Part shown: in pieces, positions 1-39,420 of the stretch
Layout: each line of letters begins with the position of its first letter
Position numbering within the stretch: the first letter of the stretch is position 1
Source of the DNA: Alphaproteobacteria bacterium
GTDB taxonomy: Bacteria > Pseudomonadota > Alphaproteobacteria > UBA6615
DNA: 39,420 nucleotides
NCBI GenBank assembly: GCA_027297685.1
Contig: JAPUHN010000137.1
Span: 1 to 39,420, forward strand
Reading direction: 5' to 3'
Position numbers and translations under genes: made by a program
The notes under the pieces: generated by a model
Database searches by the model: none
The model's input: only the letters and a program-made list of their open reading frames with translations
What the model was told of the DNA's origin: nothing

Positions 1-2027
1 CGGAGTTCGGCATCACTTCGACGAGTGCGGGCGACATGTTCCTGGGCGCCTTCCTGCCCGGCCTGGTCTTGGTGGGGCTCTATGTCACCTATATTCTGAT
101 CACGGCGTTGATTCGGCCCCAATTGGCGCCGGCGGTGCCGAGGGAAGGTAAGTTTGACCTTCGGTTTGCGGTTCGGATCGTTCTCGCTCTGGTCCCTCCC
201 CTCACTTTGATCTTTGCGGTTCTCGGCTCGATCATTCTCGGGATTGCAACGGTCAACCAGGCCGGCGCCATTGGCGCCATCGGCGCTATGATCATGGCGG
301 GCTATCGCCTCATGGAGGACAAGCGCGGCGCATTTACGCCGGCGATTATTGCCATCGTTTCGATCGTCGCCATTGGGATTCTGCTCGACCAGTTTGACCT
401 CAACATCAAGAACATAAAAACCCGTGAAGACACGATCGGTATCGTGCTCGCGGTCATCGCGGTCATGGGCCTGCTCACTGCGATCGTCTGGAGCGGCTGG
501 CGGACCATTAAAATCGATGAAACCCTGAAGGGCGTCATGGTGGAAACCGCCAAGACCACGTCGATGGTCTTCATCATCCTCCTCGGTGCGGCCATGCTCA
601 CGGCCGCCTTCCGCAGTTTCGGCGGCGAAATACTGGTGAAGGAGTTTTTGACCAGCCTGCCAGGTGGGTTCTGGACTCAGTTCATCGTCGTTATGGCGGT
701 TATCTTTTTTCTCGGCTTCTTTCTCGACTTCATCGAAATTGCCGTGGTCGTCGTCCCGATCGTCGCCCCCATCCTGTTATCCGATCCGGCAGCCAACATT
801 ACCGCCGTTTGGCTGGGCGTGATGATCGGCGTCAACATGCAGACTTCGTTCCTGACGCCGCCCTTCGGGTTTGCCCTGTTCTATCTGCGCGGCGTCGCGC
901 CGATTGAGATCAGAACCCTGGATATCTACCGCGGCGTCATCGCTTTCATCCTATTGCAGCTAGTCGGTCTCGGCATCGCCGGCAACTTCCCCAGTCTGGT
1001 GAACTTCCTGCCCAACCTGTCGTTCCTGACAGCCGAAACTGCCCCGCCGCCAAGGAACCCGCGGCTCCAACAGTGTCTCGAACAGCACGTATTCGCTTTC
1101 TACGAAGAAAATGGGGATGATTTGCGGACCCGGATTCAAGGTGCGATGGCGATCGATATCAGCTTTTTGCCCGAAAAACGTCAAAGGGAACTAGCGAAAA
1201 GTTTCGATTTGGCATTGGGTACCTTTGAGCTGGTTACCAATGTGCGCACCGCCGAAGCCGATGTTCAGCAAGCGACGGTGGGGTATCGTCCGTTGCATCT
1301 CCAAGTGCGCAAGTTGCAAAAAAATGCCAGGGACCTCGCCACTCAAGCCGAAGACCTCTCAGTCGACCTGCGGCGGCTGAAACGACGCCAAGCGGTATCA
1401 AGTACCGAAATCGAGGACCTAGAAAAAGCTATCGCGGCTTTGAATGCAGAACAGGCAGCGCTGGAAGCCGACATTCCCGATACCTGGGAGGATGAGCGCA
1501 AGCAATTTGTCGCGCTGCTAAACGCCGAGAAAAAGGCGCGTAGGACCTACCGGCGCAACGTCGACAGAGCTTACGAACCGTTACAACAGATACTAACCCT
1601 GTCGCAGTCGGGGGAATCTTTGGCGACCGTATCTGGCGACATCGAGGCTCTTGAAGCGATCACACAGAACGGTGCGGTTGTCGATGTGAAAGCAGCGCTG
1701 AAATCGGCTCGCAGCGCTCTCAGCAAGGCAGCGCCCGATACCAGCGCGATCAGATCGCTGCTCACAAAAGGCGAGCGCGCCCTGAGACCGAACGGAACTG
1801 GCCGCGAAAAAACGATCAAATTCGTTGCCGACGCCCTCAAACTGTACGCAATCGAAGTCGACTGGCGCCAACGCGCCGCTGGCAAAACGACCGAGGACCT
1901 GGTCAGCTACAACGACGCGATAAAGACCTCTATCGGTGTTCGTCTGCAGGATCGCTTACCGTCCAATATCGCCAGAAGCGTTGCCGTGTGCCGGTCGAAA
2001 CATCGCGATATCTCGCTTAATTTTTAG
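1..2027 (+). CDS. TRAP transporter large permease (DctM family), 5'-truncated, with coiled-coil C-terminal extension
   Basis: The gene enters from the left edge; the reading frame is open from base 3, before the first ATG at 36, so the true start lies outside the window. The first ~330 residues are strongly hydrophobic with many membrane helices and match the DctM/large subunit of tripartite ATP-independent periplasmic transporters, including a typical late segment (NMQTSFLTPPFGFALFYLRG). Such permeases use an ion gradient to import organic acids delivered by a periplasmic binding protein. After about nt 1050 the protein continues for ~325 residues of soluble sequence rich in Lys, Glu, Ala and Leu, with heptad-like stretches (for example AADLS/LRRLKRR and LEKAIAALNAEQAALEADI regions). 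Ordinary DctM proteins end where this tail begins. Substrate cannot be read from the sequence. Small permease and binding-protein genes are expected upstream, outside the window. The family call is secure; the tail function is unknown. Confidence 0.88.
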   Translation, partial: EFGITSTSAGDMFLGAFLPGLVLVGLYVTYILITALIRPQLAPAVPREGKFDLRFAVRIVLALVPPLTLIFAVLGSIILGIATVNQAGAIGAIGAMIMAGYRLMEDKRGAFTPAIIAIVSIVAIGILLDQFDLNIKNIKTREDTIGIVLAVIAVMGLLTAIVWSGWRTIKIDETLKGVMVETAKTTSMVFIILLGAAMLTAAFRSFGGEILVKEFLTSLPGGFWTQFIVVMAVIFFLGFFLDFIEIAVVVVPIVAPILLSDPAANITAVWLGVMIGVNMQTSFLTPPFGFALFYLRGVAPIEIRTLDIYRGVIAFILLQLVGLGIAGNFPSLVNFLPNLSFLTAETAPPPRNPRLQQCLEQHVFAFYEENGDDLRTRIQGAMAIDISFLPEKRQRELAKSFDLALGTFELVTNVRTAEADVQQATVGYRPLHLQVRKLQKNARDLATQAEDLSVDLRRLKRRQAVSSTEIEDLEKAIAALNAEQAALEADIPDTWEDERKQFVALLNAEKKARRTYRRNVDRAYEPLQQILTLSQSGESLATVSGDIEALEAITQNGAVVDVKAALKSARSALSKAAPDTSAIRSLLTKGERALRPNGTGREKTIKFVADALKLYAIEVDWRQRAAGKTTEDLVSYNDAIKTSIGVRLQDRLPSNIARSVAVCRSKHRDISLNF

Positions 2028-2047
2028 CACCGCACAGCACCCTCGAG

Positions 2048-2078
2048 AAAAAGCCGCCGGGTAGTCCAGCGGCTTTTT
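2048..2078. terminator. Bidirectional intrinsic terminator between TRAP permease and bioY
   Basis: AAAAA-GCCGC (2048-2057) faces GCGGC-TTTTT (2069-2078). The hairpin therefore has an A-run on its left and a T-run on its right, and can end transcription from both the plus-strand permease gene and the minus-strand bioY gene that converge here. Confidence 0.85.
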
Positions 2079-2100
2079 CGTTGGAAAAGGGATGGTGCGA

Positions 2101-2745
2101 TTAGCGGTGTTTCGAAAGCATTTTCCACGCAATTGGAAACAACGCTGCTGCCAAGGCCAGCTTTAACGCATCGCCCAGCAAGAATGGTGTCAATCCGCCT
2201 GCTATCGCCGCGCCGACGGCAGATGTCGCGCCCGTATTGGCGACGTATTGGGCGCCCGGGCCGGCATAAAACATACCCAGCCAAATAAGCCCGGGAACGT
2301 AGAGCACGACATTGCCAATCAACATCGCAATTGCGGTCCGCCAGACGCTCCGGTCCCAGCCGCGCTGCGCCAAATAGCCGATGGCCGCAGCGGCCAAAAC
2401 AAATCCGACGATATAGCCGCCAGTCGGTCCAGCTAGAACGCCGGGGCCCGCAGCGAACTTCGCAAAGACCGGTAAGCCCACGGCCCCTTCGGCCAAATAC
2501 AGAAGCAGGGTTGCCCCGCCCAGCCGCCATCCAAACGCCATACCGACGACGAGTACGGCGAAGGTTTGGCCGGTCACCGGCACCGGCCACAGGGGTATTT
2601 GTACTTGGGCGCAAATAGCGACGAATAGGCTACCGAGAACAGCGAGAACCACTGCGCGTATCGCTCGCGTTGCTGTCGGCGATGCGCCGTCGGGCCATAC
2701 GGCGCCGGCCAGCGTCATTGGTTGCAATTCTGCGCTCATCGTCAT
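2101..2745 (-). CDS. bioY: Biotin transporter BioY
   Basis: A 214-residue integral membrane protein with about six hydrophobic helices. It carries the BioY-family signatures: an early segment (QIPLWPVPVTGQTFAVL), then LYLAEGAVGLPVF and GGYIVGF. BioY is the substrate-binding S component of ECF-type biotin uptake; in many proteobacteria it works alone or with BioM/BioN, and neither of those genes is visible here. The gene is monocistronic, transcribed towards the TRAP permease and ended by the shared terminator. ATG codons at 2745 and 2739 are both possible starts. I looked for a BioR-type operator upstream and saw no convincing one. Biotin supply fits with the accB/accC genes elsewhere in the window, but there is no direct link in the sequence. 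Confidence 0.92.
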   Translation of the reverse strand: MTMSAELQPMTLAGAVWPDGASPTATRAIRAVVLAVLGSLFVAICAQVQIPLWPVPVTGQTFAVLVVGMAFGWRLGGATLLLYLAEGAVGLPVFAKFAAGPGVLAGPTGGYIVGFVLAAAAIGYLAQRGWDRSVWRTAIAMLIGNVVLYVPGLIWLGMFYAGPGAQYVANTGATSAVGAAIAGGLTPFLLGDALKLALAAALFPIAWKMLSKHR

Positions 2746-2833
2746 TTATCATTCCCCATATTCGTAGGCGTTGGTCCGCCAACCGTGGCGCGTAGTTACC
2801 ACGTTCTTTTCATCGGAACAATTAGGTGGCGCG

Positions 2834-5062
2834 TCACGAAAAGGAATTCGAGCGCGGGAAACCCGCCGGCGGCAGCCTGCCTGATTGCGCGCGTTTGCCC
2901 ATCCAGTCGACGATTTCCTTTTTCTCAAAGGTCCGATGGCGCCCGCCCGTGCGCACCGTAAGACCGTCGGCCAGCGTAAACGTAAGCACGTCGCGCAGAC
3001 CGCCTTTGGCATAGCTTTGCAGTTTAACGCCCCGTCCCCGCGACATCTCGGGAAGTTCGGATAACGGAAAGATCAGCAACTTTCGATTATCGCCGATGAC
3101 CGCGACGTGATCACCGTCCGCAACAACGCAGGCCTGCGCCTCGATATCGCCGCGTACGTTCAATACTTGCTTGCCGTTGCGCGTTTGCGCGGCAACCTCA
3201 GCCTCCGGCACGATAAAGCCGCGCCCATCGCTGGCGGCGACGAACAGTTTGCGATCGGGTTGGTGAACTAGAAGCGAGACGATATCGGCATCGTTGCCGA
3301 GGTCGATCATTAGGCTCAACGGTTCGCCGTGGCCGCGTCCGCCCGGCAGTTTATCGACACCGATTGTGTAGAAGCGTCCGTTGGTCGCGAACACGAGCAG
3401 CCTATCGGTAGTTTCCGCGGCGACGATGAAACGGCTTGCATCGCCCTCTTTGTATTTCAGGGTCGCCTCGTCGACGCCGTGGCCTTTTATGGTTCGTACC
3501 CAGCCCTTTTGCGAACAAACGATGGTGACTTGTTCGCGTTCAATGATCGCCTCGACCGGCACTATGATCGGCTCGGGCGCTTCGCTGACGATGGTGCGCC
3601 GGCGGCCGATTTCGGTCTTGGCGCCAAACTTTTTCTTTATGTCCGCGATTTCCTTTCCAAGTTTGTCGAGACGCCCTTTACGGTCGCGCAATAATGCTTT
3701 CAGCGACTTTTGCTCGGCTTCGAGCCCCGTAATTTCCTCATGGATGGCGATTTCTTCGAGCCGCCGCAAAGCACGCAGGCGCATATTCAAGATGGCGTCG
3801 GCTTGAGCATCGGTCAGTTTCCACCTTTTCTTCATGACCGCTTTGGGATCGTCTTTCTCGCGAATAATACGAATGACTTCGTCGAGGTTGAGATAGACGA
3901 TCATGTAGCCCTGAAGGACCTCAAGGCGATTGGCGATCTTCTCGAGGCGGAACTTGCTGCACCGAACCAATACATCATGGCGGTGATCGAGGAATGCCTG
4001 CAAAACTTCACGCAAGGACATCACGCGAGGTGTTTGCCCGCCGTCGAGCACGTTCATATTCAACCCGATACGTGTTTCCAGTTCGGTTTGACGGAACAGA
4101 CTCTCCATCAAGACTGCCGGCTCGACGTTGCGGCTTTTCGGTTCGAGGACCAGGCGAACGTCCTCTGCCGATTCATCGCGCACATCGGCCAGCATGGCCA
4201 GTTTTCGCGCCTGGAGCAGGTCGGCAATACGCTCAACCAGCCGCGATTTTTGCACTTGGTAGGGAATCTCCGTGACAACCACCTGGTACTGTCCGCGCCC
4301 GAGATCCTCGACCTGCCATTTGGCGCGCACCCGAAAGCTGCCGCGGCCGGTGCTGTAGGCGTTGACGATATTTTGGCGGTCCTCGACCAGTTCGCCGCCG
4401 GTCGGAAAGTCGGGCCCGGGCATCAGGCTCACCAGCTTGTCGATGGTCGCCTTGGGGTATTTCAACAAATGTAGAGCCGCGTCGCAGATTTCTCCGACAT
4501 TGTGGGGTGGAATGCTCGAGGCCATGCCGACGGCAATACCGGTGGCGCCGTTGGCCAACAGATTTGGAAAATTAGCCGGGAGGACAACCGGTTCTTTGTC
4601 CTCACCGCTATAGGTATCGCGGAAATCCACGGCGCCCTCGTCGATACCTTCGAGCAGCGCGGTTGCGATTTCCGTCATGCGCGCTTCGGTGTACCGCATG
4701 GCCGCGGCATTATCGCCATCGATGTTGCCGAAGTTTCCCTGGCCATCCACCAGCGGATAACGGACCGCAAATTCCTGTGCCAATCGCACCAGCGCATCGT
4801 AGATCGCCTGGTCACCATGGGGATGAAACTTTCCCATAACGTCGCCGACGACGCGGGCGCATTTCTTGAACCCTTGCTCGGGATCCAGTCGCAATTGGCG
4901 CATGGCAAACAACAATCGGCGGTGAACCGGTTTGAGGCCATCGCGCACATCAGGCAGCGACCGCGCCATGATCGTCGAGACAGCGTAGCTCAAATAGCGT
5001 TCGCTTAGCGCGTCCTTAAACAGCTCTTCGCGAATGACCCCGACGGGCGCGGTACTTGCCAT
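2834..5062 (-). CDS. parC: DNA topoisomerase IV subunit A
   Basis: 742 residues, the expected ParC length. The type IIA topoisomerase A-subunit breakage-reunion domain is at the N terminus, with the catalytic tyrosine at about residue 124 ([11 protein letters not shown]). The beta-pinwheel C-terminal domain follows from about residue 490. ParC with ParE decatenates daughter chromosomes. The shorter, ParC-like C-terminal domain and the [17 protein letters not shown] motif argue for ParC over GyrA. In the quinolone-binding loop the position equal to E. coli Ser80 is Gln85, which probably reflects the lineage rather than acquired resistance. A good ribosome-binding site (AGAGGATTGTA) precedes the ATG at 5062. 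The gene lies 74 bp downstream of recO on the same strand. Confidence 0.95.
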
Positions 5063-5136
5063 TACAATCCTCTATAACCGCAGCATATTGTGATTAGGAG
5101 CTGTTTTAGATCAACAGATAGTGCTTTGCCAGATAT

Positions 5137-5886
5137 CTATTTTAAATCCGGCAAACTCTCAAGCAGGTCCGTGAGGCGGTCGCGGGCGCCGGGTAGCGGC
5201 TGGTTCAAAGGGGCGAACACGTGACGGGCGAGGAAAAAACCGGTTAGTTTCATACCGTCGTGAAGGTCGACGCTTGTTACACTGATCTCGGCACCCTCCG
5301 CCGGCGCCATAAATTCCGGTAGCCGTAGCAATTTGTCCCGATACGGCGCGCCCGCCTCGCGCGATACAGCCCGGCCCGTCCGTGGGCTCACAAAAACCAG
5401 GTCATCGGTCTGGCCTGTCACCGCACACGACGATAAATCCAAACCGAAGCCAAGCTCACCCAGCAGTCCCAGCTCCCATCGAATGTAAACCGCTGGCCAT
5501 ACTTCATCGGCGGATTCGACCAAACTATCGAGTAATACCTCGGTGGCGTGAAACAGCGCAGGATGAGGCTCGCGTTCCGGTAACGCGGTCTCGACAACCA
5601 CACAGGCCGCTGCCAAAGCCGACAACCGCCCCGGGTCGTCCATCAATGCGGCCGCGTACGACCGCTCGACCTCCAGGGTCAGCCGGCCCAAATGTTCCGG
5701 TAGGCGGCCTCGCCAGGTTGACTGCACACGATTGCCTGGCTCGACGAGGGCTCGTTTCGACGCCGACCCGCCACCGTGAACCAAACCGGCGTGACGCCCG
5801 TGCTCGCGGGTCAGAAGCTGCACCACGGCAGCGCCTTCGCCGTGGCGGCGGGCGGCAAGCACAAAACCCTGGTCAGTCCATTCCAT
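5137..5886 (-). CDS. recO: DNA repair protein RecO
   Basis: 249 residues with an N-terminal OB-fold start (MEWTDQGFVLAARRHGEGAAVVQLLTR region) and the alphaproteobacterial RecO segment CAVTGQTDDLVFVSPRTGRA in the C-terminal half. RecO loads RecA onto SSB-coated single-stranded DNA with RecR in the RecFOR pathway. It is the last gene of the rnc-era-recO string, 30 bp after era, an arrangement common in proteobacteria. No zinc-binding CxxC pair is evident in this copy. Confidence 0.92.
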   Translation of the reverse strand: MEWTDQGFVLAARRHGEGAAVVQLLTREHGRHAGLVHGGGSASKRALVEPGNRVQSTWRGRLPEHLGRLTLEVERSYAAALMDDPGRLSALAAACVVVETALPEREPHPALFHATEVLLDSLVESADEVWPAVYIRWELGLLGELGFGLDLSSCAVTGQTDDLVFVSPRTGRAVSREAGAPYRDKLLRLPEFMAPAEGAEISVTSVDLHDGMKLTGFFLARHVFAPLNQPLPGARDRLTDLLESLPDLK

Positions 5887-5916
5887 AATGCGTGCTCGTC
5901 CGGGGTACCGCTCTAC

Positions 5917-6819
5917 TCACGCGTCGTAGCGCAGTCCCCACTCGCGGTAGCGGCCGGGATCGTTGACCCAGTTTTCCCGAACCTTGACGTGGATGAACAA
6001 GTGTATTGGCCGTTCGAGCAGTTCGGCCAGTTCCTGCTGCGCCTCGCTGCGTATCCGCTTGATCGTCTGGCCGCCCTTGCCCAGCACGATACCCTTTTGG
6101 GATTCCCGTTCGACATAGACCACTTGGCCAATCCGGACACTGCCGTCCTTGAAATCCTGCCAGTCTTCGGTATCGACCGCCAGTGAATAGGGTAGCTCCT
6201 GATGGAGGTACAAATAAGCCTTCTCCCGAGTTATCTCGGCGGCCAATAGCCGTTGCGGCAGGTCCGAAAGCTGATCCTCGGGAAACAGCCAAGGACCCGA
6301 GGGCATTTTCGCCGCCAGATAGGCTTGCAGATCATCGACCCCATCGCCGTTTAGGGCCGACACCATGAACACCTCGTCGAAGAGTCCCTTGCCGTTTAAC
6401 TGCTCCGCCAACGACAGCAAAGTTTCCCGCTTCACCGTGTCGATTTTGTTCAAGGCCAATACGGCCGGCCGCTTTTTCTCGTTAAGGCCATCGATGATAT
6501 GGACAACCTCATCGTTTGCACCGCGGCGGGCATCGACGACCAGGACCACGATGTCGGCGTCCGCCGCGCCGCTCCAGGCGGCATCCACCATGGCACGCTC
6601 GAGACGCCGGCGGGGCGCGAAAATGCCGGGAGTGTCGACATAAATCACCTGTGCCGAGCCAACGATGGCAATACCGCGTATTCGGCTCCGCGTGGTTTGC
6701 ACTTTGTGAGTGACGATCGTTACCTTGGCGCCGACAAACTGGTTGACCAATGTCGACTTGCCTGCGTTCGGCACGCCGATGACCGCGACAACGCCGCACT
6801 GGGTCGCATCAGTCGGCAT
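5917..6819 (-). CDS. era: GTPase Era
   Basis: 300 residues. The GTPase motifs are in order: G1 GVPNAGKST at about residue 15, G3 DTPG at about 62, G4 NKID at about 125 and G5 SALNGDG at about 155. A C-terminal KH RNA-binding domain follows, with GKGGQTIKRIRSEAQQEL. Era binds the 3' end of 16S rRNA and is needed for 30S subunit maturation at the membrane. Its start codon lies inside the 3' end of rnc (11-nt overlap), so the two are probably translationally coupled. Confidence 0.96.
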   Translation of the reverse strand: MPTDATQCGVVAVIGVPNAGKSTLVNQFVGAKVTIVTHKVQTTRSRIRGIAIVGSAQVIYVDTPGIFAPRRRLERAMVDAAWSGAADADIVVLVVDARRGANDEVVHIIDGLNEKKRPAVLALNKIDTVKRETLLSLAEQLNGKGLFDEVFMVSALNGDGVDDLQAYLAAKMPSGPWLFPEDQLSDLPQRLLAAEITREKAYLYLHQELPYSLAVDTEDWQDFKDGSVRIGQVVYVERESQKGIVLGKGGQTIKRIRSEAQQELAELLERPIHLFIHVKVRENWVNDPGRYREWGLRYDA

Positions 6820-7480
6820 CGGCGACCCCTAACGTGACTAATATAAGTGCTGCTGCCTCTTGTTCGGCGGCGCGTTTGTTGTTGCCTTGCGCACGTGCAG
6901 CTTCACGTCCGGAGACGGTCACTTCGACAGTAAACAAGGGTTCATGGTCGGGGCCCTCCCGGGCGATGTCACGATATTTGGGTAAGCCCAGCCCGCGGGC
7001 CTGGCTCCACTCTTGCAAAGTCGTTTTTGCGTCGCGTGGCGGTGCATCGGACTGCAGTATTAATGGCGCCCAGTGTCGCTCAATAAACCGCGCCGCTACC
7101 GGGTAGCCGCCATCGATGTAGAGCGCAGCGATCACGGCCTCGGTGGCGTCAGCGACAATGCCGTCATTCGCAGTACTGCCTGCCAGCGATATCGACCCGT
7201 CGATCCCTACCGCACGGCCAATTTGGGTGAGCGTTTCCGCACGCACCAGTTCCGCGAAGCGGCGGCCGATATCGCCTTCGTTCTCATTGGGAAAATTGTC
7301 GAGAAGCAGCTCCGCGACGGCCAACCCGAGTACGCGATCGCCGAGAAATTCCAGTCGTTCGTTGTTATCGTCAAAGTTGGCACTGGAGTGGGTTAGGGCT
7401 CGTTGCAAGATCGCCAGATCTTCGAATGAATAATCTAAGCTGGCCTGTAGTGCGCTGTAAGAGCGATCGGCAGTCATCAC
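6809..7480 (-). CDS. rnc: Ribonuclease III
   Basis: 223 residues. The RNase III catalytic signature NNERLEFLGDRVLGLAVAE is at about residues 40-58, the second acidic cluster (ATEAVIAALYIDGG) is near residue 112, and a double-stranded RNA-binding domain begins near residue 150 (KTTLQEWSQARGLGLPKY). The enzyme processes rRNA precursors and structured mRNAs. It overlaps lepB upstream by 4 nt and era downstream by 11 nt, consistent with one lepB-rnc-era-recO operon. Confidence 0.96.
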   Translation of the reverse strand: MMTADRSYSALQASLDYSFEDLAILQRALTHSSANFDDNNERLEFLGDRVLGLAVAELLLDNFPNENEGDIGRRFAELVRAETLTQIGRAVGIDGSISLAGSTANDGIVADATEAVIAALYIDGGYPVAARFIERHWAPLILQSDAPPRDAKTTLQEWSQARGLGLPKYRDIAREGPDHEPLFTVEVTVSGREAARAQGNNKRAAEQEAAALILVTLGVADAD

Positions 7481-8223
7481 TCGACGCGATTAAAAATGCG
7501 TGAAAACCGTGTCGCGGTCGGCCAAAGCCACGGTTGAAACCAACCGGCGGTACCGTCGGTTGAAAAGAATAATATCTCGGCCCGACCGATGAAATTTTCA
7601 GCCGGTACAAATCCCCAACTGCGGCTGTCGTTGCTGTCGTCACGATTGTCGCCCATGGCGAAATATTGTCCCTGCGGAACGATGAACTCACGCGTATTGT
7701 CGACCGGCCCGTCGTCACCGAGAGACTCTCTCACCGTATAACTGGGGCCGTTCGGCAACGTTTCTGTGTATTGCGCTATACGCCGGGTTCTGCCGCGGTG
7801 GTCGCGCGTAACGAAATCCTCGATGCGCTTTTTCTCAACGGCCTTTCCGTTGATGTGCAAACCGCCCCCAATCATCTGAATGCGGTCGCCGGAGACGCCG
7901 ACGATACGCTTGATGAAATCGTCCCGATTGGCGGGAGGTTGGCGAAATACGGCAATGTCGCCGCGTTCCGGCGCTCTACTTAAGATACGTCCGGAGAAGA
8001 ATCCCAGTCCCAGCGGTAAAGCATAACGGCTGTAGCCGTAGGAGAATTTCGATACGAAGAGATAGTCGCCAACCAACAATGTCGGGATCATCGAACCGGA
8101 AGGAATGTTGAACGGCTGATAGGCCAGAGTGCGAACGAAAAACGCAATAAGCAGGGCATAAATAATGGTGCGAAGGGTATCGACCCAACCGCCTTCCTTT
8201 TTATTTTCTTCGGTTTTTGCCAT
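7477..8223 (-). CDS. lepB: Signal peptidase I
   Basis: 248 residues with a single N-terminal membrane helix (about residues 17-34), then the S26 peptidase catalytic serine in PSGSMIPTL (Ser44) and the general-base lysine in FIKRIVGVSGDRI (Lys105). The late motif MGDNRDDSNDSRSWGFV is also present. LepB removes signal peptides from exported proteins on the periplasmic face of the inner membrane. It probably heads the rnc-era-recO operon. Confidence 0.96.
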   Translation of the reverse strand: MAKTEENKKEGGWVDTLRTIIYALLIAFFVRTLAYQPFNIPSGSMIPTLLVGDYLFVSKFSYGYSRYALPLGLGFFSGRILSRAPERGDIAVFRQPPANRDDFIKRIVGVSGDRIQMIGGGLHINGKAVEKKRIEDFVTRDHRGRTRRIAQYTETLPNGPSYTVRESLGDDGPVDNTREFIVPQGQYFAMGDNRDDSNDSRSWGFVPAENFIGRAEILFFSTDGTAGWFQPWLWPTATRFSRIFNRVE

Positions 8224-8363
8224 GCTCTTTTCTATGATGGTCGTCGTTGTAAGCGACCGTCCGGTCTATTCGGAATATCGGTGCAGCGGGCTTTCTAACG
8301 AGCCACGCGGGAAATCGCTAGTCACGAATGGGAAATTTGTAGCCAGACATTGGCTTCGGATCT
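8224..8363 (-). other. Intergenic region between acpS and lepB
   Basis: About 140 bp without an ORF I would accept. It lies upstream of lepB on the minus strand and may hold the promoter of the lepB-rnc-era-recO operon, but I could not point to a clear -35/-10 pair or a terminator. Confidence 0.4.
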
Positions 8364-8783
8364 TTAGCTGCCGCCTTCACTGTTGCTGTCGGGGACGGCT
8401 GTAATAATGACGATTGCCTGGGCCAGTGGACGTTCGTCGGTGAGCGAAAGATCGATAACCGGCTTCATTCCTGCTGGGGTAATTTCAACCAACCGCTCCG
8501 CCGCCCCTCCCGTCAGCGCCAAGGTCGGCTTGCCGGACGGCAAATTGATCACCCCCATGTCGCGCCAATACACGCCGCGCCGAAAGCCGGTGCCCAGCGC
8601 CTTCGAACAAGCCTCTTTGGCAGCGTACCGCTTGGCATAGCTGTCGGCGCGGTTGGCGCGCCTGTCCGATTTGGCGCGCTCAACCTCGGTGAAACAGCGT
8701 TGAACAAAGCGGTCGCCGAATCGTTCAAGCGTCCGCTCGATTCGCGTGATGTCGATTAGGTCGCTGCCGATGCCGATAATCAT
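8364..8783 (-). CDS. acpS: Holo-[acyl-carrier-protein] synthase
   Basis: The protein transfers 4'-phosphopantetheine from CoA to the serine of acyl carrier protein. It opens with the family motif [19 protein letters not shown], whose Asp binds magnesium, and has the second motif [16 protein letters not shown] chose the ATG at 8783 (about 139 residues) because family members begin at this motif; an ATG at 8789 adds two residues. A longer in-frame start at 8831 would run into the end of pdxJ. It sits about 40 bp after pdxJ, the common pdxJ-acpS pairing. Confidence 0.93.
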
Positions 8784-8823
8784 GGGCATTCGACCAAGCC
8801 GGCCTCGCGTTGAAGATAAGCTC

Positions 8824-9591
8824 TCATGCACTGACGCTTCCGGCGGCTTCGGCGCGCGCCAAATCCATTAACGAGCGCATGCGGATGATCGCGCTTTCCA
8901 ATCCACCAAATATCGCTTCGCCGATTAAGAAGTGTCCAATATTGAGTTCGACGATTTCTTCGATGGCCGCGACCGGGCCGACGGTATCGAAAGTCAGCCC
9001 GTGACCGGCGTGGATTTCCATCCCGATCTCGGCACCATACCTGGCGGCTTCTGCGATCCGTTCCAACTCCTGGGCCGCCAAAGCGTCGTTGCCGGCGATC
9101 ACCGCCTCGCAATAGGCCCCCGTATGCAATTCAACCGCGGGCACTCCAATCGACCGCGAGGCATCGAGCTGGCGCGGCTCGGGTTCGATGAACATAGCCA
9201 CAATGACCCGGCTTTCGCTGAGTGCGTCGACAAAGCGGACCAGATGATTGTGTCCGGCGGCAACGTCGAGACCGCCCTCCGTGGTCCGCTCCTCTCGACG
9301 CTCGGGAACAATGCAGACCGTTTCCGGGCGATGGCGCAACGCGATATCGAGCATCTCGTCGGTCGCCGCCATCTCCAGGGTCAATGGCAAGTCGAGCGCC
9401 TCCATCAACCGCACCAAATCATCATCGGAAACATGACGCCGGTCTTCGCGCAGGTGCGCAACGATGCTGTCGGCGCCAGCCTGCGCCGCCGCAAGCGCAG
9501 CGCGCACTGGATCGGGATGGCCGCCACCGCGCGCATTTCTGATTGTCGCGACGTGATCGACATTCACCCCAAGCCGCAATTCAGTACTCAT
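8824..9591 (-). CDS. pdxJ: Pyridoxine 5'-phosphate synthase
   Basis: 255 residues. The TIM-barrel PdxJ motifs are present: [19 protein letters not shown] at the N terminus, [12 protein letters not shown] near residue 45, and [11 protein letters not shown] in the C-terminal third. PdxJ condenses 1-deoxyxylulose 5-phosphate with 3-amino-1-hydroxyacetone phosphate in DXP-dependent vitamin B6 synthesis. It lies between rsh and acpS on the minus strand, 59 bp after rsh. Confidence 0.96.
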
Positions 9592-9650
9592 GATGAAACT
9601 CCCTCAGGCACTGGGGCGTGTAATTGCGCTGATTTTTCCATCGATGGCAA

Positions 9651-11828
9651 TTAACTGCGTGCCCGATTAACCGAGCTCATGGACCGGCCGGCGCGCATGG
9701 CAGTCATAACCTCATTGAGGTGTTTGTTGTTTTCAACTTCGATATCAACCGTCATGTCGAAGAAATCGGGGTTCCGGTTGGTGAATTTGAGGTTCGAGAT
9801 GTTGCCCCCGGACAGAGCGATTATATTCGCCATTTCACCAAGACTACCCGGCTCATTGGCCAAAGTAACGTTCAACCGGCTTACCTGTTTGGCTGCAGCT
9901 TCGTCGTCGGTATCCCACGACACGTCTACCCAGCGTTCGGGACTGTCGGCAAACGCTTCCAGCGTCATGCAATCTATTGTGTGCACGGTGACGCCTTTAC
10001 CGGTCGTGGCAACGCCAACGATGCGATCGCCAGGTAGCGGATAGCAACATTTCGCCAGGTGCACGGCCATTCCTGGAATAAGCCCGTTGATCGGAACCGA
10101 GTGCTCGCTCGCTTTGCTCGACCGGCGTCGCGAACGCCGCAGCGAGAATATCGAACCGCCACCACTCCGTCCGCCCGCCGCATCTTTGTCCGGAAACAGC
10201 ATTCGCGCGACTGCGCGACCGGTGTGGACACCCTGGCCGACCAGGGCGTAGAGGTCCTCAACAGATTCGGCGTGGAACTCGGTGAGCACCCCTGCAAGCT
10301 TATCCTCGTCGAGCTTTTCATCGTGACGCAGAAAGGCCTGCTCGATTATGCCGCGCCCCAGTTCGGAATATTGCAACAGTTGCTGATTGCGCAGGAACCG
10401 GCGTATGCGCGCCCGCGCCTTGCCGGTTATCACCAAGTGTTCCCAATTCGGCGACGGCGTCTGGTTCTCTGAGGTCAGGATCTCTACCTGATCGCCGTTT
10501 TGCAATTGCGTGCGCAGGGGCATATCGCGGCCATTGATCTTTGCGCCGACGCAATGGTCGCCGACTTCGGTGTGGACCGCATAGGCGAAATCGATCGAGG
10601 TTGATCCCCGCGGCAACGCATAGACTTCGCCCTTTGGTGAAAAGCAGAATACCTGGTCCGAGAACATCTCGAGCTTCGTGTGTTCGAGAAAATCCTCCGG
10701 CCCTGCGGCATCGTCGAGAATGTCCAACAATTCCTGCAGCCAACGGTATTGCTTGCCATCGGCGACGCCTTCCGCGGACACCGGACCAGCGCCAAACGCG
10801 CCATACCTCCAATGGGCGGCGACACCACGCTCGGCGATATCGTGCATCGTGCGCGTTCGTATTTGCACTTCGATACGATGTTTCTCCGGCCCAAGAACGC
10901 CGGTGTGGAGCGACTGATACCCGTTTGGCTTGGGGGTCGACATATAATCGCGGAACCGTCCCGGTACTGCGCTGTAGCGGCTGTGAATGATCCCAAGAGT
11001 GCGGTAACAATCGGACACTTCGTCGACGACGATGCGAAATGCCATAATATCTGACAATTGCTCGAATTCGACTTGTTGACGCTGCATCTTGCGCCATATC
11101 GAATAGGGCGATTTTTCCCTACCCGACACCGCGACAGCGATACCTTCGTCGCGCATCACCTGGTTCAGCTCGGTAATGATGCGTTCGACGAGGTTGCCAC
11201 CTTCCTCACGTAAAAAGGTCAATCGGCGGATAATCGAGTCACGCGCGTCGGGGTTAATCTCCGCAAAGGCTAGGTCTTCCAACTCGTCTTTGATGTCATG
11301 CATGCCGATACGCGCGGCGAGAGGTGCGTAAATATCCATCGTTTCCCGCGCGATACGTCGGCGCCGTTCCGGCTCGTTAACATGTTGGATCGTGCGCATG
11401 TTGTGCAGCCGGTCGGCGAGTTTGACCAGCAGCACGCGAATGTCGCGGCTCGTCGCCAGGACAAATTTTCTAAAATTCTCCGCCTGTTTAGCTTTGTTCG
11501 ACTGCAGTTCAAGCCTGGTAAGTTTGGTGACACCGTCAACCAACTGGGCGATTTCATCGCCGAAATTTTCGCGGATATCCGATTCTGTCGTATCGGTATC
11601 TTCAATCGTATCGTGCAAAAGTGCGGTGACAATCGACGCGCCGTCGAGGCGGTAGTTGGTCAGAATATCGGCGACTTCGAGGGGATGGGAAAAATATAAT
11701 GCGCCGGACTCGCGTTTCTGGTCGCCGTGCGCCTTCTTCGAAAAGTCGTAGGCGCGATTCAGCACCGTCGCGTCGAACTTAGGGTCGTACGCTTTGACCC
11801 GCTCCACAAGTTCGTGCTGCCCGACCAT
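9651..11828 (-). CDS. Bifunctional (p)ppGpp synthetase/hydrolase (RelA/SpoT homologue)
   Basis: A long RSH protein, about 725 residues from the ATG at 11828. The N-terminal HD hydrolase domain keeps its metal site (FSHPLEVADIL and LLHDTIEDT). The synthetase domain follows (GREKSPYSIWRKMQ, TPKPNGYQSLHTGV), then a TGS domain and a C-terminal ACT domain. Both catalytic halves look intact, as in the single Rel/SpoT of most alphaproteobacteria. It makes and degrades the alarmone of the stringent response. An earlier in-frame TTG at 11867 exists but lies in the T-run of the upstream terminator. The ATG at 11828 is preceded by AGGAAC at suitable spacing and is the better start. Confidence 0.94.
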   Translation of the reverse strand: MVGQHELVERVKAYDPKFDATVLNRAYDFSKKAHGDQKRESGALYFSHPLEVADILTNYRLDGASIVTALLHDTIEDTDTTESDIRENFGDEIAQLVDGVTKLTRLELQSNKAKQAENFRKFVLATSRDIRVLLVKLADRLHNMRTIQHVNEPERRRRIARETMDIYAPLAARIGMHDIKDELEDLAFAEINPDARDSIIRRLTFLREEGGNLVERIITELNQVMRDEGIAVAVSGREKSPYSIWRKMQRQQVEFEQLSDIMAFRIVVDEVSDCYRTLGIIHSRYSAVPGRFRDYMSTPKPNGYQSLHTGVLGPEKHRIEVQIRTRTMHDIAERGVAAHWRYGAFGAGPVSAEGVADGKQYRWLQELLDILDDAAGPEDFLEHTKLEMFSDQVFCFSPKGEVYALPRGSTSIDFAYAVHTEVGDHCVGAKINGRDMPLRTQLQNGDQVEILTSENQTPSPNWEHLVITGKARARIRRFLRNQQLLQYSELGRGIIEQAFLRHDEKLDEDKLAGVLTEFHAESVEDLYALVGQGVHTGRAVARMLFPDKDAAGGRSGGGSIFSLRRSRRRSSKASEHSVPINGLIPGMAVHLAKCCYPLPGDRIVGVATTGKGVTVHTIDCMTLEAFADSPERWVDVSWDTDDEAAAKQVSRLNVTLANEPGSLGEMANIIALSGGNISNLKFTNRNPDFFDMTVDIEVENNKHLNEVMTAMRAGRSMSSVNRARS

Positions 11829-11865
11829 TGTACGTCTGTTCCTATTTCCGTTCGTGTCTTGGGAC

Positions 11866-11899
11866 AAAAATGCCTGGGCTCACTGTTGCGTGCCCAGGC
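11866..11899 (-). terminator. Intrinsic terminator after rpoZ
   Basis: Read on the minus strand, GCCTGGGC and GCCCAGGC form an 8-bp stem (11872-11879 with 11892-11899) around a 12-nt loop, followed by ATTTTT. It lies between the rpoZ stop and the rsh start, so rsh is either read through or has its own promoter. Confidence 0.75.
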
Positions 11900-11952
11900 T
11901 CACCGTCCATCATTTTAACACCGCGGCCGCCAGGGGCGGGACAGATCGTCGG

Positions 11953-12360
11953 TTAGTCCACGTCCTCTGCGCCTGCCACATCTTCGAAATGCATCTCCGG
12001 AACATCCGAGGCGTTCTCGATTTGGCTGCTTTCCTCGTCGACCGGTTTTCCCGCGTCGACACCGGCCACATGACTGTCGGATTCAAGTAACTCAACGAGT
12101 TCTTCACCCTCCTCTTCCTCGGGAAGGTCGAACTCCACATGGCGCTGTTGGCTCTGCACCAGCGCGTTTTCCAATTCATCGAGGTTCACTGTCTCGTCGG
12201 CGATTTCGCGCAAAGCGATGACGGGGTTCTTATCGTTATCGGCTTCGACGGTCAGCGGCGATCCAGCTAAAATTTCGCGTGCGCGCTGCGCAGAGAGCAT
12301 GACCAATTTGAATCGGTTTGGAACTTTATCAACACAATCTTCAACGGTTACCCGAGCCAT
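11953..12360 (-). CDS. rpoZ: RNA polymerase omega subunit
   Basis: 135 residues. The N-terminal 65 residues are a canonical omega ([42 protein letters not shown]). Omega assists folding and assembly of the beta' subunit and in many bacteria mediates ppGpp binding. The remaining ~65 residues form a very acidic, low-complexity tail rich in Glu and Asp, longer than in enterobacterial omega (91 residues). The start has a GGAG-type ribosome-binding site. It lies upstream of rsh, an arrangement widely seen in proteobacteria. Confidence 0.93.
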
Positions 12361-12503
12361 TTAGTATATCTCCAAATCACGGTATTGAAATTTACTCGTA
12401 TATAAGGCGAAAAGTACGGTCTGCCAACAAGTTATGACGCTTTTCGATCACAACCAACGCTGTTTCTGGCTAGATTTGGCTATTCCGATCGGCTGCTGCC
12501 CAA

Positions 12504-13019
12504 CTAAACCGAAACATCGTGCAACTCAACGTCAGCGCCATCGGATGCGGCTTCCGCCATCTCCAAAGCACTCAGCCCCAGTTTCGGATGGCGCCAAGCC
12601 GGGTCGATATCGCATATCGGGCGCAGCACGAAGGACCGTTGCGCCAGGCGCGGATGGGGCAATATTGGCGGCGATTTCGTGCATATGAGATCGCCGTAGG
12701 CGAGCAGATCCAGGTCGATTTCACGCGCTGCATTGGCGACCGAGCGGCGGCGCCCGAAATCGCGCTCGATCGCGTGGAGCAATTCCAAAAGCGCTTCCGG
12801 CTTCAGATCGGTTTCGACGGCAGCAACTGCGTTGATAAATCGTGGCTGGTCGGACGATGGTACCGGCGCAGAAGAGTACCAACGGGAACGCTTAACAACG
12901 TATACCTCGCGGCCCGAAAGCTCTTCGAGCGCTGCCTCCAGTGTCTTTTTCGGTGGCCCGAACCGAGTGCTTGGCAAGTTGGCGCCAAGGCCAATCAGGA
13001 TCATGCGTTGTTTCATCAT
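12504..13019 (-). CDS. folK: 2-amino-4-hydroxy-6-hydroxymethyldihydropteridine pyrophosphokinase
   Basis: About 171 residues. HPPK motifs are present: MILIGLGANLPS at the start, RSRWYSSAPVP, FINAVAAVET and REIDLDLLAYGD, followed by PHPRLAQRSFVLRPI. The enzyme pyrophosphorylates the pterin precursor of folate. I chose the ATG at 13019, preceded by GAAGAGGTC on the minus strand. An in-frame start at 13061 would add residues not seen in the family, and an ATG at 13004 is a close alternative. It is divergent from the NYN-domain gene and precedes rpoZ on the minus strand. Confidence 0.92.
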   Translation of the reverse strand: MMKQRMILIGLGANLPSTRFGPPKKTLEAALEELSGREVYVVKRSRWYSSAPVPSSDQPRFINAVAAVETDLKPEALLELLHAIERDFGRRRSVANAAREIDLDLLAYGDLICTKSPPILPHPRLAQRSFVLRPICDIDPAWRHPKLGLSALEMAEAASDGADVELHDVSV

Positions 13020-13171
13020 GCCCGTCTGACCTCTTCCCGAAAGTAAGGCAATAGACAACAACCGTCGGGCACGCTAATTAATTGTGTAGGGCGAGTTTGC
13101 GCTGCTCTTTACTACGACCTCGATATTCGTATTTTAATTAAGTTATTAATTTAAACAGGGGACCTAATACT

Positions 13172-13813
13172 ATGTTTTATAACAATGAACGGATTGCCGT
13201 ATTCATCGATGGAGCGAACCTCTACGCCACCGCGAAAGCCTTGGATTTCGATATCGACTATAAAAAACTGCTAGCGCTTTTCAAATCCAAGGCGACACTG
13301 GTCCGCGCTTACTATTATACGGTCTTGATCGAGGACCAAGAATATTCGCCGATTCGCCCGTTGGTCGATTGGCTTGATTACAACGGCTACACCCTGATTA
13401 CCAAGCCGGCAAAGGAATTCACCGATTCCAGCGGCCGGCGGCGGATTCGCAATTCGATCGATGTTGAACTGGCAGTCGATGTCATGGAAATCGCTGGCAA
13501 GGTCGACCACGTCGTGCTGTTGACCGGCGATGGCGGATATCGCCGGTTGATCGAAGCCGTACAGCGCCAAGGAACGCGGGTAACAATCATCAGCACCGTG
13601 TCCGTCAGCCCGCCCATGGCGGCCGATGAGATTCGCCGTCAGGCGGACAATTTTGTCGATCTTGCCAGTTTGCGCGGAGAAATTTCGCGCCAACACAGCG
13701 GCGCGCGTCCCGCCCGCAACGACGATGATTACGAGGAAGGAGACGACGATTACGAAGACGATTTTGACGACGAAGACAGCTACGAAGACGACGAGATTGC
13801 CGAAACGGCCTGA
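13172..13813 (+). CDS. NYN/PIN-like domain protein of the LabA/DUF88 family
   Basis: 213 residues. The first ~165 form a NYN domain with the expected acidic residues: IAVFIDGANLYATAK at the N terminus, DVELAVDVMEIA in the middle, and LLTGDGGYRRLIEAVQRQG. NYN domains are PIN-like predicted ribonucleases; LabA-type members in alphaproteobacteria have no well-established substrate that I know of. The last ~30 residues are almost pure Asp, Glu and Tyr, a polyanionic tail. The gene is expressed away from folK across an AT-rich 110-bp spacer and is followed 5 bp later by a uracil-DNA glycosylase gene, suggesting co-transcription. Domain call secure, role unknown. Confidence 0.85.
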   Translation: MFYNNERIAVFIDGANLYATAKALDFDIDYKKLLALFKSKATLVRAYYYTVLIEDQEYSPIRPLVDWLDYNGYTLITKPAKEFTDSSGRRRIRNSIDVELAVDVMEIAGKVDHVVLLTGDGGYRRLIEAVQRQGTRVTIISTVSVSPPMAADEIRRQADNFVDLASLRGEISRQHSGARPARNDDDYEEGDDDYEDDFDDEDSYEDDEIAETA

Positions 13814-13818
13814 CGGCA

Positions 13819-14463
13819 GTGCTGCAGCCTGAAATCGACTGTGCGTTGTGTCCTCGCCTGGTCGAGTTTCGAACTCAAAATCAGTCAAAATATCCCGATT
13901 TTCACAATGCACCCGTTCAAAGCTTTGGCACCCTGGACGCGCGTTTGCTGATTATCGGGCTGGCGCCGGGGCTTAAGGGCGCCAACCAGACCGGTCGGCC
14001 GTTCACCGGCGACTTTGCCGGCGACTTGCTCTACGCCACTTTGCTGAAATTTGGCTTCGCCGAAGGCCAGTATGGCGCGCAGCCGAATGACGGTCTGCGC
14101 TTGGTCGATTGCCGAGTGACCAACGCGGTGCGCTGCGTACCACCGGAAAACAAACCGGTGGGCGCGGAAGTCGCTGCATGCCGTCCGTTTTTGCAAAGCG
14201 AAATCGCGGCGATGACCAATTTGCGTGCTGTCGTTGCGCTGGGCGGCCTCGGCCACAATGCGTTCTTGGCCGGGCTCGAAGTCAAGAAAAGCGCCTATCC
14301 GTTCGCCCATTGCGCGGTTCACGAGGTGGCTACGGGCGGACGCGTCCTAATGCTTACCGACAGCTACCACTGCTCGCGCTATAACACCAACACCGGCCGC
14401 TTGACGACGGCGATGTTCGAAGCAGTCTTTGCAAGCGTCCGGTTGACCTTAGATTCCCAGTGA
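13819..14463 (+). CDS. Uracil-DNA glycosylase, family 5 (UDGb) type
   Basis: 214 residues from a GTG start 5 bp after the NYN gene. Motifs fit family 5 enzymes: a CxxC pair near the N terminus (CALCPRL), part of a 4Fe-4S site; motif A as GLAPGLKGANQTGRPFTGD; and the C-terminal motif as SYHCSRYNTNTGRLT. In most relatives the last reads HPS-x-N; here it is HCS, a substitution next to the DNA-contacting His. These enzymes excise uracil and other deaminated bases to start base-excision repair. Its TGA stop overlaps a GTG that begins the GNAT remnant. Confidence 0.87.
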   Translation: MLQPEIDCALCPRLVEFRTQNQSKYPDFHNAPVQSFGTLDARLLIIGLAPGLKGANQTGRPFTGDFAGDLLYATLLKFGFAEGQYGAQPNDGLRLVDCRVTNAVRCVPPENKPVGAEVAACRPFLQSEIAAMTNLRAVVALGGLGHNAFLAGLEVKKSAYPFAHCAVHEVATGGRVLMLTDSYHCSRYNTNTGRLTTAMFEAVFASVRLTLDSQ

Positions 14464-14640
14464 CGGTTCACATCCGTCGCGCGGCCCCCTATGAGGTCCA
14501 TCGCCCGATTCAGAGTAGTTTCCGACCCCCACGCCGCGCCGTTTTATGAACGAACGGGTGCGCTTAAAACGGGGCTGGAGGAATCGTCACTGGTTCCGGG
14601 GCGCTATCTGCCTGTTTACGAGTACAGCGCCGGTGACTGA
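14460..14640 (+). pseudogene. GNAT acetyltransferase remnant with a large internal deletion
   Basis: GTG at 14460 overlaps the stop of the glycosylase gene and opens a frame reading V-T-V-H-I-R-R-A-A-P-Y-E-V, a typical GNAT N terminus. By about 14510-14520 the signal changes frame: from 14518 to the TGA at 14638 another frame reads VSDPHAAPFYERTGA and ends in VPGRYLPVYEYSAGD, a typical GNAT C terminus. Roughly 90-100 central residues, including the acetyl-CoA-binding core, are missing. The simplest reading is an internal deletion with frame shift. Intact GNATs are about 150-170 residues. Nothing else explains this 190-bp gap. Confidence 0.7.
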
Positions 14641-14657
14641 ACTTAGACATTTGGCCG

Positions 14658-15638
14658 TTACACCGGAATTATTTCCTGATCGATGGCGCCAAACACCGAC
14701 TGGTTATTGGCGTCGAACATTTCGATGGTCGCCCGGTCGCCGTATTGCATGAACGAAGTTTTCTGACGGCCTTCATCGATCTGTTGCACGATTCTGAGCT
14801 CCGCCAGACAGGCGACTCCGGTTCCCGGATCCCGGTTCGAAATCGCCCCCGAACCAATCAAGGTGCCAGCGCACAGCGGCCGCGTTTTGGCGGCGTGAGC
14901 GATCAAATGGGTAAAATCAAAATCCATATCAACACCACAATTGGGCATGCCGATCGGGGCTTGGTTGAGCTTCACCACCATGTCCAGATGTACCTTGCGG
15001 CCATCCCACGCATCGCCCAACTCATCTGGTGTAACGGCTACCGGCGAAAGTGACGAGCGCGGTTTGCCATGGAAGTATCCGAGGCCGAAGTTGAGCTCGT
15101 CGGGAATTAATGTGCGCAAACTGACATCGTTGATTAAGACAAACAGCTTGATGTGTTGTGCCGCGTTTTCACGCCTCACCGCCATCGGGACGTCATCGAC
15201 AATCACCCCGACTTCGGCCTCCATGTCGACGCCCAACTCGGGATCGGCGACAGGTATGGCGCCGGTTGGCCGGAGAAATCCGTCGCTGACCGCTTGATAC
15301 ATAAGCGGGACCTCGCGAAGTTTTGGCGTCAATTTTGCGCCGCGGGCTTTACGGAATAGTTCGACATGGTTGAGGTAGGCGCTACCATCGACAAATTGAT
15401 ATGTCCGCGGCAGCGGCGATTCGAGCGCTTCGGGATCGTAATCGCGCAGTCCATCGGCGATGCCGGCATTGACGGCCTCGGATAATTGCGCCAAGCGCGG
15501 TACCGCATCGGTCCACATCTCCAGCGCGATCTGCAGAGTTCGCGCCACCGCGGAGGCGGGTGCCATTTTGGTTAAATCGTGAGAAACGACGGCCAAAGTT
15601 CCGTCGCGGCTACCATCTTTCAGAGTCGCCAGTTTCAT
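14658..15638 (-). CDS. Fumarylacetoacetate hydrolase family protein
   Basis: 326 residues with FAH-fold motifs in the C-terminal two thirds: DPELGVDMEAEVGVIVDDVP (metal-binding acidic residues), LFVLINDVSLR, and CAGTLIGSGAISNRDPG. The family hydrolyses C-C bonds of diketo acids. Lying 90 bp after hpd and read in the same direction, it most likely cleaves fumarylacetoacetate or a related ring-opened product in tyrosine/homogentisate breakdown. Homogentisate dioxygenase is not in the window. The start has a GGAG ribosome-binding site at suitable spacing. Family secure; exact substrate inferred from context. Confidence 0.85.
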   Translation of the reverse strand: MKLATLKDGSRDGTLAVVSHDLTKMAPASAVARTLQIALEMWTDAVPRLAQLSEAVNAGIADGLRDYDPEALESPLPRTYQFVDGSAYLNHVELFRKARGAKLTPKLREVPLMYQAVSDGFLRPTGAIPVADPELGVDMEAEVGVIVDDVPMAVRRENAAQHIKLFVLINDVSLRTLIPDELNFGLGYFHGKPRSSLSPVAVTPDELGDAWDGRKVHLDMVVKLNQAPIGMPNCGVDMDFDFTHLIAHAAKTRPLCAGTLIGSGAISNRDPGTGVACLAELRIVQQIDEGRQKTSFMQYGDRATIEMFDANNQSVFGAIDQEIIPV

Positions 15639-15652
15639 GAGGTCTCCTAACC

Positions 15653-15677
15653 CACTGAAAACACATCGTATTCAGTG
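15653..15677 (-). other. Inverted repeat between hpd and the FAH-family gene
   Basis: CACTGAA (15653-15659) and TTCAGTG (15671-15677) form a perfect 7-bp inverted repeat around 11 bases, ending just upstream of the FAH gene ribosome-binding site. There is no T-run, so it is not an intrinsic terminator. It may be an operator half-site pair or an mRNA-stability hairpin. Confidence 0.4.
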
Positions 15678-15728
15678 TCGTCTGGCACTCTGGGATTTTG
15701 TGCCAATACAAGGGTACCGCACAAATAG

Positions 15729-16844
15729 TTAGTCGGTGTTTAACACACCGCGGCGAATTTGATCCTCCTCGATCGCCACAAATAGGGCTTGGAAATTGCC
15801 CTCGCCGAAACCCTCGTTGCCTTCACGCTTAATCAGCTCAAAGAAGATTGGACCAATGACCGTATCGGTGAAAATTTGCAGCAACAGCCCCTGCCCTTCG
15901 GTCGGCGCGCCGTCGACCAGAATCCGGTCCTGGCGCAAGCGTTCGATATTCTGGCCGTGGCCGGGAAGCCGCTCGTCGAGCTTGTCGTAGTAAGTATCGG
16001 GTGTGTCGAGGAACTTTACTCCGCGTCCGGCCAATGTTTCGACGGTGGCGAATATATCATTGGTGCCGAGCGCTATGTGCTGAATGCCCTCGCCGTGATA
16101 GTCGCGCAGATACTCCGCAATCTGACTCTTGTCGTCGGCCGATTCATTAATCGGGATGCGGATTTTACCGTCGGGACTGGTCATCGCGCGCGAACGGAGA
16201 CCGGTCACCTTACCTTCGATATCGAAGTAGTGGACCTCGCGGAAGTTAAAGACGCTCTCATAGAACCCCGACCACATATCCATGTTGCCCTGATACACAT
16301 TGTGAGTCAGGTGATCGATATAGGTGAGACCAACATCGCGTTTGGCCATATCGGCGCCATCTATTGGCACGAAGTCGACGTCGTAAATCGAGCCCTTGTC
16401 GTCGTAGCGGTCGACCAGATAAAGACGGCTATGGCCGATGCCGTGGAGGGTCGGAATGTTCAACTCCATTGGCCCGACATGGTTGGGCACAGCAGTTGCG
16501 CCACGTTCCAACGCGAGTTTGTAGGCACGGGCCGCATCGTCTACCCGAAACGCCATTGCGCAGGCACTCGGTCCATGTTGCTTAGCGAAATCGGCGGCAA
16601 AGCTGCCCGGTTCGTTGTTGAGGATGAAGTTAACTGAACCCTGCCGGTAGTGAACGACGTCCTTCGAGCGGTGGCGGGCGACCGCTGTGAAGCCCATCGA
16701 TTCGAAGACTGCGCCAAGCTCGTCTGGCTCGGTCGAGCAATATTCGACGAATTCGAATCCATCAGTACCCAGTGGGTTCTCCCACAAATTCTGTCGATCC
16801 GAGGATTGGCTCGCACCGGTAGTTGAGGTCATGGAGGTCTCCAT
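15729..16844 (-). CDS. hpd: 4-hydroxyphenylpyruvate dioxygenase
   Basis: 371 residues, two vicinal-oxygen-chelate domains. The Fe(II) ligands are visible in the C-terminal domain: His178 in IDHLTHNVYQG, His256 in GEGIQHIAL and Glu336 in IFFELIKREG. The conserved GQGLLLQIFT stretch is also there. The enzyme converts 4-hydroxyphenylpyruvate to homogentisate in tyrosine catabolism. It is divergent from a MarR regulator, with a palindromic site in the 94-bp gap, and is followed by an FAH-family hydrolase, so a small regulated catabolic unit is likely. A second Met at residue 5 is an alternative start. Confidence 0.95.
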   Translation of the reverse strand: METSMTSTTGASQSSDRQNLWENPLGTDGFEFVEYCSTEPDELGAVFESMGFTAVARHRSKDVVHYRQGSVNFILNNEPGSFAADFAKQHGPSACAMAFRVDDAARAYKLALERGATAVPNHVGPMELNIPTLHGIGHSRLYLVDRYDDKGSIYDVDFVPIDGADMAKRDVGLTYIDHLTHNVYQGNMDMWSGFYESVFNFREVHYFDIEGKVTGLRSRAMTSPDGKIRIPINESADDKSQIAEYLRDYHGEGIQHIALGTNDIFATVETLAGRGVKFLDTPDTYYDKLDERLPGHGQNIERLRQDRILVDGAPTEGQGLLLQIFTDTVIGPIFFELIKREGNEGFGEGNFQALFVAIEEDQIRRGVLNTD

Positions 16845-16905
16845 CGTTGACCGTTTAGCGGGTCAGGGTTCGCCGGTTGACCGATCGCCGCGATAGCCCT
16901 AATTT

Positions 16906-16923
16906 TAGTTTCATATGTAACTA
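16906..16923. promoter_or_regulatory. Near-palindromic MarR-type operator between hpd and marR
   Basis: TAGTTTCATATGTAACTA reads the same on both strands except for one symmetric pair of positions (16 of 18 match). Its length, AT-rich symmetric form and position between a MarR gene and a divergent catabolic gene fit a MarR-family operator controlling both. Binding is inferred, not shown. Confidence 0.6.
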
Positions 16924-16938
16924 TTTCAAGGGCGTTCT

Positions 16939-17430
16939 ATGGACTCTGGAAACAAACATCCGAAAGAACCGGATTCGCAATTGGTGCTGGAGCAGTTTTT
17001 GCCCTACCAGCTTTCGATATTGTCCAACACGGTGAGCAACACAATAGCCCGGGAGTACCGAGATTTATTCGGGTTGAGCATTCCGGAATGGCGGGTCATG
17101 GCGGTTCTAGGCCGGTTCGGCCCGCTAACGGCGAGCGAAGCCTGTGATCGAACCGCCATGGACAAGGTAACCGTAAGCCGCGCGGTCGCCCGGCTGATTG
17201 AGCTAAAGCAGGTCCGGCGTGATACTGACCCGAACGACCGGCGGCGGTCGATCCTGAAACTGACCGCACGCGGTGTGCGCACGCACCGGCAAATCGTTCC
17301 CATAGCCCGCGGCCACGAATCCGAATTGGCGGCAGCGCTTACCCAGAAAGAACGCCGTAGCCTCGATGCTCTGTTGGCAAAGCTTCAACGGCGGGCCAGT
17401 GAGATTGCCTCTCAAGAGAGCACGGCATGA
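16939..17430 (+). CDS. MarR family transcriptional regulator
   Basis: 163 residues with a winged helix-turn-helix: an N-terminal dimerisation helix region (LPYQLSILSNTVSNTIAREY), a recognition region (LTASEACDRTAMDKVTVSRA) and a wing with DPNDRRRSILKLTARG, the MarR signature. The ligand is unknown; being divergent from hpd suggests an aromatic intermediate of tyrosine breakdown. It probably represses hpd and itself through the palindrome at 16906-16923. The downstream methyltransferase starts 85 bp later and may be co-transcribed. Confidence 0.9.
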   Translation: MDSGNKHPKEPDSQLVLEQFLPYQLSILSNTVSNTIAREYRDLFGLSIPEWRVMAVLGRFGPLTASEACDRTAMDKVTVSRAVARLIELKQVRRDTDPNDRRRSILKLTARGVRTHRQIVPIARGHESELAAALTQKERRSLDALLAKLQRRASEIASQESTA

Positions 17431-17515
17431 GCGCCCGAATGAGCGTGGAAAATCGAGCGTCGACCCTATCGCCTGCAAAATCGAACGGTTCTCACATTTT
17501 CATAGGTAGATCGTG

Positions 17516-18376
17516 ATGGCACGCCTTGAAGCGGACGGCCCCAACGCCAAACAAATCGAATTTTGGAATAGCCCGGTTGGTGACAGCTGGACGGAGATGA
17601 TGGACAGCCAAGACCGGATGCTCGGCCCTCTCGGCGAGGCGGCTATGGCCGCAGCCCAGATCGCGCCGGACGACCGCGTAATCGATATCGGCTGTGGTTG
17701 CGGCACCACAACTCTAGAGTTGGCGCGCCGTGTAGGACCGGCGGGGTATGTGCTCGGCATCGACGTGTCGACCCCCATGCTTGAGCGCGCCCGCGAAAGG
17801 GCGGCGCGTGAAGAAAACAGTTCCCTCGACTTGCAAAACCGCGATGCGGCCACCTATCAATTCGAACCACAATCGTTCGACCGCGCTTTCTCACGTTTCG
17901 GCGTGATGTTTTTCGCCGATCCCGCTGCGGCGTTCTCTAACATTCGCGCTGCGTTGAAATCGGGCGGCCGGTTGGCGTTCGTGTGTTGGCAGCCGCTTGA
18001 GCTTAATCCCTGGATGGCGAAGACGATTACCGTGGCGACACAATATCTCGAAAGACCTGACCCTCCGGGTCCCGACGATCCGGGTCCGTTTGCGTTCCGC
18101 GAACCAGATCGCGTGAATGGAATATTGTTCGATGCTGGTTTTACCGGCATTGAGATCACGCCGAACCGATTAGCGCTCGATTTCGGGCTCGATATCGAAA
18201 GTGCCGCGAGCAAGCTAACTCAGCTTGGTCCGATGTCGCAGCCGATCGCCCAGGCGACTGCGGATATCCAGGCTCGAATCAGGGCTGACCTGGCGTCGGC
18301 TATCGAAGATTATCTCACCGACGATGGGGTAAAGATTGACAGCGCGACTTGGATCGTCAGCGCCGAAAATCCGTAA
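17516..18376 (+). CDS. Class I SAM-dependent methyltransferase
   Basis: About 286 residues. A Rossmann-fold methyltransferase with motif I as VIDIGCGCGTTTLELA (near residue 60), followed by YVLGIDVSTPMLERA for the SAM ribose contact, and DRAFSRFGVMFFADP further on, resembling UbiE/Methyltransf_11 proteins. I chose ATG 17516 because AGGT lies 8 bases upstream; an overlapping GTG at 17513 is possible. The substrate is not recognisable. It lies between marR and aroQ, with no sequence-visible functional link. Confidence 0.83.
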   Translation: MARLEADGPNAKQIEFWNSPVGDSWTEMMDSQDRMLGPLGEAAMAAAQIAPDDRVIDIGCGCGTTTLELARRVGPAGYVLGIDVSTPMLERARERAAREENSSLDLQNRDAATYQFEPQSFDRAFSRFGVMFFADPAAAFSNIRAALKSGGRLAFVCWQPLELNPWMAKTITVATQYLERPDPPGPDDPGPFAFREPDRVNGILFDAGFTGIEITPNRLALDFGLDIESAASKLTQLGPMSQPIAQATADIQARIRADLASAIEDYLTDDGVKIDSATWIVSAENP

Positions 18377-18457
18377 TATCGCAGTGTGGTATCGTTGCGA
18401 TGACTCGGCCTCTGTGATAACCGCTGGGCCGATATTCATAAGCTTAGGTACGGACGC

Positions 18458-18910
18458 GTGGCAGAAAGCCCGACGGTGTGGGTCCTTAATGGACCGAACT
18501 TAAATTTATTGGGCGAGCGCGAACCCGACATCTATGGCGGCGAGACTTTGGCCGACATCGAGAAGCGCTGCGCCAAAGCGGCCAAGCAGGCGGGTTTGAA
18601 GCTGGAGTTCCGTCAAACCAACCATGAAGGCGAGCTGGTCGAGTGGATCCAGGAAGCCCGCGAAAGCGCGTCGGGTCTGGCAATTAATGCAGGCGCCTAC
18701 ACGCACACATCGGTGGCGGTCCATGACGCCTTACGGCTGTTGGCCATCCCCATTGTCGAAGTACACTTGTCGAACATATTTGCGCGCGAAGAATTTCGCC
18801 GTCATTCTTATGTCAGCGCCGCCGCTACAGGTGTCATATGCGGTTTCGGTGGCGACAGTTATGTGTTGGCTCTTCAGGCGCTGACAAACCGGATTTCCGA
18901 CGAGAGCTAG
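18458..18910 (+). CDS. aroQ: Type II 3-dehydroquinate dehydratase
   Basis: 150 residues, the usual type II length. Motifs: [19 protein letters not shown] at the N terminus (the loop with the catalytic arginine and tyrosine), [29 protein letters not shown], and the active-site segment [18 protein letters not shown]. It dehydrates 3-dehydroquinate in the shikimate pathway. The start is a GTG at 18458; no ATG gives the complete N terminus. It is the first gene of an aroQ-accB-accC-aat run with very short spacers, a grouping widely conserved in alphaproteobacteria. Confidence 0.95.
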
Positions 18911-18919
18911 AGCGCCGCC

Positions 18920-19375
18920 ATGGACGATAAATTCGACGTTGATGCAGATCTGGTTCGCAAGCTGGCCGAACTGTTGGCCGAAACCGGGCTCGGAGAAATT
19001 GAATACGAGGACGCCGGAAAGCGGATCAGAGTAGCGATGCCCGGCGCGGCGCCGGCAAATGTCTCGACCGCGCCGATTACCGTCCCGGCAGCGAACGAGG
19101 GAAACGCGACCGACAGCCAAAGTCCGGACGTCATGAACCATCCCGGCGCCGTTACGTCGCCGATGGTCGGCACCATCTACATGTCGCCCGCGCCCGGCGA
19201 GCCACCCTTCGTACGCCCCGGCGAAACCGTCGACGAAGGACAAACGATCCTTGTGGTGGAGGCGATGAAAACATTCAACGAGATCGCGGCGCCATGCTCG
19301 GGGAAACTGTCGCGGATCATCGTTGCGGACGGTCAACCGGTCGAGTACGGCGAAATCCTCGCCCTGATCGAATAG
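18920..19375 (+). CDS. accB: Acetyl-CoA carboxylase biotin carboxyl carrier protein
   Basis: 151 residues. An N-terminal helical segment is followed by an Ala/Pro-rich linker (about residues 45-75) and a biotinyl domain with the acceptor lysine in VVEAMKTFNEI and the thumb-containing beta barrel (SPMVGTIYMSPAPGEPPFV). Biotinylated AccB carries carboxylate between AccC and the AccA/AccD carboxyltransferase in the first step of fatty-acid synthesis. It starts 10 bp after aroQ and is followed 15 bp later by accC. Confidence 0.96.
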   Translation: MDDKFDVDADLVRKLAELLAETGLGEIEYEDAGKRIRVAMPGAAPANVSTAPITVPAANEGNATDSQSPDVMNHPGAVTSPMVGTIYMSPAPGEPPFVRPGETVDEGQTILVVEAMKTFNEIAAPCSGKLSRIIVADGQPVEYGEILALIE

Positions 19376-19390
19376 GCCCGTTCGAGCCCG

Positions 19391-20731
19391 ATGTTCGAGA
19401 AAATACTCATCGCGAACCGGGGCGAGATCGCCCTACGCATTCACCGCGCTTGTAAGGAAATGGGCATCGCCACCGTCGCAGTCCATTCGACGGCCGATGC
19501 CGAGGCGATGCATGTGCGTCTTGCCGACGAAAGCGTTTGTATCGGCCCGCCGGCAGCAAGCGAAAGTTATCTCAATATTCCCGCCATTGTCTCGGCGGCG
19601 ACGCTGACGAACGCCGGCGCCATTCATCCCGGATATGGATTTTTGTCGGAGAACGCCAACTTTGCCCACATCGTCGAAGAGCATGGTTTTACCTTTATCG
19701 GGCCGAAATCCGAGCACATCGCCAAGATGGGTGACAAAGTTGCGGCCAAGGCCGCGATGCGCGCCGCAAACGTACCGGTTGTGCCGGGCTCGGACGACGC
19801 CGTTAGCAGTGCCGCCGAAGCCGCCGTTATTGCCGAGGAAATCGGCTATCCGGTGTTGATAAAAGCGGCCGCTGGCGGTGGCGGACGGGGCATGAAAGTC
19901 GTAACCCGTGGCGATGAAATTGCCGCAGCGATAAGCATGGCGCAGAACGAAGCACGGACCAATTTCGGCGATGCGACGGTGTACTTGGAAAAATATCTCG
20001 CAAGGCCACGCCACATCGAAGTCCAAATACTGGCCGACGGACAGGGTAATGTGGTTCACTTGTTCGAACGCGATTGCTCGTTGCAACGCAATCATCAAAA
20101 AGTTCTGGAAGAAGCGCCCGCCCCGTCGCTCGACACGGCAACGCGGCAGCGGATTGGCGAGATCTGTTGTGCAGCGGCGCAACGTATCGGATATCGCAGC
20201 GCCGGCACGTTCGAGTTCTTATTCGAGGATGGCGAATTTTATTTCATTGAAATGAACACCCGAATCCAGGTCGAGCACCCGGTAACGGAAATGATCTGCG
20301 GGGTCGATATTATACGCGAGATGATTCGCATCGCAGCGGGGGAATCATTGTCGTTCAATCAAGACGACATCACCCTCAACGGCCATGCGATCGAGTGCCG
20401 AATCAATGCCGAAAGTCCCGACACGTTCGCCCCTTCACCCGGCCGAATTACCGAATTTCACACGCCTGGGGGCCTTGGCGTGCGCGTCGATTCGGCTCTA
20501 TACGCCGGCTACACCGTGCCGCCCTATTACGATAGTTTGGTCGCCAAGTTGATCGTCCACGCCGGCAATCGTGAAGATTGTCTACTTCGGCTGCGGCGGG
20601 CGCTCGACGAAATGGTCGTCTCGGGAATCGAAACCACCATTCCGCTGCATCAACGCGTGATCGATGACCCATCTTTCCAAGCTGGTGATTATGATATCCA
20701 TTGGCTTGAAAAATTGGTGGCACACAACTAA
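19391..20731 (+). CDS. accC: Acetyl-CoA carboxylase biotin carboxylase subunit
   Basis: 446 residues, the expected AccC length. It has the N-terminal [20 protein letters not shown] motif, the ATP-grasp glycine-rich loop [14 protein letters not shown], the metal-binding [16 protein letters not shown] segment and the biotin-carboxylase C-terminal domain. It carboxylates the biotin on AccB using bicarbonate and ATP. accA and accD are not in the window, as is usual. Confidence 0.97.
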
Positions 20732-20740
20732 CCCGCGCCA

Positions 20741-21391
20741 ATGACGGTTCTGACACCGCAAATCCTTTTGGGCGCCTACGCCAGCGGCATCTTCCCGATG
20801 GCGGAAAGCCGCCACGATTCTGATCTTTACTGGATCGACCCCGATGTGCGCGGCGTCATCCCCTTGATCGATTTTCATATACCCCGCCGCTTGCGGCGCA
20901 CGTTGCGCAATGGCCCTTACGAAATCCGCTCCGATTCAGATTTTGTCGGCGTGATCAGGGGGTGCGCCGAACCAACGCGGATGCGTCCGGATACCTGGAT
21001 CAACACCGAGATCGAAGGGCTCTATAACGCGTTGTTCGATATGGGCTTCGCCCACTCGGTCGAAACGTGGCAGGACGGAGAGTTGGTCGGCGGGCTCTAT
21101 GGTGTTTCTCTGGGCGGCGCATTTTTCGGCGAGAGCATGTTTTCGCGCGCAAGCGACGCCAGCAAGGTTGCGCTATGCCATCTTGCCGCGCGTCTTCGAA
21201 AAAGCGGCTATACGTTGCTCGATTCGCAATTCCTAACCGAGCATTTGCGTCAGTTTGGCGCGATAGAAATCAACCGCCCGGAATATAAAGCGCGTCTTGC
21301 GGCGGCGATAAAGGTTACCGCGGTCTTTCAGTCCGAACTCTCCGGCGATGAGTTGGAAGCGTTCATACAATCGACCACCCAGACATCGTAG
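20741..21391 (+). CDS. aat: Leucyl/phenylalanyl-tRNA--protein transferase
   Basis: 216 residues with Aat motifs: LLGAYASGIFPMAE at the N terminus, GVIPLIDFHIPRRL, HSVETWQDGELVGGLYGVSLGGAFFGESMFS in the core, and LDSQFLTEHLRQFGA. It adds Leu or Phe to proteins with N-terminal Arg or Lys, creating N-degrons read by ClpS, which is also encoded in this window together with ClpA. It follows accC by 9 bp. Its last 64 bp overlap the 3' end of the opposite-strand DUF2155 gene. Confidence 0.96.
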   Translation: MTVLTPQILLGAYASGIFPMAESRHDSDLYWIDPDVRGVIPLIDFHIPRRLRRTLRNGPYEIRSDSDFVGVIRGCAEPTRMRPDTWINTEIEGLYNALFDMGFAHSVETWQDGELVGGLYGVSLGGAFFGESMFSRASDASKVALCHLAARLRKSGYTLLDSQFLTEHLRQFGAIEINRPEYKARLAAAIKVTAVFQSELSGDELEAFIQSTTQTS

Positions 21392-21768
21392 ACGGGGTGC
21401 TCGAGCGCCGACAGAGCCGGACTCGACGCAAACATCCAACCGCTGAATAAAGGAACCGGCTCGTCGCCGGGACGAATGTCGGATATTTCCAGGAAAGCCG
21501 TACTTTCTGGCGGTTCGGTCGGTGGCGCCTTGTGGCACGCACGAACGCGAATTGACAAGGTTCCAAAGCGAACCTCTTCTTCAGTCGAAACCGGGAAGGA
21601 GGATATTCGCGCCGTCACCTTGTCGAGGCCTTGCAAAACGGCGCCCGGGCTGGCTGGCGGTGCGAGCGACGGCTCATCGCCTGCCGGTTGAGCGAGTGTC
21701 GGCAAAACCCAAAGAACTGCCGCCAGTCCAAATGCCGTTGCCGCACTGGGCGCGCGCACCCTGGTCAT
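21328..21768 (-). CDS. DUF2155 domain-containing secreted protein
   Basis: 146 residues with an N-terminal signal peptide (hydrophobic AAVLWVLPTLAQ, cleavage near residue 27) followed by the DUF2155 domain: LDKVTARISSFPVSTEEEVRFG, then ESTAFLEISDI and FSGWMFASSPALSALEHPVYDVWVVDC. Function is not established; in alphaproteobacteria it is regularly found beside aat/accC and MlaD/NDUFA12 genes, as here. Two cysteines in the mature part could form a disulfide. It converges on aat with a 64-bp overlap. A periplasmic location is inferred from the signal peptide. Confidence 0.87.
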   Translation of the reverse strand: MTRVRAPSAATAFGLAAVLWVLPTLAQPAGDEPSLAPPASPGAVLQGLDKVTARISSFPVSTEEEVRFGTLSIRVRACHKAPPTEPPESTAFLEISDIRPGDEPVPLFSGWMFASSPALSALEHPVYDVWVVDCMNASNSSPESSD

Positions 21769-21799
21769 CCGCGTAACTCGGTCCTCGGGCGCCTGATCA

Positions 21800-22246
21800 C
21801 TACCCGTCCGTTGCCAGAAAAATTATCTCCGACACCGTATCCTCCAACGACTTGTAATCGCGCGTCTTCACAATTTCGCCACCCGCGGCAATCGTGTCGG
21901 TCGCGGTTCCGGGAATCAGACGCAGATATTTGTTGCCCAACAACCCCTCGCTGGTCACCACTGCCTGGGTATCGATCGGCAGTTGGACTTTGGTGCTGAC
22001 GGTGAACAGTATGACGGCCTCGAAGCTGTCGGTGTCGAGCACGCGATCGGTTACCGTGCCAACTTTCACCCCGCTGATTCGCACGTCGCTGCCGACTTCC
22101 AGCCCGCCGATCTTGAGAAAGCGGGCTTCCAGGCCAATGCCGTCGACGGCGCCGACTTCGGTCGCCTGAAGGGCGAAGATCATAAACCCGGCGGCAACCA
22201 CGATCACCACGCCACCAAGCAATGTTTCCACCATACTGCGTTTCAT
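21800..22246 (-). CDS. MlaD-family lipid-transport protein (second of a tandem pair)
   Basis: 148 residues: one N-terminal membrane anchor (about residues 8-27), then an MCE/MlaD domain (IGLEARFLKIGGLEVGSDVRISGVKVGTV, TSEGLLGNKYLRLIPG). MlaD proteins form periplasmic hexamers bound to an MlaEF ABC transporter and move phospholipids between the membranes. The start overlaps the end of the preceding MlaD gene by 4 nt (ATGA), so the two are translationally coupled. No mlaE or mlaF is nearby. Confidence 0.88.
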   Translation of the reverse strand: MKRSMVETLLGGVVIVVAAGFMIFALQATEVGAVDGIGLEARFLKIGGLEVGSDVRISGVKVGTVTDRVLDTDSFEAVILFTVSTKVQLPIDTQAVVTSEGLLGNKYLRLIPGTATDTIAAGGEIVKTRDYKSLEDTVSEIIFLATDG

Positions 22247-22731
22247 CGCTGGCCCTCCGTTGCCACACCGCGAGCGCGTCTGCGCACCTGTTTGGCGCGG
22301 CTGATAATCAACGCGAGCAGGTCTTCCAGAACCAACGAATCCTGCGTGATGGCAATTTCCTGTCCTTCGCCGATGAGCGCGTCGCCGCCGCCGATGTCCA
22401 GTTGGATAAACTTTTGACCGAATAGTCCATCGGTTTCAATCGATGCCGTGGCGTCGGTATCTAACACCACACCGTCGTCGATTCGCAGCACCGCGATGGC
22501 GCGGAAATTTTCGTCGAGGCGAAGCTCTTCTACCTGACCGACGGGCACGCCCGCAGCGCGTACGATACTGCCGGCGCTAAGGCCGTCGGCGCGGTTAAAA
22601 CGCGCCGTGATTTCGTAGCTGCCGTCGCTAAAGCCGCTCCGGGCAAAGACAAGAACAACGATCACCACAAGTGCCGTGATGATCGCGACGCCGATCCAGG
22701 TTTCGAATATTTCGCGTTTGGCGGCGTTCAT
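22243..22731 (-). CDS. MlaD-family lipid-transport protein (first of a tandem pair)
   Basis: 162 residues with an N-terminal membrane helix (about residues 13-31) and an MCE/MlaD domain (YEITARFNRADGLSAGSIVRAAGVPVGQV, TDGLFGQKFIQLDIGG). It shares fold and motif positions with the downstream copy but clearly differs in sequence, so the pair is an old duplication or a hetero-oligomer rather than a recent repeat. A basic C-terminal end (RAKQVRRRARG) is unlike the partner. It lies 35 bp after the NDUFA12 gene on the minus strand. Confidence 0.86.
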   Translation of the reverse strand: MNAAKREIFETWIGVAIITALVVIVVLVFARSGFSDGSYEITARFNRADGLSAGSIVRAAGVPVGQVEELRLDENFRAIAVLRIDDGVVLDTDATASIETDGLFGQKFIQLDIGGGDALIGEGQEIAITQDSLVLEDLLALIISRAKQVRRRARGVATEGQR

Positions 22732-22766
22732 TTAAATGTCAGCGCTCCGCGAAGGCTGTTGCGAGA

Positions 22767-23120
22767 TTATTGCGGCGTCCACGGTTCGTAGTCGCCGGTA
22801 TTGCGCCGGCGCCTGCCACCGCGCAAGACACTGCCCGGCGGAACATAGGCTGCCCGCGTGCCGGTCAGATTTGGTACATGTTCCTTTTGCCAGGAATAAC
22901 GGTTTGTATCGTCCAGCGGTGAGTCGGTCATGTAGTGCAGCCACGCATGCCATTCCGACGGTACCTTGCTGGCCTCGGGATCGCCCCTGTAGACGACCCA
23001 TCGGCGTTCGCGACGATAGCCGCGGCGGCCGCGGCCCCGGTAATACCGGTTACCGAACGCGTCCTCGCCCACCTTGTTTCCGGCGAACCACGTCTTCAGC
23101 AGCGTCCCAATAGTCGCCAT
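22767..23120 (-). CDS. NADH:ubiquinone oxidoreductase subunit NDUFA12 family
   Basis: About 117 residues from the ATG at 23120; the in-frame start at 23162 adds residues the family lacks. Typical features: GTLLKTWFAGNKVGEDAFGNRYY, then RRWVVYRGDPEASKVPSEWHAWLHY and a Pro/Arg-rich C terminus ending near YEPWTPQ. The family is an accessory subunit of complex I shared by alphaproteobacteria and mitochondria (B17.2 homologue). It is the first gene of a four-gene minus-strand group with the two MlaD genes and DUF2155. Confidence 0.93.
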   Translation of the reverse strand: MATIGTLLKTWFAGNKVGEDAFGNRYYRGRGRRGYRRERRWVVYRGDPEASKVPSEWHAWLHYMTDSPLDDTNRYSWQKEHVPNLTGTRAAYVPPGSVLRGGRRRRNTGDYEPWTPQ

Positions 23121-23162
23121 TAGGCATTTTCCCGATCCGTTAAGCGGACACCTTAAGGGCAT

Positions 23163-23500
23163 CCGATCTTCGATGGCTCAACACGCTGGCTGGAATATTG
23201 CACCGGCACCCCGTAACGTCTAGCCGCCGCGGCGACCTCCGAACCACCTTAAAATAGGACTCTAGATTTATGCACTATTTTTACTAATCCACAAAATATA
23301 GTTGCGGCGCAAAGATGTAGTGGTATAGCGTGATGGTCCACCGAGATGTAGTAGCGTGAGAACATAAGTGGTTGATTTGACGTTGCGACTCGGTGGGGGC
23401 CGCGAACGGTTGGGGGTTAAAACGAGAACCGACACGGTTTCCCTGGCACAGTAGGCGCAACCATCCCCTCTGGCGAGCGCCCGTTATTGGGGGTTTCAAC
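23163..23500. other. Divergent intergenic region upstream of nrdJ
   Basis: About 340 bp without a supported gene. It contains an AT-rich stretch with a candidate NrdR box (23289-23304), an adjacent perfect 11-bp palindrome TTGCGGCGCAA (23302-23312), and an imperfect direct repeat GATGTAGT...AGCGTGA (23314-23333 and 23345-23359). I saw none of the conserved sequence of an adenosylcobalamin riboswitch (B12 box). The promoter of nrdJ is most likely in the AT-rich part. Confidence 0.5.
23289..23304 (+). promoter_or_regulatory. Candidate NrdR box upstream of nrdJ
   Basis: CCACAAAATATAGTTG matches about 12 of 16 positions of the NrdR box as I recall it (acaCwAtATaTwGtgt). NrdR represses ribonucleotide reductase genes in response to ATP/dATP. 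Known sites usually occur as pairs about 31 bp apart; I see only a weaker candidate 17 bp upstream (23272-23287), so the call is tentative. Confidence 0.4.
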
Positions 23501-26500
23501 ATGCGGATCGAACGCCGTTTCACGGCCGAGGGCGAGAGCCCGTATTCGGATATTACGTTCCGCACAACAACCAGCGAAATTCGCAATCCGGACGGTTCGG
23601 TGGTGTTTTCGGCCATTGATATTGTCGTGCCTGATGGTTGGAGTCAGGTTGCCTGCGATATTCTGGCGCAGAAATATTTCCGCAAAGCCGGCGTCCCATC
23701 GAAGCTTAAGGCGCTGGCGGAAGACGATGTACCGGAGTTTCTGTGGCGGCGAACCGAAGACGCAGAGGCACTTAAAGCCATTCCCGAGGACGACCGTTAC
23801 GGCGGCGAGACCGACGCCCGCCAGATTTTTGACAGAATGGCCGGGACCTGGACCTATTGGGGCTGGAAGGGCGGATACTTCGATACCGAGGAAGATGCAC
23901 GGGCCTATTTCGACGAAACCTGCTTCATGTTGGCGCAACAGAAGGCGGCGCCCAATAGCCCGCAATGGTTTAACACCGGCCTTCATTGGGCCTACGGTAT
24001 CGACGGACCGGGCCAAGGCCACTATTTCGTCGATTACCGAAGCGGCAAGCTGACGCGCTCGAAAAGCGCCTACGAACATCCCCAACCCCACGCCTGTTTT
24101 ATCCAATCGATCACCGACGATTTGGTCACCGACGGCGGTATTATGGATTTATGGACGCGCGAGGCGCGGCTGTTCAAATATGGATCGGGTACCGGCACGA
24201 ATTTTTCGAACCTGCGTGGTTCGGGCGAACCGCTTTCGGGCGGCGGCAAATCGTCGGGTCTAATGAGTTTCTTAAAAATCGGGGATCGTGCGGCGGGCGC
24301 GATTAAATCGGGCGGCACGACGCGGCGTGCGGCCAAGATGGTGATCGTCGATATCGACCACCCCGATATTGAAGAATTCATCGATTGGAAGGTGCTCGAA
24401 GAACAGAAAGTCGCGGCGCTGATCGCGGGCTCTAAGATCTGCCATAAGCATTTGGCTGCGATTATAGACGCCTGCCACGAGCCAGACGTCGCAGGCGACG
24501 GCGACGAACGTTTCACTCCGGCGGAAAATCCAGCCTTGAAGCGTGCCGTCCGGGCCGCCCGCCGCGACATGGTTCCCGAGAACTATATTCACCGGGCCAT
24601 TCAGTTCGCACGCCATGGCCACCGCGAGATGGCGTTCCCAACCTACGACACCGATTGGGATTCAGAGGCGTACCGCACGGTCTCGGGTCAGAATTCCAAC
24701 AATACGGTGCGTGTGACCGATGCGTTTTTGAAGGCGGTCGAACGGGATGATGTGTGGAAACTGCGCCAGCGCACCGATGGCGCCACAGCAAAGACCGTAT
24801 CGGCGCGCGAGCTCTGGGATAAAATAGGCGCAGCCGCATGGTCGAGCGCCGATCCGGGAATTCAATTCGATTCCACAATCAACGATTGGCACACCTGCCC
24901 GCAGTCGGGCCGTATCAACGCCTCGAACCCGTGTTCCGAGTACATGTTTCTGGACGATACGGCGTGTAATTTGGCGTCGCTTAATCTACTCGCCTTCCGG
25001 CGCGACGACGGATCGATCGACATCGAGACCTTCGAGCACGCCGTGCGGCTGTGGACTGTCACCTTGGAGCTGTCGGTCTTGATGGCACAATTTCCATCGA
25101 AGGAAATTGCCCGACGTAGCTACGACTATCGAACCCTGGGTCTTGGATACGCCAATATTGGCGGCTTGTTGATGGCCTCTGGTATTGGCTACGACAGCAC
25201 CGAAGGCCGCGCATTGTGCGGCGCCTTGACTGCGTTGATGACCGGTGTCGCCTACGCCACGTCGGCTGAAATGGCCGGCGAGTTGGGAGCGTTTCCAGGA
25301 TACGCCGCAAACGCCGACGATATGCTTCGAGTTATTCGCAATCACCGGCGGTCGGTCCACAGTAAAACAACAGGATACGAGAAGCTGGCGACACGGCCAT
25401 TGCCGCTCGATGCGCACAGCACCCCGGATGCCGAATTGGTGACGGCAGCGCGCGCGGCTTGGGACCGGGCGCTGTCGCTTGGCGAGCGCCATGGCTATCG
25501 CAACGCGCAGACCACCGTGGTTGCGCCAACCGGGACGATCGGTCTGGTGATGGATTGCGACACCACCGGTATCGAGCCCGATTTTGCTTTGGTGAAGTTC
25601 AAGAAACTCGCGGGCGGCGGCTATTTCAAAATTATCAACCGCATGGTGCCCGAGGCGTTGAAGGTCTTGGGATATGACGAAGACACCACCGCCGAGATCG
25701 TCACCCATGCCGTGGGCCATGGAACGCTGGCAGACGCGCCGCACATCAACCATGAAGCGTTAGGCCAATTGGGTTTCGGCGACGCGCAGATCGCGGCGAT
25801 CGAAGAGGCGATCCCGAACGCATTCGATATCAAGTTCGCCTTCAACAAATGGACTTTGGGCGAGACGTTTTGCACTGCGACCTTGGGGATATCCGCAGAT
25901 CAGATCGAAGACTTCGCGTTCGATTTGCTCGAATATCTTGGTTTCAGCAAGGAACAGATCGAACTTGCAAATACCTTCGTCTGTGGCGCCATGACGCTCG
26001 AAGGCGCGCCCCACATCAAACCCGAACACTTGGCGGTGTTCGATTGCGCCAATCCTTGCGGCAGAACCGGGACACGCTATCTCTCCTCCGAAAGCCACAT
26101 TCGAATGATGGCGTCGGCGCAGCCGTTCATCAGCGGCGCGATCTCGAAAACGATCAACATGCCAAACGATGCGTCGGTGGCCGATTGCATGGACGCCTAT
26201 CAGCTATCATGGCAATTGGGGCTGAAGGCCAATGCGCTCTATCGCGATGGCTCGAAACTGAGCCAGCCCTTGCAGTCGCAAATTCTGTCCAGCGGTGACG
26301 ACGACGATGCGGCGGACAGCATCGATGATATCGTCGAAGCGCCGCCGGCGCGCCGGGCGGAAATTGTCGCTGAGCGTATTGTCGAACGCGTCATCGAGCG
26401 CGAGGTCGATCGCAGGCGTCTGCCCAACCGGCGAAAGGGCTATACGCAGAAGGCTATCGTCGGTGGCCACAAGGTCTATCTTCGCACCGGCGAATACGAT

Positions 26501-27223
26501 GACGGGACGTTAGGCGAATTATTCCTCGACATGCACAAGGAAGGCGCTGCCTTCCGCTCACTGATGAATAATTTCGCCATCGCCGTATCGATTGGCCTGC
26601 AATATGGCGTCCCCCTCGAAGAATTCGTCGACGCCTTTACGTTTACCCGGTTCGAGCCCTCGGGTCCGGTTGAAGGCAACGAAACGATAAAATTGGCCAG
26701 CTCGATTCTCGATTACGTATTTCGTGAATTGGCCATTAGCTATATGGGCCGTCACGATTTGGCGCATGTCGAGATCGACGATCTCGAGCCCGATACCGTG
26801 GGCCGTGGCGCGTCCGACGAGGCGCTTCAACCGTTGCCAACACCACGCGACATTGCGGTGAGCAACGGGTACGTGCGTGGCAGCCTGTCGGTGATCGAAG
26901 GGGGCCGGTCGAGCCCCGAAGGCTCTCCCCCCCACGCAAAAGTCGAAGCGAATTCGGAAGCGATTGCCGAAGCGACCGGCACCGACGGCGCCGTGCACAT
27001 GGACACTGATGCACAAGCCGGCGTCTTTACACTGACGCCACCCACCGACAAACAACTCGACCTCGAATACCTCGTCCAAGAAGAACGCACCGGACGCATG
27101 CGCACCGCACGCCTCAAAGGCTACGAGGGTGACGCGTGCTCCGAGTGCGGCAATTTCACATTGGTAAGGAACGGAACATGCATGAAATGCGACACCTGCG
27201 GAACAACCAGCGGGTGTAGCTGA
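23501..27223 (+). CDS. nrdJ: Vitamin B12-dependent ribonucleoside-diphosphate reductase
   Basis: About 1240 residues from the ATG at 23501, where the family N terminus ([15 protein letters not shown]) begins and a GGGGG ribosome-binding site precedes it. This is the long alphaproteobacterial class II reductase. Active-site segments include [11 protein letters not shown] with the first redox cysteine, and NPCSE near residue 475 with the thiyl-radical cysteine plus the Asn and Glu. A C-terminal region carries CSECGN and CMKCDTCG cysteine clusters that relay electrons or bind zinc. It makes deoxynucleotides using adenosylcobalamin, with or without oxygen. No nrdA/nrdB is in the window. A terminator follows at 27317. 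Confidence 0.96.
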
Positions 27224-27227
27224 AGAG

Positions 27228-27261
27228 ATTCGAGTCGGGCTGGACATGTCCCGGCTCGAAT
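27228..27261 (+). other. Stem-loop just after nrdJ
   Basis: ATTCGAGTCGGG (27228-27239) pairs with CCCGGCTCGAAT (27250-27261), 12 bp with one G-U pair and a 10-base loop. It has no T-run. Placed 5 bases after the nrdJ stop, it may protect the mRNA 3' end ahead of the real terminator downstream. Confidence 0.5.
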
Positions 27262-27316
27262 ATCGGCCCCGCGCCCTCTCTCTCCCGGGCGCCGGGCCAC
27301 TCTCCTCCCTGACCTT

Positions 27317-27348
27317 GGGGTGTGCATTTGAGCACACCCCATTTTTTT
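27317..27348 (+). terminator. Intrinsic terminator of nrdJ
   Basis: GGGGTGTGC (27317-27325) pairs perfectly with GCACACCCC (27332-27340) around a 6-base loop, followed by A and seven T residues (27342-27348). This is a strong rho-independent terminator, which separates nrdJ from the RidA gene. Confidence 0.92.
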
Positions 27349-27409
27349 AGTGCAGCCCGGAACCGAGCTTTATACTGTTGCAAACGGATATTGCAGAGGA
27401 GTAACGACG

Positions 27410-27877
27410 ATGGCGGGCACAATCGACAAGCGACTGAGCGATCTTGGCATCGAGTTGCCACCGGCCAATGCGCCGGCCGGTAATTACGTTCCTTTCGTTC
27501 GAACCGGCGATCTGTTGTTCATTTCCGGCCAGATACCCGTTATCGACGGCAAGCCGGCCTTCATCGGGACACTGGGAAGCGAATTAAACGTCGAAGACGG
27601 CGCGATGGCGGCGCGCACCTGCGCCCTGTCCATTTTGGCTCAAGCCCGCGAAGCGCTCGGCGGCGACCTGGACCGTGTCGTGCGTTGCGTAAAGCTATCA
27701 GGGTTCGTCGCCAGCACCCCCGATTTCGGCGATCAGCCGAAAGTAATCAACGGCGCTTCCGATCTGATGGTCGAAATATTCGGTGACGCAGGACGCCACG
27801 CCCGCGCCGCTGTTGGCATGGCCTCGTTGCCGCTCGGCGTCGCGGTGGAGGTCGAGGCGATCTTCGAGGTGAACTAA
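27410..27877 (+). CDS. RidA/YjgF/YER057c family protein
   Basis: 155 residues from the ATG at 27410, which has a strong GAGGAG ribosome-binding site. RidA-fold motifs: GDLLFISGQIPVIDG in the first third and GRHARAAVGMASLPLGVAVEVEAI at the end, keeping the Arg that in RidA contacts the carboxylate of the imine substrate. Canonical RidA hydrolyses reactive enamine/imine intermediates such as 2-aminoacrylate, but this sequence resembles the longer subfamily whose substrates are less certain. It is followed 27 bp later by a CDF transporter gene. Confidence 0.87.
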   Translation: MAGTIDKRLSDLGIELPPANAPAGNYVPFVRTGDLLFISGQIPVIDGKPAFIGTLGSELNVEDGAMAARTCALSILAQAREALGGDLDRVVRCVKLSGFVASTPDFGDQPKVINGASDLMVEIFGDAGRHARAAVGMASLPLGVAVEVEAIFEVN

Positions 27878-27904
27878 CATCGTCAACGCAGTGCTCGAAT
27901 CTAC

Positions 27905-28804
27905 GTGACACACGACCACCATCACCACGGCCTGGCGTCGGCCCAGGGCGGCGATAAACGCTTGATCATTGCGATCGGCGTAAATGTCTTGCTGACGATC
28001 GTCCAAATCATCGGCGGTGTATTTTCGGGCAGTTTGGCGCTGATCGCCGACGCGATCCACAATCTCAGCGACGCCGCGGCTCTGGCGATAGCCCTGATTG
28101 CGCGCCGCATCGCGCGCGTACCGGCGGACGAGGACCACACCTTCGGCCACGGCCGTGCCGAATTAATTGGCGCGGTTTTTAATCTATCCTGGCTGATTTT
28201 CATCGGCCTGTTTCTGATTGTCGAAGCGATTAAACGGTTACTCGACCCGCAACCGGTCGAGGGATGGACGGTTGTCGTTGTGGCCGGGGTCGCCCTGGTC
28301 GTCGATGTGGCGACGGTCATGCTCACCTACCGCATGGCGAAGCAGAGCATGAATATCCGTGCTGCCTTCATTCACAATCTGTCGGACGCATTGGCGTCGC
28401 TGGGCGTCATCATAGGCGGTGTGTTGATTCTCACCTTCGACTGGAACTTCGTCGACGCCATCGTCACCTTGGCGATTGCCGGGTACATATTGGCCCATGC
28501 GGGCATGGAGATCCCGAAAGCGATCCATATCCTCATGCAAGGCGTCCCGAGAGACTTGGATGTGGCCACGGTCACCGAGGATTTGAAACAGCTCGACGGG
28601 ATTATCGATATCCAATATGTGCATATTTGGCACATCGACGAGCACCGGCGCTCATTCGAAGGCCATATCTTTGTTGATAGTCCGGCCAAGATGGAGCCGA
28701 TAAAACTGTTGCTGCGGCAGCGTTTGGCGGACAGCTACGACATTACCCACTCCACGCTCGAATTCGAGTTTACGACAACCGAATCCCTGGCCGGCAAAGT
28801 TTAA
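27905..28804 (+). CDS. Cation diffusion facilitator (Zn2+/divalent metal exporter)
   Basis: 299 residues from a GTG start. A His-rich N terminus (THDHHHHG) is followed by about six membrane helices and a cytoplasmic C-terminal domain (from about residue 210) with the ferredoxin-like CDF fold. Metal-site motifs are visible as HNLSD in helix II (DAIHNLSDAAALA) and HNLSD again in helix V (AAFIHNLSDALASLG), the HxxxD pattern typical of zinc-transporting members. It exports metal from cytoplasm to periplasm using the proton gradient. Substrate metal is inferred. Confidence 0.92.
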   Translation: MTHDHHHHGLASAQGGDKRLIIAIGVNVLLTIVQIIGGVFSGSLALIADAIHNLSDAAALAIALIARRIARVPADEDHTFGHGRAELIGAVFNLSWLIFIGLFLIVEAIKRLLDPQPVEGWTVVVVAGVALVVDVATVMLTYRMAKQSMNIRAAFIHNLSDALASLGVIIGGVLILTFDWNFVDAIVTLAIAGYILAHAGMEIPKAIHILMQGVPRDLDVATVTEDLKQLDGIIDIQYVHIWHIDEHRRSFEGHIFVDSPAKMEPIKLLLRQRLADSYDITHSTLEFEFTTTESLAGKV

Positions 28805-28896
28805 CGCAATACCCGGTGCGGCATTGGGTCCCTTGGCGCTGGCCCTAATCTCTCCTACTCTAGCGGGCCGGCCGCAACCCATGAAGTGTTCAGCAC

Positions 28897-30057
28897 ATGC
28901 CCGATGGAAATGGCGCCGTTATTGCCCGCGTCGTCGAAAACATAGCCGATATTCCCGCAACGATATGGGATTCGCTGGCGGGTCCCGACAATCCGTTCGT
29001 CAGCCACGCGTTTCTCAATGCCCTGGAAGAGACCGGCTGCGCCACCCACCGGACGGGCTGGCTGCCGCACCACCTTGTCGTCGAAGACGAAAACGGCCGA
29101 ATGATCGCCGCAGCGCCGCTCTACCTGAAAAGCCATTCACAGGGCGAGTACGTATTCGATCATGGCTGGGCCCACGCGTGGGAGCGCGCGGGCGGCCAGT
29201 ATTACCCGAAAATGCAAGTGTCGGCACCGTTCTCCCCGGTCGCCGGTCCGCGGTTATTGGCCGGCGACGCTCCCGACAGCGACGATTCCCGCCTCACATT
29301 GCTGCGGGCGCTCGAGACCGTCTGCGCAAAAATGGAAATCTCTTCGGTGCATGTAACGTTTTCAACCGAGCACGAATGGAACCTCATGGGCGCCGCGGGG
29401 TGGATCCAACGCGTCGGCCGGCAGTTCCATTGGCACAACCGGGGTTATGAAAGCTTCGACGATTTTCTGGGTGAGCTGACCAGCCGAAAACGCAAGTCGA
29501 TCCGTAAAGAACGCCGCGCGATCGGCGCGCAGGGCCTGATTGTGCGACCTTACGTTGGCGACGATATCCGTCCCGATCATTGGGATGCCTTCTATCGGTT
29601 TTATGTCGACACCTACGACCGCAAGTGGGGCTATCCCTACCTCACCCGCGAATTTTTCGAGGTGGCGCAAGAGCGCCTTGGCGACCGGATTGTATTGATG
29701 ATTGCCGAACTTGAAGACGTGCCGGTCGCTGGCGCGCTAAATCTGCAGGGCAGCGACGCCCTGTTCGGCCGCAATTGGGGTTGCCGGGCCGACTATCCGT
29801 TCCTGCATTTCGAGACATGCTATTACCAGGCGATCGACTTTGCGATCGCCAACAAACTGGCGAGAGTCGAGGCCGGAACCCAAGGCCCGCACAAAGTGCA
29901 ACGCGGCTATGAGCCGGTCGAGACCTATAGCGGGCACTACATTCCCAACGAATCTTTCCGCGACGCCGTTCAGCGATTCTGCCGGGAAGAGCAGCGCGAA
30001 GTCGAATGGGAGATCGAGGCAATGGCCGAGCGATCGCCTTATCGGCAAATAGACTAG
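28897..30057 (+). CDS. GNAT-fold protein of the FemAB-like/DUF482 family
   Basis: 386 residues. It matches the proteobacterial DUF482 (FemAB-like) family: NPFVSHAFLNALEETGC near the N terminus, TSRKRKSIRKERRAI in the middle, FGRNWGCRADYPFLHFETCYYQAI and VEAGTQGPHKVQRGYEP in the C-terminal part. The fold is related to peptidoglycan-interbridge aminoacyl transferases, but no reaction is established for this family. It has an adequate ATG but a weak ribosome-binding site. It converges on clpA, 15 bp apart. Confidence 0.86.
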   Translation: MPDGNGAVIARVVENIADIPATIWDSLAGPDNPFVSHAFLNALEETGCATHRTGWLPHHLVVEDENGRMIAAAPLYLKSHSQGEYVFDHGWAHAWERAGGQYYPKMQVSAPFSPVAGPRLLAGDAPDSDDSRLTLLRALETVCAKMEISSVHVTFSTEHEWNLMGAAGWIQRVGRQFHWHNRGYESFDDFLGELTSRKRKSIRKERRAIGAQGLIVRPYVGDDIRPDHWDAFYRFYVDTYDRKWGYPYLTREFFEVAQERLGDRIVLMIAELEDVPVAGALNLQGSDALFGRNWGCRADYPFLHFETCYYQAIDFAIANKLARVEAGTQGPHKVQRGYEPVETYSGHYIPNESFRDAVQRFCREEQREVEWEIEAMAERSPYRQID

Positions 30058-30071
30058 ACGTAAGATACAGG

Positions 30072-32405
30072 CTACTTTTCGACCAGCACCGGTTTCTTGT
30101 CCGACTCGCCGCCGGGACCCTTCTTGGCAGGTTTTGCGCTCTTCGCCGGCTTGCTCTCTTTTATCTCGAACGTCAGTTTGCCGCCGCTGACCGCCACCTT
30201 CACCGCACCGCCCTTGGCGAGCTTGCCGAATAACAGCTCCTCGGCGAGCGGCTTCTTCACCTGGTCCTGAATAACCCTGGCCAGCGGACGGGCGCCGAAC
30301 GCATCGTCGTGGCCGCGTTCGGCGAGCCACTTGCGGGCTTTCTCGTCGAGCTCGATGGTGACGTCGCGATCGTCGAGCTGGACTTCCAACTCCATGATAA
30401 ACTTGTCGACGACCCGGCTCATTACTGCCGGGGTCAGGTTGTTAAACCCGATCACGGCATCCAGCCGGTTACGGAACTCCGGCGAGAACATGCGGTTGAT
30501 CGCCTCCTCATCGTCACCTTCACGCTTGGTTTTACCGAAGCCTATCGCCGGCTTCGCCAAGTCGGCAGCGCCAGCATTTGTGGTCATGATCAGGATCACG
30601 TTGCGGCAATCGATGGCCTTGCCGTTATGGTCGGTGATTGTGCCATGGTCCATCACCTGCAACAGAATATTAAACAGGTCAGGATGGGCTTTCTCGATCT
30701 CGTCGAGCAGCACCACGCTGTGCGGGTGTTGGTCGACTGCGTCGGTCAGCAAACCGCCCTGGTCGAAGCCGACATAGCCTGGAGGCGCGCCGATCAGTCG
30801 CGAGACCGAATGGCGCTCCATGTACTCCGACATGTCGAAACGGGTTAGCTCGATGCCGAGCGCCCGCGCCAATTGGCGCGCGACTTCGGTCTTGCCGACG
30901 CCGGTCGGACCGGAGAACAGGTAACTGCCGATGGGCTTTTCAGGCTCACGCAAGCCGGCGCGCGCCAGTTTGATCGCACTCGACAAGGTCTCGATCGCTT
31001 TGTCCTGGCCGAAAACCATGGTTTTCAAGTCGCGCTCGAGATTTTGCAGCGCCGTCCGGTCGTCGCGGCTTACCGATTTCGGCGGGATGCGGGCAATCTG
31101 GGCGACCACTATCTCGACATCCTTGACCCCAACGGTTTTCTTGCGCCGGGAAGGCGGCACCAGCGTTTGCGCCGCGCCAACCTCGTCGATCACATCGATC
31201 GCGCTGTCCGGCAGTTTGCGGTCGCTGATATAACGCGCCGCCAATTCCACGGCCGTGCGGATCGCCTGCTCGGTATAGCGGATGTCGTGATGCTCTTCGT
31301 AATACGGCTTGAGGCCGCGCAGGATCTTTACCGCGTCTTCGACCGAAGGCTCGTTGACGTCGATCTTCTGGAACCGTCGCGTCAGGGCGCGGTCTTTCTC
31401 GAAATAGTTGCGGTATTCCTTATAGGTCGTCGAACCGATACAGCGCAGCTTGCCGCCGGCCAATGCCGGCTTCAATAGGTTGGAGGCGTCCATCGCGCCG
31501 CCAGATGTGGCGCCGGCGCCGATAATCGTATGAATCTCGTCGATGAACAGGATCGCGCCGTCGATAGACTCGATTTCCGACATGACGGCTTTCAGGCGCT
31601 CTTCGAAATCGCCTCGGTAGCGGGTACCGGCTAACAACGCCCCCATGTCGAGGGTGTAGATTGTTGCACCGCTAAGAACCTCGGGTACGTTGCCCTCTTC
31701 GATGCGTCTCGCCAGGCCTTCGGCGATGGCGGTCTTGCCAACGCCCGGCTCACCGACATAGAGCGGATTGTTCTTCTGCCGCCGGGCCAGGATCTGGATC
31801 GTCCGATCGACCTCATGCTCGCGGCCAATCAATGGATCGATGTGGCCGTCCCGGGCTTTTTCATTGAGATTGACGCAATAGGCACTGAGCGCTTCTTTGC
31901 CTTTTTTGACCACCGATTCCGAATCGGCGTCCTCATCGATCCCCGACACGGTGCCGTCGGTCTCGTGACCAGGCACCTTGGCGATACCATGGGAGATGTA
32001 GTTTACCGCGTCGAGCCGCGTCATCTCCTGTTGCTGCAGGTAGTAGACCGCGTTACTTTCGCGCTCGGAGAAAACCGCCACCAGAACGTTTGCGCCGGTG
32101 ACTTCTTCGCGGCCGGACGACTGCACGTGAATTGCCGCGCGTTGCAGAACCCGCTGAAAACCGGCCGTGGGCTTGGCCTCTTCCGTCCGGTTGGTGATCA
32201 GGCTCGACAGTTCCTCGTCGATGTAATTCGACAAGTCGCGCCGCAGGCCATCGATGTCGACACCGCACGCGCGCAGGACCGAGACCGCATCTTGGTCTTC
32301 GGTCAACGCCAACAGCAGATGCTCCAGCGTGGCGTACTCATGATGTCGCTCATTGGCCAACGCCAGTGCGCGGTGAAGTGATTGTTCCAGGTTGCTCGAC
32401 AACAT
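30072..32405 (-). CDS. clpA: ATP-dependent Clp protease ATP-binding subunit ClpA
   Basis: 777 residues. It has a double Clp N-domain (first ~140 residues), a first AAA+ module with Walker A GEPGVGKT near residue 220, and a second with [12 protein letters not shown] near residue 505 and the sensor/C-terminal D2-small domain. The last ~25 residues are a Lys/Pro-rich tail. ClpA unfolds substrates, including N-degron proteins delivered by ClpS, for ClpP. It lies 70 bp downstream of clpS in the same direction. clpP is not in the window. Confidence 0.96.
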
Positions 32406-32475
32406 ATTCGGCGCTTACCTTTGCCGACAGGGCTTCAAAAAAGCCGGGCTGAGACATAACAATGCCCGACGGATG

Positions 32476-32856
32476 TTAATCTTTCTCCAACGTACACTGA
32501 AGAGGGTGCTGATTTTCGTGGGCATAGTCAACGACTTGCGTGACTTTGGTTTCCGCAACTTCGTAGGTATAGACGCCGCACACGCCAACGCCCTTCTGGT
32601 GAACATGAAGCATTATGCGGAATGCCTCCTCGCTTTGCTTGCTAAAAAACTTCTCGAGAACTCTGACCACAAATTCCTGCGGTGTGTAGTCGTCGTTCAG
32701 TAGCAACACCTTATACATGGCGGGCTTTTTTGTCTTCGAGCGGGATTTCGTCGCGGTGCCGGTTTGTCCACTGCCACCACCGCCAATCGCGTCGCCGCCA
32801 TCGTCGTCATTATGGCTGCTAACATGTTGCGGCATAGTCTGAGGTAGATCCCACAT
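32476..32856 (-). CDS. clpS: ATP-dependent Clp protease adapter protein ClpS
   Basis: 126 residues. After a ~40-residue polar, Gly-rich N-terminal extension comes the ClpS core: [20 protein letters not shown] (the N-degron pocket Asp-Asp region), then [23 protein letters not shown]. ClpS binds proteins with N-terminal Leu, Phe, Tyr or Trp and hands them to ClpA. With aat in the same window, the leucine/phenylalanine tagging step and the recognition step are both present. The exact start is uncertain because ATGs at 32856 and 32835 both lack a strong ribosome-binding site. Confidence 0.94.
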
Positions 32857-33019
32857 GTTATTGATATCACGACAAGTTGAGAACGCAGACCACCTAAATC
32901 GAGAGGCTTAGTTTAGCCAACGCACCGCGCCGGGGAAACGCCCAAATGTATCTTTATTTCCGAAAACCTATGTGAGGTGCCGTTAACCCCACGACAAGAC
33001 CGTAGCAAGGGTGGAGGAC

Positions 33020-33050
33020 AAAAAAACCCGGCCGGATCGCTCCGACCGGG
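33020..33050 (-). terminator. Intrinsic terminator of the phasin gene
   Basis: CCCGGCCGGA (33027-33036) pairs with TCCGACCGGG (33041-33050), one mismatch, 4-base loop. The A-run at 33020-33026 becomes seven U residues on the minus strand, so this ends transcription of the phasin gene. Confidence 0.88.
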
Positions 33051-33079
33051 CCATCAATCGCCCGCGTTGGGGGAGGTAT

Positions 33080-33613
33080 TTACGCGGTGATCGGTTTTGC
33101 AAACTTTTCTACGGCAGCGTTAACCTGCTTGCTGATCGGCGCCGAAGCCTGCGTGCTGACCCGCAAGGAGATGTCCTGCAGCTTTGCGCTTTCGGCGATG
33201 AAACCGTCGAACGCTAACTTGGCCCACTCGGCCTGCAGATCGAGCGCGTCTTGCACACTCTTCACCGCGAACAGCTTCTGAGCCGTTTCAATGTTCTTCT
33301 CCGCGGCCTGCTGCGCGTAAGCGGCAATTTCCTGGCCCAAATGCTCGACGCCCTTGGCGACAACGTTGGACGACGCGATGACGGCTTCGACCGTGTCTTT
33401 GTTAAAATCGGCGAGTTCGTCGTAGTTCAGGAAAGCCAACTCGTTGACCTTGTCCAACTGTTCCTTGGTTTTTGCATAGACCTGCTCGTAGCCTTGCGAG
33501 AAAGCCTCGGCGCCGGCTTTAGCGGCGGCTTCAAATTTCTTTTGCTGGACGGCAGCGGAGGCCTCGAGGGTCTCGTTGGCTTTGGCGCTACCATTCTTTT
33601 TAGCGGTTGTCAT
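33080..33613 (-). CDS. Phasin family protein
   Basis: 177 residues, all helical and rich in Ala, Lys and Glu, without membrane segments. It fits the phasin_2 pattern of alphaproteobacteria: AAAKAGAEAFSQGYEQVYAKTKEQ, then FNKDTVEAVIASSNVVAKGVEHLGQEIAAYAQ and a C-terminal helix (ISKQVNAAVEKF). Phasins coat polyhydroxyalkanoate granules. The gene stands alone with a strong terminator and a 228-bp upstream region containing three similar TGC-rich boxes. PHA synthase genes are not in the window. Confidence 0.86.
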   Translation of the reverse strand: MTTAKKNGSAKANETLEASAAVQQKKFEAAAKAGAEAFSQGYEQVYAKTKEQLDKVNELAFLNYDELADFNKDTVEAVIASSNVVAKGVEHLGQEIAAYAQQAAEKNIETAQKLFAVKSVQDALDLQAEWAKLAFDGFIAESAKLQDISLRVSTQASAPISKQVNAAVEKFAKPITA

Positions 33614-33637
33614 GGTTCGATCTCCGTATCGTCGTTA

Positions 33638-33648
33638 TCGCGGTGCAA
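33638..33648. promoter_or_regulatory. PhaR-like box 1 upstream of the phasin gene
   Basis: TCGC-GGT-GCAA follows the CTGC-N3-GCAG type of site I recall for PhaR repressors of phasin genes. It is the copy nearest the phasin start codon, about 25 bp upstream, where repressor binding would block initiation. Confidence 0.4.
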
Positions 33649-33709
33649 TATGATTAGAAGTAATAATCTCAGTGCCTTACGCGGAATTTTGCCTCTCACC
33701 GCTAAAATG

Positions 33710-33720
33710 CTGCGGTGCAA
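33710..33720. promoter_or_regulatory. PhaR-like box 2 upstream of the phasin gene
   Basis: CTGC-GGT-GCAA is the best match of the three (7 of 8 conserved positions of CTGC-N3-GCAG). The flanking GCGGTGCAAYAT is shared with box 1, so the two are true sequence repeats rather than chance matches to a short motif. Confidence 0.45.
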
Positions 33721-33767
33721 CATAGCGTTAATATCGGAGCTTTCCGTTAGGATGTCAAGAAAAAATG

Positions 33768-33778
33768 TTGCAGTGCAC
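33768..33778. promoter_or_regulatory. PhaR-like box 3 upstream of the phasin gene
   Basis: TTGC-AGT-GCAC is the most divergent copy, followed by ACAAT. It lies within an A-rich run. Taken alone it would be weak, but its spacing from boxes 1 and 2 and shared GTGCA core support membership in the set. Confidence 0.35.
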
Positions 33779-33841
33779 AATAAATATACTGATCGATGGT
33801 AAGCCGTTGTAATATTAGAATTTTCCGTCTTGACCGGAGGG

Positions 33842-34672
33842 TCAATGGGTCGCGAGCCAGGCCAACGCGCGCCGGGTCCAGGCGCCGTCTGCTGCCGCGC
33901 CTTCATAGTGGACCGTGAAATGGGTTTTGTCGGGCAATTCCAGGGTCTTGGCCTCGCCGCCGGCGTCGCCGACTGCGTTGGCGAAGGCCTTACCCTGCTG
34001 GATAAGGAACGGATAGTCGTCGCTGCCCCAGGTAATCAGGAACGGCGGCGGCGTTTCCTGCAGCCGATGAACAGGGCTTTCCACCCTGCCCTCGTCGTCG
34101 TCGGGTAGGCACGGCGGACGCTCCTCTCCCTGCCAGCCCGCCGGGGTCAGATCATAGACGCCCGATATGGGTAAGCAGCCGCGAATGACGTCGCGCGATA
34201 CGCCCTCGCGCGCCTGCCAATTTCTGGTTACAGCCAGTTGTGCGGCGTAATGGCCGCCCGAGGAGTGGCCGCTGACGAATATGCGCTGGGCGTCGCCGCC
34301 ATGGTCCGAGATGTTATTGACCAACCATGCGATAGCGCGGGACACGTCGGCAAAACCGGCGTCGTAGCGATGGGGATAAAGCCGGTGGCCGATACTGGCG
34401 AGCGTGACACCCGCCGAGTTGAAAGCGGGCGCCATGAACGCCGCCGATTCCTTGTATCCGTAACTCCAGCGGCCGCCATGGATAAAAGCGAGCACCGAAC
34501 CGTTGGGCGTCTCGGGCACGAACAGCGCGATATGCTGATAAATATCGTCGCCGTACGCCACGTCGATACCGTCGATGCCATAAGACAGCGCATTGACGAC
34601 CTGCTGGTAGGCTTGCGACGCCTCGGCGCGCGGCGGCTGCGGCGGATATTGCTCGATTCGCAAGAGCGTCAT
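33842..34672 (-). CDS. Alpha/beta hydrolase (esterase/kynurenine formamidase-like)
   Basis: 276 residues. Oxyanion-hole motif HGGRW at residues 65-69, nucleophile elbow G-H-S-S-G with Ser137, a likely acid in TWGSDDYPF and the catalytic His in DKTHFTVH. The layout resembles arylformamidase/BD-FAE esterases of the hormone-sensitive-lipase group, which can act in tryptophan breakdown, but no neighbouring kynurenine gene supports that. Soluble cytoplasmic enzyme, no signal peptide. It is divergent from the rhodanese gene. Fold secure, substrate unknown. Confidence 0.85.
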   Translation of the reverse strand: MTLLRIEQYPPQPPRAEASQAYQQVVNALSYGIDGIDVAYGDDIYQHIALFVPETPNGSVLAFIHGGRWSYGYKESAAFMAPAFNSAGVTLASIGHRLYPHRYDAGFADVSRAIAWLVNNISDHGGDAQRIFVSGHSSGGHYAAQLAVTRNWQAREGVSRDVIRGCLPISGVYDLTPAGWQGEERPPCLPDDDEGRVESPVHRLQETPPPFLITWGSDDYPFLIQQGKAFANAVGDAGGEAKTLELPDKTHFTVHYEGAAADGAWTRRALAWLATH

Positions 34673-34816
34673 GACAGTTCCTCTCGACAGATCCCGAAAC
34701 GCCGGTGGCCCTAGTCAAACGGTTTCGCACAGATGGCGCAAGACCGGCATCGGACAGGAGACGGACGCGATGCTAAGCTTGCAAAGACCACGCTATCTAT
34801 CCGGTGGAACCATGCC

Positions 34817-36424
34817 GTGACGCAGAAGATCAGCCCGTCGCAACTCAAACAAATGCTCGCCGATGGCGATGAGTTGGCTCTCCTCGACGTGCGCGAACAA
34901 GGCGTGTTCGGACAGGGCCACCTGTTGCTTGCCTCGTGCGCCCCGCTGAGCCAACTGGAGGTATGCATCAGCGATCTGGTGCCGCAACAGCACACACGCA
35001 TGGTGTTGGTCGACGATGGAGGAAATGGCGGCAGCGGCGACACATTGGCCGATACAGCGGCCGAGCGGCTGCGAAAATGGGGATACGACAATGTCGGTCT
35101 GCTCGAAGGCGGGATCGCGGGTTGGCAGGAAGACGGCAACGAAGTGTTTAGCGGCATCAATGTCCCTTCAAAGGCGTTCGGCGAATATATCGAAGTTACC
35201 TATGACACCCCGCGGCTTACCGCCGACAAATTAAAACAGCGCCTCGACGCCGGCGAGCCTATCGTCGTGCTCGATTCGCGGCCGTTCGATGAATTCCACC
35301 GCATGAGCATTCCCGGCGGCATCGACGCTCCTGGCGCCGAGCTGGTCTATCGCGCCCACGACATGGCGCCCGATCCGGAAATACCGATTGTCGTCAACTG
35401 CGCCGGCCGGACACGCAGCATTATCGGCGCACAGTCGTTGATCAATGCCGGCTTTCCCAACCCGATCGCGGCTCTGGAGAACGGCACCATGGGGTGGCAC
35501 CTCGCCGGTTTTGATGTGGCCCGTGGCGCCACGTCGGTCGCGTCGCTGCCCTCGGCATCCGGATTAGAACACGCCCGCGGAGCGGCAGAACGCGTAGCAA
35601 CCCGTTTCGGGGTCCGCCGCGTGAGCCGCGAAACGCTAACCGAATGGCGCCAAGATAACGACAAACGCTGTTTGTTCGTCCTCGATGTCCGCTCGCCAAG
35701 CGAATACGTCATCGGCCATCTGGCCGGTTCGCGCAACGCGCCGGGTGGCCAACTGGTGCAGGCGACAGACGAGTATATCGGCGTGCGTAACGCGAGGGTC
35801 GTGCTGGTCGACGATACCGAAGTCCGCGCCGTCATGACCGCCTCGTGGCTGATCCAAATGGGCTGGCGCGACGTCCACGTTCTTGCTGGAGGGCTGGCAG
35901 GCGAAGATTTCACCGCCGAGCCCCACGCCGCCCGCGTTTACGGCGACCCTTGGCAGAACATGATCGACCCGACTGCACTGAGCGAAATGCTCGGCGCCGG
36001 AGACGCCGCGATAATCGATCTCGACAGCAGCTTGGTCTATCGTGATGGTCATATTCCTGGCGCCTACTGGTCGGTCCGTGCCCGGCTCGAGGCGCAGATC
36101 GACGGTCTGCCGTCCGCGCCGCGCATTGTAGTCACCAGCGGTGACGGACGGGTGGCATCATTGGCCGCCGGCGAAGTTGCGCTTCTTCGACCTGGCGCGG
36201 AGGTCCACGCCCTCGCTGGCGGGACCCAAAATTGGAAATTCCGGGGCCTACCGCTAGAGGCCGGCCTCACACATCCGCTCGGCCCCACCGACGACGTTCA
36301 ATACAAGCCCTACGACCGCGAGGGCGGCGTCGAAGCAGCGATGCAAGATTATCTGAAATGGGAAGTCGCGCTCGTCGAACAAATCGCCCGCGACGGCAGT
36401 CTGGTTTTCGACCGCTTCGATTAA
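34817..36424 (+). CDS. Four-domain rhodanese-like protein with one catalytic cysteine
   Basis: About 535 residues from the GTG at 34817; an in-frame ATG at 34733 adds 28 residues without rhodanese similarity. Four rhodanese-like domains follow each other, seen by repeated starts (LALLDVRE, IVVLDSRPFDEFHRMSIPGG, LFVLDVRSPSEYVIGHLAGS, AAIIDLDSSLVYRDGHIPGA). Only domain 2 keeps the active-loop cysteine (NCAGRTRS, Cys195). Domain 1 has VDDGG, domain 3 VDDTE and domain 4 TSGDG instead. Rhodaneses move sulfane sulfur to acceptors. The inactive domains may bind partners or gate the active one. Substrate unknown. Confidence 0.85.
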   Translation: MTQKISPSQLKQMLADGDELALLDVREQGVFGQGHLLLASCAPLSQLEVCISDLVPQQHTRMVLVDDGGNGGSGDTLADTAAERLRKWGYDNVGLLEGGIAGWQEDGNEVFSGINVPSKAFGEYIEVTYDTPRLTADKLKQRLDAGEPIVVLDSRPFDEFHRMSIPGGIDAPGAELVYRAHDMAPDPEIPIVVNCAGRTRSIIGAQSLINAGFPNPIAALENGTMGWHLAGFDVARGATSVASLPSASGLEHARGAAERVATRFGVRRVSRETLTEWRQDNDKRCLFVLDVRSPSEYVIGHLAGSRNAPGGQLVQATDEYIGVRNARVVLVDDTEVRAVMTASWLIQMGWRDVHVLAGGLAGEDFTAEPHAARVYGDPWQNMIDPTALSEMLGAGDAAIIDLDSSLVYRDGHIPGAYWSVRARLEAQIDGLPSAPRIVVTSGDGRVASLAAGEVALLRPGAEVHALAGGTQNWKFRGLPLEAGLTHPLGPTDDVQYKPYDREGGVEAAMQDYLKWEVALVEQIARDGSLVFDRFD

Positions 36425-36435
36425 TCGCGAACCGT

Positions 36436-37092
36436 CTACAAACGACCGCTCAGATTATCGCCGGTACGATTTATCTGGATCGTAAACACGGCATCGTCGA
36501 ACCCCTCGACGAACTCGGCCTTGCGGAACGGAACACCGCTCTCGTCGTGCGCCAGCAGGAGCCTTGGAAACTCGAGCGCGTTGATGTTGACCTTCGGATC
36601 GAGGAATGCATTTAGCGTAAATTTGCCGGCCGAACACCCGGCGACGATCCAATAGTATTCATTGCTGTCGAGCAGTTGGCCGGCCGATGGCGGCGATGTG
36701 GCAATCGCCGCTGCGTAGGCTTCAATGATCGATGCCGCTGTCGGGTTGTCGAGATGCGCCTGGCTTTGGAGAAGTTTCCAGGGACCGAACGGATTGTCGA
36801 TGGTAAACCGATTGATGAGCCCGCTGCGACCGCGTGCGCGGACCGTCAGGTCGGCCCCGCCGGGCACCGGTGTGAGCTCATAGCCACGGATTTGGAGTTC
36901 GTAGATACCATTATAGACAAAACGGTAGTGGTCCGGCCGGCCGGAACGGCAGGCCAACCTGATATCGTCTCCGGCCAGATAGCTGAACCAGGTGAGCGAC
37001 CGCTCGATAGGATTTGCCGGCGTTCCTTGATACGTCGTGCACGCAGCCACGCCGAGGGTGGCAAAAACAAAAAATAAATTGGGCCATTTCAT
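36436..37092 (-). CDS. Putative lipoprotein of unknown function
   Basis: 218 residues. The N terminus MKWPNLFFVFATLGVAAC has a basic start, a hydrophobic core and a lipobox-like LGVAAC with Cys18, so it is probably lipidated and membrane-anchored, with the mature part periplasmic. I do not recognise a domain. The mature sequence is mixed alpha/beta and includes two further cysteines (RLACRSG and VAGCSAG) that could pair. It is convergent with the rhodanese gene (11 bp apart) and divergent from dacC. No function is assigned. Confidence 0.7.
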   Translation of the reverse strand: MKWPNLFFVFATLGVAACTTYQGTPANPIERSLTWFSYLAGDDIRLACRSGRPDHYRFVYNGIYELQIRGYELTPVPGGADLTVRARGRSGLINRFTIDNPFGPWKLLQSQAHLDNPTAASIIEAYAAAIATSPPSAGQLLDSNEYYWIVAGCSAGKFTLNAFLDPKVNINALEFPRLLLAHDESGVPFRKAEFVEGFDDAVFTIQINRTGDNLSGRL

Positions 37093-37216
37093 TGCGAATT
37101 TCCGCCAATTTTGCGGTTAACGTAATTATAATTCTCAAATGCTATTTACATAAAACCATGACAACAACTAGAATCCCTTTGATTCGATTAGAACTTTTTG
37201 AATAAACGCGGTCGTT
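37093..37216. other. AT-rich divergent promoter region between the lipoprotein gene and the D,D-carboxypeptidase gene
   Basis: About 125 bp, clearly more AT-rich than its surroundings, with a perfect AATTATAATT palindrome. It is expected to hold promoters in both directions; I could not fix a -35/-10 pair with confidence. Confidence 0.4.
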
Positions 37217-38467
37217 GTGTACATGTTGGACTTAGCAATTGGACATTCGAAGCGTGTCGGCGTCAACCGCCGGCGCGCAGGCATATTGCCGCGTCTTGTC
37301 GCCGTCTCGACCCTATTTCTCGTTATGTTGTTGGCAAATCCGGCTCAGGCTGGGTACGCGGCGATCGTGATCGACGCCGATTCTGGTCGCATTCTTCACT
37401 CGCGCAACGCCAACACACCGAATTTCCCGGCGTCGCTGACCAAGATGATGACTTTGTTTATGACTTTCGAGGCCCTGGAAAGAGGCACACTGTCGCTCCA
37501 CCAGCATTTGCGCGTGTCCAAGCGCGCGGCCGGACAACCGGCCTCCAAGCTAGGCTTGAAAGAAGGCGAGACGATCACCGTCGACGACGCCATCCGCGCA
37601 ATGTCGGTTATATCGGCCAACGATGTGGCCACGGTAATTGCCGAGGCGCTTGGCGGTACCGAGGTCAAATTCGCACAAATGATGACCGAGCGGGCTCGTG
37701 CGCTGGGTATGACACGGACATCGTTTCGCAACGCATCGGGCCTGCCGAACCGCCGACAAAAGACGACGGCGCGAGATATGTCCATTCTCGCTAGAGCGTT
37801 GATCGATGGCTTGCCCGACTACTACGGCTATTTTTCAGTGCCGTCGTTCCAATACAAAGGCAAGAATTACCGCAGTCACAACTCCCTGCTAAAGGACTAC
37901 GCCGGCACCGACGGCATAAAAACCGGCTATATCCGCGCCTCGGGGTTCAATCTGGTCACTTCGGCTGAACGGGATGGCGTTCGGTTGATCGGTGTTGTCT
38001 TTGGCGGTAAGACCGCCAAACGCCGCGATCGGCAGATGCGACGCTTGCTTAACCGCTCGTGGGCGCAGGCGCGAGCCGCGTCGACGTTTGCGGCCAGGCC
38101 GATTCCGAAACCCGAGATACCCGGCACCGAGGCCGATGCGACCGCGTATATCAATGCTCCGATCCCGCCGACCGTGCTGCGCAGAACAGCGGCCGAATGG
38201 GGCATTCAGATTGGCGCGTTCGAAGGGTACACGGATGCGCATATCGCGGCCGGCAATGTTGCGCAGCACTTGTCCAATCTGCCGGTAACCGCATCGTTAA
38301 AAATTCAGCCGGTATCTCGGACACCCGGTACACTATTTCGGGCCCGGTTGATGGGGATGGATGAAATTTCTGCGCGTGCCTCGTGCCGGCAGCTCGTACG
38401 TAACGGTCAGGATTGCGTGCTGGTAACGCCGCAAGGCGATGAGTTGGCCAGCCTGCCCACCCGCTAA
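37217..38467 (+). CDS. D-alanyl-D-alanine carboxypeptidase with C-terminal SPOR domain
   Basis: 416 residues (GTG at 37217, or ATG at 37223). A signal peptide ends near NPAQA (residue 45). The penicillin-binding serine peptidase motifs follow: SLTK (Ser73, Lys76), SAN (133-135) and KTG (235-237). A linker leads to a SPOR domain from about residue 330 (EWGIQIGAFEGYTDAHIAAG), which binds denuded peptidoglycan at division sites. The enzyme trims the terminal D-Ala of peptidoglycan stem peptides in the periplasm. Low-molecular-weight PBPs with SPOR domains are common in alphaproteobacteria. Confidence 0.93.
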   Translation: MYMLDLAIGHSKRVGVNRRRAGILPRLVAVSTLFLVMLLANPAQAGYAAIVIDADSGRILHSRNANTPNFPASLTKMMTLFMTFEALERGTLSLHQHLRVSKRAAGQPASKLGLKEGETITVDDAIRAMSVISANDVATVIAEALGGTEVKFAQMMTERARALGMTRTSFRNASGLPNRRQKTTARDMSILARALIDGLPDYYGYFSVPSFQYKGKNYRSHNSLLKDYAGTDGIKTGYIRASGFNLVTSAERDGVRLIGVVFGGKTAKRRDRQMRRLLNRSWAQARAASTFAARPIPKPEIPGTEADATAYINAPIPPTVLRRTAAEWGIQIGAFEGYTDAHIAAGNVAQHLSNLPVTASLKIQPVSRTPGTLFRARLMGMDEISARASCRQLVRNGQDCVLVTPQGDELASLPTR

Positions 38468-38582
38468 GCCTACTCTCTAGCTATCACGATCAGAATTATC
38501 GGCTGCAAATGTTGGCACCGGGGCGCAACATCGCTATCACCGTTGCGCCGCATAAGCGTACAATCAATTATGAACGCAGGTC

Positions 38583-39029
38583 ATGCCCGATATTTATTTC
38601 GAAGATCTCGCTGCTGGACAGGAATACGACCTTGGCAGCCGCACGCTCGACCGCGCCGCCATCGTCGATTTCGCCACAGAATTCGATCCGCAGCCGTTTC
38701 ATGTCGACGAGGAAGCGGCAGAACAGTCGATTTATGGCGGACTCATCGCCAGCGGTTGGCAGACCTGCGGCGTATATATGCGCTTGTTGTGCGACAGCTT
38801 TCTCCTGCAGGTGCACAGCATGGGGTCACCCGGTGTCGACGAACTACGGTGGCTCGGACCGGTCCGGCCTGGCGATACACTGTCGGCAAAACTGCGTATC
38901 GACGAGGTTCGCGTTTCCAAGAGTAAGCCCGACCGGGGCATTATCATGACCGCTGGTGAAGTACGTAACCAGGAAGGTGATCTGGTTTTGACCTTAAAGT
39001 CGCCGCTGATGGTGCGGCGGCGCCAATGA
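38583..39029 (+). CDS. MaoC family dehydratase
   Basis: 148 residues, a single hot-dog fold. Motifs: YFEDLAAGQEYDLGSRTLDRAAIVDFA, then DPQPFHVDEEAAEQSIYGGLIASGW, which carries the hydratase catalytic Asp and His of MaoC/R-hydratases. Such enzymes hydrate enoyl-CoA or dehydrate hydroxyacyl-CoA; some (PhaJ) feed polyhydroxyalkanoate synthesis, but nothing here proves that role. Start ATG is preceded by CGCAGGTC. It is transcribed towards the minus-strand micro-gene at the right edge. Confidence 0.9.
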   Translation: MPDIYFEDLAAGQEYDLGSRTLDRAAIVDFATEFDPQPFHVDEEAAEQSIYGGLIASGWQTCGVYMRLLCDSFLLQVHSMGSPGVDELRWLGPVRPGDTLSAKLRIDEVRVSKSKPDRGIIMTAGEVRNQEGDLVLTLKSPLMVRRRQ

Positions 39030-39094
39030 AACGCACCTTCAGATTTACGCGTTGCTCCCCCGCGCCCTTCGAGACGGAAATATACGTCTGATGG

Positions 39095-39128
39095 AAAAGC
39101 GCCGCCCCACGGTTGCGGAGCGGCGCTC
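39095..39128 (-). terminator. Intrinsic terminator of the right-edge micro-gene
   Basis: AGCGCCGC (39098-39105) pairs perfectly with GCGGCGCT (39120-39127). Read on the minus strand, the stem is followed by TTTTCC, a short U-run. It lies about 145 bp downstream of the 25-codon ORF on the same strand. It could also serve, less well, as the end of maoC transcription. Confidence 0.65.
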
Positions 39129-39270
39129 TAAGTACAAACGCTAGGTGATCGCCGGGTGGTTTTAACGTAAATCCTTGCCCGTGGCGTATAGCCTCAAACC
39201 GGCGATGCGAACGCATCGCCAGCAGGCATGCGAGATCACCCTCGCGGTAAATCTCTCGCGTTTAGGCAGC
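39129..39270 (-). other. Structured 3' untranslated region of the micro-gene
   Basis: No supported gene. It contains a near-perfect hairpin GGCGATGCG-AA-CGCATCGCC (39201-39220) and a smaller one GCGAG-ATCACC-CTCGC (39230-39245). Together with the micro-ORF and terminator it would form a transcript of roughly 290 nt, so it may be part of a small RNA. Confidence 0.45.
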
Positions 39271-39348
39271 TTACCAGGCGTTACCCATCGCCAGAGGATC
39301 ACCAGTGTCTCGCACGACGGCCTTCGCCGTCACCATTCCGTTAGACAT
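39271..39348 (-). CDS. 25-residue small protein of unknown family
   Basis: The minus-strand ATG at 39348 opens a 25-codon ORF ending in TAA at 39271. The peptide begins MSNGMVTAKAVV, continues RDTGDP and ends LAMGNAW. It has no membrane helix or signal peptide, no cysteine, and a C-terminal tryptophan. The support for translation is the ribosome-binding site: AAGGAGGTGATC, fully complementary to the 16S rRNA 3' tail, 7 bases from AGGAGG to the ATG, with a promoter-like pair further upstream and a terminator downstream. I do not recognise the peptide. It could be a regulatory leader, a stress small protein or a precursor of a modified peptide; the sequence alone does not decide. Confidence 0.6.
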   Translation of the reverse strand: MSNGMVTAKAVVRDTGDPLAMGNAW

Positions 39349-39350
39349 GG

Positions 39351-39362
39351 GATCACCTCCTT
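39351..39362 (-). promoter_or_regulatory. Extended Shine-Dalgarno sequence of the micro-gene
   Basis: Minus-strand AAGGAGGTGATC is the exact complement of the anti-Shine-Dalgarno tail GATCACCTCCTT. Most genes in this window have only 4-6 matching bases. Spacing to the ATG is ideal, so strong initiation is expected. Confidence 0.8.
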
Positions 39363-39383
39363 CCAGTTGTTGCTCGAATTTTT

Positions 39384-39411
39384 ACTGTAGACCAGCCCTA
39401 CGGAGTCTCAA
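39384..39411 (-). promoter_or_regulatory. Sigma70-like promoter of the micro-gene
   Basis: On the minus strand TTGAGA (39406-39411) and TACAGT (39384-39389) are separated by 16 bases; they match 5 of 6 and 4 of 6 consensus positions. Transcription would start near 39377, leaving a leader of about 28 bases that consists mainly of the Shine-Dalgarno region. Confidence 0.5.
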
Positions 39412-39420
39412 AGCGGTCCA

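Follow-up and report, generated by a model that had tools for sequence, protein, structure and literature searches.

An alphaproteobacterial micro-gene related to the Rfam CC2171 small RNAs carries a mini-ORF whose frame and length, but in general not its peptide, are conserved

RNAIII/hld of S. aureus is a dual-function RNA, and several alphaproteobacterial small RNAs (sRNAs), for example CcsR and alpha-r14/NfeR1, have CCUCC anti-Shine-Dalgarno (anti-SD) loops. In S. meliloti, rnTrpL/peTrpL is a dual-function RNA (PMC10117765), and S. aureus has small ORFs with an extended Shine-Dalgarno (SD) sequence (PMC13009471). Rfam family RF01867 (CC2171) is an alphaproteobacterial sRNA family labelled by type as a noncoding sRNA, from Caulobacter, and our search of the available literature found nothing on its function. 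The sRNAs predicted in Mesorhizobium huakuii include a CC2171 match, and in that bacterium RNA-seq products were obtained for 34 of the 35 predictions that are not riboswitches (PMC5596092).

The window analyzed here is a 39,420-nt stretch of DNA that ends with its contig. On its minus strand, at 39411-39094, lies a micro-gene with a promoter-like site, a 13-nt extended SD, a 25-codon ORF, a structured RNA, and a GC-rich hairpin; an earlier note on this DNA had described it as a self-contained micro-gene, and the picture of a stand-alone RNA with strong signals for its ORF is right, with all of the parts confirmed, including the structured 3' region and the short U-run after the hairpin. A DNA search identified two close copies, in genomes G007 and G013, with 79% and 76% identity across the whole element; other families of the class gave shorter matches, every one beginning at the SD. 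The features are as follows, G001 and G009 being further members of the window's lineage.

39384..39411, minus strand: sigma-70-like promoter TTGAGA-16-TACAGT (TTGAGA 39411-39406, spacer 16 nt, TACAGT 39389-39384), 9/12 matches, one site found against 0.3 expected; region conserved in G007 and G013
39343..39372, minus strand: 5' module CAACAACTGGAAGGAGGTGATCCCATGTCT, comprising a CAA leader, the extended SD, the start codon, and a Ser codon; class-wide, nearly always one per genome, with zero matches for reversed-pattern controls
39350..39362, minus strand: extended SD AAGGAGGTGATCC, 13 nt, GGAGG core 7 nt 5' of the ATG; complement of the 16S rRNA 3' end
39271..39348, minus strand: ORF MSNGMVTAKAVVRDTGDPLAMGNAW and stop, 25 codons; frame kept in relatives, no Pfam family for the peptide
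39316..39331, minus strand: predicted hairpin GACGGC-GAAG-GCCGTC within the ORF; counterpart in G001 is AUGGC/GCUAU, with a C-G to U-A double change
39228..39315, minus strand: predicted long arm in which ORF 39315-39305 pairs with 3' UTR 39240-39228; the prediction for G001 and G009 has this arm too
39199..39372, minus strand: match to Rfam RF01867 (CC2171), 27.6 bits, E 3.7e-4 in a search of 361 nt, short of the gathering score
39137..39150, minus strand: anti-SD motif GATCACCTAGCGTT, immediately 5' of the terminator; motif CACCTNRCGTT in seven related loci
39094..39130, minus strand: GC-rich terminator-like hairpin, then UUUU; hairpin kept in relatives via compensatory changes

Within the window, AAGGAGGTGATC occurs without mismatch only at the micro-gene SD, and the next best sites have two mismatches. 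The 16S 3' end of this genome was not found in the assembly. The RNA folds far better than shuffled sequences (z of -5.6 and -5.5), and the inferred transcript is ~280 nt here and typically 175-200 nt elsewhere. The four-U run is too short for the hairpin at 39130-39094 to satisfy the terminator rule of the prediction program; a terminator-like hairpin and U-run lie downstream in 94 of 96 loci.

The genes beside the loci are not constant, and homologous loci are intergenic; judged by eye, the neighbors presumably include a luciferase-like monooxygenase, phosphoglucomutase, amidohydrolase, UvrB, YihY, MFS, and ThiC. Because the neighbors differ between loci, the micro-gene is not the leader of a fixed gene, and we rejected an attenuator or operon leader, the downstream genes being variable and often convergent. 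In this assembly nothing lies beyond 39420, where the earlier note had pointed, since the contig stops there; the relative G007 has upstream of its micro-gene what we take, by eye, to be a luciferase-like monooxygenase. Two ordinary genes are convergent with the micro-gene in the window, a D-Ala-D-Ala carboxypeptidase (Peptidase_S11; 37217-38467, plus strand) and a MaoC-like dehydratase (38583-39029, plus strand); a D-Ala-D-Ala carboxypeptidase adjoins the micro-gene in G007 too. On a Parvibaculum-type contig (L052), positions 1-339, 1.6 kb from the micro-gene, match the cspA thermoregulator RNA below threshold (RF01766, 45.5 bits, gathering 78).

The earlier note knew of no family for the product, but the element does belong with one: by sequence, it is a divergent relative of RF01867. 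Rfam at the gathering threshold (75 bits for this family) returned zero matches in the window, rRNA included, and the identity surfaced only through an E-value search of the relatives. In that relaxed search L029 and L112 score 90.5 and 79.7 bits, both over the cut-off, with L096, L063, and L117 at 53.6, 51.1, and 49.9 bits; among the control genomes, Caulobacter vibrioides also exceeds the cut-off. The window scores 24.4 bits (E 0.0056) when its whole own genome is searched; in the 361-nt search its alignment begins at the first model position, at CAACAA, and has many mismatched pairs against the consensus secondary structure. We call it a divergent relative and not a curated member because the gathering cut-off is not reached and the linkage runs through the module and the intermediates. 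The CC2171 5' module, CAACAA..GAAAGGAGGUGAUCC..UGUCU, is present with one deviation, GGAAGG for GAAAGG, a position at which G007 and G013 read GAAAGG. The link rests largely on this 30-nt module, and the 5' module could be common to unrelated RNAs.

Shared with CC2171 are the CAA leader, GAAAGGAGGUGAUCC, the position of the start codon, and the UC that follows it, as well as the stand-alone transcript with a GC-rich terminator-like hairpin at its end. The window's element differs in its sub-gathering score, its length (~280 versus 159 nt), its 3' domain, and the anti-SD before the terminator; the family, for its part, has the type label of a noncoding sRNA. Like rnTrpL/peTrpL and RNAIII/hld, it is a small structured RNA bearing a short ORF, which is translated in those systems; unlike them, its peptide is generally unconserved, the RNA is not leaderless, and there is no attenuation of a constant downstream gene. 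As in the S. aureus extended-SD ORFs, the SD exceeds the usual core pairing, but in Alphaproteobacteria it marks a single specific locus, present essentially once per genome. CcsR and alpha-r14/NfeR1 are likewise small RNAs with a C/U-rich core that resembles an anti-SD; the micro-gene, in contrast, has anti-SD, extended SD, and start codon on one RNA and predicted to be able to pair.

The module common to the relatives is YAACAAYNGAAAGGAGGTGATCCnDTGTC, followed by unrelated short peptides; it always ends with ATG, GTG, or TTG and then TC, at fixed spacing. A looser pattern, AAAGGAGGTGATCNNDTGWS, searched with TGWS permitted after the SD, is present in 70 of 385 genomes of the class at 71 sites, all with TGTC, and the reversed control pattern had zero matches. 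Across a sample of the phylum, the module is present in 33 of 67 Alphaproteobacteria and in none of 182 other Pseudomonadota (both counts tallied by hand). Parvibaculum, Rhodospirillales, Kiloniellales, Hyphomicrobium, Sphingorhabdus, Azospirillum, and others have it in the collection scan. It is essentially single-copy per genome; the only sampled genome with two SD-start copies is G035 (C1:805113 and C1:2922049). RF01867 matches at E <= 0.1 occur in 82 of 289 genomes, an upper bound because weak matches can be antisense 16S, as on contig C10 of G001. Searches of phages and plasmids with the 30-nt module found no match, and a plasmid search for the Rhizobiales-type copy (L096) gave zero matches.

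For the reading frame we used 54 clusters that share almost no 8-mers past the start. Within the 12 codons after Met-Ser, frame 0 is closed in none of the 54, whereas closures number 29 and 18 for the other two frames and average 19.4 in shuffles; the ORF never closes before codon 14. ATG, GTG, and TTG all serve as the start at the same place. The ORF has a median length of 26 codons (IQR 24-28), far tighter than in shuffles, and ends within an 8-codon band in 34 of 53 clusters, compared with 10.1 (maximum 22) in 500 shuffles conditioned on an open start. That the ORF is open in all 54 clusters, with its stop position constrained, shows selection on the frame and on its length of ~26 codons. 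The peptide behaves otherwise: substitutions at codon positions 1, 2, and 3 number 172, 156, and 157, pN/pS is 0.94 over 19 clusters, and the peptides are unalignable across orders, so that the encoded sequence is nearly free and the peptide in general not conserved. Non-synonymous drift, which the earlier note would have held against the gene, is indeed seen in most lineages, but the frame as such is kept.

We weighed whether the RNA is an efficient small mRNA made for its peptide, which would then be a functional micropeptide or a precursor of the RiPP type, and consider this unlikely. The extreme SD and the open frame of fixed length count in its favor, but the near-neutral pN/pS, the equally changed codon positions, and the failure to align across orders speak against it, as does the reading of GGAGCAACCTC in different frames. 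No maturation or export genes and no constant neighbors for a RiPP-type product are found at the loci. In the window's own lineage, the first 19 codons of the window, G007, and G013 are almost invariant at every codon position, the differences being two non-synonymous changes and a silent one at codon 19, and MSNGLV..AKA..R.TGDP is kept among these three, G001, and G009 with 5-7 synonymous changes. Weak peptide selection may act in this lineage because pN/pS drops to 0.34-0.80 between the trio and G001/G009. However, several of the silent changes relative to G001/G009 fall in the ORF hairpin with pairing preserved (C-G to U-A, G-C to G-U; by inspection), and we conclude, on the modelled fold, that RNA structure constrains the ORF here. 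In VSHCH-type peptides, TW[IV].AS recurs, which also favors a peptide, and the Azospirillum type does so further:

L077, ~6790 downwards, minus strand: Azospirillum-type locus, CC2171-like
L021, 1525-1695, plus strand: Azospirillum-type locus, CC2171-like

These loci have a 47-56-aa ORF, signal-peptide-like and then with a short tail containing a Cys that comes after the hydrophobic stretch; purifying selection apparently acts on it (pS 0.54, pN 0.22). It looks like a selected secreted peptide, an exception to the free peptide, and is possibly an exaptation of the mini-ORF. The type sits on Azospirillum chromids and is mostly unannotated. We also weighed S. meliloti SEP1 (23 aa) as a possible homolog.

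Complementarity between the SD and downstream sequence is overall only marginally above shuffles (p=0.046), but RCCTC lies at +38 to +75 in 23 of 54 clusters, compared with 5.7 in shuffles (maximum 9), with no enrichment before or after this band, and GCARCCTC is present in 10 of 54 clusters against 0.1 in shuffles. The RCCTC enrichment near the ORF end occurs in all three frames, and GGAGCAACCTC encodes EQPL or SNL depending on the member; because it is translated differently across members, this anti-SD core is a motif of the RNA. The window's lineage has instead the anti-SD GATCACCT inside CACCTNRCGTT, just 5' of the terminator (seven loci), and the SD pairs with it in both minimum-energy and consensus folds, positions 39150-39143 being predicted to pair with a core probability of 0.9-1.0 in the window. 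The same closed multibranch shape is predicted for the window, G007, G013, G001, and G009, with SD core pairing of ~0.7-1.0; predicted SD pairing is weaker in L047 (~0.6) and L081 (<0.2). Covariation in the lineage is modest, with double changes at 12 of 115 pairs, several of these in loose stems, among three sequences. The anti-SD is predicted to close the RNA by sequestering the SD.

A purely noncoding, trans-acting sRNA, whose CCUC core or SD module pairs with other RNAs and whose ORF is incidental, would account for the frame-independent enrichment, for the curation of CC2171 as an sRNA, and for the M. huakuii match mentioned above. An incidental ORF, however, would not be free of early stops in all 54 clusters or keep to 24-28 codons, and the module always ends in a start codon and TC at fixed spacing; we consider this reading unlikely, as we do that of a peptide product.

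The reading towards which we lean, with fair but not high confidence, is that of a short ribosome-loading RNA of the CC2171 family with a self-sequestered SD, in which ribosome loading, and not the peptide, is the output or control step. We consider such a translation-gated RNA the simplest model because it explains the maximal SD, the fixed-length ORF of free sequence, and the internal anti-SD together. The transcript would begin with a CAA leader that lacks structure, followed by a ribosome-binding site of the greatest possible strength, continue through the ORF of ~26 codons, and end at the terminator. It would switch between a closed form, with the SD paired to its own anti-SD, and an open, ribosome-loaded form, which a 30S subunit that wins the SD would bring about; a ribosome translating the ORF would then melt the internal helices and hold the RNA open. 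Translation would in this way gate how stable or how available a regulatory RNA is, the predicted candidate outputs being its own decay, pairing with other mRNAs, or ribosome titration. With an ORF of ~26 codons, translation would end with the nascent chain still largely in the exit tunnel, as would suit a dummy ORF. That the RNA is translated, switches, and regulates anything is our inference.

The element is real and conserved, with a stronger case as an RNA and a weaker one as a peptide than the earlier note supposed; of the three options offered there, the selected open frame speaks for a dual-function small RNA, whereas the RiPP precursor or conserved small protein is unsupported. A 'noncoding' orphan Rfam family is thereby recast as a class-wide RNA that would be selected for its translatability and not its product, separating the act of translation from what is made; if this is right, Alphaproteobacteria would have in it a native and simple means to report or govern how many ribosomes are available. 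More speculatively, and with considerable doubt, this class-wide RNA with its sequence-free 'dummy' mini-ORF of fixed length might sense free 30S subunits via SD/anti-SD competition, such that ribosome supply sets its stability or regulatory activity.

An RNA with a dispensable ORF that acts as decoy or sink for the 16S 3' end, whether by sponging ribosomes or by taking part in the maturation of that end, would use the class-wide 13-15 nt of complementarity to the 16S tail, but this reading leaves the frame and length constraint and the conserved start spacing, CAA leader, and Ser codon, which are not complementary to 16S, without a role, and we think it very improbable. We examined antisense 16S first, because so long an SD might come from a 16S end read on the reverse strand, and rejected this artefact, or a chance match, as next to impossible: the motif does equal the complement of the 16S tail, but the window contains no rRNA, its flanks differ from those of the true antisense-16S end in family member G001 (L155; AGAAAGGAGGTGATCCAGCC), and the homologous loci are intergenic with varied neighbors. 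The RF01867 model does weakly match the antisense strand of 16S rRNA 3' ends (C10:2366-2533 of G001, L155), an annotation trap at relaxed thresholds.
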